Under the pieces are notes generated by a model. That model had not been told where the DNA came from, did no database searches, and was given only the letters and a program-made list of their open reading frames with translations. Below, in pieces: positions 1 to 64,000 of a stretch of 64,000 nucleotides of DNA (the stretch's first letter is position 1; each line of letters starts with the position of its first letter). The position numbers were made by a program, and so were the translations under genes. Source of the DNA: Niallia circulans (GTDB lineage Bacteria; Bacillota; Bacilli; Bacillales; Cytobacillaceae); contig NZ_RIBP01000001.1 in NCBI RefSeq assembly GCF_007273535.1, forward strand, positions 62,001 through 126,000, given 5' to 3'.

Positions 1-651
1 AAATTGAAACCTTTCAATGGAAATACCGTTTTCATCCTTTAATAAATATTCACTGTATTTTTCATTACAAATTCGAGCAACTTCCTCCATTACCTTGAAG
101 GCAGCATCTGGATTTTGTCTATAATTAAGAATAAGGCTTTCATTTACCCTGCGTCTGCCTCTTGTTCCATTCTGAAGTTCTGTTATATTGCTGTAGGAAA
201 CAGTATACAGATAGCCATCGTATTGACGGATTTTGAGATGACGCATGCTGATTTCTTCAATTTTCCCTTGGCGCTCGCCATTAATAATAATATAATCGCC
301 ATAATTAATTTGCCGTTCAAACAGGTATGTTAGCCCCATAATATAATCCCTGATAATATGCTGAAGAATAACAGCCAAGGCACCTGCTACAACAACGGAG
401 CCAGTAACAAGCTTTTCAAGGTTAAAGAAATGGCTAAGTAAATACAGGAGAAAAAAGACTACTCCTATTACCTTTGTGGCCTGATTGGTGAAATGGATAA
501 TGGTCTCTTCGCGATTTTCATCTAAAAAGCTTGTTTTATCAAAGAAAATCTTGATAAATTTACGGATTAAATAAACAATTAGTATAATAAGCAGTGCTGC
601 AACAGTAATTTTTATAGGAAACTTTTCAAGCAGCTTCGAAATATCATTCAT
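1..651 (-). CDS. MscS-family mechanosensitive ion channel (partial, 3' end outside window)
   Basis: Read on the minus strand from ATG at 651, behind a GGGGTGA ribosome binding site; the frame stays open to base 1, so only the first 217 codons are seen. Hydrophobic segments lie near residues 10-25 and 55-75, followed by the pore-helix region, where GALAVILQHIIRDYIMG fits the Gly/Ala-rich third helix of MscS channels. A beta-rich part follows (FERQINYGDYIIINGERQGK), typical of the cytoplasmic MscS middle domain. The family opens under membrane tension to release solutes on hypo-osmotic shock. It is transcribed away from the chemoreceptor gene. Family call is firm; the exact subfamily is not. 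Confidence 0.85.
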   Translation of the reverse strand, partial: MNDISKLLEKFPIKITVAALLIILIVYLIRKFIKIFFDKTSFLDENREETIIHFTNQATKVIGVVFFLLYLLSHFFNLEKLVTGSVVVAGALAVILQHIIRDYIMGLTYLFERQINYGDYIIINGERQGKIEEISMRHLKIRQYDGYLYTVSYSNITELQNGTRGRRRVNESLILNYRQNPDAAFKVMEEVARICNEKYSEYLLKDENGISIERFQF

Positions 652-819
652 TTTTTCACCCCAATAATTTATGCAGAGGATTACAGTCTAGAGAAAAACT
701 TCTAATAAAATTTAACAATATCATGATTTCGAAAAAAAAAGAAGTTTTATCTAAGCCGAGTGGAAGGGATTGGCTTTATTCAGGAACGTATCGAAAGTAA
801 ACAGAATTAGAGTAAGGAG

Positions 820-848
820 GACTGCCTTTTTTGGCAGTCTTTTTTTTC
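820..848 (+). terminator. Intrinsic-terminator-like hairpin upstream of the chemoreceptor
   Basis: GACTGCC (820-826) pairs with GGCAGTC (833-839) across a T6 loop and is followed by eight T residues. No plus-strand gene ends upstream, so it would terminate a transcript starting in 652-820. It may be a leader attenuator or a relic. Confidence 0.6.
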
Positions 849-895
849 CTTGTAATATATTACATTGTGCAATGCATTCATTTTTATAAAAATAC

Positions 896-903
896 ACCGA
901 TAT
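896..903 (+). promoter_or_regulatory. Possible sigma-D -10 element for the chemoreceptor
   Basis: ACCGATAT differs by one base from the Bacillus sigma-D -10 consensus GCCGATAT, and sigma-D drives many chemoreceptor genes. I find no good TAAA -35 at the usual spacing, so this is tentative. Confidence 0.35.
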
Positions 904-953
904 TAATAGTAAGGTATATCTGTTTGAACAATATTTTAGAAGGAAGGTTACTA

Positions 954-3017
954 ATGAAAAGAATGTCTATAAAGGTAAAAACGCTGGTTTTTCTTATGCC
1001 ATTAATTTTTATAACGCTTGTGGTGATGACGATTGTTTCGTTTAAAACGTCCCATAATTATATTTCTAATGAAACAGACCAAAAGCTGAAATATCAGTTA
1101 GATTCCATAACTGGTAACGTACAAGGAGTTATTGATACACATACTGCCTTTTCAAAAGGGATTGCTAATGCATTAGAGAGGAAGGCAACAAGCTTTACAC
1201 TGCAAGATTTTGACTCTGTGTTTAAATCAGAACTAGATGATAATCATGATGTATACGGAATCGGAATATATTTTGATCCGTATAAATATAAAGAAGATAC
1301 AAAGTACTTCAGTACGTACAGCTATCGAGAGGGAGACAAGATTACCTCCACTCAAGCATATAATGATCCAGATTATGATTATCCAAATCAAGCTTGGTAC
1401 AAAGCTGGTGTCGGGTTAGATAACGCTGCGAATATTGCTTATACAAAGCCATTATACGATGAAAGTACTAAGGCAACACTGATTACTGCCGCAATGCCAC
1501 TCTATAAAGAAGAGAACGGAACTGAATCTTTACAAGCAATTGTAACGAGTGATATCAATCTTGGAGAAATACAAACACTTATTTCTGAAACAAAAGTGGG
1601 AGAAAAGGGTTGGGCGTTTCTCTTGGATAAAGACGGGCAATATATTGCAGCAAAAAATGAAGAAAAGGTAATGAAGCTAAATATTAAGGACGAAAAAAGC
1701 AAGGAATTAGCGGGGCTATCAACTTCGATGCTTTCTGGTAAAGAAGGTAATGGTTACTTTACTGAAGATGGTGCAGAATACTTTGTGCAATATCAACAAA
1801 TTCAAGGTACTGGCTGGGTATTGGGTTCTGTTGTGCCTAAGCTTGAGCTTACACAAGCATCTCAATCTATCTTAAAGTATTTAATAATAATTGGCATTGT
1901 AGGTGTCGTTATTATCGCTGCTGGAATCATCATTTTCTCTACGTATTTGTCTAAAAATGTGAAGAAGGTCAATGATTTGTCGGTAGATATGTCAAATGGC
2001 GATCTGACGAAGGAGCTGCATATAAAAAGCTCTGATGAATTCGGTGTAATGGCTACTAACTTTAACAAAATGATTAGTAATCTTAGAGAGATGCTTTCAC
2101 AAGTAGCTGTTAGTTCTGAAGCAGTATCCTCAACCTCTTTAGAATTGAGGGAAGGAGCAACTGAAACAACAAAAGCTACTGAACATATCGCAGATGCTAT
2201 TCAGGAGGTATCTGAAGGTGCACAAGTACAAACAGCAAGCTCTCAGCAAATCGTTTTGGCAATGGAGGAAATGAGTTCTGGTATTCAAAGAATTGCGTCT
2301 TCTTCTGTAGAAATGCTGGAGAACTCTGCTGATGTAATGGAAAAAGCTAAAGATGGTCGCCGTTCATTGGAAAACTCGTCAACACAAATGAACTCCATAC
2401 AGCAAAGTGTGTCTCAATCAGCTGAAGTAGTAAAAAGATTAGGCGAGCATTCGAAGAAAATTGGCGATATTGTCAAGGTAATATCCGATATTGCTGATCA
2501 AACAAATCTTTTGGCTCTTAATGCGGCAATTGAAGCAGCACGAGCTGGAGAAGCAGGAAAAGGATTCGCTGTAGTTGCAGATGAAGTTCGCAAGCTCGCA
2601 GAAGAATCTAGTCAATCTGGTAAGGAAATAGTAGAGATAATCTCAATAATCCAGCAAGATACAAAGCTAGCTGTTGATGTTATGGATAATGGAACGAAAG
2701 AGGTTCAAGCGGGTATTGTTGTAGTAAATGGAGCAAACACGGCATTCTTGACAATATTAGAATCTATTCAATCTGTGGATAGTTTAATTCAGGAAGTGTC
2801 CGCTTCTTCTCAACAAATGTCTGCTGCATCACAAGAAATCACAGCATCTGTTGAGCACTTATCCGATATAGCAAGTAATGCGTCTGATAATACGCAAAAT
2901 GTAGTAGCAAGCACTGAGGAACAACTAGCAACTATGAACAATTTGAAGAATGCAAGCGGCCATTTACAAAGCATGTCACAAAAGCTGAAGGAGCTTATTT
3001 CTCAGTTTAAGATATAA
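954..3017 (+). CDS. Methyl-accepting chemotaxis protein with dCache-type sensor
   Basis: A 687-residue transmembrane chemoreceptor. The start at 954 is chosen because AGGAAGG precedes it by a normal distance and the first membrane helix begins about residue 10; the reading frame is open further upstream but overlaps the hairpin at 820-848. The extracellular part (about 35-300) resembles a double Cache sensor. The second membrane helix lies at about 305-327, followed by a HAMP linker and a long coiled-coil signalling domain. The conserved hairpin tip that contacts CheA/CheW is at about 514-551 ([20 protein letters not shown]). The ligand cannot be told from sequence. It is a single-gene unit ending in its own terminator. 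Confidence 0.95.
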
Positions 3018-3027
3018 ATATAGTCAA

Positions 3028-3068
3028 CAAAGGCATGATTCCGATATACAGGAATCATGCCTTTATTT
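3028..3068 (+). terminator. Terminator of the chemoreceptor gene
   Basis: A 14-bp stem (AAAGGCATGATTCC at 3029-3042 with its complement at 3051-3064) around an 8-nt loop, 11 bases after the stop codon. The T-tract is short. Confidence 0.8.
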
Positions 3069-3116
3069 AGTATAGGACACTTGCCGTGCAATTTTTATTG
3101 TTGCTTTCCTCACAGT

Positions 3117-3201
3117 CGTTATAACTGTTTTTTATAGCCACTAATTACTTTTATCCGTTACAACTGTTCTTTATAACCACTGATTACTTTTATCCGTTAC
3201 A
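3117..3201. repeat. 39-bp tandem repeat, two copies plus a partial third
   Basis: Unit 1 (3117-3155) and unit 2 (3156-3194) are both 39 bp and differ at only a few positions; a third copy breaks off after CGTTACA. It lies in a 381-base gap between the chemoreceptor and yitJ. I see no open frame and no known riboswitch in the rest of that gap. Confidence 0.85.
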
Positions 3202-3398
3202 CTATAGCTCGTTAAACATGATAAGCTACAAACAACGTTAGAGATAAGAAAAAAAGGAGGCAGACTAGATTAAAAATTAGCGTTTTTAATATTGGAAATA
3301 TAGAAACCACTCAATGTTAGCTGCAGTCCTGCTTTTACTGCCATTTTGCTTCCTGTTCTTAAACAAATGAAAGTGAGGCTCTTGAAGGAGGGGAATTG

Positions 3399-5252
3399 AT
3401 GAATTTCAGAGAAGAATTACAAAAGCGCATTTTAATCGGTGATGGGGCGATGGGAACTCTTCTTTATTCAAATGGAATTGATAATTGTTATGAAGAGCTG
3501 AATATTACTCATCCAACCCGAATCGAAACAATCCACTCAGCATATTTGGAGGCTGGTGCTGATATTCTCCAATCCAATACATATGGAGCGAACTATTATA
3601 AACTTAAGCGCTATGGTTTGGAGGAAGAGGTTAGCACTATTAATAGAAAAGGCATAGCGATTGCCAGAAAAGCAGCGAATGGAAAAGCCTTCGTTTTCGG
3701 AACAATTGGTGCTTCTAGAAGCTTTCGGAAATCTGATCTCGATTTGGATGAGATTAAAAGATGCTTTCGCGAGCAATTATACAGCCAGCTTATTGAAAAT
3801 CCAGATGGGTTGATATTAGAAACTTATTATGATTTAGAAGAGCTAGAAATGGTGTTAAATATTGCTAGAAATGAAACGGATCTGCCGATTATTGCGAATG
3901 TTTCCTTACATGAAACGAGTTATTTGCAGGAAGGCATTCATTTAAATGAAGCCTTACTCAGACTAGAAGCATTAGGTGCAGATGCGGTTGGCGTGAACTG
4001 TCATTTAGGTCCGCACCATATGATACGCTCACTTGAAGAGGTTCCGTTGCCAAAAAAAGCATTCCTGTCTGTTTACCCAAATGCAAGCAGTCTTCCAGAA
4101 TATGTTGACGGGCGCTTCGTATATGAAGCTGTTCCAGAGTATTTCGGATATAGCGCAGTTAATTTGCGAAACCAAGGAGCGCGAATAATCGGAGGCTGTT
4201 GTGGTACAACGCCAAACCACATTGCTGAAGTTAAAAAGGCGCTTGGAAATATTGCTCCAATTACGGAAAAGAAAATAATCAAACGCAAAGTGGAAATGAT
4301 AGAAGCCGCAGCAAAAGAAACAAAAAAAGGTCTTTATGAAAAAGCAAAAATGGAGCGAACTATTTTAGTTGAATTAGACCCACCGAAGAAATTGGGCATT
4401 AAGGAGTTTATGAAAGGTGCAAAAGCACTCCATAAGGCAGGGGTCGATTCAATCACACTTGCTGATAATTCCTTAGCAAGCCCAAGAATAAGCAATGTTG
4501 CGCTTGGAACAATCTTAAAAAAGGAAATTGGCTCAGAGCCACTGATGCATATAACCTGTCGTGACCGAAACATGATTGGCCTGCAGTCTCACTTAATGGG
4601 CTTGCAGACACTTGGCTTAAATGAGGTGTTAGTCGTGACCGGAGACCCTTCCAAAATTGGTGATTTCCCGGGAGCGACAAGTGTTTATGATCTTTCGTCA
4701 TTTGATTTAATCAGCCTTGTGAAGCAATTCAATGAAGGGTTATCCTACTCTGGACAAAGTCTTGGTCAGCGCACTAATTTCAAGATTGCCGCCGCCTTTA
4801 ATCCTAATATCCGTCATTTGCATAAAGCGGTAGAGAGGATGGAAAAGAAAATTGCTTGCGGGGCACAGTCATTTTTGACACAGCCAGTTTTCTCCACAAA
4901 CCAAATAGAAGAAGTTTACGAAGCCACAAAGCATCTTGACACACCGATATTTATGGGGATAATGCCACTAACAAGCACACGAAATGCCGAATTTATTCAT
5001 AATGAGGTTCCCGGAATCAAGCTGCCTGATACTGTCAGAAAGGCAATGGCTTCGGCAGGTAATAATCCGATAAAGGCTAGAGCAGAAGGCTTAGCAATTG
5101 CTAAAGAGTTAGTGGATGCAGCAGCAGAGAGGTTTAAAGGGATATATTTAATAACACCTTTCCTGCGGTTTGAGCTGACAGAGGAGCTTTCGAAATATAT
5201 TAGAGCAGTGGATAATAAACATGTTGTTGAACTGACAGCAAACGAGCAATAA
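3399..5252 (+). CDS. yitJ: Bifunctional homocysteine S-methyltransferase / methylenetetrahydrofolate reductase (YitJ-like)
   Basis: A 617-residue fusion. The N-terminal half (about 1-285) is a homocysteine methyltransferase barrel with the zinc cysteines seen in GVNCHLG and GGCCGTTP. The C-terminal half (about 310-605) is a MetF-type reductase, ending in SFLTQPVF and related blocks. Together they reduce methylene-THF and pass a methyl group to homocysteine, giving methionine. ATG at 3399 is preferred over an in-frame TTG at 3396 because AAGGAGGGG ends five bases before it. It is followed 87 bases later by metE, probably as one methionine unit. B. subtilis yitJ has an S-box leader; none is recognisable here. 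Confidence 0.92.
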
Positions 5253-5339
5253 GAAGAAAAGTATGTAGAGGACAGATAGTATTTTAATGACGACTAATTA
5301 TATGGGAAAACTTTTGATATTTCTAAGGAGGAACAAATA

Positions 5340-7631
5340 ATGAATTTAGTTAGTACAGTAATTGGCTATCCTTATATTGGTGAAAATCGTGAATGGAAAC
5401 GTTGTGTGGAATCTTTTTGGAATAAGAAAATATCGGAGGAACAATTTACAACAGAGATGAAAACAATCCGGTTGAATAACTTAAAGCACCAGCAAACGCT
5501 TGGCCTGGATTTACTCACTGTTGGGGATTTTACCTTTTATGATCGTATGCTTGATGTTGCGACAATGTTTGGATTGGTTCCAAACCGTTATAAATGGACA
5601 GGAAATGAAGTAAACCTAACAACATACTACACAATGGCTCGCGGCGGTAAAGATGCAGTGGCTTGTGAAATGACTAAGTGGTTTAACACAAACTACCACT
5701 ATATTGTCCCTGAATATGAGGGCAAGCAGCCGCAGCTAACGAATAACTATATTTTAGATTATTTTAATGAAGCGAAGGAAGAACTTGGTGTTATTACTAA
5801 ACCTACTATTATCGGGCCCTTTACTTTTGTACAATTAGCAAAAGGATATGATGTTAAATCGAAGAATTCGTTTTTAGTTAAATTATTGCCTCTATATGCA
5901 CAGGTCTTTCAAGAGCTGCTTGAAGCTGGAGCTGAATGGATTCAAGTAGAAGAACCTGCACTATGCCTTTCCCTGAATGAGGATGAAATAAAACTTGTAC
6001 AGGAAGCATACACATACTTAGCGTCCGAATTACCTAAAGCAAAATTGATGCTGCAAACATACTTCGAAGCACTTTCAGCGTACAGTGAACTGACACAGCT
6101 CCCTGTTGCAGGCTTTGGCCTTGATTTTGTCCATGGGGCAGAGGAAAACATCCAATCAATTCGGAAATTCGGATTTCCGCAAGATAAAGTATTAGGAATA
6201 GGTCTTATAAATGGAAGAGATATATGGAAGGCTGACTTAGTTGAAAAAGCTGCGGCAACACAATCACTATTATTATTAAGTGGTGTTAAAGAGGCTTGGA
6301 TTCAGTCATCATGCAGTCTGCAGCATGTACCTGTTACAACGAAAACGGAAAAAGAGCTTGATGTAACATTAAAAGCTGCACTGTCATTTGCTGATGAGAA
6401 GATAGAGGAGCTGACACAAGTAACAGCTTATTGTGTCGGTGTGAGAACATCTGACAAAAATAGCCTTAAGGCAAGCAAACAAGCAATTGAAGCACTTGCA
6501 CAGCATAAAACGCGAAATAATTCTAATGTAAAACAGCTTGTAGCTACAGTGAAGGCAGCGGATTTCTCACGCCCGCTTTCATTCAAGGAGCGTCAGTCAC
6601 TTCAGCAAACAGCATTAAATTTACCGGACTTTCCAACAACAACAATCGGAAGTTTTCCTCAATCCGACCAGGTTAAGCGTACACGAACTGCTTGGCGTAA
6701 AAAGGAAATTACAGATGCTGCTTACGCAGAATTTGTAAAAAACGAAACAGCTCGCTGGATTGAAATTCAAGAGGATATAGGCTTGGATGTGTTAGTTACT
6801 GGTGAGTTTGAGCGTACAGATATGGTAGAGTATTTTGGTGAGAAGCTGAGTGGCATCGCATTTACAAAATTCGCTTGGGTTGTTTCCTACGGTTCACGCT
6901 GTGTTAAACCACCAATTATTTATGGAGATGTAGAATGGACAACTCCAATGACACTGAAGGAAATAGTGGATGCTCAAGAATTAACGGAAAAATACGTGAA
7001 AGGAATGCTGACAGGTCCTATAACAATCTTAAATTGGTCTTTCGTTCGTGATGATATTTCGAGAGAACAAGTTGCAAACCAGTTAGCATTAGCATTAAGA
7101 GAAGAGATTCAAGCATTGGAGGATGCAGGTATAGCAATTATTCAAGTAGATGAACCGGCACTGCGTGAAGGGCTGCCATTACGAAAAGAAAAATGGAATC
7201 AATATCTGCGTTGGGCTGTTAATGCCTTTAAGCTTGCGACATCAAGTGTACAAAATGAAACGCAGGTGCATACTCATATGTGTTATTGTGAGTTTAATGA
7301 TTTCATTGATACGATCCGAGCACTGGATGCTGATGTTATATCAATTGAAACATCAAGAAGTCATGGTGAGTTGATTCATTCACTTAGACAAAATTCCTAT
7401 GAGCTTGGCATAGGTTTAGGTGTTTATGACATTCACAGTCCACGTGTACCGAGTGTAGCGGAAATGGAAACAATTCTTAATGATAGTCTTGAAGTTATTT
7501 CAAAAGAACAGTTTTGGGTTAATCCAGACTGTGGCTTAAAAACACGCCGTGAGGAAGAAACAGTTAAATCCTTAAAAAACATGGTGGCCGCAACGCAGAA
7601 ACTGCGCGAGCAGCTGTCACAAACAGTATAA
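5340..7631 (+). CDS. metE: Cobalamin-independent methionine synthase
   Basis: 763 residues, the normal length for MetE: 5-methyltetrahydropteroyltriglutamate-homocysteine methyltransferase, the last step of methionine synthesis. The N-terminus (GYPYIGENREWK) and the C-terminal zinc-site blocks HTHMCYCEF (about residue 643) and NPDCGLKTR (about 730) are present, so the His/Cys/Cys ligands are intact. AAGGAGG lies at a normal distance upstream. A strong terminator follows. Having both this enzyme and a YitJ-type methyltransferase gives two routes to methionine side by side. Confidence 0.97.
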   Translation: MNLVSTVIGYPYIGENREWKRCVESFWNKKISEEQFTTEMKTIRLNNLKHQQTLGLDLLTVGDFTFYDRMLDVATMFGLVPNRYKWTGNEVNLTTYYTMARGGKDAVACEMTKWFNTNYHYIVPEYEGKQPQLTNNYILDYFNEAKEELGVITKPTIIGPFTFVQLAKGYDVKSKNSFLVKLLPLYAQVFQELLEAGAEWIQVEEPALCLSLNEDEIKLVQEAYTYLASELPKAKLMLQTYFEALSAYSELTQLPVAGFGLDFVHGAEENIQSIRKFGFPQDKVLGIGLINGRDIWKADLVEKAAATQSLLLLSGVKEAWIQSSCSLQHVPVTTKTEKELDVTLKAALSFADEKIEELTQVTAYCVGVRTSDKNSLKASKQAIEALAQHKTRNNSNVKQLVATVKAADFSRPLSFKERQSLQQTALNLPDFPTTTIGSFPQSDQVKRTRTAWRKKEITDAAYAEFVKNETARWIEIQEDIGLDVLVTGEFERTDMVEYFGEKLSGIAFTKFAWVVSYGSRCVKPPIIYGDVEWTTPMTLKEIVDAQELTEKYVKGMLTGPITILNWSFVRDDISREQVANQLALALREEIQALEDAGIAIIQVDEPALREGLPLRKEKWNQYLRWAVNAFKLATSSVQNETQVHTHMCYCEFNDFIDTIRALDADVISIETSRSHGELIHSLRQNSYELGIGLGVYDIHSPRVPSVAEMETILNDSLEVISKEQFWVNPDCGLKTRREEETVKSLKNMVAATQKLREQLSQTV

Positions 7632-7634
7632 GGT

Positions 7635-7670
7635 AAAAGGAGCAGACCAGACTGGTTTGCTCCTTTTATG
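7635..7670 (+). terminator. Terminator of the methionine genes
   Basis: AAAAGGAGCA (7635-7644) pairs with TGCTCCTTTT (7658-7667); the stem continues inward through GACCAG/CTGGTT. It begins four bases after the metE stop. Confidence 0.85.
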
Positions 7671-7744
7671 GTGGTTATTGGGTAAAACGATTCATTTATA
7701 ATTACTCTATAGAATATGAAATAAGGCTAATATAGATAGCCAGA

Positions 7745-7835
7745 CAAAAAGCCTACTATGTACCAACTGCATAGTAGGCTCCCTGTTTGGGTTGGTTATT
7801 ATATTGCTAAACCATTTTATCAGAACACTATTATA
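7745..7835 (-). ncRNA. Candidate small RNA on the minus strand
   Basis: On the minus strand an extended -10 element, TGATATAAT (TATAAT at 7835-7830), precedes about 75 bases that end in a strong hairpin: AGCCTACTATG (7780-7770) pairs with CATAGTAGGCT (7760-7750) and is followed by TTTTTGT. On the plus strand the hairpin has no T-tract, so it fits a minus-strand terminator. No minus-strand gene is near. The -35 is poor. The rest of 7671-8004 shows nothing else I can name. Confidence 0.4.
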
Positions 7836-8020
7836 TCAATAAAAACGTAAAAAAAAGGATTTGCGAAGAAAAGTAACGATATAGTAACCGTACTGTAATT
7901 CATTGCAGTATAAATAGTTTATAAAATGGATGAATATAGCAGTTGAAGAAGTAAATCGAATGATACAGACAATTGTTGGTAATATTAAGTAGAGAGTTAG
8001 CCAGAGGAGAAGGATAATTT

Positions 8021-9277
8021 ATGCCACATCAAAGGTTCCAGTCAGCTAATATAAAACCTCGCTATACAAAGGGCTTAATTTCAGCATTAGGAGTAAACTC
8101 GGCATATCCTCGAATCCCTTGGATTGCCGCATGGTGGTCTGCAGCCTTCCCGGGTTTTGGTCATATGTTTTTAGGGAAATATCTACAAGGATTTATTTTG
8201 ATCATGTGGGAGCTTGTTGTTAATAGTCAAGCTAATTTAAATAAGGGTATTGCTTTATCGATGCTTGGCAGGTTTGAAGAAGCCAAAATACAGATAAACG
8301 AAGACTGGTTTTTACTATATATGGCAGTGTATGTATATAGTATTTGGGACAGTTATCGCAGTGCTGTTGAGGTCGCTAAAAGTCATGTTTTAGCAGAAGT
8401 GGAGGATGCGCCAGTAACACCCTCGGAAGTAACTTTTTTCGATGTTGTTATTCTTGATAAAAAGAACCCTTGGGTAGGTGCTGTTTGGTCCATTTTGTCT
8501 CCAGGTCTTGGGCAATTATATGCTGGTAGTACTGTTGTTGGAACACTTGTTTTAGCCTGGTGGATATATGTTGCATATAAAGCAGAGGCTGTTCGAATGT
8601 GGCTTTATTCTTTCCTCGGTGATTTTAATACAGTAGTAGAAATAGTTGATTGGCAATGGTTTCTGTTTATGCCTTCCATGTACGCCTTTGCTATTTACCA
8701 GGCATATACAGCTGTCATTGAAAGTAATACACTTTACGATATTGAGCAAATGCGTTACTTAAGAGTGAGGGATGAGAACTTGTCACAGCAAAAAACATTT
8801 GCGACCAACAAAGTCCAAATAATAGCAACGTTTGAACACTCGCCATTTGTAGAAATCGTTATTCACGAAATGGCGAAGATAGGGGTGCCACAGGAGAATA
8901 TAGTGGCAATGCCATTAGAAAATCTTAAAGCACCAACTCATATTCTTGATTCCCTTCATAGTGTTGATGGCAGAAGTCTACTGGACGGAGCAATGCTTGG
9001 AGGAACAATTGGAATGGTTTTAGGATCAATATACGGATTTGTTTTATACTTAGGACCAATAATTTGGGGACTGCTTGGGCTTGTCGGCGGTTTTTTACTT
9101 GGTCTGTTAATTGAAATAGCCCTTAATAAAGGGAAATTAAAACTCTTCGCCCCCAAAAAAAGCGAGGTCATCATACAGGTAACATGCAATGACACGCTTC
9201 AGGAACAACTGATTAAAATCCTTAAATCACGGAAAGCGATGGGGTATTTAATTGTTCCGCAACGGATAGATATTTAG
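8021..9277 (+). CDS. Membrane protein of unknown function with duplicated N-terminal module
   Basis: 418 residues, not recognised as a named gene. The first 240 residues hold two related blocks: each starts with a short W-rich helix and a Pro-Gly turn (AAFPGFGHMFLGKY; ILSPGLGQLYAGS), followed by a second membrane helix and a segment ending WFL(L/F)-Y-A-Y. The PGxGxxxxG pattern resembles TM2-type small membrane modules. The C-terminal part has a soluble ACT-like stretch (VQIIATFEHSPFVEIVIHEM), two glycine-rich helices (about 325-365) and a second soluble strand region. GAGGAGAAGG precedes ATG 8021. It forms a single-gene unit with its own terminator. Confidence 0.75.
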   Translation: MPHQRFQSANIKPRYTKGLISALGVNSAYPRIPWIAAWWSAAFPGFGHMFLGKYLQGFILIMWELVVNSQANLNKGIALSMLGRFEEAKIQINEDWFLLYMAVYVYSIWDSYRSAVEVAKSHVLAEVEDAPVTPSEVTFFDVVILDKKNPWVGAVWSILSPGLGQLYAGSTVVGTLVLAWWIYVAYKAEAVRMWLYSFLGDFNTVVEIVDWQWFLFMPSMYAFAIYQAYTAVIESNTLYDIEQMRYLRVRDENLSQQKTFATNKVQIIATFEHSPFVEIVIHEMAKIGVPQENIVAMPLENLKAPTHILDSLHSVDGRSLLDGAMLGGTIGMVLGSIYGFVLYLGPIIWGLLGLVGGFLLGLLIEIALNKGKLKLFAPKKSEVIIQVTCNDTLQEQLIKILKSRKAMGYLIVPQRIDI

Positions 9278-9305
9278 ATTAAGTAACTTTAAAATTGGTT
9301 TAATG

Positions 9306-9330
9306 ACTGCAGGTGTCTGCAGTTTTTTTA
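9306..9330 (+). terminator. Terminator of the duplicated membrane protein gene
   Basis: ACTGCAG (9306-9312), a GTGT loop, CTGCAGT (9317-9323) and a run of T residues, 29 bases after the stop. Confidence 0.9.
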
Positions 9331-9473
9331 TGTTAGTGCATTGTTTGGCAGCAGATTATTGGCTGCCTTTTACCATTTCTGTCAGCAGATAAATTTGGCT
9401 ATAAGAATTATTTAGTAAGCATGGAGCATATAATGATTAATTTGAAATTAAGTAACATTCAAAAATAAATTTA

Positions 9474-9502
9474 TTGAAACAATATTACACGAGTGTTATA
9501 CT
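9474..9502 (+). promoter_or_regulatory. Sigma-A promoter of the amino-sugar PTS operon
   Basis: TTGAAA (9474-9479) and TATACT (9497-9502) are separated by 17 bp, with the operon's first genes downstream. Confidence 0.75.
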
Positions 9503-9505
9503 CGT
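9489..9505. promoter_or_regulatory. Inverted repeat over the -10 element, possible MurR/RpiR operator
   Basis: ACGAGT and ACTCGT are perfect inverted 6-mers separated by GTTAT and cover the -10. A repressor bound here would block the promoter; the RpiR-family gene at 15194 in the same operon is the natural candidate (inference). Confidence 0.5.
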
Positions 9506-9508
9506 TTT

Positions 9509-9523
9509 TAGAAAGCGCTAACA
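9509..9523. promoter_or_regulatory. cre site (CcpA)
   Basis: TAGAAAGCGCTAACA matches the catabolite-responsive element core (AAAGCGCTAACA) and sits at the expected transcription start, which implies catabolite repression of the operon. Confidence 0.7.
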
Positions 9524-9542
9524 AAAATATTAGAGGTGATAA

Positions 9543-9614
9543 ATGAAGAATAAACTAAATAGCATAAATTCGGCTAAATCAAGCAGACGGTTTTTTAAAG
9601 AATCACAACTTTAA
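9543..9614 (+). CDS. Short leader ORF (23 aa) before the PTS genes
   Basis: ATG at 9543 follows a near-ideal ribosome binding site (GAGGTGAT) and opens a 23-codon frame rich in Lys, Arg, Asn and Ser (begins MKNKLNS, ends KESQL), stopping 14 bases before the IIB gene. It lies just after the predicted transcription start. It could be a leader peptide that couples translation into the operon, or a small protein of its own. No family is recognised. Confidence 0.45.
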   Translation: MKNKLNSINSAKSSRRFFKESQL

Positions 9615-9628
9615 AAGGGGGAGTAAAC

Positions 9629-9934
9629 ATGAAGGTTTTATTTGTTTGTTCAGGTGGAATGTCAAGTGCGATTTTGGTTAACACATTAAAAAAGGAAGCA
9701 GAGAAGAAAGGATTGACGCTTGAGGTTTTAGCAGTTGGGGCACAGGAGTTTGCTGAGGAGGTTCATAATGGCTGGGATGTTGCAATGGTTGCACCTCAAG
9801 TGAGACATCGTATTGATAGTTTCAAAGAATCAGCTGAAAAAGCAGGTGTACCGTGTGGTGTTATTCCATCACAAGCATATAGCCCGCTTGGTGGTCCAGC
9901 GATGTTAAAGCTGTTAAACGAACTAACGAACTAA
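9629..9934 (+). CDS. PTS lactose/cellobiose-family IIB component
   Basis: 101 residues, typical length for a stand-alone IIB of the lactose/diacetylchitobiose/cellobiose family. The phosphoryl-accepting cysteine is Cys7 in VLFVCSGGMSSA. It passes phosphate from IIA to the sugar as it crosses the membrane through IIC. An AAAGGGGGAG ribosome binding site lies upstream. First full-length gene of an operon whose other members act on amino sugars of the cell wall, so the substrate is probably a GlcNAc- or MurNAc-containing sugar rather than cellobiose (inference). Confidence 0.9.
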   Translation: MKVLFVCSGGMSSAILVNTLKKEAEKKGLTLEVLAVGAQEFAEEVHNGWDVAMVAPQVRHRIDSFKESAEKAGVPCGVIPSQAYSPLGGPAMLKLLNELTN

Positions 9935-9966
9935 AAAAATAGCTCGATTTAAGGAGAGAATATCAT

Positions 9967-11238
9967 ATGGATAAGTTTGTGGATTTTTTAGACAAAAACC
10001 TTTCTACTCCAATGGCAAAGCTATCTGAGCAAAAGCATTTACAAGCAATTCGTGATGGAGTGGTTTCTGCATTGCCATTTATTATTTTCGGCAGTTTATT
10101 TCTCATTATTGCGTTTCCTCCGGTAAGTGCTGACTCTGTTCTTGGTGTTTGGGCCAGTACACATGCGGCAGAAATATTAATTCCATACAGATTAACAATG
10201 TTCATTATGACTTTGTACATAACCTTTGGGATTGGTTTCAGTTTATCTCAAAGCTATAAAATTGATCCCTTATCTGGTGCATTACTTTCTACTGCGTCCT
10301 TTTTATTTACTATCGGTGTTCAAATGGTAGAGGAGGTAGGCTTCGTTTTACCGATGACTAGTCTTGGGGGACATGGTCTGTTTGTCGGCATGATTGTATC
10401 GATATTTTCTGTTGAAGTGCTGCGGTTATGCAAAACAAAGAAAATAATGATAAAAATGCCGAGCTCTGTACCAACATCTGTTGCAAGATCGTTTGAGGCA
10501 TTAATCCCAGTAACAATCGTTCTGACCGTTATGGCAATGATTACCGTTGTATTTGGAATTGATACACATTCCCTTGTCGATAAGCTGGTCTCCCCATTAA
10601 TTAAAGCAGGAGATACATATCTCGGGGTGATAATACCAACGTTTTTAATTACCTTCTTTTGGTCTTTTGGGATTCATGGGGTGTCTGTAGTTGGAGCAGT
10701 AGCCCGTCCTGTATGGGAAGTATATTTAGCCAATAATTCAGCAGCCGTAGCTGCTGGAGAAGTAATACCACATATTGCTCCAGAGACATTTTTTCAATGG
10801 TTTATCTGGATTGGAGGCTCAGGGGCAACATTAGGTTTAGTTATTGCTATGCTATTGGCTGCGAAATCAAAATACAGTAAAGCGATTGCCAGAACGACCA
10901 TTATTCCCGTGTTGTTTAATATTAACGAACCAGTTATTTTCGGTATGCCAATTGTATTAAACCCAGTCTTGATTATTCCGTTCATTATTACGCCGCTAGT
11001 TGGCGCAACAATTGCCTATATTGCAACTGCCATTGGAATGGTTAATCCAACATATGTAATGGTGCCATGGACCTTACCAGCCCCAATTGGAGCTTATTTA
11101 GCAACAGGTGGAGACTGGAGAGCAATAGTAATAGTAATTATTAATATTGTACTATCTATTTTAATTTACTTACCATTCTTTAAAATGTATGACAACAAGT
11201 TGGTGATTCAAGAAAAAGAAGAGCAACTAGCTTCCTAA
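9967..11238 (+). CDS. PTS lactose/cellobiose-family IIC permease
   Basis: 423 residues with about ten hydrophobic helices. The N-terminus (FLDKNLSTPMAKLSEQKHLQ) and the loop with NINEPVIFGMPIVLNP are characteristic of cellobiose-type IIC proteins; the Asn-Glu-Pro motif lies in the sugar site. It begins 32 bases after the IIB stop with AAGGAGAG upstream. The matching IIA is three genes further on, so the transporter is complete inside the operon. Confidence 0.93.
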   Translation: MDKFVDFLDKNLSTPMAKLSEQKHLQAIRDGVVSALPFIIFGSLFLIIAFPPVSADSVLGVWASTHAAEILIPYRLTMFIMTLYITFGIGFSLSQSYKIDPLSGALLSTASFLFTIGVQMVEEVGFVLPMTSLGGHGLFVGMIVSIFSVEVLRLCKTKKIMIKMPSSVPTSVARSFEALIPVTIVLTVMAMITVVFGIDTHSLVDKLVSPLIKAGDTYLGVIIPTFLITFFWSFGIHGVSVVGAVARPVWEVYLANNSAAVAAGEVIPHIAPETFFQWFIWIGGSGATLGLVIAMLLAAKSKYSKAIARTTIIPVLFNINEPVIFGMPIVLNPVLIIPFIITPLVGATIAYIATAIGMVNPTYVMVPWTLPAPIGAYLATGGDWRAIVIVIINIVLSILIYLPFFKMYDNKLVIQEKEEQLAS

Positions 11239-11291
11239 TGATATTTATACCAAGATAGCACCTGCCATTAATGCAATAGAAAGGAGAGAAA

Positions 11292-11582
11292 ATGAATAAA
11301 TCTCCTAATCTGCTTTTTTTCAGCTATAAAAGTGCCTGGATATTTTTTAGCTGTATACTCATTCTGAATCTTTTTGTTGTTCCTTTTTTAACCTACATTG
11401 GCGTTAATCAGCAAGTAGCTTTGTTTTTAATAAACACATTAGGCATTAGCGCTAGTCTGACATATGTGGTAGTGAGGGTTGAAGGTAAATTAATTAAACA
11501 TAAACATAAACATAGCTTTTCGTTATTTATGTCCTTATTAATAGTCAGTTCAATAGTTTGTTCTATACTAGTATTTCAATAA
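11292..11582 (+). CDS. Small membrane protein of unknown function
   Basis: 96 residues with three likely membrane helices (about 9-30, 38-58, 74-94) and a basic loop carrying KHKHKH between helices 2 and 3. It sits inside the amino-sugar operon between IIC and anmK, with AAAGGAGAG upstream and only 15 bases to the next start. No family recognised. It may be an accessory subunit of the transporter, but nothing in the sequence proves it. Confidence 0.7.
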   Translation: MNKSPNLLFFSYKSAWIFFSCILILNLFVVPFLTYIGVNQQVALFLINTLGISASLTYVVVRVEGKLIKHKHKHSFSLFMSLLIVSSIVCSILVFQ

Positions 11583-11597
11583 ATTGAGGTGGTCTTA

Positions 11598-12746
11598 ATG
11601 CCATACGCTGTTGGGTTAATGTCCGGTACATCACTAGACGGTGTTGATGCCGCATTGGTTAAAATAGCTGGATGCGGCATGAATACATCGGTTGAACTTG
11701 TTGAGTTTATATCGATTCCTTTTTCGCAAGAATTGAAAAAAGAAATTCATGATTCTTTATCTGTAGAAACGTCTAACAGCGAGCTTATTTGTTCTTTGAA
11801 TTTTAAGTTAGGAGCAATTTTTTCAGATGCTGTTATAGCAGTTTGTGAGAAAGCTGGATTTATGTTGCAAGACCTTGACTATATAGGCTCACATGGACAA
11901 ACAATTTATCATCAGCCCAACAAAACGAAAACACTCTTTCCATCAACCCTGCAAATTGGCGAACCGGCTGTTATTGCTTACAGAACAAAAACAACCGTCA
12001 TATCAAATTTTAGAACAATGGATATGGCGGCAGGAGGTCAAGGGGCTCCACTTGTTCCCTACACTGAACTTATACTTTATGGCAGCAGTGAGAAAGCGCG
12101 GATTTTACAAAATATTGGCGGAGTTGGCAATGCAACTGTACTTCCTAAAAATGCTAGTGTAAAAGAAGTTCAGGCATTTGATACTGGCCCTGGAAACATG
12201 ATCATCGATTATCTTTGCCAAAAATTTTTTGGAGTTCCGTATGATAAACATGGTGAGATAGCTAAATCAGGTAACGTTAATCAAATATTACTTGAAGAAT
12301 GTATGAGAATATCGTTTATATTAGCCTCGCCTCCAAAAACAACTGGAAGGGAATTATTTGGCACGGCATTTGTGGAGAAGTTGTTGCTTGATTATCCTCA
12401 AGTATCTGCAAAGGACTTCATTGCGACGATGACAATGTTTACTGCGAAATCTATAGCAGAAAATTATCGGAAATTTATTTTTCCTGCAACAAACATCGAC
12501 GAAGTTATTGTGGGTGGCGGTGGAGCATTTAATAATCATCTGGTCCATTTGCTTCAACACGAACTAATTGGTTACAGCCGAGTTATCAGGCAAGAGGATT
12601 TAGGGTTTTCGTCTGAAGCTAAAGAAGCGATTGCATTTGCGATATTAGCAAATGAAACGATAAATAACCTGCCAAGTAATGTTCCTAAAGCAACTGGTGC
12701 TAACCAGCCAGTTATCCTAGGCAACATAACACCAGTGCCATATTAG
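11598..12746 (+). CDS. anmK: Anhydro-N-acetylmuramic acid kinase
   Basis: 382 residues. The N-terminal GLMSGTSLDGVDAAL is the signature of AnmK, with later ATP-site blocks (LQNIGGVGN; FDTGPGNMIID; VGGGGAFN). AnmK opens the 1,6-anhydro ring and phosphorylates the sugar, giving MurNAc-6-phosphate during cell-wall recycling. ATG 11598 is chosen over an in-frame GTG at 11589 because GAGGTGG lies six bases before it. Its place among PTS and MupG genes supports a peptidoglycan-salvage operon. Confidence 0.95.
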   Translation: MPYAVGLMSGTSLDGVDAALVKIAGCGMNTSVELVEFISIPFSQELKKEIHDSLSVETSNSELICSLNFKLGAIFSDAVIAVCEKAGFMLQDLDYIGSHGQTIYHQPNKTKTLFPSTLQIGEPAVIAYRTKTTVISNFRTMDMAAGGQGAPLVPYTELILYGSSEKARILQNIGGVGNATVLPKNASVKEVQAFDTGPGNMIIDYLCQKFFGVPYDKHGEIAKSGNVNQILLEECMRISFILASPPKTTGRELFGTAFVEKLLLDYPQVSAKDFIATMTMFTAKSIAENYRKFIFPATNIDEVIVGGGGAFNNHLVHLLQHELIGYSRVIRQEDLGFSSEAKEAIAFAILANETINNLPSNVPKATGANQPVILGNITPVPY

Positions 12747-12760
12747 GTTAAAGGAGTGTC

Positions 12761-13099
12761 ATGATGACAGCAAAATCTTTGAATAACGAACTGGAAATCT
12801 TTCAAATTATCTCTAATGGTGGAAATGCGAAAAGCATAGCCTATGACGCATTAAAAGCAGCAGAGGAATTTGAATTTGATAAAGCAGAACAATTAATTCA
12901 ACAAGCGGAGGAAGAACTTCATCTTGCACATAAAACACAAACAAAATTAATACAAGCGGAAATCAATGGAGCTCCGGTTGAGAAATCATTATTGATGATT
13001 CATGCTCAGGATCATTTAATGACAGCAATTAGTGAACAAAATCTCATTAAACATATGATTAAGATAATCAAAAAGTTAGCTCCGTCCCCAAAAAATTGA
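12761..13099 (+). CDS. PTS lactose/cellobiose-family IIA component
   Basis: 112 residues, helical. The active-site histidine is His81 in MIHAQDHLM, the conserved block of LacA/CelC-type IIA proteins. It takes phosphate from HPr and passes it to the IIB at 9629. AAAGGAGTG precedes the ATG pair at 12761. It is separated from IIB and IIC by two genes but shares their operon. Confidence 0.92.
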   Translation: MMTAKSLNNELEIFQIISNGGNAKSIAYDALKAAEEFEFDKAEQLIQQAEEELHLAHKTQTKLIQAEINGAPVEKSLLMIHAQDHLMTAISEQNLIKHMIKIIKKLAPSPKN

Positions 13100-13111
13100 G
13101 AGGATGCTTTG

Positions 13112-14197
13112 ATGAAAAAGTTAGGAATATCCATCTATCCAGAACATTCTACAATTGAAAAAGATAAAGAATATATTGCCTCAGCCCATAAATACGGCTT
13201 TAAAAAGGTTTTCACTTGTTTGCTTTCCGTCAATGGTGATAAAGACAGCATAATGAGGAATTTTAAAGAGATTATTACCTTTGCAAATGAGCTAGATATG
13301 GAGGTAATGGTTGATATTGCACCACGAGTCTTTGCGGAATTGGGAATTTCCTACAATGACCTATCATTTTTTGCAGAACTAGGGGCATATGGAATTCGCT
13401 TAGATGTTGGTTTTACCGGTAATGAAGAAGCTATTATGACACATAATCCGTTTGGGCTTAAAATTGAAATTAATATGAGTAATGCAACGAACTACTTAGA
13501 TAATATTATCGCCTATCAGCCTAATAGAGAAAACCTAGTAGGTTCACATAATTACTATCCGCATCGTTATGCAGGATTAAGTTATCCGCATTTTATAAAA
13601 TGCTGTGAACTTTTTAAGAAGCATAATATTAGCACAGCTGCGTTTATCAATTCTGATTCAGCAACATTTGGGCCATGGGCTGTTACAGAAGGATTGTGTA
13701 CACTTGAAATACACCGGGATCTTCCCATATCAACCCAAGCTAAACATTTACTTGCTATAGGCCTTATAGATGAAATTGTTATCGGTAATGCCTATGCATC
13801 AGAATTAGAACTAAAACAATTAAGTGGACTTAATCATAGCAAGCTACACTTTAAGGCAGAATTATACAAAACGGTAACAGAACTTGAGAAGAAAATTGTT
13901 TTGGATGAACCACATTTTTATCGTGGTGATGTGTCTGACTATTTAATAAGGTCAACGCAGTCACGAGTGAAATACAAACAGGAAGACTTTCAATCAACAT
14001 ATACGCCAGACATTCATCGTGGAGATATTCTGATTGAAAATGAACGATACGGACAATACAAGGGCGAGTTACAAATTGCGTTGCAGGATATGCGAAACTC
14101 TGGGAAAACAAATGTAGTTGGTCGAATTGTTCCTGAAGAATTGTTTTTATTAGAATGCTTGCAACCTTGGGGCAAATTTAGTTTTACATTAGAATAG
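13112..14197 (+). CDS. mupG: MupG-family 6-phospho-N-acetylmuramidase (DUF871)
   Basis: About 361 residues of the DUF871 family: an N-terminal TIM barrel (LGISIYPEHST; FTCLLSVNG; VDIAPRV; LRLDVGF-like strand) and a C-terminal beta domain. In Staphylococcus aureus MupG hydrolyses MurNAc-6-phosphate-beta-1,4-GlcNAc after PTS uptake. ATG 13112 is preferred to TTG 13109 because of the GAGAGGAT site seven bases upstream. Here it would cleave the phosphodisaccharide delivered by the neighbouring PTS. The gene is 12 bases after the IIA stop. Confidence 0.85.
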   Translation: MKKLGISIYPEHSTIEKDKEYIASAHKYGFKKVFTCLLSVNGDKDSIMRNFKEIITFANELDMEVMVDIAPRVFAELGISYNDLSFFAELGAYGIRLDVGFTGNEEAIMTHNPFGLKIEINMSNATNYLDNIIAYQPNRENLVGSHNYYPHRYAGLSYPHFIKCCELFKKHNISTAAFINSDSATFGPWAVTEGLCTLEIHRDLPISTQAKHLLAIGLIDEIVIGNAYASELELKQLSGLNHSKLHFKAELYKTVTELEKKIVLDEPHFYRGDVSDYLIRSTQSRVKYKQEDFQSTYTPDIHRGDILIENERYGQYKGELQIALQDMRNSGKTNVVGRIVPEELFLLECLQPWGKFSFTLE

Positions 14198-14218
14198 CTC
14201 AAAGCGGTTTTGAAGACC

Positions 14219-14265
14219 AGCCTCAAGCTACCCTGTGAAAGCTTGAGGCTTTACTGTCTTTTTAG
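14219..14265 (+). terminator. Intra-operon hairpin between mupG and the kinase
   Basis: AGCCTCAAGCT (14219-14229) pairs perfectly with AGCTTGAGGCT (14240-14250), followed by TTACTGTCTTTTT. It looks like a leaky terminator that would lower expression of the kinase and regulator relative to the transport genes. Confidence 0.6.
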
Positions 14266-14275
14266 GAGGGATTCT

Positions 14276-15178
14276 TTGAAATATATTATTGGTGTTGACG
14301 GAGGCGGAACAAAAACAGAAGCAATAGCGTATGATTTTCAAGGAAATATAGTAAGTAAAGGGATATCAGGAGCAGGGAACCCGTTAATAAATGAAAAATT
14401 AGCAATTGCAAATTTAAATTCAGCGATTAATCAATGCACTGCTTACTTAAGAAAAGAGGATTTTGCCTATCTTTACATCGGCCTTGCAGGATATGGGGGG
14501 TTGAGTAATAAGGAGGATTTTGAAAAAAAGCTAAGTGATATTTATAATGTACCTTGTACGGTAGATAATGATGCAGTTATTGCACATGCTGCCTTGCTCA
14601 GTGGAAAAGATGGTGTCTTAACAATTTCAGGTACAGGTTCTGTTAGTTTGGCAAAATATAAAGAGACGACGGCGATGGCAGGAGGCTGGGGTCATCTGCT
14701 TGGTGATGAAGGCAGCGGGATGTGGATTGCTCTTGAAGCCTTTAAAAGAATGACGGTTGAGGTTGATACGCAGGTAGAAACTAGCAGGCTGACAAGAAAT
14801 ATATTGTCGTATCTTAAATGTACAGAGGTTTCCGAAATGAAGAAGCATATTTATACTTCTTCAAAAGGAGAAATCGCATCGATTGTGCCAATAATTGTCG
14901 AGCAAGCTAATGCAGGTGAAAGGGAGGCATACTCCATTTTACAGGAAGCAGGAAGCCAATTAGCTAAAACCACCTTAAATGCGTATTATAAACTACCCTT
15001 TACCCAACCCGTTGTAATTGCAGTAAAAGGCAGTGTTTTAACAAAAATTTCTATTGTTCAGTCAGTATTTATTGATAAAATAAAAGAAAAACTTCCTAAA
15101 ACAACATTCATTACAGATGATGTATCATCAACATTAGGGGGTTATTATTTAGCCTTGAAGAAGTTAAAAGAGTACTAG
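14276..15178 (+). CDS. BadF/BadG/BcrA/BcrD-type amino-sugar kinase (MurK/GlcNAc-kinase-like)
   Basis: 300 residues of the ASKHA fold: phosphate-1 motif GVDGGGTKTEA at the N-terminus and phosphate-2 motif TISGTGS near residue 120. The TTG start at 14276 follows AGGAGGG by a normal distance; an upstream in-frame extension would run through the hairpin at 14219-14250. The related MurK of Clostridium phosphorylates both MurNAc and GlcNAc. Beside MupG, which releases free GlcNAc, a GlcNAc and/or MurNAc kinase role is the best guess. Confidence 0.8.
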   Translation: MKYIIGVDGGGTKTEAIAYDFQGNIVSKGISGAGNPLINEKLAIANLNSAINQCTAYLRKEDFAYLYIGLAGYGGLSNKEDFEKKLSDIYNVPCTVDNDAVIAHAALLSGKDGVLTISGTGSVSLAKYKETTAMAGGWGHLLGDEGSGMWIALEAFKRMTVEVDTQVETSRLTRNILSYLKCTEVSEMKKHIYTSSKGEIASIVPIIVEQANAGEREAYSILQEAGSQLAKTTLNAYYKLPFTQPVVIAVKGSVLTKISIVQSVFIDKIKEKLPKTTFITDDVSSTLGGYYLALKKLKEY

Positions 15179-15193
15179 GAAGGAAGTAGAATA

Positions 15194-16051
15194 ATGGTTT
15201 CCGTTAATATATTAGTGAGAATTGAGAGTGTTATTGACGACCTGCCTAATTCAGAAAGAAAAGTTGCTCAATACATATTAGAAAATGCCGAACATATTGT
15301 TAGAATGTCTGTTCACGAATTAGCGACGCAAGCAAATGCAAGTAGTGCTGCTGTTATCCGTTTATGCCGTTCTATTGGGGTCGAAGGGTACTCGGAATTA
15401 AAGCTCTCCTTATCATCGCAATTATCACATTCTTTAAAAAGCGGCTTCTACGATATAGAACATAATGAAACAATCCAATCTATAAAAGGGAAGATTGTTT
15501 CCAATTCTGTACAGGTGATCAAGGAAACAGCAATAGAATTAGATGAGGAAATTATTGATCGAACCATTGAAAGTATTAAAAATGCTGATGTTGTTTATGT
15601 GTATGGATTAGGAGCCTCATCTCTAGTAGCCGACGACATTATGCAAAAATGGTCTCGCCTTGGGAAAGTAGTTGTTGCTATTCAAGACGCACATATATAT
15701 GCTTCTATTCTTTCTGGCGTGACAAAGAACTGTATCTTTTTCTGTGTTTCCAACACGGGAGAAACATCTGAGGTTTTACGCTTAGTTGATATTGCAAAAG
15801 AGGCAGGCTGTCAAACAATTGGATTATCAAGATTTGGACAAAATAGCCTTTCACAGAAGGTCGGATTGTCGCTCCAGTACGTTCGAGCACCAGAAGCACA
15901 ATTCCGCAGTGCTGCCACTAGCTCAATCCTTGCACAATTTATAACTGTAGACATTATCTTTTATGCCTATGTTTCTAAGTATTATGAAGATAGCATGGAA
16001 AAAATTGTTAATTCACGAAACGCCGTCTTAAAATTTTCGCAAAAAAAGTAA
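15194..16051 (+). CDS. MurR/RpiR-family transcriptional regulator
   Basis: 285 residues: an N-terminal HTH_6 domain (residues 1-80; SVHELATQANASSAAVIRLC is the helix-turn-helix) and a C-terminal SIS sugar-phosphate-binding domain (YVYGLGASS; CVSNTGETSEVLRL). RpiR regulators with SIS domains sense sugar phosphates; MurR senses MurNAc-6-phosphate. It begins 15 bases after the kinase stop and probably controls this operon through the inverted repeat at 9489-9505. Confidence 0.9.
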   Translation: MVSVNILVRIESVIDDLPNSERKVAQYILENAEHIVRMSVHELATQANASSAAVIRLCRSIGVEGYSELKLSLSSQLSHSLKSGFYDIEHNETIQSIKGKIVSNSVQVIKETAIELDEEIIDRTIESIKNADVVYVYGLGASSLVADDIMQKWSRLGKVVVAIQDAHIYASILSGVTKNCIFFCVSNTGETSEVLRLVDIAKEAGCQTIGLSRFGQNSLSQKVGLSLQYVRAPEAQFRSAATSSILAQFITVDIIFYAYVSKYYEDSMEKIVNSRNAVLKFSQKK

Positions 16052-16093
16052 AGCATGACACACTGATATTACAAATAGGTTTAGGTGGGAAGA

Positions 16094-16606
16094 ATGGCAA
16101 TTTCAAAGATTAAATCAAAGCTAATCATTCTGCGTGGAAATTCAGGCAGCGGGAAAACTACGATAGCGAAAAGTCTACAACACCATTTTGGGGCAGGTAC
16201 TCTGTTGGTTTCTCAGGATACAATTCGTCGCGATATGTTAAAGGTTAAAGATAGGGATGGGAATCTTTCCATTGATTTAATCCGTCAAGTTGCAGAATAT
16301 GGTAATGGTAGATGCGGATATGTAATAGTAGAGGGTATTCTATCTAAAAAGCGTTATGGCGACATGCTTGCTGAGTTGATTGATTTCTTCGAAGGAAGGG
16401 CAGTTAGTTATTATTTTGACTTAACGTATGAAGAGACATTCAAACGTCACAATTCTCGTCCAAAAAAGACAGAGTTTGGTGAAGCTGCACTACGCTCCTG
16501 GTGGATTCCAGCGGATTATCTAGGTATTGATGGAGAATACAAAATTCCTAATGATATGACACATACTGAAATAATGGAGCTAATATTAACTCAATTAAAA
16601 GAATAG
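16094..16606 (+). CDS. P-loop kinase-like protein
   Basis: About 170 residues with a Walker A motif at the start (ILRGNSGSGKTTIAK), an acidic strand (VIVEGIL) and an Arg-rich lid (RHNSRPKK), as in small AAA_33 / zeta-toxin-like kinases. ATG 16094 is chosen because AGGTGGG lies four bases upstream; GTG 16085 would overlap that site. It follows the RpiR gene by 42 bases and ends at a terminator, so it may be the last gene of the amino-sugar operon. The substrate is unknown. Confidence 0.75.
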   Translation: MAISKIKSKLIILRGNSGSGKTTIAKSLQHHFGAGTLLVSQDTIRRDMLKVKDRDGNLSIDLIRQVAEYGNGRCGYVIVEGILSKKRYGDMLAELIDFFEGRAVSYYFDLTYEETFKRHNSRPKKTEFGEAALRSWWIPADYLGIDGEYKIPNDMTHTEIMELILTQLKE

Positions 16607-16669
16607 CAAATTTTATTATCAAGAAGCAGGTAAATAATTCCTCATAAAGGAAAATTACATAATAATGTT

Positions 16670-16700
16670 AAGGTCGTCCTTGCCGGACGACCTTTTGTTT
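16670..16700 (+). terminator. Terminator at the end of the amino-sugar operon
   Basis: AAGGTCGTCC (16670-16679), 5-nt loop, GGACGACCTT (16685-16694), then TTGTTT. It also lies between convergent genes and could act on the minus-strand unit. Confidence 0.9.
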
Positions 16701-16748
16701 AACTTTTAATGATGCTTATACAATCTAGGAAAACAAACGGTTACATGG

Positions 16749-17456
16749 TTACCAATCAATTTGTGTTCTGCCCCGGAAAAACTTGCCGTTTGGACCATCA
16801 CTTCCAATTGATGCTAACCAAATGAACGATTCAGCAGCTTGTTGAGGAGTTGTTGGAGCAGTTGGGCCACCCATGTCTGTACTTACCCAGCCTGGATCGA
16901 CAGCGTTTATTTTAATATTACCTTTGACTTCACTTGCGAGTAATTGTGTTAATCCGTTCAAAGCGAATTTAGATAACTTATAAGCACCTATTCCAGGATA
17001 AGACATTTGACTCATCTCGCCATACTCAGAGGATACATTAATAATTCTGCCATAACCTTGTTTTTCCATAAGAGGTAGAAATGAACGAATTACATGGTAA
17101 ACTCCGAAGAAATTGGTTTCAAGGGTTTTCTCTAGTGTTAATGGCTCCATATCCACTAGTCTTTTATTATCATCCAAATAAATACCGGCATTATTAATTA
17201 ATACATCTAATCTTCCATATTGCTCCTTAACAGTTATCGCGGCCTGATGTATGCTATCTTGATTGTTAAGGTCCAATACTAGGTAGGTTGCATTTAAGTC
17301 AGATTTGTTAAGACTCTCGGTAATTTCGTGGCCTGTTTTATGATCTCTACATGTAAAGATGACTTTAAAATTCTTCGAAGCCAATTGTTTTACAAGCTCA
17401 TAGCCTATTCCGCGGTTACCGCCAGTGACTAGAGCCAGTTTAGTATTTGTTGCCAT
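16749..17456 (-). CDS. Short-chain dehydrogenase/reductase
   Basis: 235 residues, classical SDR. The nucleotide motif TGGNRGIG is near residue 11, NNAG near 87, and the catalytic Ser then YKLSK (Tyr-x3-Lys) near 155. It uses NAD(P)H to reduce carbonyls; the substrate is not evident. GGAGGAAATAATA precedes ATG. It is the second gene of a two-gene unit behind the MFS transporter, 51 bases downstream, under the MerR-type promoter at 18758-18788. Electrophilic aldehydes would fit the regulator type (inference). Confidence 0.92.
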   Translation of the reverse strand: MATNTKLALVTGGNRGIGYELVKQLASKNFKVIFTCRDHKTGHEITESLNKSDLNATYLVLDLNNQDSIHQAAITVKEQYGRLDVLINNAGIYLDDNKRLVDMEPLTLEKTLETNFFGVYHVIRSFLPLMEKQGYGRIINVSSEYGEMSQMSYPGIGAYKLSKFALNGLTQLLASEVKGNIKINAVDPGWVSTDMGGPTAPTTPQQAAESFIWLASIGSDGPNGKFFRGRTQIDW

Positions 17457-17507
17457 TATTATTTCCTCCTTTTTTCGACTACTTGAATGTAAAGTAAGAA
17501 GATGTTC

Positions 17508-18680
17508 CTATCTTGAAAGTTCTTGTGTAGGGGTAGTCATATAGTTTCTAACTACAATGGTTGCTAAACTTAATACTAATGATAAAATCCCTACTAATAT
17601 AACGTATTGAGTACCCATTGTTGATATAAATAGGCCTCCTGCTGCTGAACCTACAGTTGTACCAATATTACAGGATGAAATGAAAAGACCGTTCGCAAAT
17701 TCAGGTGCTTCGGGAGCTGACGATGTAATCAAATATTGATTAATATTTGCCATTATGCCTCCTGCTAAAATGCCCCAAATAACAGTTAACATTGCCATTG
17801 GCAGAGAAAACTGTCCAGTGAAGAATAGAATGATATAAACAGCACCCAATATTAAAGGGAAATATAATATTGATTTAACCGGATTACTTGTAAGTAATTT
17901 ACCAGCAAGAATGTTACCAATAATATTGGCCCCACCAAAAAGGAATAGCGTTAAAGTAATACTATTAGGAGACATATTCGTAACTGATTCTAAATATTCA
18001 GCAAAATAACTGTAGACTCCAAACACAGATGCATTTAATAATATGACGGTTACGATGGAAATCCATATTATTGCTTTTTTCAATATAGAAAATTGTTCAC
18101 TGTATGTTTGTCTTTCTTCGACAGGCATGGATGGTACAAAAATTACTGTCGCAATGAATACAAGTGCAGTAACAATAGCAAAGAAAGCCATCGCCATCTC
18201 AAAGGAAACAGTATTATTAATAAAACTTGCAATTGGCACTCCTGCTACCATACCGGCAGACACTCCGATAAATACTTTAGAGACAGCTTTAGGAGCTTCT
18301 TCTTTGCTGACAGAGGAAGCCGCTACAGTGAATGCCATAGAACAATAAATAGGATGAAAGAATCCTAGGAATATTCGAATAATTAATAAAAGGGTAAAAT
18401 TAGTTGTGAAGACAGATATTATATTCCCAACAACAAAGACTCCTAATACAATTAACATAACCTTCTTACGATTTATACCAGAAAATAACAGCGGCATAAT
18501 TGGTCCCGAAATGGCAATTGCGAGGGCAAACATACTTACGAGCAATCCCGCTTTGGAAACACTAACATTAAATTGTTCAGCGATAGAAGGTAATAATCCG
18601 ATTACCCCCATTTCCGTATTTAAAATTCCAAAAACTCCTATAGTCAAAATAAATAGCATTAAATTACTGCTTTTAGTCAA
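17508..18680 (-). CDS. MFS efflux transporter (DHA1-type)
   Basis: 390 residues, about 12 membrane helices. N-terminal blocks TEMGVIGLLPSIAEQF and the loop PLLFSGINRKKVM are typical of DHA1 drug:proton antiporters. The TTG start at 18680 follows AGGAGGG at normal spacing; the longer frame from 18728 would put 16 odd residues before the first helix and lacks a binding site. Its promoter carries the MerR-type operator, so it is likely induced by the compound sensed by the regulator at 18947. Confidence 0.88.
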   Translation of the reverse strand: MTKSSNLMLFILTIGVFGILNTEMGVIGLLPSIAEQFNVSVSKAGLLVSMFALAIAISGPIMPLLFSGINRKKVMLIVLGVFVVGNIISVFTTNFTLLLIIRIFLGFFHPIYCSMAFTVAASSVSKEEAPKAVSKVFIGVSAGMVAGVPIASFINNTVSFEMAMAFFAIVTALVFIATVIFVPSMPVEERQTYSEQFSILKKAIIWISIVTVILLNASVFGVYSYFAEYLESVTNMSPNSITLTLFLFGGANIIGNILAGKLLTSNPVKSILYFPLILGAVYIILFFTGQFSLPMAMLTVIWGILAGGIMANINQYLITSSAPEAPEFANGLFISSCNIGTTVGSAAGGLFISTMGTQYVILVGILSLVLSLATIVVRNYMTTPTQELSR

Positions 18681-18757
18681 AAATAGCCCTCCTAATAAGT
18701 TAGTTAACTTTCTACAAACCGCCACCATAGAAATTAACTTGTATTTTCACATCGTTA

Positions 18758-18788
18758 AGTATAATGGTTAGAGTTAACTGTAAATCAA
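18758..18788 (-). promoter_or_regulatory. MerR-type promoter of the MFS/SDR unit (19-bp spacer)
   Basis: Minus strand: -35 TTGATT (18788-18783), 19-bp spacer, -10 TATACT (18763-18758). The spacer holds the near-palindrome TTAGAGTTAACTGTAA (18768-18783 as read on plus). A 19-bp spacer with a centred dyad is the hallmark of promoters activated by MerR-family proteins. Confidence 0.75.
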
Positions 18789-18885
18789 GTGGGTTTTTTT
18801 TATATAACAAAACTTTTTTACAATTGGAATTATCCTGTACTTATTATCAGAGCCTGTTGAAAAGAGGGCTAATGGGAAAAAAAGT

Positions 18886-18943
18886 GCAGTAAAAAATAAT
18901 AAAGCCACCAAGCCTGCAAAAAGATTTACAGGATTGATGGCTC
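18886..18943 (-). terminator. Terminator of the MerR-family gene
   Basis: GAGCCATCAATCCTG and CAGGCTTGGTGGCTTT (minus strand) form a long imperfect stem, followed by TTATTATTTTTT. It starts four bases after the regulator's stop. Confidence 0.75.
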
Positions 18944-18946
18944 GAA

Positions 18947-19357
18947 TTAATTTAAATTTCCAATTTTATCTTCTTTATGAATATCTTCCGTTCCTGCTTC
19001 TAAAGCAGTTTTATAATAATCACATTTATGATTAATGATCTCCATTGTCTTGTTCAGTTCTGCCAACTGCGCTTCAACAGCAGCTTTTCGTTCTAAAAAC
19101 ATATCGAATCTTTGCTGCAGGGTGGAGTCTCCATCCTGACACCAATCAATGAAGCTTTTAATCTCTTTAATAGGCATTCCAGTCGATTTAAGACATTCAA
19201 TAATTCTTAAAGCACCAATATCAGATTCTTTAAACAGTCTTGTTCCGTTAGGTGTCCGTTCAACAAAAGGCAAAAGCCCTTCCTTGTCATAGTAGCGTAA
19301 TGTATAGGTTGTTAAGTTCAATTCCTTTGCCACTTCACTAATAGAATAAGTACTCAT
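18947..19357 (-). CDS. MerR-family regulator, AdhR/NmlR-like
   Basis: 136 residues: winged HTH at the N-terminus (YSISEVAKELNLTTYTLRYY), then a dimerising coiled coil (about 80-120). Cys55 in RIIECLKSTGM aligns with the single conserved cysteine through which AdhR/NmlR proteins sense aldehydes and other electrophiles; further cysteines are at WCQDGD and HKCDYY. Such regulators activate promoters with overlong spacers. Three matching operators flank the gene: its own promoter, the MFS/SDR promoter and the divergent promoter for the Crh-like gene. Confidence 0.9.
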   Translation of the reverse strand: MSTYSISEVAKELNLTTYTLRYYDKEGLLPFVERTPNGTRLFKESDIGALRIIECLKSTGMPIKEIKSFIDWCQDGDSTLQQRFDMFLERKAAVEAQLAELNKTMEIINHKCDYYKTALEAGTEDIHKEDKIGNLN

Positions 19358-19382
19358 CTTTTCTCTCCTATTCTCCTAAAAG

Positions 19383-19413
19383 ATAAATTTCGAGTTAACT
19401 CTAACATATGCAA
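19383..19413 (-). promoter_or_regulatory. MerR operator upstream of the regulator gene
   Basis: Near-palindrome TTCGAGTTAACTCTAA (19389-19404) lies between TTGCAT (19413-19408) and a poor -10 (ATTTAT). A better ordinary promoter further upstream (TTGACA-17-TACCAT) would place the site downstream of it, so the site may repress or activate the gene. Confidence 0.6.
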
Positions 19414-19514
19414 AAATGGTATCACGGGTTTTGGTATATGTCAAAATTTCGAAAACTAACTTTAGATATAGTCATATTGTTAATTTATACAAAAAATAAT
19501 TATAAATTAATCAC

Positions 19515-19545
19515 TTGACTTAGAGTTAACTATAAGGGTTAACAT
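19515..19545 (+). promoter_or_regulatory. MerR-type promoter of the Crh-like gene (19-bp spacer)
   Basis: TTGACT (19515-19520), 19-bp spacer, TAACAT (19540-19545). The 18-bp near-palindrome CTTAGAGTTAACTATAAG (19519-19536) has one mismatch and shares its core AGAGTTAACT with the other two sites. Confidence 0.75.
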
Positions 19546-19661
19546 TGCTTTTGCAAGAGAAGGAATGTTGAAAACTGAAGATTTTTCAATCGCATTAGCG
19601 TCTCTTGTTTGTAAAGTATCATTCTTGAAAAATTATTAAGTTTAACATTAGGAAGGTGAAT

Positions 19662-19938
<277 letters not shown>

Positions 19939-19987
19939 TAGCTGCTATTATTCCTTTGAAATAGCAGAAGAGAAGGAGAAAAATGAA

Positions 19988-20932
19988 ATGTCAGATAACT
20001 ATATTTTTGAGTTAAGCAGTTATGTTACAAGAAAGTCTGTTTTATACAAAAACAGGTTTGGAATTAACATCTCAGCAGATCTTTATATTCCAAAGAATTT
20101 TGATGAGACAAAAACATATGCAGGACTTATTATTGGTGCGCCATACGGTGGTGTTAAAGAGCAGGGTCCTGGAATTTATGCTCAAAATATGGCGGAACGA
20201 GGATTTATAGCACTCACATTTGATCCTTCCTACAACGGTTACAGCGGTGGAGAACCACGACATATTTCTTCACCTGATTTATTTGTAGAAGATTTTAGTG
20301 CAGCTGTTGATTATCTTGGTACTCGTACATTCATAGATAGAAATAAAATTGGCGTAATCGGAATTTGTGGAAGCGGTGGTTTTGGAATTAGTGCTGCGCA
20401 AGTGGACAGACGAATTAAGGCTGTTGCAACGGTAAGTATGTATGATATATCTCGTGTAGCAGCTAACGGCTGGAAGGATTCATTTACGGAAGACGAAAGA
20501 AACAATATCCTCGATTCAGTTGCAGAGCAACGTTACGTAGATTTCGAGGCAGCACAGCCAACGCTTGCTCAGCGTGGAGCACCAATTGGATTTGACGAAA
20601 ATACAGACCCTATTGGTCGTGAGTTTGGTGAGTTCTATTCTACTCCTCGTGGTTATCACCCTAATTCGATTACTCAATTTACAATCACAAGCAGTATGTC
20701 ATTTATGAATCTGCCTCTGCTGACACATATTAAATCGATTTCACCACGCCCGCTGTTATTTATCATTGGCGAACATGCACATTCACGATACTTTAGTGAA
20801 GATGCTTTTGAAATGGCTGCAGAACCAAAAGAACTATTTATTGTTCCAAATGCAGGACACGTTGATTTATATGATAAAACAGATGTAATTCCTTTTGATA
20901 AGTTAGAATCATTTTTTACTGAAAATCTATAA
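19988..20932 (+). CDS. Alpha/beta hydrolase (dienelactone-hydrolase-like)
   Basis: 314 residues of the alpha/beta hydrolase fold, similar to YcjY-type proteins. The nucleophile elbow is in IGICGSGGFG (about residue 124), where either the serine of CGSGG or the preceding cysteine could act; the oxyanion strand is APYGGVKEQGPG and the catalytic His is in NAGHVDLYD near the end. It follows the Crh-like gene by 68 bases. An ester or lactone substrate linked to electrophile stress is a guess from the MerR context. Confidence 0.85.
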   Translation: MSDNYIFELSSYVTRKSVLYKNRFGINISADLYIPKNFDETKTYAGLIIGAPYGGVKEQGPGIYAQNMAERGFIALTFDPSYNGYSGGEPRHISSPDLFVEDFSAAVDYLGTRTFIDRNKIGVIGICGSGGFGISAAQVDRRIKAVATVSMYDISRVAANGWKDSFTEDERNNILDSVAEQRYVDFEAAQPTLAQRGAPIGFDENTDPIGREFGEFYSTPRGYHPNSITQFTITSSMSFMNLPLLTHIKSISPRPLLFIIGEHAHSRYFSEDAFEMAAEPKELFIVPNAGHVDLYDKTDVIPFDKLESFFTENL

Positions 20933-21030
20933 TAGTCAAGAACCAACTAGAGAATGATCTCCAGTTGGTTCTTGTGTTAAACAGACTAAGTAATGAGTTA
21001 GATTTTGAAGTATAGCTGTTTTCTAAAAAA

Positions 21031-21342
21031 TTATGCAACAAGCTTCAAGCCTACCGCAGAAAATAAAATAACACCGATGCATACTAATCTTTTCCAATCC
21101 TTTGGTTCACTAAATAAAAGCATACCTAATAGTGCTGATCCGATTGTGCCAATTCCAGTCCAAATAGCATAGGCCATCCCCATCGGAATTTCTGTCATGG
21201 CATATGATAATAATAGAAAACTCAATCCAAAACAAAATATCATGTAATAAAGTGCATTTTTCTGTTTTTCACCAAGTCTTTTGACATTTAAGACACCAAC
21301 AACCTCAAAACCGCCTGCTGCTATTAATGCTAACCAAGTCAT
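21031..21342 (-). CDS. SMR-family efflux subunit (YkkD/SugE-like)
   Basis: 103 residues, four membrane helices. The essential membrane glutamate is in GGFEVVGVLNVK (residue 13), and EIPMGMAYAIWTGIGTIGS is the SMR signature. Small multidrug resistance proteins exchange protons for cationic compounds or guanidinium. It forms a pair with the gene just upstream; its ribosome binding site lies inside that gene's last codons, so the two are translationally coupled and probably form a heterodimer. Confidence 0.93.
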   Translation of the reverse strand: MTWLALIAAGGFEVVGVLNVKRLGEKQKNALYYMIFCFGLSFLLLSYAMTEIPMGMAYAIWTGIGTIGSALLGMLLFSEPKDWKRLVCIGVILFSAVGLKLVA

Positions 21343-21345
21343 TTG

Positions 21346-21705
21346 TCAGCCTCCTTTTACTTCGACTTTTGCTGTTTCTTGTGAGCTACTTAATATTTTC
21401 AAGCCGACGACACCGCAGAGAAGTGTCGCAATAAAGATAATTTTGTACATATTAAAGGGTTCTCCGAACACGACCATTTCAGCTAAAACAGTACCTGCAG
21501 TACCAATCCCCGTAAAGACTGCATATAACGTGCCTACTGGTAAGCTCTTTGAAGCATATGTTAACAAACAAAAGCTAGTTGCAATTGCTGCGATGGTTAT
21601 TATCCATTCAAAGTAATTATCTGCGTGTTTAAGACCAGATACCCAAAATATTTCTAAAATTCCTGCTATCAGGACGAATAGCCAATTTCGATTCATCATC
21701 ATCAC
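21346..21705 (-). CDS. SMR-family efflux subunit (YkkC-like)
   Basis: 119 residues, four helices, with glutamate in AGILEIFWVSGLK and the signature LPVGTLYAVFTGIGTAG; a short polar tail (SSSQETAKVEVKGG) follows the last helix. Several ATG codons in a row make the exact start uncertain; AAAGGG lies just upstream. First gene of the SMR pair, three bases before the second. The operator at 21722-21743 lies directly upstream, so the TetR protein at 21816 should control it. Confidence 0.92.
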   Translation of the reverse strand: MMMMNRNWLFVLIAGILEIFWVSGLKHADNYFEWIITIAAIATSFCLLTYASKSLPVGTLYAVFTGIGTAGTVLAEMVVFGEPFNMYKIIFIATLLCGVVGLKILSSSQETAKVEVKGG

Positions 21706-21721
21706 CCTTTAGTGAGTATTT

Positions 21722-21743
21722 ACCTTACGAACATTCGTAAGGT
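21722..21743. promoter_or_regulatory. TetR operator at the SMR promoter
   Basis: ACCTTACGAAC and ATTCGTAAGGT form a 22-bp palindrome with one central mismatch. It shares TTACGAAC with the site at 22397-22414. Confidence 0.8.
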
Positions 21744-21815
21744 TTAGCTTGCAATGACTGTCTTAATGTCATTGCTAACTGACCATAAAATATAATGTAA
21801 AGGCAGGTCACTTAT

Positions 21816-22385
21816 CTATCTATCATTTGAAATTCCTCTCCAGTATATCTTCCAAGAGATGTTCAGCCTATTCTCCACATTATTTGCATAAATTAATTCC
21901 ACAAGAATTCCATCAAGAAAATTCAAGAAGGATACAGTACCTTCTTCGGCAGTTACACGGATATTTGTTGCTTTTATAAACACGTCGAGCAAATGCTGTT
22001 CTAAATTTTTGTTATAAAAGTTAAATTGATCTATGACAAAATCACGCAAATGAAATGGTGGAATAAATGCCATCCGCAGCAAAAATTGAATATTCTTGTC
22101 TTCTTGATACAAATACCTTTCCTTATACTTTATTAACAGTTGAAATAAAACCTCTTCAAGTTCAGCCTGCTTACGTTCTTGAAAAAAGCCTTTCAAAAAG
22201 GAAATTTCTTCATCAACAACATCCTTCATCACTTGAAGAAAGATATCTTCCTTATGCTTGAAATGTGAATAAACAGATTGTTTTTTAATACCAATTTCAG
22301 AAACAATATCGTCTAAAGATGTTGCTTCATACCCTTTGTTAACAAATTGTGCTAAAGCACTTTTTTTAATTTCCATTGCTTTCAT
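21816..22385 (-). CDS. TetR-family repressor of the SMR pair
   Basis: 189 residues: N-terminal HTH (ATSLDDIVSEIGIKKQSVYSHF, about residues 22-43) and a variable ligand-binding domain. The start at 22385 is chosen because GGGAGG lies at normal spacing; the longer frame runs through the operator at 22397-22414. The operator over its own leader and a matching one before the SMR pair indicate autoregulation and control of efflux. The inducer is unknown. Confidence 0.9.
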   Translation of the reverse strand: MKAMEIKKSALAQFVNKGYEATSLDDIVSEIGIKKQSVYSHFKHKEDIFLQVMKDVVDEEISFLKGFFQERKQAELEEVLFQLLIKYKERYLYQEDKNIQFLLRMAFIPPFHLRDFVIDQFNFYNKNLEQHLLDVFIKATNIRVTAEEGTVSFLNFLDGILVELIYANNVENRLNISWKIYWRGISNDR

Positions 22386-22396
22386 GATAAACCTCC

Positions 22397-22414
22397 CTGA
22401 CGAACGTTCGTAAG
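22397..22414. promoter_or_regulatory. TetR autoregulatory operator
   Basis: CTGACGAAC / GTTCGTAAG form an 18-bp palindrome with one mismatch, immediately upstream of the ribosome binding site of the TetR gene. Confidence 0.8.
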
Positions 22415-22681
22415 TTAGTATATGTGAGAAATCCGAACATGTCAATCGTCTTTTGTACAATAGACAGCAAACTATATTTCCTCTTTATATTGTGAAAAGT
22501 TATTTCTGTTTATAACAACCTCATTTAAATCAGCTAAACCAGTGATAAATTTCTTGTAGAAGGTCCATGTAAATGGGAAGCAACCAGACGGGGGAAATAT
22601 TAGTTAGATTAATTATGTTAATTTTGGAAATCTTTGTTATAATGATTTGAAATGGTTTTTAACATACAAGGAGTGTTTTAG

Positions 22682-23026
22682 TTGGATGAATGGTTAAGTC
22701 TGATTTTGGGACTATTTTTCAATGTGATATTAATAGTAGTTTTATTGAATATCAAAAAAATGAATATACAAAAGGTAAAGTTCGCAATTTTAAGTAGTAT
22801 AGCAACTGTTATCGTTGCAATAATTCCTATTATTGGATATAGAGTTGATAATAACAATGTCTTTACTTTGGGATTTCCAGCTGATGCTTTTTATTACGAA
22901 GGTGATTGGATGTTTTCTATTGCATCATTTGGCTTGGTTTTTAACTTTTTCTTTTTTTATTGGATTTTTAAACTTATAAATAAAGCATGGAGATTTAGTA
23001 TTTCTACTATTAAAAGAGTATGTTAG
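22682..23026 (+). CDS. Small membrane protein of unknown function
   Basis: 114 residues from a TTG start, eight bases after AAGGAG. Three likely membrane helices: 4-24, 33-55 and about 78-102. The second helix is followed by a short Asn-rich loop (YRVDNNNVFTLG). Aromatic-rich C-terminal part. It is followed 31 bases later by another small membrane protein, so the two may be co-transcribed. No family recognised. Confidence 0.7.
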   Translation: MDEWLSLILGLFFNVILIVVLLNIKKMNIQKVKFAILSSIATVIVAIIPIIGYRVDNNNVFTLGFPADAFYYEGDWMFSIASFGLVFNFFFFYWIFKLINKAWRFSISTIKRVC

Positions 23027-23057
23027 TTATATATTGATGTATTAAAGAAGGAGTTTT

Positions 23058-23459
23058 ATGTTTATATTCATATTTCTAATTAGATATATTTCAGAACAGC
23101 CGCTTTTAAATGTGGGAACATTATTGGTTTCCATATGCGGTATAATATTATCTTGCAATGGATTAAATTATAATAAATCAGGCATTGTCCAATTAAGCCG
23201 CATTGTGCTTTGTTTTATGATTCCGATCGAAAACTTTCTTATGTATCTAAATAACTTTGTTGGAAATGCATCTGATGGATTTGAGTTTATCCCATTTAGT
23301 ATTGGTGAGAAATTAAGAATAGCTTGTCAAATCCTGTTTATTTTTTTACCTGAAATTGCATGGATTGTTTCAAAGAATATAAATATACAACCTGCTAGGT
23401 GGCTGCCTTTTCTGTATCCATTTGGAATAATAGTTTTTCATAAATTTCTCCCTTTTTAA
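23058..23459 (+). CDS. Small membrane protein of unknown function
   Basis: 133 residues with about four hydrophobic segments (1-35, 45-62, 90-112, 117-131). GAAGGAG precedes ATG 23058. Second gene of a two-gene unit with the protein at 22682, ending in the terminator at 23515. No motifs recognised. Confidence 0.65.
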   Translation: MFIFIFLIRYISEQPLLNVGTLLVSICGIILSCNGLNYNKSGIVQLSRIVLCFMIPIENFLMYLNNFVGNASDGFEFIPFSIGEKLRIACQILFIFLPEIAWIVSKNINIQPARWLPFLYPFGIIVFHKFLPF

Positions 23460-23514
23460 AGTAATTTCCTGCTGTGGTTGGCTAAACAAGTAGCCGATAA
23501 TTTATAGAATCTAT

Positions 23515-23563
23515 AAGCCTTTCACCAATCTAGAGCTCTGTTTGTGATTGAAAGGCTTTTTAC
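23515..23563 (+). terminator. Terminator of the small membrane protein pair
   Basis: AAGCCTTTCA (23515-23524) pairs with TGAAAGGCTT (23549-23558) across a 24-nt loop and is followed by TTTTA. Confidence 0.7.
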
Positions 23564-23738
23564 TATGTGAATTTATTTACTACAAAAATTTGCTTTCCAC
23601 ATACTTAAGTTAGTTTGATAAATTGTCTAAAAATTTGTAAAATATTTGCGGGGTTTCAAGTGTTTTGATTCCAACATGGAGTTAAGGTTTTTATGTTCTT
23701 TTCAAACATTCTGGTCTGTTTATCCTATTGACAGTCAA

Positions 23739-23767
23739 TTGACATAAACAAATCCATCGTGTAAGAT
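23739..23767 (+). promoter_or_regulatory. Promoter of the MarR gene
   Basis: TTGACA (23739-23744), 17-bp spacer, TAAGAT (23762-23767). The -10 is part of the operator half-site ATCGTGTAAGAT. Confidence 0.75.
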
Positions 23768-23795
23768 GTTTTTTAATTAATATATCTTATGCGAT
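23756..23795. promoter_or_regulatory. MarR operator half-sites at its own promoter
   Basis: ATCGTGTAAGAT (23756-23767) and the inverted ATCTTATGCGAT (23784-23795) match the half-sites in front of the ABC exporter at 24574-24599. Confidence 0.7.
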
Positions 23796-23830
23796 GTATC
23801 GTAACCGATGTTAATGAGAGGAATGGACAA

Positions 23831-24334
23831 ATGTTAGAAAGAGCTGATTATCTTCGCGAATCGATAGATTTTTTACAACGCTTTATCGCTAAAAGCATGC
23901 AGACAGAAGCTGAGGGATATGGATTAACAGTACCGCAAATTAGGGTTATTGCTGAAGTAGTGACAAATAAAATCACAAGTATTAAATTGTTAACGTATAA
24001 TTTGAAAATGACACAAAGTACTGTTTCAGATATTGTTGATAGACTTGTAGGAAAAGGCATACTTGAGAAAAGTCCTAATCCTAAAGATAAGCGCTCGGTC
24101 GTTATTACATTGACGAAGGCTGCGGAAGAAGGCATAAACAAAAAAGATTACACGTACTTAAATAAAATGATAGATGGCGCTCTAGATCAATTAGAAGCAG
24201 AAGAGCAAGAGATTGTTATGAAGGGAATGCAGCTTCTCGTTGGAGCGGTAAAAGAAAAAATGACAGCAGAAGGTATAAACTACAACGAATCCTTCGATGT
24301 AATGCTTTTTCCCGAAAATGATAATAAACAATAA
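23831..24334 (+). CDS. MarR-family regulator
   Basis: About 167 residues with the MarR winged helix: LTYNLKMTQSTVSDIVDRLV is the recognition region and SPNPKDKRSVVITLT the wing. An earlier in-frame ATG at 23789 lies inside the operator, so the start at 23831 (after GAGAGGAATGG) is preferred. It has its own promoter and terminator and precedes the ABC exporter genes. Shared operators indicate that it represses itself and the exporter. Confidence 0.9.
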   Translation: MLERADYLRESIDFLQRFIAKSMQTEAEGYGLTVPQIRVIAEVVTNKITSIKLLTYNLKMTQSTVSDIVDRLVGKGILEKSPNPKDKRSVVITLTKAAEEGINKKDYTYLNKMIDGALDQLEAEEQEIVMKGMQLLVGAVKEKMTAEGINYNESFDVMLFPENDNKQ

Positions 24335-24498
24335 AAAGTATGGAGAAGCGTATAAACCCGATTAGACTATTGTTATGTTATTAAAGATACTTTTATTGAT
24401 TATTTTTTGAGCAAACTTATTTAAGTAGTCGAGAAGCAAGCTAAATAGAATCACATTTGTACTCTGAAGGAATTGAATTCCATATATAATTTGATTTA

Positions 24499-24530
24499 GA
24501 AACGGAAACTAGATGTTTTCGTTTTTTTTT
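24499..24530 (+). terminator. Terminator of the MarR gene
   Basis: AAACGGAAAC and GTTTTCGTTT form a stem with one mismatch around TAGAT, followed by nine or more T residues. Confidence 0.8.
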
Positions 24531-24556
24531 TAGAATTTAAAACCATTTATTTAAAA

Positions 24557-24585
24557 TTGACAAGGTAAAATATATCGTATAAGAT
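24557..24585 (+). promoter_or_regulatory. Promoter of the ABC exporter operon
   Basis: TTGACA (24557-24562), 17-bp spacer, TAAGAT (24580-24585), the same arrangement as in front of the MarR gene. Confidence 0.8.
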
Positions 24586-24613
24586 GCATATTATACGATA
24601 TATCCTGTACGAT
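24574..24613. promoter_or_regulatory. MarR operator at the ABC exporter promoter
   Basis: ATCGTATAA (24574-24582) and TTATACGAT (24591-24599) are perfect inverted 9-mers with an 8-bp centre covering the -10. A further half-site, ATCCTGTACGAT, follows at 24602-24613. Confidence 0.8.
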
Positions 24614-24746
24614 GTAGTTTGCGATTTGTAACTATGCCTCTCCATAATTAGTGAGACGTGCACGGATAATTATATAATAAATAGTTTTTTACACTTAAAT
24701 TATACGAACCTAAAGAAGCGGTTTTTGCAAAAAAGGAGGACATTCG

Positions 24747-26504
24747 ATGTTAAAAATATTTAGCCATTTTCAAAGGAAGGATTGGCTATTAGTATTCTGT
24801 GCATTAGTATTTATTGTTTTACAAGTATGGCTTGATTTAAAGCTTCCTGATTATATGGCTGAAATTACCAAGCTTGTGCAAACGGAGGGAAGTGAGACTA
24901 GTGATGTTCTTACCCAAGGCGGATTTATGCTGTTGTGTGCGGTTGGAAGTATGGCAGCATCAATCATCACTGTCTATTTCGCTGCAAAGGTAGCGGCGAA
25001 ATTCTCAAACCGTTTAAGAGGAAAGGTGTTTGATAAAACACTTTCGTTTTCGATGGAGGAACTCACTGGTTTTTCGACAGCCAGTTTAATTACTCGTTCT
25101 ACTAATGATATTATGCAAGTTCAAATGCTTATTATTCTTGGTTTGCAGGTTGTTTTGAAAGCACCTATACTGGCAGTTTGGGCTGTTTTGAAAATTATGG
25201 GAAAAAGCTGGCAGTGGACAGCTGCAACAGGAGTCGCAGTATTTGTGCTGTTAGTATTAATTGCTATCATCGTTTTAGTAGCATTGCCTAAATTTAAAGT
25301 TATCCAAACATTAACAGATAATCTTAATATGGTTACAAGAGAGAATTTGACTGGAATTCGTGTCGTCCATGCCTACAATTCTACTAAGTTTCATCAGAAT
25401 AAATTTGAAAAGGCAAACAGTGAGTTGACAGATACTAACCTATTTACAACGAGAACAATGGCCATCTTAATGCCGACTATTTCTCTGATTATGTCTGGAA
25501 TCAGTCTTGCTATCTATTGGATTGGTGCTGGTTTAATAAATGCTGCACCTTTAACAGATAAGCTGACTATTTTCTCTGATATGGTCGTATTTTCATCTTA
25601 TGCGATGCAAGTAATTATGGCCTTTATGATGGTTTCGATAACCTTTGTTTTGCTGCCCCGTGCAGCTGTTTCTGCAAAACGAATTAACGAGGTTCTTGAT
25701 ACAGAAGTAAGCATTAAGGATGGAAGTGCAACAGAAGGCATATCTGAAGCCGAAATCGAATTTCGAAATGTCAGTTTTAAATATCCTGGAGCAGCAGAAT
25801 ATGTTTTGCAAGATATCAATTTCAAAGCATCTAAGGGAGAAACGCTTGCCATCATTGGTTCAACTGGCAGTGGAAAAAGCACGTTAGTTAATCTAATCCC
25901 TCGTTTTATGGAAGCAACAGAAGGAGAGATTTTAGTGGATGGTCTTAATGTAAAAGATTATAAGCTAGAATCACTCAGAGACAAACTTGGTTACGTCTCC
26001 CAAAAAGCCGTTATGTTCAGTGGGTCCGTTTCTTCTAATATTGCTTTTGGGGAAGCTGACAAAAAGTCAGCAGAAGAAAACGATATTAAAAGAGCAGTAG
26101 AAATTGCTCAAGGAAAAGACTTTATTGAAAATATGGATCAGCAATACGAGTCCATTATATCTCAAGGAGGAACCAATCTTTCTGGTGGACAGAAGCAAAG
26201 ATTATCCATTGCGCGTGCCATCTATAAATTGCCTGAAATTTATTTGTTTGATGACTCCTTTTCTGCCTTAGATTATAAAACAGACCGTGTTCTGCGCTCA
26301 AAATTAAAGCAAGAAATAAAAGATGCAACATCTATTATTGTTGCACAACGAATAGGTACAATTAAAGACGCTGATCGGATTCTAGTATTAGATGAAGGGA
26401 AAATAGTCGGAATAGGAACACATGCTGAATTAATGGAGACATGTGATGTTTACCAAGAAATTGCGTATTCACAATTGTCAAAGGAGGAGCTCGAAATTGG
26501 ATGA
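24747..26504 (+). CDS. ABC exporter subunit with degenerate ATPase site
   Basis: 585 residues: six-helix membrane domain (1-320) and ATPase domain (335-580). Walker A GSTGSGKST and signature LSGGQ are normal. The residue after Walker B is Asp, not Glu (LFDDSFSALD), and the switch His is Gln (IIVAQRIGT). These two losses are typical of the non-catalytic half of heterodimeric exporters such as BmrCD, LmrCD and TM287/288. It pairs with the next gene, whose start overlaps this stop. A lipophilic drug is the likely substrate. Confidence 0.93.
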   Translation: MLKIFSHFQRKDWLLVFCALVFIVLQVWLDLKLPDYMAEITKLVQTEGSETSDVLTQGGFMLLCAVGSMAASIITVYFAAKVAAKFSNRLRGKVFDKTLSFSMEELTGFSTASLITRSTNDIMQVQMLIILGLQVVLKAPILAVWAVLKIMGKSWQWTAATGVAVFVLLVLIAIIVLVALPKFKVIQTLTDNLNMVTRENLTGIRVVHAYNSTKFHQNKFEKANSELTDTNLFTTRTMAILMPTISLIMSGISLAIYWIGAGLINAAPLTDKLTIFSDMVVFSSYAMQVIMAFMMVSITFVLLPRAAVSAKRINEVLDTEVSIKDGSATEGISEAEIEFRNVSFKYPGAAEYVLQDINFKASKGETLAIIGSTGSGKSTLVNLIPRFMEATEGEILVDGLNVKDYKLESLRDKLGYVSQKAVMFSGSVSSNIAFGEADKKSAEENDIKRAVEIAQGKDFIENMDQQYESIISQGGTNLSGGQKQRLSIARAIYKLPEIYLFDDSFSALDYKTDRVLRSKLKQEIKDATSIIVAQRIGTIKDADRILVLDEGKIVGIGTHAELMETCDVYQEIAYSQLSKEELEIG

Positions 26505-28332
26505 AAAAGGTCATGCTAACCAAGAGCATATTAACAAAAAACCTGATGAAAATCTAAAAGATGCTAACATGAAAGCCGCTAAAAAAGGCATGAATGTTAA
26601 AAGCCTAAGAGAACTGGCTCTCTATTCCAAGGCGTTCTTTCCAGCAATTATTGTTGCCTTAATTCTTGCTATGGCTGCAGCAATCTTTAGTATTGTTGGC
26701 CCGAATCAGCTAAGCAAGATGACGGATCTTATCACAGAAGGATTAATGGGAAGCATTGATTTAGATGCTGTTTTTGATGTTGCCATTTTACTTGTTTTTT
26801 TGTACGGGTTAGGTTTTATCTTTAACTACATTCAAGGCTTTATTATGGCGACCGTTACCCAAAGAGTTTCTAAGCAATTACGGCAAGATATTTCCGTGAA
26901 AATAAACCGTCTGCCTTTAAAATACTTCGACTCTACTACTACAGGGGATGTTCTTAGCAGAGTAACTAATGATGTGGATATGGTCGGACAGACAATGAAC
27001 CAAAGTATCAGTGGGTTAATCTCAGCAATCACTATGTTTGTGGGCTCATTAATTATGATGTTCTATACAAACTGGATTATGGCCATATCAGCAGTGCTTT
27101 CAACCTTTATTGGATTTGTATTAATGGTTTTTATCATCTCAAAATCACAGCGTTATTTTGCACAGCAGCAAGCAGAACTTGGAAAGCTGAATGGTCATAT
27201 TGAGGAGACATATTCAGGGCATAATGTGGTGAAAGCCTATAATGGAGAGAAGCAGGCAAAACATGATTTCTCTTTAATCAATACAAGATTATATGATAGT
27301 GCATGGAAATCGCAATTTTTGTCAGGTCTCATGATGCCATTAATGATGTTTATTGGCAACTTCGGTTATGTAGTCGTCTGTATCGTTGGTGCTGCCCTTG
27401 TAGTAAATGGAACGATTTCGTTTGGTGTAATCGTTGCTTTTATGCTTTATATCCGCTTGTTTACACAACCACTTCAGCAGCTCGCCCAAGCAGCGACTAA
27501 TCTGCAATCAACAGCAGCAGCTAGTGGAAGGGTCTTTGAATTTTTAAATGAAGCTGAGCTTGTTAAGGAAAGCGACAAGTTAGAGAAATTGGAAAATGTA
27601 AAAGGCGATGTGGAATTTAAGCATGTTCAATTTGGATATGACGAAAGCAAATTAATTATCAAGGATTTCTCTGTAAAGGTCGAAGCAGGACAAAAAGTAG
27701 CAATTGTTGGTCCAACAGGAGCAGGAAAAACAACCTTGATCAACCTGTTGATGCGTTTTTATGAATTAAATGGAGGCGAAATTACCATTGACGGTATTTC
27801 GACAAATCAAATGACAAGAGAATGTTTACATGATCTCTTCTGTATGGTGCTTCAAGATACCTGGGTTTTTGAAGGATCTATTCGTGACAATATCGTCTAC
27901 GCAAGAACTGATGTATCAGAACAAGAGGTTGTGGCAGCCTGTAAAGCAGTTGGACTGGATCACTTCATTAATACGCTGCCAGATAAATACGATACGATCT
28001 TAAATGACAAATCAAGTTTATCCGCAGGACAAAGACAGCTGATAACAATCGCTCGGGCTATGGTGAAAATGGCACCATTACTTATTCTAGATGAAGCAAC
28101 TAGTTCGGTTGATACACGCACAGAAGTCCTTATTCAGCAAGCGATGGATAAACTTACAGAAGGAAAAACATCCTTTGTTATCGCCCACAGGCTTTCTACC
28201 ATAAAAAATGCAGACTTAATTTTAGTGATGAAAGATGGAGATATTATCGAAGCAGGCAACCATCAAGAATTAATCAGCAAGGATGGTTTCTACGCGGAAC
28301 TTTATAATAGCCAGTTTGAAGAAGCTTCTTAA
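26497..28332 (+). CDS. ABC exporter subunit with catalytic ATPase site
   Basis: 611 residues from a TTG start seven bases after AAGGAGGAG, overlapping the previous gene by eight bases; the longer upstream frame lacks a binding site. A polar N-terminal tail of about 40 residues precedes six membrane helices. The ATPase domain has Walker A GPTGAGKTT, Walker B LLILDEATSSVD with the catalytic Glu and the switch His (VIAHRLST). Its signature is LSAGQ rather than LSGGQ. It completes the heterodimer with the 24747 product. Confidence 0.95.
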   Translation: MDEKGHANQEHINKKPDENLKDANMKAAKKGMNVKSLRELALYSKAFFPAIIVALILAMAAAIFSIVGPNQLSKMTDLITEGLMGSIDLDAVFDVAILLVFLYGLGFIFNYIQGFIMATVTQRVSKQLRQDISVKINRLPLKYFDSTTTGDVLSRVTNDVDMVGQTMNQSISGLISAITMFVGSLIMMFYTNWIMAISAVLSTFIGFVLMVFIISKSQRYFAQQQAELGKLNGHIEETYSGHNVVKAYNGEKQAKHDFSLINTRLYDSAWKSQFLSGLMMPLMMFIGNFGYVVVCIVGAALVVNGTISFGVIVAFMLYIRLFTQPLQQLAQAATNLQSTAAASGRVFEFLNEAELVKESDKLEKLENVKGDVEFKHVQFGYDESKLIIKDFSVKVEAGQKVAIVGPTGAGKTTLINLLMRFYELNGGEITIDGISTNQMTRECLHDLFCMVLQDTWVFEGSIRDNIVYARTDVSEQEVVAACKAVGLDHFINTLPDKYDTILNDKSSLSAGQRQLITIARAMVKMAPLLILDEATSSVDTRTEVLIQQAMDKLTEGKTSFVIAHRLSTIKNADLILVMKDGDIIEAGNHQELISKDGFYAELYNSQFEEAS

Positions 28333-28334
28333 GC

Positions 28335-28620
28335 ATGAATTTTGAAATTAATAAAGTATGGCTTTAAAATTAGTTCGTTTCATTACGCTTCACCCACTCG
28401 CTTACAGCGGGGAGGTTATGGAGCCTCCTCGTCTTCGCCTGCGGGGTTTCATCCTTTCCTCTATTTCCTTTAGTAGTCGAGTGGCTTCCGCTCCATTCCA
28501 CTAAGATTTTTAATTATTGGTTATAAAACGTAAAACACAAAAAAACCAAACTATTAATCATAATGATAAAATAGTTTGGTTTTGAAATAGACTTAAATCC
28601 TTATGTCTCCGCTTTCTTTC
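28335..28620. repeat. Dispersed intergenic repeat, copy A
   Basis: Shares an ordered set of blocks with 47131-47390: AGTTCGTTTCATT, a GCGGGGAGG...GGAGCCTCCTCG segment able to form a stem, CTAAGATTT then TAATTATTG, and AGACTTAAAT near the right end. This copy has about 60 extra bases in the middle, bounded by CACTCG and CGAGTG. No open frame. It fills the gap after the ABC exporter. Confidence 0.75.
28541..28586 (+). terminator. Terminator-like hairpin after the ABC exporter
   Basis: AAAACCAAACTATT (28542-28555) pairs with AATAGTTTGGTTTT (28570-28583). It lies inside repeat copy A and is nearly symmetrical, so it could serve both strands. Confidence 0.65.
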
Positions 28621-28671
28621 ACCCAATTTATTGTCAATTAGAATGGCTCTCTTTGTCACAATCTTCTCTTG

Positions 28672-29043
28672 TTAACGATGTTGGTCAACAAGAATTTGAT
28701 TTCCGTCTGGATCTTCAATGAAAAAATGAGCTGGTCCTTCTTTTGTTTCAACGGCATCAGAAAGTATATTTATACCCTCAGACTTAAGTTGTTTATAAAT
28801 TTCTCGGACGTCTGTAAACGATTCGAGATTTTCTGCGTTTTGATCCCAGCCTGGATTAAAGGTTAGAATATTCTTTTCAAACATTCCTTGGAATAAGCCA
28901 ATAATGCTATTTTCATTTTTCATAATCAGCCAATTATTAGCTATGTCACCACCTAAAGCTTCAAATCCTAATTTTTCGTAGAAAGCTTTGGAAACATGGA
29001 TGTCTTTTACGTTTAAGCTTACAGAAAAAGCACCTAATTTCAT
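28672..29043 (-). CDS. VOC-family (glyoxalase/bleomycin-resistance-like) protein
   Basis: 123 residues, two beta-alpha-beta-beta-beta modules of the vicinal-oxygen-chelate fold. N-terminal FSVSLNVKDIHVSKAFYEKL and C-terminal HFFIEDPDGNQILVDQH are typical. Such proteins bind a metal and act as lyases, dioxygenases or drug-binding proteins; the specific role cannot be told. Single gene on the minus strand with GGGAG upstream. Confidence 0.85.
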   Translation of the reverse strand: MKLGAFSVSLNVKDIHVSKAFYEKLGFEALGGDIANNWLIMKNENSIIGLFQGMFEKNILTFNPGWDQNAENLESFTDVREIYKQLKSEGINILSDAVETKEGPAHFFIEDPDGNQILVDQHR

Positions 29044-29249
29044 TTGTTTATCTCCCTTTTTTGTGAATTTTCGGAAAAACTTTATTTCATTTTACTATAA
29101 ATGAGTAAGTGAATACTAGCATGGTTAAATAGTTTTCAGTAGAGCCTTACTTTTTGTGAATAGTTCCATAAAAATGAGCAATTCTGCTATATTTTGCCCT
29201 TTTCAGGGTAAAGTAAAAGGAATCATTCCAACTAAAAGGGGAGTTTCAT

Positions 29250-29540
29250 TTGACTAATATTTATAATCTCTATAGCTCAGACGAAAACCATTTAGGCATA
29301 AGTAAGTCCTATCATATTCAATGTGACTTACCTCCGCATAAATTCCGGCAAATTTTGATGGAATTCCGTCAAAATAATACGGTAGGCAATGACATTCAGG
29401 CGTTTGTTGATTATTTAAAGGAAACATTTCCTGAGAGTTTCCACACCTTTGATTATGATGATGTTGTCCAGTTTGACGCAGATCAAGAGAATAGTGCAAT
29501 TTTAACTAATTTGACTGATCAAATGAACAAGCCAGTTTAA
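29250..29540 (+). CDS. Hypothetical protein
   Basis: 96 residues from a TTG start six bases after AAAAGGGGAG. Acidic, soluble, no membrane segment. The C-terminal half (FHTFDYDDVVQFDADQEN) is rich in Asp. No family recognised. It forms a single-gene unit closed by the strong terminator at 29586. Confidence 0.65.
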   Translation: MTNIYNLYSSDENHLGISKSYHIQCDLPPHKFRQILMEFRQNNTVGNDIQAFVDYLKETFPESFHTFDYDDVVQFDADQENSAILTNLTDQMNKPV

Positions 29541-29585
29541 TCGACCGGTTGATTCTAGTAACATGAATTAACCCATCGTCTGCAC

Positions 29586-29627
29586 AAAACACCAACCCGC
29601 GCTTAAGAAGTGGGTTGGTGTTTTTTG
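29586..29627 (+). terminator. Terminator of the 96-aa hypothetical gene
   Basis: AACACCAACCC pairs with GGGTTGGTGTT around a short loop and is followed by a T-rich run. Confidence 0.9.
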
Positions 29628-29751
29628 TTTGTGCAAAGCTGTATTCGTTTTTGTTTGCATTAGTGTATTTATTAACGCATAAAGTTAATAACGATACTTT
29701 GCTCTGTTTGTTATCTTTCCATATAGCCAAATTAAGAAGTGAGGATAATCT

Positions 29752-30147
29752 ATGTTAGAAACAATTAAGAGAATTAAATGGAAAACAGCAGTGAATATGG
29801 GGATATTGTTCTACACATTAACAGTACTGCTGCATGTTCTTATTCTATGCGGTGTTATTCCATTCACGATTGTTAATGGCGGACACTCTCAGGACTTCGG
29901 AACTCAAGTGCCAATCTCTATAATGAATCTCACAATTAGTATAATTGGCGGAGTTTTTACGCTAGTTATTGGAAGGATTGTGACTAAACGTAAAAGGGGA
30001 ATAACCATGGTCTGCTGGTTTTTTGTTGCACTATGGTCCTTCGGATTCGCTCAGCAGCTTGTTGGAACAACATTTGAAAGACTGTTTTGTTCGATAATTT
30101 TGCTTCTTGGAGTTATAGCAAACTTGCGTATGGCAGTGGGAAAATAG
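29752..30147 (+). CDS. Four-helix membrane protein of unknown function
   Basis: 131 residues with hydrophobic segments at about 14-38, 56-76, 85-103 and 109-127; a basic KRKRG follows helix 2. GAAGTGAGGATAAT precedes ATG. No family recognised. It lies between two unrelated genes and has no clear partner. Confidence 0.65.
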   Translation: MLETIKRIKWKTAVNMGILFYTLTVLLHVLILCGVIPFTIVNGGHSQDFGTQVPISIMNLTISIIGGVFTLVIGRIVTKRKRGITMVCWFFVALWSFGFAQQLVGTTFERLFCSIILLLGVIANLRMAVGK

Positions 30148-30312
30148 CAGTGAACAGGTGTCCTGTAACACTATTTGCTAATAAACGAAGGTAGCATTAC
30201 ACCGAGTCACATTATCGAACAGCAACAGATTTGCCAGGGAAGATACTTTACAAAAACTATTTTATTTTAAATAATAAATTTAACAGACAGTTTTTTAGAA
30301 AAGGTGATCGCA

Positions 30313-31194
30313 GTGTTATTACAAGAAAAAATGAAAACTTTAAAGTTTTCACCTAATGAAAGGATCGTTTTGGACTTTATTCTAGAAAAGCAAGAACTAA
30401 TTGATGAATACTCGACAACAATGATTGCAGAAGAGACATATACTTCTCCATCCATTTTGGTAAGGATTTCAAAAAAACTAGGCTTTAATGGTTGGAATGA
30501 ATGGAAAAAAGCCTTTCTTAAAGAAGTGAACTACTTAAAAACAAATTTCACAGATTTAGACGCAAATGCTCCTTTCACAGAACAAGACTCTATTATGAAT
30601 ATTTCCAGTAAAATTACACAAATACATATTGAAAGTGCTAAAGACACATTATCTCTTATTAACCAAAATTCCTTGCAAAAGGCAGTAAGATTATTAAGTA
30701 ACAGTAGTGAAGTAAAGGTTTTTACGATATCTAATTTAACTTTTTTAGGGCAGGAATTCGTGTATAAATTGAGGCATATTGGTAAAAAAGCAGACACAAA
30801 TCCGACAGAAAGCATGATGTATCAAGAAGCAGTCATGACATCAGCGATGGATTGTGCTGTCTGTATTTCTTATTCAGGTGAATCTGCATCGCTTTTGGAA
30901 ACAGCTAATCACTTAAAAACAAATAAGGTTCCGATCATTGCTATTACAAGCATTGGAGAAAACAGCTTGTCCAGACTAGCAGATGTAACATTGCATATTA
31001 CAACAAGAGAAAAATCGTATACAAAAATTGCTGGATTTGCCTCACTTGAATCGATTTCTCTTATTTTAGATATTCTATACTCCTGCTTATTTTCTGTTTC
31101 ATATGATAAAAACTATGACTTTAAAGTGAAATTAGCTCAAAGAACGGAAACACGAGAAATTAATAATCAGATTATTAAAGAGGAAGAGCAATAA
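30313..31194 (+). CDS. RpiR-family transcriptional regulator
   Basis: About 293 residues: HTH_6 at the N-terminus (IAEETYTSPSILVRISKKLG) and a SIS domain (VKVFTISNLTFLGQEF; CISYSGESASLLETA). GTG 30313 is chosen over GTG 30304 because AAAGGTGAT lies just upstream of the former and overlaps the latter. Proteins of this type sense sugar phosphates. The next gene, a reductase/epimerase 140 bases on, is the likeliest local target. Confidence 0.87.
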   Translation: MLLQEKMKTLKFSPNERIVLDFILEKQELIDEYSTTMIAEETYTSPSILVRISKKLGFNGWNEWKKAFLKEVNYLKTNFTDLDANAPFTEQDSIMNISSKITQIHIESAKDTLSLINQNSLQKAVRLLSNSSEVKVFTISNLTFLGQEFVYKLRHIGKKADTNPTESMMYQEAVMTSAMDCAVCISYSGESASLLETANHLKTNKVPIIAITSIGENSLSRLADVTLHITTREKSYTKIAGFASLESISLILDILYSCLFSVSYDKNYDFKVKLAQRTETREINNQIIKEEEQ

Positions 31195-31333
31195 GATTAA
31201 GAGAAATTGAAAAGCTTTTTACGTTTTCTTGCTATTAACACAGAAAAAAATAGAAAACACTTCGAAGTTGATTGAAAGCCGTTTCATTTTTAGTTAATCT
31301 CTGTTAAATTCGATTTCAAGGGAGGAATGATTG

Positions 31334-32284
31334 ATGAAGGTCGTTGTTATCGGTGGTTGTGGGCATATAGGATCTTATTTAGTTCCAAAGTTAGTGAAAG
31401 CAGGCTTTAATGTTTCTAATATAAGCAGAGGGAAAAGCAAGCCATATACGCTTGATTATGCATGGAATGAAGTTACTAATATTATTTTAGATAGAAATAA
31501 TGATGAAGCATTTGCTGAAAAAATCGCAGCAATGGAAGCTGATATTGTCATCGATTTAATTAATTTCACTTTAGAAGATACGAAGAAAATGGTGGAGGCT
31601 CTTAAAAATACAAGATTGTCTCATTATTTATTTTGTTCCTCTATTTGGGCACATGGCCGGGCTGAAATGTTACCTGTAATAGAGGATTGTGTTAAAGAGC
31701 CGATTTGTGAGTATGGCAGCGAAAAGTACAAATGTGAACAATACTTGCAGGAGCAATTTCGTGTAAATGGCTTCCCTGCAACTACTATTATGCCAGGACA
31801 AATTTCTGGTCCAGGCTGGAATATCATTAGTCCGTTAGGAAATGTTAATCCTGACGTTTTTCAAACAATTGCTGACGGAAAAGAAATCTTTCTTCCTAAT
31901 TTGGGGATGGAAACATTACATCATGTTCATGCAGACGATGTTGCACAAGTATTTATCAATGCTATTACGCATAGAAACCAAGCTTTAGGTGAAAGCTTCC
32001 ATGCAGTTGCTGCAGATTCCATGACCTTATATGGATATGCAAAAGCAATGTATCGTTTCTTTAGCCAAGAACCGAAAATCAGTTTTCTTCCATGGGATAA
32101 GTGGTGTGAGTATGTCGAAAAGGAAGCTGATATTAGCTCTTCCTATTATCATCTTGCACGCAGTGGTCAATTTAGTGTCGAAAAGGGAAAAAGGCTTCTT
32201 GAATATCAACCACGTTATACTACATTAGAAACAGTTGAAGAAAGTGTTAAAAATTATTTGGAGAGAAATCTGGTTAATATATAG
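31334..32284 (+). CDS. NAD-dependent epimerase/dehydratase-family protein
   Basis: 316 residues, extended SDR. The Rossmann motif VIGGCGHIGSYL is at the N-terminus. The usual Tyr-x3-Lys appears as YGSEKYKCEQYL near residue 132. It probably acts on a nucleotide sugar or sugar derivative; the C-terminal domain gives no clue to which. ATG 31334 is seven bases after GGAGGA. It follows an RpiR-family regulator, which suggests sugar-responsive expression. Confidence 0.85.
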   Translation: MKVVVIGGCGHIGSYLVPKLVKAGFNVSNISRGKSKPYTLDYAWNEVTNIILDRNNDEAFAEKIAAMEADIVIDLINFTLEDTKKMVEALKNTRLSHYLFCSSIWAHGRAEMLPVIEDCVKEPICEYGSEKYKCEQYLQEQFRVNGFPATTIMPGQISGPGWNIISPLGNVNPDVFQTIADGKEIFLPNLGMETLHHVHADDVAQVFINAITHRNQALGESFHAVAADSMTLYGYAKAMYRFFSQEPKISFLPWDKWCEYVEKEADISSSYYHLARSGQFSVEKGKRLLEYQPRYTTLETVEESVKNYLERNLVNI

Positions 32285-32351
32285 AGTGGTGAGCTAATTC
32301 AATAAAGTTCTGATTATTACTAAATGAAAATACAGATTATATTTTTTTAAT

Positions 32352-32380
32352 GGCTGCCTTACATTAGGCAGCTTTTTTTG
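32352..32380 (+). terminator. Terminator of the epimerase gene
   Basis: GCTGCCT (32353-32359), a short loop, AGGCAGC (32366-32372), then seven T residues. Confidence 0.9.
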
Positions 32381-32390
32381 TACTTGTAGA

Positions 32391-32525
32391 GTGAGTGAGT
32401 TGGTTGGTTTCGAATACAGTTCAGGAGTAAAAGAAATCAAGTTTACTTCTGAAGAATTAATACATCTTAAGGCTGACAAAGATATATTTCTTAAGGTTGA
32501 TTACTGTATTGGCGATGTAAAGTAA
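32391..32525 (+). pseudogene. Possible gene remnant (44-codon frame without ribosome binding site)
   Basis: A GTG-initiated frame with protein-like composition (contains VKEIKFTSEELIHLKADKDI and ends CIGDVK) follows a terminator directly and has no ribosome binding site. It reads like the C-terminal end of a lost gene, but it is too short to assign and could be chance. Confidence 0.3.
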
Positions 32526-32594
32526 TATGGACTAAGAGTTACATAGAAAATAATGTAAAAAGCGTTGGTCAAACCAAGAAAAGGGAGTGAGAAA

Positions 32595-33563
32595 TTGAGT
32601 GTAAGAAGGAAAAGAAAGTTTATAGCTGTAATGAAAATCATTTTGTTAGTGATATTGTCGGCTCTCGTTATTTGGTTTGTATGCAGTAATTTACTAACTA
32701 TTTACGAAAAGAAGAAATATCCGGCAATAGGAGAGCTAGTAGAAGTAGACGGAAAGAATATGCATGTCTATAAAAAGGGGGAAGGAAAAAACACAATTGT
32801 TTTATTAAGCGGGCTTGGAACGACCGCACCAGTTCTTGACTTCGAGCCGTTAGTTAATGAATTAGCAAAGAAAAATAATGTCGTTGTAGCAGAAGCCTTT
32901 GGATATGGTTGGAGCGATATAACCGAGAAAGAACGAACCGTTGAAAACATAATTGAGGAGCTGAGAGCAGCTTTACAGGCAGCTAATATCAGTGGTCCAT
33001 ATGTATTAATGCCCCACTCTATATCAGGAATTTATAGTATGTACTATGCCAATACATATCCAGAGGAAGTCAAAGCAATTATCGGAATAGATCCCACATT
33101 GCCTCAGGCGTTAAATTATTTCGATGAATCAGCTCCTTCCATGCCAAAGTATATGAGTTATTTAGCCCCAACAGGTGTGGCGAGGTTAGCTACATATATA
33201 ACTCCAGACAGCTTACTGCCGATTGCTGAAGAAGACACATACTCTAATATAAACTTAAAAACTACAAAAGCTGTCACTGCCTGGAAAGGCTACAATAAGA
33301 ATATAGTGAGTGAAGCAAACGAGATTAAAGATAACATCAACAAAACAAAAAAAATGACTTTTTCGGCTGATTTACCAGTTCTGATTTTCACTAAGGAGGA
33401 GGAATTGAATAATCAAGGTAAGTCAAATATCACCTTTTATGAAGACCAACTAACCAATGTAGATCATAAAAAAATAGTTAGCCTAGATGGACATCATTAT
33501 TTACATTGGACTTATTTCAAGGAAATGAGTAAAACAGTTAACGATTTTTTAAAGATTCAATGA
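32595..33563 (+). CDS. Membrane-anchored alpha/beta hydrolase
   Basis: 322 residues from TTG 32595, preceded by AAGGGAG. A basic N-terminus (RRKRKF) and one membrane helix (about 12-34) anchor the protein; the hydrolase domain is predicted outside the membrane. The nucleophile elbow is PHSISGIYSM (Ser flanked as H-S-I-S-G) and the catalytic His is in GHHYLHWTY near the end. An esterase or lipase-like role is likely; the substrate is unknown. Confidence 0.85.
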   Translation: MSVRRKRKFIAVMKIILLVILSALVIWFVCSNLLTIYEKKKYPAIGELVEVDGKNMHVYKKGEGKNTIVLLSGLGTTAPVLDFEPLVNELAKKNNVVVAEAFGYGWSDITEKERTVENIIEELRAALQAANISGPYVLMPHSISGIYSMYYANTYPEEVKAIIGIDPTLPQALNYFDESAPSMPKYMSYLAPTGVARLATYITPDSLLPIAEEDTYSNINLKTTKAVTAWKGYNKNIVSEANEIKDNINKTKKMTFSADLPVLIFTKEEELNNQGKSNITFYEDQLTNVDHKKIVSLDGHHYLHWTYFKEMSKTVNDFLKIQ

Positions 33564-33616
33564 CATGAATTTAATGATTATCTGACTCTGCGAAACTGTG
33601 ATACAAATTAACAATA

Positions 33617-33660
33617 ATAAGGGATATTATCCTCGTTCATTGGATACTATCCCTTAAGTT
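33617..33660. terminator. Terminator-like hairpin between convergent genes
   Basis: AAGGGATA (33619-33626) and TATCCCTT (33648-33655) form a stem between the hydrolase and the minus-strand ROK gene; T-tracts are weak on both strands. Confidence 0.45.
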
Positions 33661-33678
33661 AGTAGCTTATTAATGCAA

Positions 33679-34893
33679 TTATAAAGGCAGTTCCTCTGTA
33701 TAATAGTCTAATACCATACAGCCTGCGCCTTGTGCGACAATATTGTATGCATCAGCTGATTTTACCATTGTAATATTGGCATTTGCATAGTGTGTCAGTC
33801 GGTTGCTTGCTGCTTTAGCAGCTGCTTCAAAGAAAAGCGGTTTCGGGACTAAAGTTCCCCCGAAGATAACAACTTCGGGACGTAACAGGAAAATGAGATT
33901 ACTTAAGCCGACGCCAAAATAATAAGCAGCTTCTTCCACAACTTCTAAACAAAGTGGATCGTTTTGTTCTAGCGCGTTTAAAATATGGTGGAAGTTAATA
34001 TCCTCCAGGTTACTTAGCTTTTCTTGCAGAAGAGAAGCTTTCCCACGTTTTAAGAGACGTAATACTTCATCACGGATGGCTGGCAAACTACTATAAGCTT
34101 GCAGACATCCATATGCTCCACATGAGCAACGGCGCCCATGAATATCAATGATGATATGCCCAAAAGCGTCCTCCATTTCAAACTTGTTCGTAACCAATCT
34201 GCCTTGAGAAATAGTTCCACAACGAATGCCGATATCACTTGATACAAAAACTAGATTTTCGGTATCCTGCCAGTAATTCAACCTATATTCCGCTAGTGCT
34301 GCTAAATCTGTTCCATTATCGAGGAAAACAGGGACATTATTCGTTTGTTTTAAACAGTCTACTAAATTTATATCCCATCCACCTGCAGGGAAGGAATGGG
34401 TAGAGGTAATCATTCCTTTTGCTGCATCAAAACGGTCAAGCACCCCAACGCCTATTCCTAATAATTTATCCTTTGGAATGTTATTTTTTATCAGCAATTG
34501 ATCAACGCAGGCTGTTATATAGTTTAATGTAAATTCCCCCGTACATTCAGCAGTCATTTTTAGCTTTTCAACACTTACAATATTCAGTTTTATATCAAGT
34601 AGTAGTACTGTTGTGTAAAAACTGGTGATTTCGATACCAATTAAGTAATAAGCATCTGGCCTGATTACGTACATTAACGGTTTCCGACCGCCACTTGATT
34701 TCCCTTCGCCACTATCATAGATAAGCCCTTCATCCACAAGCTCCTCCAGTAAACGAGCACAAGTGACATGCTTAAAGCCTGTGAGCTCCGTTAATCTATT
34801 TATTTTAACTGGTCCCAATTTACGAACCAAGCTATATAAAAGCTTAAGGTTTCTTGCTTTTGGCGATGAAACTTCGGTAAATTTTTTTAGCAT
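33679..34893 (-). CDS. ROK-family transcriptional regulator
   Basis: 404 residues: an N-terminal winged helix (NRLTELTGFKHVTCARLLEE) followed by the ROK sugar-binding domain. The zinc motif is CSCGAYGCLQA, with Gln where ROK proteins usually have Glu. The kinase residues are degraded (LDNGTDLAALAE in place of the Asn-Asp ATP-site block; AFGH in place of ExGH), as expected of a repressor. The start at 34893 follows GGGGGAAACAC; a longer frame lacks a site. It is divergent from the purine genes at 35172. Confidence 0.87.
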   Translation of the reverse strand: MLKKFTEVSSPKARNLKLLYSLVRKLGPVKINRLTELTGFKHVTCARLLEELVDEGLIYDSGEGKSSGGRKPLMYVIRPDAYYLIGIEITSFYTTVLLLDIKLNIVSVEKLKMTAECTGEFTLNYITACVDQLLIKNNIPKDKLLGIGVGVLDRFDAAKGMITSTHSFPAGGWDINLVDCLKQTNNVPVFLDNGTDLAALAEYRLNYWQDTENLVFVSSDIGIRCGTISQGRLVTNKFEMEDAFGHIIIDIHGRRCSCGAYGCLQAYSSLPAIRDEVLRLLKRGKASLLQEKLSNLEDINFHHILNALEQNDPLCLEVVEEAAYYFGVGLSNLIFLLRPEVVIFGGTLVPKPLFFEAAAKAASNRLTHYANANITMVKSADAYNIVAQGAGCMVLDYYTEELPL

Positions 34894-35079
34894 GTGTTTC
34901 CCCCATAATTGGCCTATAAGGCTATCGCTTATGTCCATTTTATCTAAAATTAACATAAAGCAAAAGGTCATATGTAAAATACTTTTTTTATAAAATAATA
35001 AAAGTGTTGGGAAAATGGTCATATTACTATAATAAACCAATTTGATTATTTGGCTTTTTATATAAATGATAAAAAGTTA

Positions 35080-35108
35080 TTTACATATTAAGATTAACCT
35101 ATTAAACT
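35080..35108 (+). promoter_or_regulatory. Possible promoter of the purine phosphorylase gene
   Basis: TTTACA (35080-35085), 17-bp spacer, TAAACT (35103-35108), about 60 bases before the start codon. Confidence 0.4.
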
Positions 35109-35171
35109 GACGATAGCAGAAGTATTTTAAACTATAAGAAATTTTTATATTCATTCAAGGAGGAGTTAGTA

Positions 35172-35990
35172 ATGCACAAAACAACCGAAATTTTCGAGGC
35201 AAGAGATTTTATCATGACTAAGACAGCGTATCGCCCGACGATTGGTTTAATTCTCGGGTCTGGCTTAGGGGATCTGGCAGACGAAATAGAAAACCCTCTT
35301 ATCATTCCGTATAGTGAAATTCCTCACTTTGCAAAATCTGCGGCAGTAGGGCATGCAAATGAATTGGTTATTGGAAACTTAAATGGGAAAACAGTTCTGG
35401 CGATGAAGGGACGTTTTCATTATTATGAAGGATTCACCTTGGATGAGGTAACATTTCCTGTACGTGTTATGAAGGCTCTTGGTGTAGAAGAATTAATCAT
35501 CACAAATGCTTGCGGTGCAATAAACACAAGCTTTAATCCAGGCGATTTAATGCTAATTACAGACCACCTTAATCTGGTAGGTACAAATCCATTAATCGGG
35601 CCAAATAATGCTGAGTTAGGCACTCGTTTTCCAGACGTTTCGGAAGTATATAATCGCAATTTGCGAGCTATTGCTACTGAGGTTGCTAAAGAACAAAATA
35701 CGACTTTGCAAAATGGAGTTTATGCATGGTGGAGCGGGCCTGCTTATGAAACACCAGCAGAAATCCGCATGATTCGAACATTAGGAGCAGATGCAGTTGG
35801 AATGTCAACCGTTCCAGAAGCGATAGTAGCTGTTCATGGACAAATGAAGGTACTTGGTATTTCCTGCTTAACAAATATGGCATGTGGAATTCTCGATCAA
35901 CCGCTAAGCCATGACGAGGTAATTGAAACAGCAGCGATGGTGAGGGAGAAGTTTATTCAATTAGTTAAAGGAATCATCGAGAAAATGTAA
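35172..35990 (+). CDS. Purine nucleoside phosphorylase (trimeric, PNP-I type)
   Basis: 272 residues. Phosphate loop GLILGSGLGDLAD, active-site GRFHYYEG, NACGAIN, the GPAYETPAE block and CLTNMACGI are all present; Asn in the last block is typical of enzymes using inosine and guanosine. It splits nucleosides into base plus ribose-1-phosphate. In the GVYA...GPAYETPAE block two Trp residues (AWWSGP) replace the more usual small residues. AAGGAGGAG precedes ATG. It is followed by a deaminase, so the pair probably serves purine salvage. Confidence 0.95.
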   Translation: MHKTTEIFEARDFIMTKTAYRPTIGLILGSGLGDLADEIENPLIIPYSEIPHFAKSAAVGHANELVIGNLNGKTVLAMKGRFHYYEGFTLDEVTFPVRVMKALGVEELIITNACGAINTSFNPGDLMLITDHLNLVGTNPLIGPNNAELGTRFPDVSEVYNRNLRAIATEVAKEQNTTLQNGVYAWWSGPAYETPAEIRMIRTLGADAVGMSTVPEAIVAVHGQMKVLGISCLTNMACGILDQPLSHDEVIETAAMVREKFIQLVKGIIEKM

Positions 35991-36029
35991 GTACGATTAA
36001 TCTAGTTATTGGAATGGAGCTACTATTTA

Positions 36030-36485
36030 ATGACAAATAAAGATGAATTGTTTATGAGAAAGGCAATTGACATTGCTAAACAAGCTCGAACGGAAGGTAA
36101 TGAACCTTTTGGAGCTATTTTAGTCAAAGCCGACAAAATTGTAATGGTCGGTGAAAACAAAATAAATACTTTCTGTGACCCAACACATCATGCCGAAATT
36201 GGGCTAATCAGAAGGTTTTGCTCTGAGAACAATATCTTTGATTTAAACGAATACACCCTATACACAAGCTGTGAGCCCTGTGTAATGTGTTCTGGCTCAA
36301 TGGTTTGGGCGAATTTAGGTAGATTAGTATTCAGTGTCTCACACGATCAATTAGCAGAGATAGCTGGCAGTAATATTATGATTTCCTGCAGCGAAGTGTT
36401 CGAAAAAAGCCCGAATAAACCAATTGTAGTAGAAGAAATCCTTAATGAAGAGGGTTTGAATGTTTTTGAAGAATATACATTTTAA
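36030..36485 (+). CDS. Cytidine/guanine-deaminase-superfamily zinc deaminase
   Basis: About 151 residues. The zinc motif is complete: HHAEIG (His and catalytic Glu) and SCEPCVMC (two Cys). The layout matches stand-alone guanine deaminase (GuaD-type) and TadA-like enzymes; guanine or a related base is likely because PNP is next door. ATG 36030 is taken as the start; an in-frame TTG at 36009 is possible and the binding site (TGGAG) is weak either way. Confidence 0.85.
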   Translation: MTNKDELFMRKAIDIAKQARTEGNEPFGAILVKADKIVMVGENKINTFCDPTHHAEIGLIRRFCSENNIFDLNEYTLYTSCEPCVMCSGSMVWANLGRLVFSVSHDQLAEIAGSNIMISCSEVFEKSPNKPIVVEEILNEEGLNVFEEYTF

Positions 36486-36529
36486 CGTTTAAGGGCATCA
36501 TGCAATGACCTTATAATATTAGTTTTTCA

Positions 36530-36561
36530 AAAGTCCAATGAGTTATTATTGGATTTTTTTT
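36530..36561 (+). terminator. Terminator of the PNP/deaminase unit
   Basis: TCCAAT (36534-36539) pairs with ATTGGA (36548-36553), extended by A/T pairs and followed by a long T-tract. Confidence 0.75.
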
Positions 36562-36610
36562 GTTGTGTAAAAAGGTATGGGATATCCATTTGGGTAAATA
36601 TGGCTAATTA

Positions 36611-36628
36611 ACTGAAACAATTTTCAGT
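36611..36628. promoter_or_regulatory. Inverted repeat upstream of the amino-sugar PTS, possible RpiR operator
   Basis: ACTGAAA and TTTCAGT are perfect inverted 7-mers around CAAT. It resembles RpiR/NanR-type boxes and could bind the regulator at 39224 (inference). Confidence 0.5.
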
Positions 36629-36674
36629 GGTAAGAAGAGATGTATGAAAATACTTGAAACCACTTAAAACTCCA

Positions 36675-36703
36675 TTGAACCAGTCTGTAAGCGGATATAT
36701 GAT
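36675..36703 (+). promoter_or_regulatory. Promoter with cre site before the PTS IIBC gene
   Basis: TTGAAC (36675-36680), 17-bp spacer, TATGAT (36698-36703). The spacer contains the cre-like TGTAAGCGGATATA (36686-36699), so CcpA would repress. Confidence 0.65.
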
Positions 36704-36749
36704 AACCATATAAGAAATAAAAATAACAAGATAAAGGAGGGGAATAGCA

Positions 36750-38282
36750 ATGAAAAAAGCTTTTGAAAAAGCTCAGCAATTTGGTAAATCGTTTATGCTG
36801 CCGATTGCTGTTTTACCAGCAGCAGGTTTGTTATTAGGTATAGGTGGTGCGCTGTCAAATCCAAATACTGTTTCAGCTTATCCATTTTTAGATATTAGTT
36901 GGTTACAAGCTATTTTTACAATTATGAGTGCTGCAGGTTCCATTGTCTTTGGTAACTTGCCTATTATATTCGCAGTAGGTGTGGCGATTGGTTTAGCTCG
37001 TTCTGATAAAGCAACAGCCGGTTTAGCCGCAATGATTGGTTATTTTGTCATGAACAGTACCATTAATGCCTTACTTTTTTTAACTGGTGACATAGTACAA
37101 GAAAATTTGACTGCAGCTGGGCAAGGAATGTCGGTTGGGATTCAAACGTTAGAAACTGGGGTATTCGGAGGAATTATTGTTGGTATTGTGGCAGCTGCTT
37201 TGCACAATAAATACAATAAAATTCAACTACCTCAAGTGTTGGGATTCTTTGGGGGGTCTCGTTTTATTCCTATCGTTGTTTCGTTTGCTTCCATTTTTGT
37301 AGGAGCCATTCTTTTTCTAATTTGGCCTTATTTCCAAGCGTTTATTAACCAACTCGGATCGCTTGTAACAAGTACCGGAGAAATTGGAACCCTTTTCTAT
37401 GGATTTCTTTTACGGATGCTTGGCCCTCTTGGATTGCACCATATTTTCTATCTTCCTTTCTGGCAAACTGCCCTTGGCGGAACACTAGAGATTGGCGGGA
37501 AAATGGTAAGTGGTACTCAAAATATCTTCTTTGCCCAATTAGGTGACCCTTCGACTGAACAATATTATGAAGGGGTATCAAGATTTATGTCAGGCCGTTT
37601 TATTACGATGATGTTTGGTTTACCAGGAGCAGCATTAGCAATCTATCATTGCTCTAAAAAGAAAAATAGAAAGGTAGTAGCGGGAATACTACTATCAGCC
37701 GCATTAACTTCATTCTTAACAGGAATCACAGAACCGTTAGAATTTAGCTTTTTATTTGTGGCGCCGCTTCTGTATTTAGTCCATGCAATTTTTGATGGTT
37801 TTGCTTTTATGATGGCAGATATTTTCAATATTACTGTCGGTCAAACCTTCTCAGGCGGATTCATTGATTTTATTTTATTTGGAGTATTGCAAGGTGTGGA
37901 TAAAACAAATTGGCCATATGTGTTATTGGTAGGTGTTCCATGGTTCTTCTTATATTACTTTACATTCAAGTTTTTGATAAGAAAAAGGAATTTTAAAGTC
38001 CTTGGACGCGAAGACGAGGAGCAGGCTACTAAGCAAGTTGCAGCTACAGAGCGTGCTAAAACAATTGTTGAAGGATTAGGCGGAGAACAAAATATTGATG
38101 TTGTTGATTGCTGTGCGACTCGTTTACGCATAACCATTAAGGACGAATCCTTGGTGAATGATGATATCATTAAACAGACTGGTTCAAAAGCAATTGTGAA
38201 AAAGGGAACAGGTGTGCAAATCATTTATGGACCGCAAGTTACTATTGTCAAAAACGAAGTAGAGGAGTATTTAGGTCAGTAA
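36750..38282 (+). CDS. PTS glucose-superfamily IICB permease, probably amino-sugar specific
   Basis: 510 residues: IIC domain of about ten helices (1-400; begins SFMLPIAVLPAAGLLLGIGG) and a C-terminal IIB domain with the phospho-cysteine in VVDCCATRLRI. There is no IIA domain, so it must use a IIA from elsewhere, such as glucose IIA. GNLPIIFAVGVAIGLA and GITEPLEF are conserved in the glucose/N-acetylglucosamine family. NanE follows at once, which points to N-acetylmannosamine or a related sugar. AAAGGAGGGG lies upstream. Confidence 0.92.
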   Translation: MKKAFEKAQQFGKSFMLPIAVLPAAGLLLGIGGALSNPNTVSAYPFLDISWLQAIFTIMSAAGSIVFGNLPIIFAVGVAIGLARSDKATAGLAAMIGYFVMNSTINALLFLTGDIVQENLTAAGQGMSVGIQTLETGVFGGIIVGIVAAALHNKYNKIQLPQVLGFFGGSRFIPIVVSFASIFVGAILFLIWPYFQAFINQLGSLVTSTGEIGTLFYGFLLRMLGPLGLHHIFYLPFWQTALGGTLEIGGKMVSGTQNIFFAQLGDPSTEQYYEGVSRFMSGRFITMMFGLPGAALAIYHCSKKKNRKVVAGILLSAALTSFLTGITEPLEFSFLFVAPLLYLVHAIFDGFAFMMADIFNITVGQTFSGGFIDFILFGVLQGVDKTNWPYVLLVGVPWFFLYYFTFKFLIRKRNFKVLGREDEEQATKQVAATERAKTIVEGLGGEQNIDVVDCCATRLRITIKDESLVNDDIIKQTGSKAIVKKGTGVQIIYGPQVTIVKNEVEEYLGQ

Positions 38283-38303
38283 TAAATAAAGGAAGTGGTT
38301 TGA

Positions 38304-39005
38304 ATGTATCAGGTACTCGAACAAATTAATAAAGGATTAGTCGTTTCTTGTCAAGCTTTAGAAGGAGAACCGTTGCATAGTTCGTTTATTATGGGGCGTA
38401 TGGCAATAGCCGCAAAGGAAGGCGGTGCAGTTGGTATTCGGGCAAACTCTGTCTCTGACATTATAGAGATAAAAAAACAAGTATCTCTTCCTGTTATTGG
38501 AATTATCAAAAAAGTATATGGAGACCATCCTGTCTTTATCACTCCAACCATGCAAGAGATCGCTGCATTAGCAAAGACAGGAGCCGAAATTATTGCGACT
38601 GATGCAACGAATCGAATCCGCCCCGATGGTAGTGATTTACAATCATTTTATCAAGAAGTTAGAAGGGCATATCCTCATATTCTGCTGATGGCTGATGTTT
38701 CAACAGTTAAAGAAGCGATTTTCGCTGATGAGTTAGGGTTTGATATTGTGGCACCAACATTATATGGATATACGGAAGAGACCAAGGGTTTAAAAATTGA
38801 TGATTATGATTATGCTGTTATTAAACAAATTATCAAAGAAGTAAAGAATGCAAAAGTTATCGCAGAAGGTAATGTATTAACCCCGGAAATTGCCTGCTCC
38901 TTGTTAGAAATGAATGTGGATGCAGTAGTTGTGGGTGGTGCAATTACAAGACCACAGATTATTACGAAAAGATTTGTGGATGCTATGCAAAAAAAATTAA
39001 ACTAA
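38304..39005 (+). CDS. nanE: N-acetylmannosamine-6-phosphate 2-epimerase
   Basis: 233 residues, TIM barrel of the NanE family. LVVSCQALEGEPLH at the N-terminus, LPVIGIIKKVY, the IIATDAT strand and VVVGGAITRP near the C-terminus are characteristic. It converts ManNAc-6-phosphate to GlcNAc-6-phosphate. It begins 21 bases after the PTS stop with GGAAGTGG upstream. Together the two genes give import, phosphorylation and epimerisation of ManNAc. Confidence 0.95.
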   Translation: MYQVLEQINKGLVVSCQALEGEPLHSSFIMGRMAIAAKEGGAVGIRANSVSDIIEIKKQVSLPVIGIIKKVYGDHPVFITPTMQEIAALAKTGAEIIATDATNRIRPDGSDLQSFYQEVRRAYPHILLMADVSTVKEAIFADELGFDIVAPTLYGYTEETKGLKIDDYDYAVIKQIIKEVKNAKVIAEGNVLTPEIACSLLEMNVDAVVVGGAITRPQIITKRFVDAMQKKLN

Positions 39006-39028
39006 AGCACGGATATTATAATAAACTA

Positions 39029-39073
39029 GGCAGTAGAAGGTTCATTTAAATTAAACTTTCTACTGCTTTTTTA
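39029..39073 (+). terminator. Terminator after nanE
   Basis: GCAGTAGAA (39030-39038) pairs with TTCTACTGC (39058-39066) over an A/T-rich loop and is followed by a T-tract. Confidence 0.85.
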
Positions 39074-39223
39074 TTTATTCTACGATTATCTTTTTGTATA
39101 TTTAGATTTAGAAACAGAAGATATTACTATAAGTAAGAAACAATATAGATAAAACAGTAATAGTGAATGCCACACATACAGTAAGTTATAACGAAAATTA
39201 TTTCTATCAGAGGAGAAATCATT

Positions 39224-40063
39224 ATGGAATATCTCGGTGAGAACCTTCTTAATGGTATAGCCTCTACCATGGAGAAATTTACAAGCTCTGAGGCCGATTT
39301 GGCAACTTACATTATTGAAAATCCTGATGAAATCAGTCAATTAACAATCAGTCAAATTGCAAAAAAAATCCACATATCTCCTGCTACTATTACTCGTTTT
39401 TGTCAAAAAATATCTTTTTCTGGATTTAATGAATTTAAACATGAGCTAAAACGATATATTGACTTAAGAAACAAACCTACAAGGAATACTGATATTAAAG
39501 AGATTGATTACTTTTCTAATCTCTATCAAAACCATTTAGAGATTATTGAAACAACCTTCCGTAAAATGAATGTTTTGGATATTCAAGAAGCAGTATCACT
39601 TATAAATAATGCAAATAAGGTTCATGTTTACGGTATAGGAAATTCAGGGATTGCTGCTCAAGAGTTTAAATGGAAATTTTTTCGAATCGGAATACATGTT
39701 GAATCGATTACAGATCCACATCAAGCTGTAATGGATGCTGCATTATGCACAAACAAAAGTCTCGTCATTGGCATTTCTGTTTCTGGAAAAACGAGAGAAG
39801 TTACCGATGCTATTAATATTGCTAAGAAGCAGGGTGCGTCTATTCTTGCTATAACAAGTGATAAAAAATCCCAACTGTCTCAGTTAGCAGATTTAACACT
39901 ATTAGTCACAAATAAAAGTAATATGCATATGGGTCAAAATATTTCTCCAACCTTACCTTTATTTTTACTTTTTGATTTAATATACACAGAACTAGTGGCA
40001 AAAGACTATATGAACCGTATTCAGTTTCGCAATAAGACATTGAGTGCTTTACAAGATATTTGA
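39224..40063 (+). CDS. RpiR-family transcriptional regulator
   Basis: 279 residues: HTH_6 domain (ISQIAKKIHISPATITRFCQ) and SIS domain (VYGIGNSGIAAQEF; ISVSGKTREVTDAI). AGAGGAG lies ahead of ATG. It stands in its own transcription unit just after nanE, and the inverted repeat at 36611-36628 is a candidate target. Its ligand is probably an amino-sugar phosphate (inference from context). Confidence 0.9.
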   Translation: MEYLGENLLNGIASTMEKFTSSEADLATYIIENPDEISQLTISQIAKKIHISPATITRFCQKISFSGFNEFKHELKRYIDLRNKPTRNTDIKEIDYFSNLYQNHLEIIETTFRKMNVLDIQEAVSLINNANKVHVYGIGNSGIAAQEFKWKFFRIGIHVESITDPHQAVMDAALCTNKSLVIGISVSGKTREVTDAINIAKKQGASILAITSDKKSQLSQLADLTLLVTNKSNMHMGQNISPTLPLFLLFDLIYTELVAKDYMNRIQFRNKTLSALQDI

Positions 40064-40132
40064 CTAATCTTACATACATAAATATTAATTTGTGTATCTA
40101 AAACGAATTTCGGTAAACATAGTGAAGGTAGT

Positions 40133-40164
40133 GAGGTGTTAATCAAAACAGATTAACACCTTTT
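40133..40164 (+). terminator. Terminator of the RpiR gene
   Basis: GGTGTTAATC (40135-40144), AAAACA loop, GATTAACACC (40151-40160), TTTT. Confidence 0.85.
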
Positions 40165-40248
40165 GGAGAAGAAGGAATTTAAATTTATTTCTTGAACTTC
40201 TAATAGAAGTTGAAAATGAAGTACATGAGAGAAGGGAGATAGTTTTTT

Positions 40249-40608
40249 ATGATGATAAAAGGGTTTGGCGGGATATTTTGGAGGACCAATAATATAGATG
40301 TCGTGAAAAAATGGTACAACGAAGCGTTAAAATTGGATATAGGAGATTGGAATGGGACGATGATAAAACCGCAATCAGGAAATGAAACGATTTTTTCATT
40401 GTTTGCTGAAGGTGACCAATATTTTCCAACAGAACAGCAAGTAATGTTAAATTTTCAAGTATTTAACCTAGACGAGACGATTAAGCATCTTGAGGAAGTT
40501 GGTGTTCCTCTTGAAAAGGATAAAGAGACTAGTGAATTTGGTGAGTTTATCTGGATTAAAGATCCTGAAGGTAGGCTTATTGAGCTATGGGAGAAAAGTG
40601 AGTTGTAA
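40249..40608 (+). CDS. VOC-family protein
   Basis: 119 residues, vicinal-oxygen-chelate fold: FGGIFWRTNNIDVVKKWYNE at the start and FIWIKDPEGRLIELWE at the end, where the Glu is the usual metal ligand. AGAAGGGAGATAG precedes two possible ATG codons (40249 or 40252). Specific function unknown. Single gene. The 315 bases that follow hold only the MerR promoter and operator at their end; I see no gene there. Confidence 0.83.
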   Translation: MMIKGFGGIFWRTNNIDVVKKWYNEALKLDIGDWNGTMIKPQSGNETIFSLFAEGDQYFPTEQQVMLNFQVFNLDETIKHLEEVGVPLEKDKETSEFGEFIWIKDPEGRLIELWEKSEL

Positions 40609-40849
40609 GTATACAAACTAGTCTGCATTCCTTTTAAAAGCTGTGACAGCATGTTAAGAAAGAAATGAATATAAAAAACGAACGAAGACTTTCTTTAAAT
40701 GATAGATGTCCCTTTCTAATTGTAACCATCATGGCCATGTGAAGCGAGGAAAATTATTGGAGATTTTAGAATGGTAGAATGGCTGTCTTATGGTGATCTA
40801 AAATGATTAGCATATGTTAAGCAGTACTTTTAGCAATCTCGTCATTATC

Positions 40850-40878
40850 TTGACATTCCTACGATTGGAAACTATAAT
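40850..40878 (+). promoter_or_regulatory. Consensus sigma-A promoter of the second MerR gene
   Basis: TTGACA (40850-40855), 17-bp spacer, TATAAT (40873-40878): a perfect match in both hexamers and spacing. Confidence 0.85.
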
Positions 40879-40880
40879 TC

Positions 40881-40906
40881 TAAACATAACGTTAACGTTG
40901 TGTTTA
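40881..40906. promoter_or_regulatory. 26-bp MerR operator over the transcription start
   Basis: TAAACATAACGTT and AACGTTGTGTTTA form a palindrome with one mismatch in 13 pairs, directly after the -10. Binding here would repress. Confidence 0.8.
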
Positions 40907-40923
40907 GAGAGGTGAGGTTTTTT

Positions 40924-41313
40924 ATGGATAATCGCATGCGTATCGGAGAGCTTGCCAGACGGGCTGGAGTCACACAGCGTACTATTCGCCATTATGAGAG
41001 CAAAGGGATTTTGCCTCCAGGTGAGCGTGAAGGCAGCGGCCAGCACTATTATACAGAGGAATCGCTTGAGCGTCTTCGAAAGATTGACCAATTGAAGAAG
41101 CTTGGTTTAAGTTTGGATGAAATGCGTGAAGTTGTTCAGTTATATTTTATTGATCCTAGCGGAGTTCAATCTAAAAGGAAAGCTCATTCTATTCTTCAGC
41201 AGCATCTTGCGGAAACGGATCAGAAAATCGGAGAATTGACGCAATTCCGAGGGGAAATTAAGTCTCTCATGAATCATTTTGAACGCTGGTTTGAACTAAA
41301 AGAGGGTGAATAA
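40924..41313 (+). CDS. MerR-family regulator
   Basis: 129 residues: N-terminal winged helix (MRIGELARRAGVTQRTIRHY) and a dimerising helix. There is no obvious metal-binding Cys or sensing cysteine, so a small organic inducer is likely. ATG 40924 is preceded by GAGAGGTGAGG; the upstream frame lacks a site. The operator over its own start and a second copy of the core before the next unit suggest autorepression plus control of the DUF2316 and aldo/keto reductase genes. Confidence 0.9.
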   Translation: MDNRMRIGELARRAGVTQRTIRHYESKGILPPGEREGSGQHYYTEESLERLRKIDQLKKLGLSLDEMREVVQLYFIDPSGVQSKRKAHSILQQHLAETDQKIGELTQFRGEIKSLMNHFERWFELKEGE

Positions 41314-41326
41314 CCTTTTTTTGCAC

Positions 41327-41344
41327 TAAACATGACGTTAACGT
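41327..41344. promoter_or_regulatory. Second copy of the MerR operator core
   Basis: TAAACATGACGTTAACGT repeats the left arm and core of the 40881-40906 site. It lies 19 bases after TTGCAC-type -35 sequence and about 100 bases before the DUF2316 gene. Confidence 0.65.
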
Positions 41345-41445
41345 AAAAGGTGATGTTTTATTGTTTTAACTCTGTGTCATAAGGATACTCTATACGTTTT
41401 GATAGGGAAATCGGGAAGGAAAGCTGGTTTAATAGGAGGTTCAAA

Positions 41446-41712
41446 ATGAGTTTAAATTCGGCACAACGACAACAAACTAGTATGGAATTAAAAGCAAATT
41501 TTGATATATCAGGTTTAACTTGTAAAGAAGTTCAAACAGATTTAGGTTTTTCAGGCGAACTATTAGAGGAAACATTAAATGTAGGATCAGGTACACATGG
41601 TGAAGCAGTTTGGAGACTGCGTGATTACTTAGAGGAAAAGATACAAGAACAAGGAAAAGAGCCACATCCTTATTCCATTTTAAAAACAAATATATGGTAT
41701 AAATACAAATAA
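41446..41712 (+). CDS. DUF2316-family protein
   Basis: 88 residues, small soluble helical protein resembling DUF2316 (LTCKEVQTDLGFSGELLEET; WRLRDYLEEKI), a family whose members look like a Cro/HTH-like fold. The function is not known. AGGAGG precedes ATG 41446. It is 20 bases ahead of the aldo/keto reductase, with which it is probably co-transcribed. Confidence 0.8.
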   Translation: MSLNSAQRQQTSMELKANFDISGLTCKEVQTDLGFSGELLEETLNVGSGTHGEAVWRLRDYLEEKIQEQGKEPHPYSILKTNIWYKYK

Positions 41713-41732
41713 CGATTCAGGAGGGAATTTTT

Positions 41733-42695
41733 GTGGAAAACCAACAATATTTAAGATTTGGTTTAGGCTGCAGCAGAATGTCTAATGTTTCATCAGACAG
41801 AAAGGAAAGTATTTCCACAATCCATGCTGCCCTTGAAAGTGGAATTACACATATTAATACGGCAGATTTTTATTCAAGCGGTCATAATGAAATGCTGATT
41901 GGTGATGCACTTAAAGGCTATAAAAGAGAAAAGGTCTTTTTATCTCTTAAGTTTGGGGCATTAGTCGCTCCTAATGGTGCCATGTACGGTTTGGATGTGA
42001 GACCACAGCATATTAAAAACTATTTAACCTATTCATTGAAGCGTTTAGGTGTCGACTATATTGATTTGTATCAACCAGCAAGAATAGACATGGCAATTCC
42101 TGTTGAGGAAACGATTGGCGCTATTTCCGATATGGTTAAGGCTGGATATGTCAGACAAATTGGAATGACACAAGTTGATGCTGAGACTTTAAGAAAAGCG
42201 AGTTCAACCCATCCGATTAGTTTAGTTGAATACCAGTATTCTTTATTTAACCGCAGTATTGAAAAGGAGATTTTGCCTGCAGCAAGAGAATTAGGCATTG
42301 ATGTAGTAGCATTTGGGACATTATCACATGGCTTGCTTAGCGGCTCTTTTTCCAAAGAAAAAGCAGATCACAGTAATGCACATATTCCGTTATTTGCTAA
42401 AGAAAACATCGACAAAAATCTTTCACTAATTGAAGCATTACGCGTCATTGCTGATGAAAAACAAGTGACTGTCGCACAGTTAGCTGTTGCCTGGATTTTA
42501 GCAAAAGGGAAAGAGATTTTGCCGTTAATTGGTGCAAGAAAAGTATCGCAGCTTAAAGAATCAATTAGGTCCTTTGATCTTCAGCTAACAGAAGCTGATG
42601 TTAAAAGAATAGAAGAGGCTGTACCGGTCCAAGAAATTGCCGGAGGAAGCTTTCCACAAATGAAATTTAAAAATGGTGTAGTAGTTCGTCCATAA
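41733..42695 (+). CDS. Aldo/keto reductase
   Basis: 320 residues, TIM barrel. The catalytic tetrad can be placed at D-x4-Y in NTADFYSSGHNE, Lys in LSLKFGA and a polar residue in place of the usual His in the following strand (VDYIDLYQPAR carries Gln). NADPH-binding GARKVSQLKESI near the C-terminus is conserved. GTG start, with AGGAGGG upstream. It reduces aldehydes or ketones; the partner DUF2316 gene and MerR regulator suggest inducible detoxification. Confidence 0.92.
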   Translation: MENQQYLRFGLGCSRMSNVSSDRKESISTIHAALESGITHINTADFYSSGHNEMLIGDALKGYKREKVFLSLKFGALVAPNGAMYGLDVRPQHIKNYLTYSLKRLGVDYIDLYQPARIDMAIPVEETIGAISDMVKAGYVRQIGMTQVDAETLRKASSTHPISLVEYQYSLFNRSIEKEILPAARELGIDVVAFGTLSHGLLSGSFSKEKADHSNAHIPLFAKENIDKNLSLIEALRVIADEKQVTVAQLAVAWILAKGKEILPLIGARKVSQLKESIRSFDLQLTEADVKRIEEAVPVQEIAGGSFPQMKFKNGVVVRP

Positions 42696-42724
42696 ACTGT
42701 TGAAAAAATCTTCTATTAGCAATC

Positions 42725-42752
42725 AGAGCACTTCGTTTTGAAGTGCTCTTTA
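42725..42752. terminator. Terminator between convergent genes
   Basis: AGAGCACTTC (42725-42734) pairs with GAAGTGCTCT (42740-42749), followed by TTTA on the plus strand; probably serves both genes. Confidence 0.75.
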
Positions 42753-42753
42753 T

Positions 42754-43674
42754 TCATGGCCAATATGTTTCCCCAATAAGAAGTTTTTTTAATTGCGAGT
42801 CATCTAAATTTAGTCTTTGCCATTCTGCATCTAATCTTGCTAAAGCCTCTGGACCGGTATCATCTGCTAAATGATAGGTTCCATAGTGCATCGGGATAAA
42901 CGTTCTTCCCTTCAACTCTAAAAAGGCTCGAACTGCATCCTCCGGGTTTATGTGACTTACTTTCATAAACCACTCTGGTTCATATGCACCAATAGGCATT
43001 AAGACTGTTTGAATGTTAAATTTCGCAGCTACTTCTTGAAATCCTCTAAAATACCCTGTGTCACCGACAAAGTAAACGGAATGCTCCATACCTTCAATAA
43101 TCCAGCCGCCCCAATGAGATGTATTTGTGTCAGTTAGGGTTCTTTTTGTCCAATGCTGTGCCGGAACAAAGGAGAAGGTCAGATCATGCTGCTGGAACGA
43201 ATCATACCAACTGCTCTCAATGACTTTAGTTAAACCACGTTTTTTTAAAGCTTTGCCTAAACCGATGGGAACATAATAAGTAGGATTGCCCTTCAGCTTT
43301 TTTAATGTTGCATAATCAAGATGATCATAGTGTCCATGGGAGATAAATACAACATCAATTGCAGGTAATTCAGTTAGGGGAATTCCCGGCACAGTTAGTC
43401 TTTTTTGAAACCCCATTCGATTAGCCCAGACAGGATCTGTAATCATATTCAGACCATTCATTTGAATCAAAAAGGTAGAATGTCCAATCCATGTTATCGA
43501 AGCATTCGTTTCATTATTATGTAATTTTTCTACTTCCTTATGTGTTGCCTGTTCAATTTTAAGCGTCAAATCCTTTTTATTACTTCTGCGTTCCTTTTGC
43601 CAGCGTCGGAAATCATTAAATGTTTTTTTCGTATCTATATTATCTAAATTTGCATAACGTTGTTTTTGTTTCAT
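42754..43674 (-). CDS. Metallo-beta-lactamase-fold hydrolase (UlaG/NAPE-PLD-like)
   Basis: 306 residues. The metal motif SHGHYDHLD (HxHxDH) is near residue 125 and further His ligands follow (VGDTGY; MHYGTYHL). The N-terminal part (WIGHSTFLIQMNGLNMITDP) is typical of the L-ascorbate-6-P lactonase / NAPE-phospholipase D branch. GGAGG precedes ATG. It follows a TetR gene on the same strand by 35 bases, so the two are probably co-transcribed. Confidence 0.9.
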   Translation of the reverse strand: MKQKQRYANLDNIDTKKTFNDFRRWQKERRSNKKDLTLKIEQATHKEVEKLHNNETNASITWIGHSTFLIQMNGLNMITDPVWANRMGFQKRLTVPGIPLTELPAIDVVFISHGHYDHLDYATLKKLKGNPTYYVPIGLGKALKKRGLTKVIESSWYDSFQQHDLTFSFVPAQHWTKRTLTDTNTSHWGGWIIEGMEHSVYFVGDTGYFRGFQEVAAKFNIQTVLMPIGAYEPEWFMKVSHINPEDAVRAFLELKGRTFIPMHYGTYHLADDTGPEALARLDAEWQRLNLDDSQLKKLLIGETYWP

Positions 43675-43709
43675 GTTTATGTTAACCTCCGCATTTTTAG
43701 TTCTTGAGC

Positions 43710-44327
43710 TTATTTCTTTAAACCAGCAGCATAAAAGGGACCATTAACATTAATCATAGTTAAAATACGAGCCATTTCTTGAGGAGATTCTTTTCTGCCG
43801 CTATTAAGCCATTGCTGAATAACTCCTATTAAGGCAGTACCCATGTAAGAGAACAAGTATTGGCTTGGTACAAGGAAGTTTTCTTCCTTAATAAGGGGAA
43901 TAGGATTGTTACCGTAAAGTGTATCACGCATAAATTCCTTCAGTCTTGTTTGAAAAGATAAATCTCCCTTTGGACCTAATAAAGCGGTCATAATATCACT
44001 GTTTTCATTTAAATATTCAAATAATGAAACGGTGAGCGGGAATGGTGGTACATCAGAAGAGGCCATTTCGAGTGAAGCAATAACTGTTGGGAAGTTCTGC
44101 TTTGCAATACTTGAAATTTCTAGCATTACTTTTTCTTCACATTTCGCCATTAAATCGAATTTATCTTGGTAATGTGCGTAAAAGGTTCCTCTATTTATAT
44201 TTGCTCGTGTGGTTATATCTTTTACAGTGATTGTTTCAAAGCCTTTTTCCTCCATTAATTCAATTAGAGCTGTAAGAATGGATTCTTTAGTACGAATTAT
44301 TCTTAAATCTGTTTTACTATCAGCCAT
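43710..44327 (-). CDS. TetR-family transcriptional regulator
   Basis: 205 residues: HTH in ETITVKDITTRANINRGTFY and a TetR_C-type ligand domain. The start at 44327 follows AGGAGG at normal spacing and is preferred to 44345. It is divergent from the YhgE-like exporter gene at 44498, with repeated ACACATT/AATGTGT sites in between, so it most likely represses the exporter and its own unit. Confidence 0.9.
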   Translation of the reverse strand: MADSKTDLRIIRTKESILTALIELMEEKGFETITVKDITTRANINRGTFYAHYQDKFDLMAKCEEKVMLEISSIAKQNFPTVIASLEMASSDVPPFPLTVSLFEYLNENSDIMTALLGPKGDLSFQTRLKEFMRDTLYGNNPIPLIKEENFLVPSQYLFSYMGTALIGVIQQWLNSGRKESPQEMARILTMINVNGPFYAAGLKK

Positions 44328-44352
44328 TTTTTTCCTCCTATCCATTTATCCC

Positions 44353-44388
44353 ACACATTTATGGAATGTGTTCTGTAACCAACACATT
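44353..44388. promoter_or_regulatory. Likely TetR operator between divergent genes
   Basis: ACACATT (44353-44359) and AATGTGT (44365-44371) form an inverted repeat, followed by another ACACATT at 44382-44388. Confidence 0.6.
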
Positions 44389-44403
44389 TAACATTTTTGC
44401 TTA

Positions 44404-44432
44404 TTGAAGGGAATGTAATTCACACTTATAAT
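44404..44432 (+). promoter_or_regulatory. Promoter of the YhgE/Pip-like exporter gene
   Basis: TTGAAG (44404-44409), 17-bp spacer, TATAAT (44427-44432). Confidence 0.75.
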
Positions 44433-44497
44433 TTAGAACGTAATAAAACAACACGGTGTTCTTTTATTATAACTTATTATCTTGGAGGAGCTCAAAT

Positions 44498-45694
44498 ATG
44501 TTAAAAAACAAATTATTGTTGCTAACACCAATCATTGCATTGGCTATTATATTTATCTTTTCATTAACACTGATTCCATCTGTTCAACCAGAGCCTAAAA
44601 ACTTACCGATTGCTATCGTTAATGAGGATGAAGGGGTAGAACTTCCTAATCAGGCAAAAATGAATGTTGGTAAACAGCTCGTGAAAATGATTAAAGAAAA
44701 CTCAAAAGCAACATCAGATCAAAAAGACCCGACAGTGAAGTGGGTTGAAGTGAAAAACACAGAAGAAGTGCAAAAAGGCTTAGATAAACAGGAATATTAT
44801 GCAGCATTAGTTATTCCGAAGGATTTAAGTGCGAAGCAAGCTTCCTTACAAACTGCAGCACCATCTGCAGCAGAACTTGAAATATACGTAAACCAAGGTA
44901 TGAATACAATGGCTTCAACTTTGGCAGGACAAATATTAAATGGAATTGTTGATAATATAAATAACAATGTGCGTACACAGCTTCTGCAAGGATTAGAACA
45001 ACAAGGAGCAACAATAACATCAAAGCAAGCTGAAATCCTAGCAGCTCCGATTACAAGTAAGGTCACTAATGTTAACGAAACAGGTTCTAATAGTGCAAAC
45101 GGAAATGCTCCGGTTTCATTATTCCAGCCACTTTGGATGGCGAGCTTAGCAAGTGCTGCTATTATCTTTATCTCTCTTCGAAAAATAGCTAATACTGCTG
45201 ATAGAAAAAGGAATTTTGCAGTTAAATTGGTGCAAATTCTAATAGGCGCGATTGCCACGCTTGTCGTTGGATTTGGATTAACCTGGATAGCAAGCGACTT
45301 GGTAGGACTTCATATTCCAGATTTCACAAATACAGCTCTGTTTTTAGCTATTACATCCTTTAGCTTCTTCCTTATGATTTCAGCAGTTCTGTCTTTAATA
45401 GGACTTCGAGGGATGCCATTATTTATCTTAATGCTTTTCTTTGGTGCTCCATTACTGGCGATGGCTCCGGAAATGATGTCATCATTCTATCATGATTGGG
45501 TGTATTCTTGGTTGCCAATGCGCTTTATGGTAAGTGGATTACGTGAACTTCTCTTCTTTGGAAAAGGATTAACTTGGGATTCTGTATCACATCTTGTTTG
45601 GATTGGCGCAGGCGGATTAATTGTTATGCTTGCATCTGCATTAAGAGTTAATGCAACGAATAAAAACCCACAAAATGAAAAATTAGAAGGATAA
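44498..45694 (+). CDS. YhgE/Pip-like ABC-2-type membrane protein (DUF3533-like)
   Basis: 398 residues. One N-terminal membrane helix (about 5-25), an extracellular domain (about 26-230; begins NLPIAIVNEDEGVELPNQ, typical of the family), then about five C-terminal helices. Such proteins act in export or self-protection, but the precise cargo is not known. GGAGGAG precedes ATG 44498. Divergent from a TetR gene, which points to inducible efflux. Confidence 0.87.
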   Translation: MLKNKLLLLTPIIALAIIFIFSLTLIPSVQPEPKNLPIAIVNEDEGVELPNQAKMNVGKQLVKMIKENSKATSDQKDPTVKWVEVKNTEEVQKGLDKQEYYAALVIPKDLSAKQASLQTAAPSAAELEIYVNQGMNTMASTLAGQILNGIVDNINNNVRTQLLQGLEQQGATITSKQAEILAAPITSKVTNVNETGSNSANGNAPVSLFQPLWMASLASAAIIFISLRKIANTADRKRNFAVKLVQILIGAIATLVVGFGLTWIASDLVGLHIPDFTNTALFLAITSFSFFLMISAVLSLIGLRGMPLFILMLFFGAPLLAMAPEMMSSFYHDWVYSWLPMRFMVSGLRELLFFGKGLTWDSVSHLVWIGAGGLIVMLASALRVNATNKNPQNEKLEG

Positions 45695-45708
45695 TCTTCA
45701 CAGGCTGT

Positions 45709-45745
45709 TTTCTTTAAATGAAAACGGCCTGTTTTCGTTTTTCCC
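45709..45745 (+). terminator. Terminator of the YhgE-like gene
   Basis: CAGGCTGTTTTC (45711-45722) pairs with GAAAACGGCCTG with one G-T pair, followed by TTTTCGTTTTT. Confidence 0.8.
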
Positions 45746-46082
45746 TTAATTCTGTCTTAAACCAGCAAATAAAAAAATTACTTGTTCATTTTTCGAAAGT
45801 ATTTCACTTTTATGGTCTCTATAATAAATAATATAAGCTAAGGCAAGAAGGGAAACCGAAAATTCCCCTTGAATTATGGGAGCGTGAAAGTGCCATAGCT
45901 TTATAACAAGCGGCGACTGTTATGACAAGCAATTGTAAAGTTGATTGAAAGTATGGGCATAAATGAATAATGAAAATTTGTATTTTAAACAGTTGTAGAA
46001 ACTATTAAGATATGGAAGGAATCTTCTATCACTTGATATAGCATCTTTTTAGAAATGAATGTAAGAATGAGGTGAGTTTACT
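45746..46082. other. Intergenic region with possible RNA structure
   Basis: About 340 bases with no convincing open frame. It holds GAAGGGAA paired to TTCCCCTT (near 45850-45873) and TATAACA paired to TGTTATG around AGCGGCGAC (near 45903-45926). It precedes the Ada/Ogt gene and may be its leader. It matches no riboswitch class I can name. Confidence 0.3.
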
Positions 46083-47132
46083 TTGATTATGTCGGAAAAG
46101 AAAAAACAAGAATTCTATAAAGCATTAGTAGAAAAAAACCCTCAATACGATGGCATTTTTTTTGCAGGGATTAAAACAACAGGGATTTTTTGTCATGCAA
46201 CATGTACTGCGAAAAAGCCGAAATATGAAAATTGTGTGTTTTATTTAACCGCAGAAGAAGCACTGTTATCAGGATTTCGTCCTTGTAAACGCTGTAACCC
46301 GCTTCATTATCCACACAGTATCCCAGAGGAAGTGGAGATATTGGTTGCTGCAATTGAAAGCAGCCCAGAGAAAAGATGGAAGGAAGCAGATTTTCATGAA
46401 TTAGGAATTCATTCTGCAACAGCTAGAAGAAAGTTTAAAGAAGTTTATGGAATGACATTTGTCCAATATGCCCGCTCTCGTCGCATGGGAATGGCATTCA
46501 AAAAGATCATGACCGGTAAAAAGGTAATTGATCAGCAAGTATCTGTTGGCTATGATTCTTCGAGTGGATTTAATGATGCATTTACAAAAATTATGGGGAA
46601 TCCACCAAAGAAGACAGCTATTTCGATTATAAATGCGAATATCTTTTCCACACCACTTGGAAATATGATTAGCTTGACTGATGCAAATTATTTGTATTTG
46701 CTAGAGTTTACAGATAGAAGAGGACTAGAAAGAGAAATTGAAAAATTGCGGGTAAAGCATAATGCAAGAATTTTACCTGGAAATACGGATATTCATACAA
46801 GCTTAATAAACCAGATGAATTTATATTTTTCCAAGGAGCTAGTTCAATTTTCCATTCCAATTATAAAAAGCGGTACTCCTTTTCAAATAAAGGTATGGGA
46901 TATTCTGTCTGCAATTCCTGCAGGTCAAACGATTTCCTATCAAGATATTGCCCATAAATTAGGTGATAAAAATCTTGTTAGAGCTGTTGGCAATGCGAAC
47001 GGTGCAAACCAAATTTCCATCATTATTCCTTGTCATAGAGTAATAAATACAAACGGGGAACTAGGCGGATATGGTGGTGGCATAGAACGGAAAAAGTATT
47101 TACTTGAGTTAGAAAAACCAATTGGACATTAA
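46083..47132 (+). CDS. ada: Ada-type transcription activator / methylated-DNA-cysteine methyltransferase
   Basis: 349 residues with three parts: an N-terminal zinc methyl-acceptor domain (TTGIFCHATC, ENC, RPCKRC supply the four Cys), an AraC-type HTH domain (about 90-180; SVGYDSSSGFNDAF), and a C-terminal Ogt domain with the acceptor Cys in IIPCHRVI. It repairs alkylated phosphates and O6-alkylguanine and activates the adaptive response. The TTG at 46083 lies seven bases after GAGGTGA; ATG 46089 is the alternative. The gene is complete and stands alone. Confidence 0.93.
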   Translation: MIMSEKKKQEFYKALVEKNPQYDGIFFAGIKTTGIFCHATCTAKKPKYENCVFYLTAEEALLSGFRPCKRCNPLHYPHSIPEEVEILVAAIESSPEKRWKEADFHELGIHSATARRKFKEVYGMTFVQYARSRRMGMAFKKIMTGKKVIDQQVSVGYDSSSGFNDAFTKIMGNPPKKTAISIINANIFSTPLGNMISLTDANYLYLLEFTDRRGLEREIEKLRVKHNARILPGNTDIHTSLINQMNLYFSKELVQFSIPIIKSGTPFQIKVWDILSAIPAGQTISYQDIAHKLGDKNLVRAVGNANGANQISIIIPCHRVINTNGELGGYGGGIERKKYLLELEKPIGH

Positions 47133-47390
47133 AAAGTGGCTGGGATACTACAAAATATAACCTATTTATACACGAATTATAAAACATGGTTTTAGTATAA
47201 GTTCGTTTCATTTCGCTCCGCCCACTAACTTTCCGCGGGGAGGAATGGAGCCTCCTCGCCTTCGCTAAATTCCCCTAAGATTTCTAATTATTGTTTTTAA
47301 ATGAAAACATAAAAAAACTATTAATTAATAAACGTCTAAGTAATGTGCTTTCAATTAGACTTAAATACTTTTGTCCCAGCCTCTTTTAAT
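47131..47390. repeat. Dispersed intergenic repeat, copy B
   Basis: Related to 28335-28620 through AGTTCGTTTCATT (47200 on), GCGGGGAGG...GGAGCCTCCTCG and CTAAGATTT. Its ends are inverted: AAAAAGTGGCTGGGATA (47131-47147) and TGTCCCAGCCTCTTTT (47372-47387). It begins at the ada stop codon and fills the gap to the next gene. Confidence 0.75.
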
Positions 47391-47453
47391 TAGCACTAAT
47401 ACATAACACCTTTAACTTTGTACAAACTAAAAAGAAATTTTGGAGGTGATTCT

Positions 47454-47768
47454 ATGGAAGGTAAGGACTTTCAAAAAACATATGATGAATATATGCAACA
47501 AGGAATGGATCAGGCTCGATTAGAAGCCGTTGGAGAAGTAGAGTCAGGAACAGAACAAATTATTGCAGTTCGCAAAAACGATGATGAAGATATTATCGCC
47601 TTTAAAACAAGCAGTGGAAGAGAGTTAGATTATCTTACTGCACTGGAGGAAGCGAAAGCAGGGAAGTTAGCACATATAGATGTATTTCATAAGTATGGCA
47701 GGGATATTATTCGGAGTGAGCCTGATGGTATTACTGAAAATAACTTAGATAATTTACCTTCTTTTTAG
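47454..47768 (+). CDS. DUF3892-family protein
   Basis: 104 residues. IIAVRKNDDEDIIAFKTSSG followed by a short helix and NVFHRYGRDIIRSEPDG-like C-terminus (here VFHKYGRDIIRSEPDGITEN) are characteristic of the small DUF3892 proteins of Bacillus. The function is unknown. The start at 47454 follows TGGAGGTGAT; a longer frame from 47418 would include that site. Single gene with a terminator. Confidence 0.88.
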   Translation: MEGKDFQKTYDEYMQQGMDQARLEAVGEVESGTEQIIAVRKNDDEDIIAFKTSSGRELDYLTALEEAKAGKLAHIDVFHKYGRDIIRSEPDGITENNLDNLPSF

Positions 47769-47781
47769 GAAGATATTAAGT

Positions 47782-47816
47782 AAGGACGCCTTTCTCTCGA
47801 AGGACGTCTTTTTTTC
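47782..47816 (+). terminator. Terminator of the DUF3892 gene
   Basis: GACGCCTT pairs with AAGGACGTC (one bulge) and is followed by seven T residues; it abuts the stop of the convergent LysR gene. Confidence 0.75.
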
Positions 47817-48682
47817 TAGTATTTACGGTATCTCTGCAGAATAAAATCAATAAAATGCCTGCAGGCGATTGGGAGCACTCTTTTGTCTTTGTATGCAAGG
47901 CTGATTGAGCGGACAAAGGGCGGGTCTATTAGCTTCGTTACAATTTGATAGGGGCATCTTTGCAGGATGAGCTTTGGCAGGATAGAAATGCCAAGTCCTT
48001 GTTCTATCATCGACATAATAGTGTAATCATCATGTACATGATAGTGAATGCTTGGTTCAAAATGATAATGGTCGAAGATGGTTAATGCCTCGCTAATTTC
48101 CCCATCTTTTAAAAGAATAAACGGATCATTTGTCAGCTGCTGAAGCGGTACTTTATCAAGACTTGCCAATGGATGATCTAATGGTAATACAGCAAGCATG
48201 TCATCTTCCTGCAGCTTTATTGTTGTCAGGTTATTGATGCCGTATGGATTTACGAATCCAAAATCAACACTTCCCTCTTTAATCCAATTGGAAATATCTG
48301 TGTAATCGCCTTGGTGTAATTCAAAGTGAACAGCAGGATGCTTTTCCTTAAAATCCTTCATTAATTTTGGTAGCCAATGGCTGGAGACACTGGAAAAGGC
48401 ACCAATCCGGATGAGCCCGCTCTCAAGACCCTCCATCTCCTTCCGTCTTTCAAGCAGTTCTCGATGTGAGTTGCATATTTTCCGAATGAATGGTAATAAT
48501 TCTACTCCATCAGGTGTTAAAGTTATCCCTGTTCTGGAACGGATTATTAACGTTGCGGAAAGATCCTTTTCGAGCGTATGGATCATTTGGCTAATGGCGG
48601 ATTGTGTATAGCCAAGCTCTTCTGCAGCTTTTGTGAAGCTGCCTGTTTCAATCGCTTTTATAAAGGCGTAATATTGATTCAT
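47816..48682 (-). CDS. LysR-family transcriptional regulator
   Basis: 288 residues: N-terminal HTH (GSFTKAAEELGYTQSAISQM) and a substrate-binding domain (about 90-285; FGFVNPYG). The start at 48682 has AAAGGGAG at normal spacing; ATG 48688 is too close to it. Divergent from the EamA gene at 48808 with a 125-base gap, the classical arrangement of a LysR regulator and its target. Confidence 0.92.
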   Translation of the reverse strand: MNQYYAFIKAIETGSFTKAAEELGYTQSAISQMIHTLEKDLSATLIIRSRTGITLTPDGVELLPFIRKICNSHRELLERRKEMEGLESGLIRIGAFSSVSSHWLPKLMKDFKEKHPAVHFELHQGDYTDISNWIKEGSVDFGFVNPYGINNLTTIKLQEDDMLAVLPLDHPLASLDKVPLQQLTNDPFILLKDGEISEALTIFDHYHFEPSIHYHVHDDYTIMSMIEQGLGISILPKLILQRCPYQIVTKLIDPPFVRSISLAYKDKRVLPIACRHFIDFILQRYRKY

Positions 48683-48807
48683 TTGCATTCTCCCTTTAGA
48701 TTAGGAATTCTAATGGTTAAATTATAAATATTCGTTTTACTAATGTAAATGCTGTTGATAATATTAAGCCGAAAGAATATTCAAGTAGAGGGAAGGGCTT
48801 AGGCACT

Positions 48808-49716
48808 ATGACACAGAAACAAGCAAACTTAATTTTGGCGACAGTCTCAATGGGATGGGGAACTTCCTATATTTTTATGAAGATTTGTGCTGATTCCATG
48901 TCACCGATGACAATGGTGGCATTTCGATTCGGTATCGCATTTTTCGTCATGATTGCTTTATTTTCAAAAAGAATTTTTCCGATTGATGTTAAAACATTAA
49001 AATACAGTATGGTAACAGGTTTGCTTTTATTAGGGATATTCATCTCCCTTTCTTACGGAATGAAAACCACAACTGCCTCCACTGCAGGCTTCCTCACAAG
49101 TACGACTGTAATACTTGTACCAATACTGCAAGCACTTATATATAGAAAATGGCCGAGTATCATGATTTCTGTTGGTGTAATTATTGTTGCTATTGGCTTG
49201 GCACTTCTGACAATTGGCGATGACTTCGCACTTGCATCGGGCTCTCTCTATTGCCTGGCCGCAGCTGTGTTTTATGCATTGCATATTATCGTGACAAACC
49301 TCTTTATAAAAAATGTTGATCCGTTAAAGCTTGGTGTATATCAGCTGGGGTTTGCAGCCTTATTTGCGGCAATTATCGGTATATTCGTGTTTGGTGATCT
49401 TTCACTGCCAAATAACGGTTTAGATTGGTTTGCTATCATTGGTCTTGCACTCATCTGCTCAGCATATGGATTTGTGATGCAGCCTATTGCCCAAAAGCAT
49501 ACAACACCTGAGGTGACAGGCTTTATATTTGCGTTGGAGCCAATTTTTGCGGCAATATTTGCAGCCGTTTTTCTCCATGAAAATATTGGCTTGCAGGGAT
49601 ATGCAGGAGCATTACTTGTATTAGCTGGTGTGTTAGCGGCAAGCCTCAAGTCTGAGAAGAAAGTTGATGACACAAGCAGTCAGCCTGTGATAAAGATAAA
49701 GAAACAAACGATTTAA
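48808..49716 (+). CDS. EamA-family transporter
   Basis: 302 residues, ten predicted helices formed by two EamA repeats (first GWGTSYIFMKI, second after FALASGSLYCLAAAVFYALH). It probably exports an amino acid or other metabolite. GAGGGAAGGG lies upstream. Its divergent LysR neighbour probably controls it. A second EamA gene follows 100 bases later. Confidence 0.9.
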   Translation: MTQKQANLILATVSMGWGTSYIFMKICADSMSPMTMVAFRFGIAFFVMIALFSKRIFPIDVKTLKYSMVTGLLLLGIFISLSYGMKTTTASTAGFLTSTTVILVPILQALIYRKWPSIMISVGVIIVAIGLALLTIGDDFALASGSLYCLAAAVFYALHIIVTNLFIKNVDPLKLGVYQLGFAALFAAIIGIFVFGDLSLPNNGLDWFAIIGLALICSAYGFVMQPIAQKHTTPEVTGFIFALEPIFAAIFAAVFLHENIGLQGYAGALLVLAGVLAASLKSEKKVDDTSSQPVIKIKKQTI

Positions 49717-49816
49717 AAAATCTGAAAATAAAGGGAAGACGTTTTGTTTCTGGTTATGAGATAATCTTTTCATGGAGACTTTGAGTCAGAGGAAGGTAAA
49801 GGAGAGAGGTCATGAA

Positions 49817-50725
49817 ATGAAAAAATTATCGCAAACAAAGACGATATTGCTTTTGACTTTTCTCGTTATAGTATGGGGAGTCAACTGGCCGTTATCAAAA
49901 ATGGCCCTTGAATATACACCACCACTGCTTTTTGCCGGGATACGAACTGTCCTTGGCGGATTGATATTGCTTGTGTTTGCATTGCCGCGAATCAAGCAAC
50001 TAAGATTTAAGGAAACATGGCATTTATATGTTATTTCTGCTGTATTAAACATTATTATATTTTACGGATTGCAAACAGTCGGGTTAGGTTTTATGCCGGC
50101 AGGCTTATTTTCTGCCATTGTATTTATAGAGCCAGTTTTACTTGGCATTTTTTCATGGCTTTGGCTTGGGGAATTAATGTATGGATTGAAAATTGTTGGC
50201 TTGATACTAGGGTTTGTTGGCGTTGCTATTATAAGTACTGGCGGTATAACTGGCGATATCTCTGTTCTTGGAATATTCCTTGCACTTGGTTCTGCAATTG
50301 GATGGGGCTTAGGCACGGTTTTTGTGAAAAGAACAGGCAACCGAGTTGACTCGATATGGATGGTTACCATGCAGCTTCTGATTGGCGGGATTTTCTTATT
50401 ATCGATTGGGTCTGGAACAGAAAGCTGGTCCAGTATTAATTGGCAGCTTCCTTTCGTTGCTAACCTGTTGTTCATATCCATATTTGTTATTGCTTTTGGC
50501 TGGCTCGTATACTTTACACTTGTCGGCGCTGGTGAGGCAAGTAAAGTTGGTTCGTATACCTTTCTTATACCGCTAATTGCTATTATCTGCAGTTCTATCG
50601 TTTTAAATGAATCGATTACCTTTAAGCTAGTATTAGGATTAATATGTATTGTTGTCAGCATATGCTTTGTTAATATTAAGTTAAAACCTAAGGTGATGAA
50701 GACACAAATAAACGGAAGATTATAG
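49817..50725 (+). CDS. EamA-family transporter
   Basis: 302 residues, ten helices in two EamA repeats (VIVWGVNWPLSKMAL; GSAIGWGLGTVFVKR). ATG 49817 is preceded by GGAGAGAGG; the longer frame from 49772 carries a polar extension without a site. It is a paralogue of the upstream gene rather than a copy: the sequences are clearly diverged. Probably metabolite export; substrate unknown. Confidence 0.9.
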   Translation: MKKLSQTKTILLLTFLVIVWGVNWPLSKMALEYTPPLLFAGIRTVLGGLILLVFALPRIKQLRFKETWHLYVISAVLNIIIFYGLQTVGLGFMPAGLFSAIVFIEPVLLGIFSWLWLGELMYGLKIVGLILGFVGVAIISTGGITGDISVLGIFLALGSAIGWGLGTVFVKRTGNRVDSIWMVTMQLLIGGIFLLSIGSGTESWSSINWQLPFVANLLFISIFVIAFGWLVYFTLVGAGEASKVGSYTFLIPLIAIICSSIVLNESITFKLVLGLICIVVSICFVNIKLKPKVMKTQINGRL

Positions 50726-50733
50726 TGTTTTTT

Positions 50734-50772
50734 AGAAAAGAGTCTTTTGCTTGCAGAAGACTCTTTTCTTTT
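50734..50772 (+). terminator. Terminator after the second EamA gene
   Basis: AGAAAAGAGTCTT (50734-50746) pairs with AAGACTCTTTTCT (50757-50769), followed by T residues. Confidence 0.85.
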
Positions 50773-50851
50773 GAAAATTTGTCAATAAAATGCAATTTGA
50801 TGAGGTAGATATGTTGAAATTTATATAAATTAACAAAATGTGGAGTATTAT

Positions 50852-50932
50852 ATGAAAAATCCTCAACAAATTCCAGTAAGATGCTTGCATCCTACTGAAG
50901 AAAATAATAAGGTGTATGTAGCAATTTTATAA
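50852..50932 (+). CDS. Possible 26-aa small protein
   Basis: ATG 50852 lies six bases after TGGAG and opens a 26-codon frame (begins MKNPQQIPVRC, ends VYVAIL). It ends 22 bases before the next gene. No family recognised; it may be chance. Confidence 0.3.
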   Translation: MKNPQQIPVRCLHPTEENNKVYVAIL

Positions 50933-50954
50933 GTATTTATTTCGGGGGTAACAA

Positions 50955-51203
50955 ATGTCACATGTAAAACAACATGAAGTGAGCATACTAGATTATGAAA
51001 AAACAGGCCATCAAACCATTTTTGTGCAGTTTTCAGGGATGGATGCCATTACAGGCAAAAATTTTGCAGGAGAAGTCAAGTTTGTCGGCTCTATGCCATA
51101 TGGTGATTTAATTCATCCAAAAAGAACGTTTTTATCAATAGAATGCAGAGAACATGTACAAGCGTGGCTTATAGATAAGTATTGTTCAGGTGCATTTAAC
51201 TAA
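50955..51203 (+). CDS. Hypothetical protein
   Basis: 82 residues, soluble, beta-rich (QTIFVQFSGMDAITGKNFAG), with a Cys in SIECREHV and another near the end. TCGGGGGT lies upstream of ATG. No family recognised. It appears to be the first gene of a three-gene unit with the NTF2-like and Nudix genes, since the spacing is close or overlapping. Confidence 0.65.
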   Translation: MSHVKQHEVSILDYEKTGHQTIFVQFSGMDAITGKNFAGEVKFVGSMPYGDLIHPKRTFLSIECREHVQAWLIDKYCSGAFN

Positions 51204-51639
51204 ATCATTTAAGGGAGTGGGAAGTATCGACAGTATAAAAGTGAAAAGTCCAAAAGACTGCGGTAACTCACCTAAAAAAAGATTTATTAACGAACATATT
51301 ATTGCTTTAGCAAGGCAAGACATCGGTTTATTAGAGACCACCTTTTCAAATAATAGTCATTGGAATATTGTCGGAAAAGTTCAGGCTGCTGGAAAACAAG
51401 AGGTACTGGAGGCGGTACTTGACCGCTTTAATGGAGAAATAAAGGAAATTGAAATTCAGCAAATCATTACACATGGCAGCACGGCTGCTGCTAACGGCAG
51501 CTTTAAAACAGCAGAAGGTCGTGAGTTCTCCTTCTGTCATTTATATCAATTCGTCAGTGCAGGAAAAAATGTAATCAAGGAAATGACTACATATTTAATC
51601 ATGACAAGTGAATTGGGGGAGTATAATGATGGAGCCTGA
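51190..51639 (+). CDS. NTF2/SnoaL-like small protein
   Basis: Up to 149 residues. From about residue 35 it has the cone-shaped NTF2-like pattern (ALARQDIGLLETTFSNNSHW; QIITHGSTAAANGSF; FCHLYQFV). The start is unclear: GTG 51190 overlaps the previous gene and has no good site, while AAGGGAG at 51209 has no ATG at normal spacing after it, so a GTG at 51217 or 51241 may be used. It overlaps the Nudix gene by 14 bases, which suggests translational coupling. Function unknown. Confidence 0.6.
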   Translation: MHLTKSFKGVGSIDSIKVKSPKDCGNSPKKRFINEHIIALARQDIGLLETTFSNNSHWNIVGKVQAAGKQEVLEAVLDRFNGEIKEIEIQQIITHGSTAAANGSFKTAEGREFSFCHLYQFVSAGKNVIKEMTTYLIMTSELGEYNDGA

Positions 51640-52246
51640 ATGGCTGAAATGGGCGAAGGAACTGCAAGCAATTGCCCAAACAGGATTGGCTTATTCAAAG
51701 GATGTATATGATAAGGAAAGATTTGAATCAATCCGAAGAATAAGTGTCGAGATATTGGCTAAATATACTAACGTGGATTCTTCCATCATCAAGGACTTAT
51801 TTGCAAACGAAACTGGCTATGCAACACCAAAGGTCGATATCAGAGCGGCAGTATTTTTCGATAAGAAGATTTTGTTAGTAAAAGAAAAAACGGACGGCAA
51901 ATGGGCATTGCCTGGCGGTTGGGGAGACATCGGCTTATCTCCAAGTGAGGTTGCTGTTAAAGAAGTGCAGGAGGAATCTGGATTTGACGTGAAAGCATTG
52001 AAATTAATGGCTGTGTTTGACAAGAAATTTCATGACCATCCTCCGTCTCCAATCCATGTTTATAAGCTGTTGATTCAATGTGAAATTATTGGAGGTCTTG
52101 CAGCAGAAGGTATAGAAACAAGCGCTGTACAGTTCTTTGCAGAAAACAACCTCCCGCCGCTGTCATTGCCAAGAAATACAGAGGCACAGATCCATCTTGC
52201 CTTTAAGCATTTATATAATCCAAATGAGCCAGTATATTTTGATTAA
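51626..52246 (+). CDS. Nudix hydrolase with N-terminal helical domain
   Basis: About 206 residues. The first 65 residues form the helical extension of YjhB-type ADP-ribose pyrophosphatases; the Nudix box follows (GGWGDIGLSPSEVAVKEVQE and then ESGF). The first Glu of the classical box is Leu and the box Arg is Lys, as in several members of this branch. GGGGGAG lies four bases before ATG 51626 and seven before ATG 51629; either may be used. It hydrolyses a nucleoside diphosphate linked to another group. Confidence 0.88.
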   Translation: MMEPEWLKWAKELQAIAQTGLAYSKDVYDKERFESIRRISVEILAKYTNVDSSIIKDLFANETGYATPKVDIRAAVFFDKKILLVKEKTDGKWALPGGWGDIGLSPSEVAVKEVQEESGFDVKALKLMAVFDKKFHDHPPSPIHVYKLLIQCEIIGGLAAEGIETSAVQFFAENNLPPLSLPRNTEAQIHLAFKHLYNPNEPVYFD

Positions 52247-52272
52247 TATTTTTAATAATTTTTTAAAAGCTG

Positions 52273-52319
52273 TTGACAACTAACGATAATTATTTTATTA
52301 TTATCTCATATTCAAGATA
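52273..52319 (+). promoter_or_regulatory. Promoter and MhqR-type box of the first dioxygenase gene
   Basis: TTGACA (52273-52278), 17-bp spacer, TATTAT (52296-52301). TATCTCATATTCAAGATA (52302-52319) follows at once and matches the palindrome TATCTCGAATTCGAGATA at 15 of 18 positions. Confidence 0.75.
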
Positions 52320-52326
52320 TATTAAA

Positions 52327-52386
52327 TCGAGATATTAAAGCAGCTTCGTTTTTATTTTTTTAAATAAATATCTCGAATTCAAAATA
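52327..52386. promoter_or_regulatory. Further MhqR-type half-sites and long inverted repeat in the leader
   Basis: TCGAGATATT (52327-52336) is the exact complement of AATATCTCGA (52368-52377). The right arm is part of TATCTCGAATTCAAAATA, which keeps the left half and centre of the box. Confidence 0.55.
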
Positions 52387-52415
52387 AATTCATTAAATGA
52401 GTGGAGGAAAATGAA

Positions 52416-53354
52416 ATGAGCAAAAAAACAATGGGAATTCACCATATTACAGCAATTGTCGGGCATCCACAGGAAAACGTTGATTTTTATGCAGGTGTAT
52501 TGGGATTAAGATTAGTGAAACAAACGGTTAATTTCGATGACCCTGGAACATATCACCTTTATTTCGGTAATGAAGGCGGCAAGCCTGGGACAATTATTAC
52601 GTTTTTCCCTTGGGCAGGAGCAAGGCAAGGAGTGGTTGGAGATGGTCAAGTAGGTGTCACTTCCTATGCTGTGCCAGTGGGAGCATTAAGTTTCTGGGAA
52701 GAAAGATTAGAAAAGTTCAATATTCCTTATGAAAAAGCAGAGCGCTTCGGAGAAGTTTATCTTGAATTTAGTGACCCGCATGGCCTTCAGCTTCAGTTAG
52801 TTGAAAGAGCAAGCGGAGAAGTAAATACTTGGACATTCGGCAATGTGACTTCAGATGTGGCAATTAAAGGTTTCGGTGGTGCAACGTTGTTGTCTGCACA
52901 ACCAGAAAAAACGGCTGAATTGTTAGAGCATGTGATGGGACTTGAAGTAGTCGGACAAGAAGACAATATTATCCGATTCCGTTCAACAGCTGATATCGGT
53001 AATATTATTGATCTAAAAACAACAACTATTGGCAGAGGTGAAATGGGAGTCGGGACTGTTCATCATATTGCTTGGCGTGCTACTGATGATGCAGATCAAT
53101 TAGATTGGCAGGAATATATCGCAGACAAAGGATATGGTGTAACAGCAGTTCGTGACAGAAACTACTTTAATGCTATCTACTTTAGAGAGCATGGAGAGAT
53201 ATTATTTGAAATTGCTACAGATCCTCCAGGTTTTGCTCATGATGAAACGCTTGAAACAATGGGAACAAACTTGAAGCTGCCAGCGCAATATGAGCAGCAT
53301 CGTGCACAGCTTGAAAAAGTCCTTATCCCAATTGAAGTAAAACAGCTAGATTAA
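52416..53354 (+). CDS. Ring-cleaving dioxygenase, MhqA/MhqO/MhqE type
   Basis: 312 residues made of two VOC modules. The N-terminal IHHITAIVGHPQENVDFYAG and the second-module VGTVHHIAWRATDD and ILFEIATDPPGF give the His/His/Glu iron ligands of extradiol dioxygenases. In B. subtilis these enzymes are induced by quinones and catechols and relieve electrophile stress. ATG 52416 is preceded by GTGGAGG. First gene of the cluster, behind the MhqR-type boxes. Confidence 0.9.
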   Translation: MSKKTMGIHHITAIVGHPQENVDFYAGVLGLRLVKQTVNFDDPGTYHLYFGNEGGKPGTIITFFPWAGARQGVVGDGQVGVTSYAVPVGALSFWEERLEKFNIPYEKAERFGEVYLEFSDPHGLQLQLVERASGEVNTWTFGNVTSDVAIKGFGGATLLSAQPEKTAELLEHVMGLEVVGQEDNIIRFRSTADIGNIIDLKTTTIGRGEMGVGTVHHIAWRATDDADQLDWQEYIADKGYGVTAVRDRNYFNAIYFREHGEILFEIATDPPGFAHDETLETMGTNLKLPAQYEQHRAQLEKVLIPIEVKQLD

Positions 53355-53442
53355 CTGTGTGAAGCCATAATAATATGGCTTCACCGGAAGATTTATTTAA
53401 ATCATAAAAAAAAATGAAGAAATAATAGAGGAGAAGATGAAA

Positions 53443-53832
53443 ATGGAAGATTTAGGTTTATTGTTAATTCGAGTAATGGTTGGGATTGTGTTTATGTTTT
53501 ATGGATCACAGAAGCTGTTCGGAATATTTGGTGGACACGGCATAAAAGGAACAGGCGGCTGGTTTGAGTCTATTGGTGTGAAACCAGGGGTACCTGCAGC
53601 AGTATTGAGCGGTCTTGGCGAGTTTATAAGTGGGATTTTGTTTATTATCGGTTTATTTTTACCTTTGGCAGCAGCAATCATAACGATCATTATGGCTGGA
53701 GCAATTGTAAAGGTTCATGGTTCGAAGGGATTTGCCAATGGTGCAGGCGGTTATGAATATAATTTAATGCTTATTGTTGTGGCAATGGGAATGGCATTAG
53801 TTGGACCAGGAGCATTTGCATTAGGCCTATAA
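53443..53832 (+). CDS. DoxX-family membrane protein (MhqP-like)
   Basis: About 129 residues with four membrane helices; [15 protein letters not shown] and [16 protein letters not shown] are typical of DoxX proteins. ATG 53443 is nine bases after GAGGAG; ATG 53437 is also possible but only three bases away. MhqP of B. subtilis is the same kind of protein and lies beside a dioxygenase gene, as here. Its exact role in quinone resistance is not settled. Confidence 0.87.
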
Positions 53833-53855
53833 GAAAATAAGTAGAGACACGGATA

Positions 53856-53884
53856 TTGACCTTTATCTAGGTAGATGTTATAAT
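53856..53884 (+). promoter_or_regulatory. Promoter of the second dioxygenase gene
   Basis: TTGACC (53856-53861), 17-bp spacer, TATAAT (53879-53884). Confidence 0.75.
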
Positions 53885-53940
53885 TATCACGAATTAAAGA
53901 TATCTTAATTAAAAATAAAAAAAATATATTTTTTCGCTCA

Positions 53941-53958
53941 TATCTCGAAATCGAGATA
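53941..53958. promoter_or_regulatory. MhqR-type box, nearly perfect
   Basis: TATCTCGAAATCGAGATA is an 18-bp palindrome with a single central mismatch, just before the ribosome binding site of the 53978 gene. It resembles the published B. subtilis MhqR operator (from memory). Confidence 0.8.
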
Positions 53959-53977
53959 ATAATAGGAGGACTCTTCC

Positions 53978-54961
53978 ATGAATGAATTAAAAGGACTTCA
54001 TCACATTACAGCAATTACAAGCAGCGCTGAAAAAATTTATGAATTTTTCACTAATGTTTTAGGATTAAGACTAGTGAAAAAAACAGTTAATCAAGATGAC
54101 ATCCAAACATATCATTTATACTTCACAGATGATGTTGGCAGTCCTGGTACAGACATGACGTTTTTCGATTTTCCAGGTATCCCAAAAGGAGTGCACGGCA
54201 CGAATGAAATTTCGAAAACCTCCTTCCGTGTGCCGACAGACGCAGCTCTGGCATATTGGGTAAAACGCTTTGACAAATACGATGTAAAGCATAAAGGCAT
54301 TCAAGAGCAATTTGGTAAAAAGACGTTATCATTTGTCGATTTTGACGATCAGCAGTACCAGTTAATATCAGATGAAAAAAATGAAGGAGTTGCAGCGGGT
54401 ACGCCGTGGCAAAATGGTCCAGTACCATTAGAGTTTGCGATAACTGGTTTAGGACCGATTTTCGTGCGAACATCTTATTTTGATTACTTTAAAGAAGTAT
54501 TAGAGAAAGTGTTCCTTATGAAGGAGTTAGGTCAAGAAGATTCCTTCCATCTATTTGAAATGGGTGAAGGTGGTAATGGGGCACAAGTAATCGTGGAATT
54601 CAATAACATTCTTCCACAAGCTCGCCAAGGTTTCGGTACAGTTCACCATGCTGCATTCCGCGTGGCAGATCGCGCTGAACTGGATGAGTGGACAAATCGC
54701 TTATCAAGCTTCCAATTACCAAATTCAGGTTTTGTGGAGCGCTACTATTTCGGCTCCTTATACTCTAATGTGGCACCACAAGTATTATTTGAATTGGCAA
54801 CAGATGGACCAGGATTCATGGGTGATGAGCCTTATGAAACCCTTGGAGAAAAATTAGCACTACCGCCATTCTTTGAATCAAAACGGGAGGAGATTGAGCA
54901 GCTTGTCCGCCCGATCAACACTGTTCGCAGCACTCTAAAAATAGACAAAGAATATTTGTAA
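53978..54961 (+). CDS. Ring-cleaving dioxygenase, MhqO type
   Basis: 327 residues, two VOC modules. LHHITAITSSAEKIYEFFTN opens the first; GFGTVHHAAFRVADR and VLFELATDGPGF in the second carry the His and Glu metal ligands. AGGAGGA precedes ATG. It is a diverged paralogue of the 52416 product, and each has its own promoter and MhqR-type box. The FMN reductase gene follows 18 bases later. Confidence 0.9.
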   Translation: MNELKGLHHITAITSSAEKIYEFFTNVLGLRLVKKTVNQDDIQTYHLYFTDDVGSPGTDMTFFDFPGIPKGVHGTNEISKTSFRVPTDAALAYWVKRFDKYDVKHKGIQEQFGKKTLSFVDFDDQQYQLISDEKNEGVAAGTPWQNGPVPLEFAITGLGPIFVRTSYFDYFKEVLEKVFLMKELGQEDSFHLFEMGEGGNGAQVIVEFNNILPQARQGFGTVHHAAFRVADRAELDEWTNRLSSFQLPNSGFVERYYFGSLYSNVAPQVLFELATDGPGFMGDEPYETLGEKLALPPFFESKREEIEQLVRPINTVRSTLKIDKEYL

Positions 54962-54979
54962 TAAAAGGGGATTATGTTA

Positions 54980-55576
54980 ATGGGTTTTTTCAGTAAACTA
55001 TTTGGAACAAAACAAGAGGAGGAACAAACAATGGAAAAATTAAATATCGGTATTATACTTGGATCAACTAGAGAAGGACGTGTAAGTCCACAGGTTGGCG
55101 CATGGGTGAAGGAATTAGCAGACAAACGCGGTGATGCAAACTATACAGTTATTGATATCGCTGATTATAAATTGCCATTTTTAGGTGAGCCGGGAGCGGA
55201 TGCTTCAGGAGCTGCTGCTTGGTCTGAAATTATCGCCAAACAGGACGGTTTCGTATTTATCGTGCAAGAATACAACCACTCTATAACAGCAGCGCTGAAA
55301 AATGCTTTAGATTTCCTTCGTGATGAATGGAATAACAAAGCTGCAGGAATCGTATCCTACGGTTCAGTTGGAGGAGCTCGTGCAGCAGAGCATTTGCGCG
55401 GAATACTTGGAGAATTGCTAGTGGCTGACGTTCGAGTACACCCAGCATTGTCTTTATTCACTGATTTTGAAAATGGTACAGAATTCAAGCCGAAAGAAGT
55501 CCAAGCAGAGTCAGTTAACCAAATGCTAGACCAAGTAATCCCATGGTCAACAGCATTGAAAACTATCCGTAAATAA
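54980..55576 (+). CDS. NADPH-dependent FMN reductase (flavodoxin-like quinone/azo reductase)
   Basis: Flavodoxin-like fold: IGIILGSTREGRVSPQVG binds the FMN phosphate and VQEYNHSITAALKNALDF is conserved in the family. Two starts are supported: ATG 54980 (nine bases after AAAGGGG) gives an amphipathic lead GFFSKLFGTKQEEEQ, while ATG 55031 is preceded by a stronger AGAGGAGG and gives a 181-residue core enzyme. It probably reduces quinones by two electrons, in keeping with its place in the quinone-response cluster. Confidence 0.88.
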   Translation: MGFFSKLFGTKQEEEQTMEKLNIGIILGSTREGRVSPQVGAWVKELADKRGDANYTVIDIADYKLPFLGEPGADASGAAAWSEIIAKQDGFVFIVQEYNHSITAALKNALDFLRDEWNNKAAGIVSYGSVGGARAAEHLRGILGELLVADVRVHPALSLFTDFENGTEFKPKEVQAESVNQMLDQVIPWSTALKTIRK

Positions 55577-55585
55577 TTGAAAGAA

Positions 55586-55620
55586 AATAAGCCTGTGCAT
55601 GCTGCACAGGCTTATTAGTC
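55586..55620. terminator. Bidirectional terminator
   Basis: AATAAGCCTGTGC (55587-55599) pairs with GCACAGGCTTATT (55603-55615). On the minus strand it is followed by a TTTTCTTT tract, so it may mainly end the guanine deaminase transcript. Confidence 0.75.
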
Positions 55621-55707
55621 GTTCCAGGGGAGTTAAATAGTTACAGAGAATCAAACTAAGTCAAAACGCATCTTGCTTTGCAATGTTCGTGTTTGGCTTT
55701 ACTTTTA

Positions 55708-57081
55708 TTAAAATCGAGAATGAACTCTTTCCCCTTGTACCCAAACTTCTTTAATGTTTTCTGGACGAACAAGGTAAATTATTTTTTGAAAAATGTCATC
55801 TAAAGCTTCATGAGCATCAAAAATAGGAAGCTTAGCTGATGGCATTTTTGTATCAATAATTTGGACGTCCCACGTATAATTTTCTTCTAATTTTCCAATA
55901 GGCAGGCTTAAGCTTTCACCACCGCCAGCAGTAGCTAAGTAAAAGGCTTCATGAATAGAAATGCGAGAATCTGCCACTCCTCGTTCTTCAGCGGCAAGAG
56001 CAGTACTGACACCATCCTCGAGCATCCTTGACGAAACCACTGCTTGTTTGGCATTGTCGTAAATACTTGGAGTTGCTCCTGCTGAAATATCTGTTCCAAG
56101 GCCAATGTCGATTCCCATCGCTTGCAATCTTTTTAACGGTAATACACTGTTGGCAAAGTAGGCGTTTGAAAGTGGACAATGGCTTATGGCTGTTCCAGTG
56201 CTAGCGAATAATTCAGCATCCTTGTCATCGAGGAAATTACTATGAGCCATAACAGATTTATCGCCTAACAATCCGAAATCATGAAGTGCGAAAGCATCAT
56301 TTTTCTTAAATCTATCCTTCACATATTGATGAGCCCAATCACTTTCACTGCAATGGGACTGGATATGAGTATCGTATTTAGCAGCAAGCTCACCAAGCCC
56401 TTGCAATGCTTCATCTGAACAGCTCGGAATAAAACGCGGCGTAACAACAGGGTAGACACCTTGCTTTACTTCTCTAGCTAAGTCCTTCATTGCAAGGATA
56501 AATTCCTCCGTATCTTTTATAGCTGTTATTGGATTTGCATCTCGGTAGTAGTCTGGATTTTGGTCTGGATCATCCATTACTACTTTACCAACAAGGCCAC
56601 GTTGTCCTTTTTTAGCGCAAATTTCTGCTAATAATAAGCTTGCTTCCTTGTGGACTGTCGCAAAATAGAGGACAGTGGTGGTCCCGTTGGCGAGTAAGGT
56701 ACTAACTAAATCCTCATACACCGTTTTGGCGAATGCCAAATCTGCATATTTTGCTTCAAGCGGGAATGTATAGGTATGCAGCCAATCATACAGCGGAAGA
56801 TCAAGAGCAGTACCTGATTGGGCCCATTGCGGGGCGTGAACATGTAAGTCGACAAAACCAGGTAAGAAATATTGTCCTTCTTCTAATTGACGAAAGTTCG
56901 CATCCTCTTTATGTTTGGCAATAAGAGAAGTGTATTCCTCCTGTTCAGGGCTAACAACCTTTTCAATCATCCCGTTGCTATTTACAAAGAACAAATGATT
57001 TTCCATAATAGTTACTTTTTTAGGAGAGTAACTGCTAAATGCAGTACCATGAAAAATATACGTATAATTAATAATAAACAC
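55708..57081 (-). CDS. guaD: Guanine deaminase (amidohydrolase family)
   Basis: 457 residues, amidohydrolase barrel. LPGFVDLHVHAPQ (metal His pair and the APQ typical of guanine deaminase), TPRFIPSCSDE, QSHCSESDWAH, and GTDISAG supply the zinc and base-binding residues. It converts guanine to xanthine. No ATG is available at the right place: GTG 57081 directly follows AGGAAG, and an ATT a few codons on is an alternative; ATG 57006 would delete the first strands. It is divergent from the riboswitch-controlled permease. Confidence 0.92.
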   Translation of the reverse strand: MFIINYTYIFHGTAFSSYSPKKVTIMENHLFFVNSNGMIEKVVSPEQEEYTSLIAKHKEDANFRQLEEGQYFLPGFVDLHVHAPQWAQSGTALDLPLYDWLHTYTFPLEAKYADLAFAKTVYEDLVSTLLANGTTTVLYFATVHKEASLLLAEICAKKGQRGLVGKVVMDDPDQNPDYYRDANPITAIKDTEEFILAMKDLAREVKQGVYPVVTPRFIPSCSDEALQGLGELAAKYDTHIQSHCSESDWAHQYVKDRFKKNDAFALHDFGLLGDKSVMAHSNFLDDKDAELFASTGTAISHCPLSNAYFANSVLPLKRLQAMGIDIGLGTDISAGATPSIYDNAKQAVVSSRMLEDGVSTALAAEERGVADSRISIHEAFYLATAGGGESLSLPIGKLEENYTWDVQIIDTKMPSAKLPIFDAHEALDDIFQKIIYLVRPENIKEVWVQGERVHSRF

Positions 57082-57207
57082 CTTCCTATAGTTCGTGTTT
57101 TGTGGTAATATAAATATTGTAATAGATGATTAGTAGCTAGTCTACATGAAATCAGATAGTTTTACTAGATTTTAAAAATTTAGAAAAAACTATTTTCGAA
57201 AAATATC

Positions 57208-57235
57208 TTGCACTAAAAAAAAATCGTGGTATTGT
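57208..57235 (+). promoter_or_regulatory. Promoter of the riboswitch-controlled operon
   Basis: TTGCAC (57208-57213), 16-bp spacer, TATTGT (57230-57235), about 25 bases before the aptamer. Confidence 0.6.
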
Positions 57236-57258
57236 AGTAAAAAACAAAACTAAATAGT

Positions 57259-57333
57259 GTTTTTCATATAATCGTGGGGATATGGCCTACAAGTTTCTAC
57301 CTGTTTACCGTAAATAAACTGACTATGAAAAGC
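57259..57333 (+). ncRNA. Guanine-class purine riboswitch aptamer
   Basis: The conserved purine aptamer is clear: P1 TTTTCATA / TATGAAAA, then ATAATCG, P2 GTGGG-GATATGG-CCTAC, the joining strand AAGTTTCTACC, P3 with loop ACCGTAAA, and GACTATG. The specificity base (position 74 of xpt) is C at 57323, so guanine or hypoxanthine is the ligand. With ligand bound, the terminator at 57388 would form. Confidence 0.95.
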
Positions 57334-57387
57334 AAAAAGAATGGCTTACTGATATAGGTCTATTCTTTTTGATACTTTGAATCTATA

Positions 57388-57446
57388 AAGCTCGAAGTAC
57401 ATGCTTTTCTGTTGGTGGGAAAAGTATGTACTTCGAGCTTTTTTAA
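57388..57446 (+). terminator. Riboswitch expression-platform terminator
   Basis: A 22-bp stem, AAGCTCGAAGTACATGC... (57388-57409) with its complement at 57419-57440, ends in TTTTTT. An alternative stem (AAAAAGAAT with ATTCTTTTT, 57335-57370) lies between aptamer and terminator. Confidence 0.9.
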
Positions 57447-57503
57447 GTTGGTAGAAACTATTGATTATATGAATGTCTAGTAACCTACAGGGGGAATGGG
57501 AGA

Positions 57504-58850
57504 ATGGCAAAAGGTATGAAAGAGAATAGGACGACGGAAGAAAAAGAAAATATTTCCGTTGGCAAGTCGATATTTCTAGGTTTACAGCAGGTTTTAGCAA
57601 TGGATTTATTTATACCGCCGATCATCTTGGCAGGTTTACTTTCGTTTTCTGTAGCAGATAGTGCTTTGTTGATTCAAATGACATTTATTGCTTGTGGTAT
57701 TGCCACAATTATTCAAGCAGGATTTGCAATGAGGCTTCCTGTCATGCAAGGGCCGTCATTTGTGCCATTGAGTGCATTGGCAGCAATTGGCACAACATCA
57801 GGTATTGGGGCGATGATTGGCAGCTTAATACCAGGTGCGTTAATCGTTGCTTTATTAGGTTATCCACTTAAGGTTTATAGTAAGGTTGTTAGAAAAATCA
57901 TTCCACCAATCGTTGCAGGAACTGTGATTGTGGTTGTTGGCCTTTCATTAATGCCAAGTGCGATTAATTCTATTTATTCAGCAGAAGGTAGCTTTGGAGA
58001 GAACATCCTTATTGCTACAATTACAGCTGCTATTCTTATATTTTGTATGTATGTTGGCGAAAAAGCGAAATCCAAATGGAAATATATTAAAGTTGTGTCC
58101 GTTGTATTAGCACTTATTATCGGTTCCATTATTGCTTCTTTCTTTGGTTTAGTACATTTTGATTCGCTTAAGACAGCTGCATGGTTCCAAATGCCAGGTC
58201 TATTTTCTTTCGGTATGCCTGAGTTTAATCTCCATGCCATTATCGTAATGATCGTTGTTTACCTTATTGTCACTATAGAAACTACCGGAACTTGGTTTAC
58301 TGTAAGTAAAGTAACTGGCGAAGAGCTAGATGACAAGCGTTTAAATGGTGGAGCACTTGGTGAAGGGTTAGGCTGTTTTGTTGGTTCCTTCTTTGGAGGA
58401 ACACCGGTAACAGGTTATTCTTCTAATGCTGGAATTATCGCAATAACTGGAGTGAAAAGCCGTAAACCAATTATTGTAGGTGGAGTTATATTAGTTTTAC
58501 TTGGTATGATGCCAAAGCTTACAAGCTTAATCGCATGTATTCCTAGTGTGGTTGTGAATAGCGTTTTTGCAATTTTATGTGTAGTTATCATGATGAATGG
58601 CTTTAAAGTTATTAAAGATGAAGCATTCACTGAAAGAAATATGCTTGTTATTGGTGTGCCAATTATGCTTGCATTATTCGCTGTATTAATGCCTGCAGAC
58701 GTTTTAGCAGGATTGCCAGAAATCGTTACTTATTTTGTATCATCTGGAACAGCTATTGGTGCGATTGCTGCATTGGTTCTGAACTTAGTGTTACCACAGA
58801 AAAAAGACGATAAAGTCAAAGTTAATGATGTTTCCATGAACGTAAACTAA
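57504..58850 (+). CDS. NCS2-family purine permease
   Basis: 448 residues, about 14 helices. The NCS2 block with Gln-Gly-Pro is in LPVMQGPSFVPL, and the transport-domain block GGTPVTGYSSNAGIIAITGV is conserved; it is closest to xanthine/uric-acid permeases. A GGGGGAATGGGAG site lies before ATG 57504. Expression is under the guanine riboswitch, so the cargo should be a purine. The Rieske oxygenase follows 24 bases later in the same transcript. Confidence 0.93.
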   Translation: MAKGMKENRTTEEKENISVGKSIFLGLQQVLAMDLFIPPIILAGLLSFSVADSALLIQMTFIACGIATIIQAGFAMRLPVMQGPSFVPLSALAAIGTTSGIGAMIGSLIPGALIVALLGYPLKVYSKVVRKIIPPIVAGTVIVVVGLSLMPSAINSIYSAEGSFGENILIATITAAILIFCMYVGEKAKSKWKYIKVVSVVLALIIGSIIASFFGLVHFDSLKTAAWFQMPGLFSFGMPEFNLHAIIVMIVVYLIVTIETTGTWFTVSKVTGEELDDKRLNGGALGEGLGCFVGSFFGGTPVTGYSSNAGIIAITGVKSRKPIIVGGVILVLLGMMPKLTSLIACIPSVVVNSVFAILCVVIMMNGFKVIKDEAFTERNMLVIGVPIMLALFAVLMPADVLAGLPEIVTYFVSSGTAIGAIAALVLNLVLPQKKDDKVKVNDVSMNVN

Positions 58851-58874
58851 GAAGAAAAGAGGAGAGTCAACACT

Positions 58875-59864
58875 ATGCAACAGGATAGACTATGGAATGA
58901 ATGGCATCCAGTATGTAAAGCAGAGGAGTTATTGGAAGATCCAAAACAGGTATTCGTGCTTGGCGAAAGAGTCGCTATTTTCCGCAATGAAAAGGGAGTT
59001 CATGCTTTTAAGGATTTATGTATCCACCGTGGCGCCGCCCTTTCCCTAGGAAAGGTGAAAAACGGGAAGTTAGTGTGTGCCTATCATGCATGGGAATATG
59101 ATTGTGTTGGCGCATGTGTGAAGATACCTGCCCTTCCAAATGGCAGAGCGATTCCAAAAAAGGCTAAAGCAACTGTTTATCATTGTGAAGAACATCTTGG
59201 ATTGATCTGGGTGAACTTAGGCGATAATCCTGCTCCCCTTATTTCTTATCCAGAATACAATATGGAAAATCATCGGACTGTTATTTGTGGTCCTTATGAT
59301 GTAAATGCAAATGCACCAAGAATAATTGAGAACTTTCTGGATGTGTCACATCTTATGTTCGTACATGAAGGCCTGCTTGGTGACGAGGATCATGCGGAAA
59401 TAGTTGATTATAAGGTGGATTTTATCGATAATCGCTATATTACAAGCAAGATTCCTGTTTACCAGCCAAATCCAGATGGTCGTTCAAAAGGCGGATATGC
59501 AGACTATGTATACGAAATCTTAAACCCAACAACAGCTCGTTTTACGAAAACATCTGAAGGCTCTGATGATGCATTAACGATTTTGCTAGTTGTTAATCAA
59601 GCGGGTAACGAACAATCACAGGCTTATATGCTGTTATCAAGAAACTATGACTTGGATATGCCTGACGAACCATTTGTTGAATTCCAAGATACGATTTTCT
59701 ATCAGGATCTTGATATTGTACAAAGTCAAAAACCAGAACTGCTTCCGTTAGATTTACAAGCAGAATTACATCTTAAATCAGATGCGCTAACAATTGCATA
59801 TCGCAGATGGTTAAATCAATTGGGTGTTGAGAATGGAACTACACCAGTATTAGAGAGAGTGTGA
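58875..59864 (+). CDS. Rieske non-heme iron oxygenase (ring-hydroxylating or demethylating alpha subunit)
   Basis: 329 residues. The Rieske cluster ligands are C-x-H in CIHRGAALS and C-x2-H in CAYHAWEYD (about residues 48-72). The mononuclear iron site is in NFLDVSHLMFVHEG (about 155-168). The length fits the short one-component alpha type such as VanA or the methylxanthine demethylases. AAGAGGAG precedes ATG. It shares a guanine-riboswitch transcript with a purine permease and faces guanine deaminase, so a purine substrate is the best guess. No reductase gene is present here. Confidence 0.9.
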   Translation: MQQDRLWNEWHPVCKAEELLEDPKQVFVLGERVAIFRNEKGVHAFKDLCIHRGAALSLGKVKNGKLVCAYHAWEYDCVGACVKIPALPNGRAIPKKAKATVYHCEEHLGLIWVNLGDNPAPLISYPEYNMENHRTVICGPYDVNANAPRIIENFLDVSHLMFVHEGLLGDEDHAEIVDYKVDFIDNRYITSKIPVYQPNPDGRSKGGYADYVYEILNPTTARFTKTSEGSDDALTILLVVNQAGNEQSQAYMLLSRNYDLDMPDEPFVEFQDTIFYQDLDIVQSQKPELLPLDLQAELHLKSDALTIAYRRWLNQLGVENGTTPVLERV

Positions 59865-59890
59865 GCACGGGGTTACCCGTGCTTTTTTTT
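59864..59890 (+). terminator. Terminator of the purine permease/oxygenase operon
   Basis: GCACGGG (59865-59871), GTTA loop, CCCGTGC (59876-59882), eight T residues. Confidence 0.92.
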
Positions 59891-60133
59891 GTTGTTCGGG
59901 GTGGGTGGAAAGCGAGTGTTCATAATCGAAATGAAATGAACTATTTTTAAAAACAAACTCTAATTTTAATCCCAAGCTTCATTGTTTCAAAGTTAGGGAA
60001 TCATTTAAATTTCTTGTTTAGTTAGGTTATATCTTGTTTTGTCCCAACCTGTTTACGACACAACAGATAAAAATGTACAAGCACTCATTTTAATACTGAA
60101 TACCATATATGAAGTTGATGGAAAAAGAGTGTG

Positions 60134-60988
60134 ATGAAAATGAATAAACGAACAAGGACTAATTCTGCCTCAAACCCTAGTACAACAACCCAGCCTGGCT
60201 TACAGGCAACGTCAAGCTACACTGTCAACATAGCAGTTATTGGAGACAGTCATGTAGGCTACTTGAACAGCCAAAGTATTTTTAATAACTTTCTTCCAAG
60301 GGCGATAAATAGTGGGACGAAAAGATATGTTATTTTTGGCGGGGACAATGCCCATGCATTAGGAGCTTTTACAACAGCAGAGGCGCGAAGCTATTATCAG
60401 CAGTTTAAAAATATTGTTGATCATAATTTGGGACCGAAAAATATCTATTACCGCACATCTATAGGGAACTGGGAGGATACGAGCAGAAATGATAGCAGAA
60501 GTTTATTTCTGCAATATTTTAACCCATTAACAGGCAGAGTAAGTATTCCAAGAACAAGAGGGTTAGTGCAGCATGTTTGGCTTGATAATGGGACTGGAAC
60601 ATTCAGCCAAGACAGTATTAATCTATTAAATAGTTTAGATCCTAATCATTACTATATTATTGATACGCATTGGCCCCTTTATGTACCGGGGATATATAAT
60701 ACGGTAAGCTCAGATCATGTTGTGAGCAGACAAGAAACAGACCGGTTTTTTAATGCAATCCCAGCCAACGTGAGAAGCAGAATCCTTGGTATCTTCACAC
60801 ATCATGCCCATGTTTTTTATTCAAAGCTAACAAATATTCATGCTAACTTTCCGAATACGCCATTTTTTGTGACTGGTTGTTCTGGTGATTACAAATGCTC
60901 GTCGTTTGAAAGTGGCTACTATGATGCAGATATAAGCATCCAGAGTAATAATCAAGCATCATTACAGGTGAGAAAAGTGATACTGTAA
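60134..60988 (+). CDS. Calcineurin-like phosphoesterase-fold protein with altered motif
   Basis: About 284 residues. The motifs of metallophosphoesterases can be followed: GDSHVG (usual GDxH), GGDNAH (usual GDxxD), GNWED (usual GNHE), DTHWP and THHAHVF. The His of the GNH(D/E) block is Trp, which should affect the active site. The N-terminus is Ser/Thr/Asn-rich without a signal peptide. The binding site is weak and three close starts exist (60131, 60134, 60140). Substrate unknown; single gene. The 269 bases upstream show nothing else. Confidence 0.7.
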   Translation: MKMNKRTRTNSASNPSTTTQPGLQATSSYTVNIAVIGDSHVGYLNSQSIFNNFLPRAINSGTKRYVIFGGDNAHALGAFTTAEARSYYQQFKNIVDHNLGPKNIYYRTSIGNWEDTSRNDSRSLFLQYFNPLTGRVSIPRTRGLVQHVWLDNGTGTFSQDSINLLNSLDPNHYYIIDTHWPLYVPGIYNTVSSDHVVSRQETDRFFNAIPANVRSRILGIFTHHAHVFYSKLTNIHANFPNTPFFVTGCSGDYKCSSFESGYYDADISIQSNNQASLQVRKVIL

Positions 60989-61031
60989 TTCTGTTAAATA
61001 ATGGGCTGAAGTACCCTTGATAAAAATATTC

Positions 61032-61076
61032 TTGCTATTTTTTATTTTATTTGATAAGATATAGGAAGCGTATACA
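61032..61076 (+). promoter_or_regulatory. Promoter and cre site of the beta-glucoside locus
   Basis: TTGCTA (61032-61037), 17-bp spacer, TAAGAT (61055-61060). AGGAAGCGTATACA (61063-61076) resembles a cre site and would lie at the transcription start. Confidence 0.65.
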
Positions 61077-61080
61077 GAAC

Positions 61081-61147
61081 GGATTGTAACTGTTAAATCA
61101 GGCAAAACCGATTACCTTATTTTTAAAGGGTGGGTTTTGCCTTTTTC
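61081..61147 (+). promoter_or_regulatory. RAT antiterminator target and overlapping terminator before the BglG-type gene
   Basis: GGATTGTAACTG...TCAGGCAAAACC (61081-61109) matches the LicT/SacY ribonucleic antiterminator. Its right part AGGCAAAACC also pairs with GGTTTTGCCT (61133-61142) to make a terminator with a T-tract, so the two forms exclude each other. Confidence 0.9.
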
Positions 61148-61170
61148 TCTATATATCGGAGGGTAACAAA

Positions 61171-62013
61171 GTGAAAATCGAAAAAATATTAAACAACAAT
61201 GCGGTTATCTCAATAAAAGATAATCAAGAAATTATTATCATTGGTCGTGGGATAGCTTTTCAAAAGCGAGCTGGTGATCAGATTGCCGAGGACCAAATTG
61301 ATAAAATTTTCACTTTAGAAAACGAAGATATGAGGACGAATTTCAAAACCTTGATAGCTGATATGCCGATTGAATATATGCAATTATCAGAGAAGATTAT
61401 TGCTTATGCAAAGATGAAGCTTGGTAAGAAATTAAACGAAAGCATTTATATTCATTTAACAGACCATATTTATTATGCGGTGGATCGCTTTAGGAACCAT
61501 CTTCCAATAAAAAATGGATTGCTTTGGGAAATAAGACAACTGTATCGAGATGAGTATGAGGTAGGTCTTGAAGCATTGAATATGATTTGTGATCAATTTG
61601 GTGTAATCTTGCCAGAGGATGAAGCAGGATTTTTGGCACTTCACTTCATCAATGCAGAATTGAATGAAGAGATGCCAGTTGTACATGATATGACAAAAAT
61701 CATGCAGGAAATCTTAACACTTGTCAGGTATCACTTTAAGATTGATTTTAATGAAAATTCTCTGCATTTCTATCGCTTTATTACCCATCTTAAGTTTTTT
61801 GCGCAGCGTTTAGTGAAAGGTAATCACTATAACAGCTCAACAGATGACGATTTATATCAAGTAATTCAAATGAAATACCCTGATGCACATACATGTGCGC
61901 TGAAAATAAAGAAATTTATTGAAAGCATGTATACGTATGTGTTAACAGACGAAGAAATGATCTATTTAACCATTCATATAGAACGAGTTGTTAAAAGCAA
62001 TAATGACAAATAG
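61171..62013 (+). CDS. BglG/LicT-family transcriptional antiterminator
   Basis: 280 residues: an RNA-binding CAT domain (1-55; IEKILNNNAVISIKDNQEI) and two PRD domains (about 65-170 and 172-278) with the regulatory His residues in HLTDHIYYAVDR, HFINAEL and TIHIERV. It binds RAT hairpins when the cognate sugar is present. The GTG start follows GGAGGGT. It controls its own leader and that of the PTS gene downstream. Confidence 0.93.
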   Translation: MKIEKILNNNAVISIKDNQEIIIIGRGIAFQKRAGDQIAEDQIDKIFTLENEDMRTNFKTLIADMPIEYMQLSEKIIAYAKMKLGKKLNESIYIHLTDHIYYAVDRFRNHLPIKNGLLWEIRQLYRDEYEVGLEALNMICDQFGVILPEDEAGFLALHFINAELNEEMPVVHDMTKIMQEILTLVRYHFKIDFNENSLHFYRFITHLKFFAQRLVKGNHYNSSTDDDLYQVIQMKYPDAHTCALKIKKFIESMYTYVLTDEEMIYLTIHIERVVKSNNDK

Positions 62014-62073
62014 GGTTGTAACCTAACGGGCAAAACCTAAATCAAACAGAAATGTTTTGATTTAGGTTTTTTT
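62013..62073 (+). promoter_or_regulatory. Second RAT site and overlapping terminator before the PTS gene
   Basis: GGGTTGTAACC...GGGCAAAACC (62013-62037) is a RAT-like site that overlaps the antiterminator gene's stop codon. AAACCTAAATCAAA and TTTTGATTTAGGTTT (62054-62068) form the competing terminator. Confidence 0.8.
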
Positions 62074-62118
62074 GTTGGAAATTTTTACGTCAATAGGGAA
62101 TGAATATAAGTGTTATAA

Positions 62119-64000
<1,882 letters not shown>

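Follow-up and report, generated by a model that had tools for sequence, protein, structure and literature searches.

A guanine-type riboswitch, an NCS2 permease and a Rieske oxygenase in one operon of Niallia circulans: a possible module for the scavenging of modified purines

The window analysed in this work, a stretch of 64,000 nucleotides of the Niallia circulans genome, contains a permease-oxygenase operon preceded by a guanine aptamer and flanked by a divergent guanine deaminase gene. This arrangement, originally noted in a sequence-only reading of the same DNA, is confirmed by our analysis and comprises the following features (positions are those of the window):

55708..57081, minus strand: guanine deaminase (gde/guaD), divergent, TIGR02967 equivalog; start codon uncertain
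57087..57101, minus strand: PurBox-like element AAAACACGAACTATA within the deaminase leader, a motif shared by other deaminase leaders
57244..57345, plus strand: guanine-type purine riboswitch aptamer, RF00167 85.8 bits (gathering score 37), with C57323 as C74
57327..57333, plus strand: 3' strand of P1, GAAAAGC, which is also the antiterminator half that pairs with 57403-57409 in the alternative fold
57387..57444, plus strand: intrinsic terminator, 24-bp stem, 7-nt loop and T-run
57504..58850, plus strand: NCS2 permease, PbuX-related, of a separate subfamily; PF00860 255 bits, NAT motif YSSNAG
58875..59864, plus strand: one-component Rieske oxygenase subunit; PF00355 78.7 bits and PF19112 80.2 bits
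59865..59890, plus strand: terminator-like hairpin GCACGGGGTTACCCGTGC with T-run at the operon end, read directly from the sequence

The elements claimed by the sequence-only reading were all found, namely the aptamer with C57323, its terminator, the NCS2 permease, the Rieske oxygenase on the same strand after a gap of 24 bases (58850 to 58875), the closing terminator, and the divergent deaminase, which passes the TIGR02967 cut-off (419.6 vs 375.4 bits). The predicted recurrence of purine genes beside homologues of the oxygenase is also borne out. A homologue search found 25 loci, of which 23, under 14 genus names, are full-length and, together with the window, make up the close loci; of the other two, L054 is a 39% relative that lacks the permease and L055 is a remnant. 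The permease gene lies directly 5' of the oxygenase gene, on one strand, in all 24 close loci, and guanine deaminase is the divergent neighbour in 19 of them. An Rfam purine riboswitch precedes the oxygenase gene by some 1.6-2.1 kb in 18/18 close loci scanned (another scan, of L002-L020, gave no riboswitch match, that of L002-L010 extending only 1.5 kb upstream, short of the riboswitch), and one lies beside the operon in 10/10 genomes scanned. The operon is common to many soil and salt-tolerant relatives of Bacillus, and for the window clade we found no homologues in aromatic-demethylation operons devoid of purine genes, a context that the sequence-only reading had named as contrary to it.

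The aptamer has the canonical guanine-I core with GACTA in J3/1 and the C74 equivalent at position 57323. This cytosine is present in all 22 leaders read besides the window (L053 was left out), with GGCTA replacing GACTA in two of them. The features of xanthine-II riboswitches (U51G and insertions in J2/3 and J3/1) are not found, J2/3 being GUUUCUACC and the alignment free of insertions. The leader (57258-57460) folds with -71.6 kcal/mol (z -7.9 vs shuffles); the terminator is formed by the arms 57387-57410 and 57418-57441 followed by the T-run, and in a fold lacking the 5' part of the aptamer, GAAAAGC can pair with GCTTTTC (57403-57409) in the terminator 5' arm. The window leader is therefore predicted to alternate between terminator and antiterminator pairing as in an OFF switch, and the guanine-OFF logic proposed earlier is sustained by the C74 aptamer and these alternative folds, the guanine response itself being a prediction. 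According to a coarse script, a hairpin precedes the T-run in 19/22 other leaders (none in L033, L036 and L037), and P1 pairing inside the terminator arm is flagged in 7 of these 19. Elsewhere in the same genome purine riboswitches precede xpt-pbuX, a pbuG-like gene and guaA, which we read as genes of purine salvage and synthesis, PbuX being the one assigned by a family test (TIGR03173, 561.5 bits).

The divergent deaminase gene carries a control element of its own. A AAAAYACGAACRTTA-like motif is present in 18/19 deaminase leaders (L052 lacks it), and its occurrence at this position is new here. We call it PurBox-like by comparison with what we take to be the PurBox consensus. Members of the PurR regulon have paired PurBoxes in inverted orientation; the window deaminase leader has a single conserved element, for which a partner box is not clear. 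In the same genome paired PurBox-like copies precede the pbuG-like gene, and the motif is shown by the leaders of this gene and of the presumed purE, and not clearly by those of xpt-pbuX and guaA. The strict PurBox pattern has 39 occurrences in 1.09 Mb of loci, both strands counted and the above leaders included. Judging from the motif, guanine deaminase may be controlled by PurR. In the deaminase-less loci L046, L048 and L049, loose GTTCG matches are seen upstream of the riboswitch.

The permease is related to PbuX, but scores below the cut-off of the xanthine permease family (370.2 vs 414.15 bits with TIGR03173). It also departs from the Q/E-N-x-G signature of nucleobase-specific NAT/NCS2 transporters, since its NAT motif reads YSSNAG instead of YSQNVG, with S/T in place of Q/E at position 4. 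This replacement is found in 28/28 permeases of the group and also in that of genome G060, with the Asn, the Gly and the ETTG glutamate retained. Gln is kept at this position by the PbuX protein of the Niallia genome and by the NCS2 permeases encoded within the NdmAB and hpx clusters. In the NATs characterised so far, residue 4 of the motif is of key importance for specificity (PMC5972032). These sequence features indicate a distinct NCS2 subfamily, new here.

It could be argued that the riboswitch serves the permease alone and that the oxygenase, as the second gene of the operon, is a passenger acting on an unrelated substrate, the more so as none of the 14 regions around sister-clade and HpxD-like oxygenases has a purine riboswitch. 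However, the two genes form a single transcription unit, with a 14-nt overlap in 6 of the 24 close loci, and they are inherited together: the window-type permease (E<=1e-100, a cut-off chosen in this analysis) is present in 15/101 genomes, exactly those whose oxygenase belongs to the window clade (10) or to a single sister clade defined by the tree (5), short broken matches in G003, G004 (at a second place), G044 and G056 being excluded from the carriers. The association holds even in G060, where the permease and oxygenase genes are unlinked and lie on different contigs. The Fisher value calculated in this analysis makes no correction for shared ancestry, and the groups compared were defined once the distribution of matches had been seen. 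We regard the passenger explanation as very improbable.

The oxygenase has the complete ligand set of a Rieske protein with a VanA_C catalytic domain, i.e. C49-x-H51 and C68-x2-H71 for the [2Fe-2S] cluster and H159, H164 and D278 for the 2-His-1-carboxylate site; together with N153 and D156 these residues are invariant in 37 family rows. The methylxanthine N-demethylases NdmA (147 bits, 33% identity) and NdmB (120 bits, 29% identity) were recovered as relatives, as had been suggested. The kinship does not extend to common membership: in our tree the window oxygenase falls in its own clade (100/100), outside that of NdmA/NdmB, and HpxD (32% identity to the window oxygenase) groups with two Bacillales proteins, L072_7 and L077_7 (100/100), and not with the window protein, with the bootstrap not fully settled (0.985), long branches flagged, and seven close window-clade rows and one outgroup left out. 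The protein thus lies outside both the HpxD clade and the NdmA/NdmB clade, which is new here. Lys225 is invariant in the family, the same position being occupied by Ile/Val in HpxD and NdmA/B; the positions aligned with NdmA residues are not diagnostic for the active site.

The invariant Lys225, the altered NAT motif of the permease and the nearest matches in the PDB (SxtT and SxtDIOX, which act on other guanidinium heterocycles) would fit an oxygenase for another purine-like heterocycle, such as an O6- or N6-alkyl purine, a cytokinin, an N-alkyl triazine or a deazapurine, from which a purine or nitrogen is freed. It is in line with this idea that the best PDB match of a binding protein from the sister-clade locus L064 bears the name atrazine periplasmic binding protein. 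Nonetheless, control by guanine points to a product that enters the guanine pool, and we consider such a substrate rather unlikely.

Another explanation, unlikely in our view but with several points in its favor, is that the oxygenase is an HpxD-like, molybdenum-free xanthine/hypoxanthine hydroxylase that replaces xanthine dehydrogenase, the deaminase supplying and the permease importing xanthine. The window protein is related to HpxD, whose annotation is that of a molybdenum cofactor-independent xanthine hydroxylase, xanthine is the product of guanine deaminase, and among 27 carrier genomes 14 lack a PF02738 protein. OHCU decarboxylase accompanies the sister oxygenases (5/5 genomes of the BMP-importer clade and 2/2 of the NMT1-importer pair), of which those of L064, L074 and L075 are encoded within or close to clusters of the urate pathway. 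On the other hand, the window oxygenase is outside the HpxD clade, which has its own two Bacillales members, and the carriers, i.e. 10 from the set of relatives and 17 further genomes (two Cytobacillus gottheilii strains among them; G118, the same record as G012, counted once; L048 and the remnant-only L055 left out), are poorly equipped for the rest of the pathway. Uricase is present in 0/27, OHCU decarboxylase in 9/27 and PF02738 in 13/27; since PF02738 also matches other molybdenum hydroxylases, true xanthine dehydrogenase is present in 13 at most, and absences among the 17 further carriers are softer, as their completeness is not given and one (L052) is a MAG. In many carriers urate would therefore be a dead end. 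Niallia itself has a PF02738/OHCU cluster elsewhere in the genome, and repression by guanine has the wrong sign for an enzyme that destroys purines. At the sister locus of G024 an HpxD orthologue lies beside the sister oxygenase, which suggests that the latter catalyzes a reaction other than xanthine hydroxylation. Purine genes do not accompany every relative: at L054, L067, L078 and L138 the small number of genes covered by scan or annotation included no clear purine neighbour, and annotation gave none at L139 and L140. Complete xanthine-to-urate catabolism as the purpose of the system is downgraded by this gene profile for the window clade, and not for the sister clades. Of the proposed oxidative purine route switched off by guanine, the guanine-OFF control thus stands, while its degradative sense is weakened for the window clade.

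The profile of urate-pathway genes and the guanine-OFF control favour salvage, and we tentatively prefer, with a probability of roughly 40%, a purine-scavenging module in which a modified purine is imported, oxidatively de-modified, most likely N-demethylated, and salvaged. At low guanine the riboswitch would permit read-through transcription, and the NCS2 permease with its altered specificity residue would import a purine base poorly handled by ordinary PbuX-type permeases. The oxygenase, receiving electrons from housekeeping ferredoxin and a TrxR-like reductase (presumably of the YumC type), might then strip off the modifying group, which is most likely an N-methyl that leaves as formaldehyde, to give a normal purine (xanthine or guanine) for salvage by Xpt/Hpt. 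Guanine deaminase would work on the same pool, perhaps converting methylguanine to methylxanthine first. The unbroken adjacency of the two genes, their co-occurrence, the altered NAT residue, the companions of the other riboswitches, the lack of urate-pathway genes in many carriers and the kinship to NdmA/NdmB all seem to point to salvage. Against it may be set the low identity (29-33%) to NdmA/NdmB and the position outside their clade, Lys225, unlike the residue in HpxD and NdmA/B, and the fact that, among the neighbours, part of which were family-scanned, no gene for the handling of formaldehyde was seen to recur. In addition, sister clades track urate catabolism, full-length sister oxygenases occur without the window-type permease in six genomes (G004, G021, G024, G025, G058 and G079), and a cell short of purines has no obvious use for the conversion of guanine to xanthine, unless the substrate of the deaminase is modified. 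It is conceivable, though somewhat doubtful, that Bacillaceae possess in this module a salvage route in which an oxygenase restores modified purines, an NCS2 permease of new specificity imports them, and a guanine riboswitch and PurR exert joint control.

In Bacillus, the xpt-pbuX and pbuG operons place an NCS2-type purine permease behind a guanine aptamer and its terminator, and purine salvage is viewed as transport, deamination and phosphoribosyl transfer; the window operon has an oxygenase in addition, and its permease is of a subfamily with an altered NAT motif. The hpx cluster of Klebsiella pneumoniae (HpxDE) likewise combines a Rieske oxygenase with an NCS2 permease, but HpxD adjoins its partner HpxE, together with uraH, uraD and hpxO, while the window oxygenase belongs to a different clade, lacks a reductase gene beside it and occurs mostly in genomes without OHCU decarboxylase (18/27 carriers). 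As regards the N-demethylases NdmA/NdmB (Pseudomonas putida), the ndm cluster in L143 also has an NCS2 permease, which retains the NAT Gln lost in that of the window; unlike there, no NdmD-type reductase or formaldehyde dehydrogenase is seen adjacent to the window operon. Xanthine-I (NMT1) and xanthine-II riboswitches precede dioxygenase genes (PMC7373994, PMC9295807); the latter carry U51G and are said to be compatible with ON switching (PMC9295807). The likeness lies in a purine-sensing riboswitch that controls oxygenase or purine genes, and the difference in the canonical guanine aptamer of the window, the second position of the oxygenase gene, and the different structure of NMT1. Gene lists that take only the first gene after a riboswitch, as a figure of PMC9295807 does for variant classes, leave such an oxygenase uncounted. 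If our reading is correct, the oxygenase joins the guanine regulon and adds the repair of modified bases, e.g. those derived from plant alkaloids or set free when RNA is turned over. The module would also offer a subfamily of transporters in which the specificity residue has changed, and a purine-linked Rieske clade apart from HpxD and NdmA/B.

It may finally give a clue to the reductase that serves such Rieske enzymes in Bacillota. The expectation that the partner is encoded elsewhere agrees with our results, as no dedicated reductase was found at the window locus. The same genome encodes three PF00175 proteins (404, 616 and 290 aa), which, judged by length alone, are probably of the Hmp, CysJ and PyrK types and not of the VanB/HpxE type. 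In G024 a reductase gene sits between two Rieske genes, and a 72%-identical relative of its product is encoded in the Niallia genome. More distant relatives of the oxygenase on Rhodococcus and Pantoea plasmids adjoin a reductase of the PDR/VanB type.

The sequence-only reading placed a Rieske oxygenase in a guanine-riboswitch operon with a purine permease. The analysis confirms this arrangement and gives the following layout:

55708-57081, minus strand: guanine deaminase, divergent from the operon
57323: C74 of the purine aptamer, with a 24-bp terminator downstream of the aptamer
57504-58850: NCS2 permease, 3' of the terminator
58875-59864: Rieske/VanA_C oxygenase, after a 24-base gap
3' of the oxygenase: short hairpin and T-run, the operon end

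According to the fold computation, pairing is possible between the 3' strand of P1 and the 5' arm of the terminator, and thus aptamer closure competes with antitermination. The association is borne out by the relatives. One genome scan yielded 25 related loci (L-numbers denote loci, G-numbers genomes), 23 of them full-length and close (74-98% identity), the remaining two being L054 (39%, without the permease) and L055 (a remnant). In 24/24 cases (the 23 close loci and the window) the oxygenase is immediately preceded on its strand by the permease, and a purine riboswitch is matched by Rfam in 18/18 close loci scanned and adjoins the operon in 10/10 genomes. Guanine deaminase is the divergent neighbor in 19 of the 24 loci; L046-L049 and L051, from Allobacillus and Alkalibacillus, lack it at this place. 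Permease and oxygenase genes are 2-30 nt apart in 15/24 loci and overlap by 14 nt in 6/24; longer gaps occur in L040 (95 nt), L043 (202 nt) and L044 (129 nt). What remains in Cytobacillus firmus (L055, 8001-8204) is a C-terminal stretch of 68 oxygenase residues, deaminase and permease being gone; the outer neighbors match those of L034, so the module was lost together. The Niallia taxi oxygenase is 97.9% identical to that of the window. In N. taxi strain NBC_Nia the orthologous gene lies on a replicon that was submitted as a plasmid of 1.44 Mb (pMEGANia), so a megaplasmid or chromid may be the home of the module. The contig of the window (G000:C3) has 1,456,738 bases. In Salirhabdus, a second purine riboswitch (L039:4756-4857) shortly precedes the module; it stands before a gene for a BMP/PnrA-like binding protein.

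The permease of the window is PbuX-like, yet falls below the cut-off of the PbuX model (370 vs 414 bits), on which the PbuX of the same genome scores 561. All 28 permeases of the group (24 from close loci and 4 from the NCS2-linked sister clade; the Q-type permease of L077 was left out, though it clustered with them) carry the NAT motif Y-S-S/T-N-A-G. The motif of the genome's own PbuX is Y-S-Q-N-V-G, and Q also stands at this position in the NCS2 permeases encoded in the NdmAB and hpx clusters. According to PMC5972032, the residue replaced here is central to the nucleobase specificity of characterised NATs. At E<=1e-100, permeases of the window type are present in 15 of 101 genomes, exactly those with an oxygenase of the window clade (10) or of the NCS2-linked sister clade (G027, G031, G038, G050, G060), including G060, where the two genes are on different contigs and the permease retains SSNAG. 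Full-length sister oxygenases belonging to other clades are present in six further genomes, all of which lack this permease type. The Fisher value for the co-occurrence, 3e-18, ignores shared ancestry and the after-the-fact choice of groups.

The solved proteins nearest to the oxygenase in sequence are SxtDIOX (180 bits), SxtT (167), NdmA (147) and NdmB (120). In a tree of 46 proteins the window, BMP-importer-linked and NCS2-linked clades each received 100/100, NdmA/NdmB were separate, and HpxD was joined at 100/100 by L072_7 and L077_7, two proteins from Bacillales that are 54% and 51% identical to it; the deep branching order was weakly supported. Lys225 is invariant in 37/37 rows of the family and is shared by 5 relatives that stand further off; its position is Ile/Val in HpxD and NdmA/B.

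HpxD-like xanthine hydroxylation by the window clade is disfavoured. Among 27 carrier genomes of this clade (10 relatives and 17 further ones), none has a uricase, 9 have OHCU decarboxylase (7 of Niallia, 2 Robertmurraya) and 13 have PF02738, a family that covers xanthine dehydrogenase and other molybdenum hydroxylases. All three are missing from G031, G038 and G050, which carry the NCS2-linked sister oxygenase together with the special permease; an enzyme making urate would lead nowhere there, barring some other enzyme that degrades urate. Niallia has a separate PF02738 and OHCU decarboxylase cluster (L129), its other genes being read by eye.

The most economical reading of the module is purine salvage. 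The permease would import a purine base not accepted by ordinary permeases, and the oxygenase would oxidatively remove whatever makes it unusable. An N-methyl group is the best guess for the modification, because the characterised relatives that act on purines demethylate (NdmA/B) or hydroxylate xanthine (HpxD), the latter being disfavoured here; we hold this reading tentatively, at a probability of roughly 0.4. Against N-demethylation stand the low identity to NdmA/B, the unexplained Lys225, the sister clades that track urate catabolism, and the fact that no formaldehyde gene was recognised nearby.

HpxD and NdmA/B are already-known Rieske purine enzymes. PMC7373994 and PMC9295807 describe dioxygenases linked to the NMT1/xanthine-I riboswitch and, in Paenibacillus, to the xanthine-II riboswitch, respectively, and our search of the open-access literature for a guanine riboswitch together with a Rieske protein gave PMC7373994 only. 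As far as that literature was searched, a canonical guanine-OFF switch combined with an NCS2 permease of altered motif and an oxygenase of this clade has not been described.

Among the sister clades, BMP-type ABC importer genes accompany 5/5 members of one clade (L064 by Pfam; L066, L071, L073 and L076 by clustering) and, by annotation, the cyanobacterial relative L137; in the PDB, the L064 binding protein scores best against 6pi5, an entry named atrazine periplasmic binding protein (363 bits), and 3s99, a basic membrane lipoprotein (350 bits). The NCS2-linked clade has a divergent NCS2 permease in 4/5. In L074 and L075 (neighbors assigned by Pfam and by clustering, respectively) the oxygenase follows an NMT1-type ABC importer and has beside it OHCU decarboxylase, PucR, an M20 amidohydrolase and an allantoinase-type amidohydrolase, with HIU hydrolase also in L074. 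OHCU decarboxylase occurs in 5/5 BMP-clade genomes, in both L074/L075 genomes and in 1/5 of the NCS2-linked clade (G060), and L064 has uricase, OHCU decarboxylase and PF02738 genes about 10-14 kb from the oxygenase. Therefore, the BMP- and NMT1-linked sisters may act in catabolism, even if that does not hold for the window clade. A 488-aa FAD oxidoreductase (L074:11071-12537) between HIU hydrolase and OHCU decarboxylase has no NCBIfam name at 1e-20; the genome has no PF01014 uricase match, and the protein is a candidate urate-oxidising enzyme.

L072 contains, in order, an HpxD orthologue, a TrxR-like reductase, a sister oxygenase and an AzgA/PbuG-like permease. The window's genome encodes a protein with 72% identity to this reductase, which makes a shared reductase of that type the likely electron source. 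The genome of L072 (G024) has OHCU decarboxylase and no PF02738 match, thus HpxD may stand in for xanthine dehydrogenase there. HpxD is a molybdenum-free xanthine hydroxylase, and its Bacillales orthologues are located at L072:8524-9576 and L077:9457-10500.

The window's genome has further purine riboswitches, among whose companions only PbuX and the deoxyadenosine deaminase were family-tested:

Before xpt-pbuX, a pbuG-like gene and guaA: purine riboswitches (translated starts read)
Before an MFS gene: U74, adenine type (translated start read)
L134:7824-7923, minus strand: before 5'-deoxyadenosine deaminase (NF005557, 720 bits)
Before a gene guessed, from position only, to be purE: purine riboswitch

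The L134 riboswitch has an altered L2 loop and AGCTA as J3/1. A AAAAYACGAACRTTA-like sequence, presumably a PurBox, occurs in the guanine deaminase leader in 18/19 loci; paired copies precede the pbuG-like gene, and no clear copy was found before xpt-pbuX or guaA. With a riboswitch on the operon and this element on the deaminase, both arms look like members of a purine-shortage programme.

Other genes near the operon are:

52401-55576: genes for two glyoxalase/VOC proteins, one DoxX protein and one FMN reductase, arranged like an operon
60131-60988: 285-aa protein, unmatched in Pfam and NCBIfam at E 0.001, by eye resembling a calcineurin-type phosphoesterase
~61080-61130: hairpin-like stretch, by eye resembling a RAT site, ahead of the next gene
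61171-62013: LicT-type antiterminator (NF046042, 380 bits)

The 52401-55576 run resembles the mhq quinone-detoxification genes of Bacillus, and L065 and L067 also have similar VOC proteins close to their sister oxygenases.
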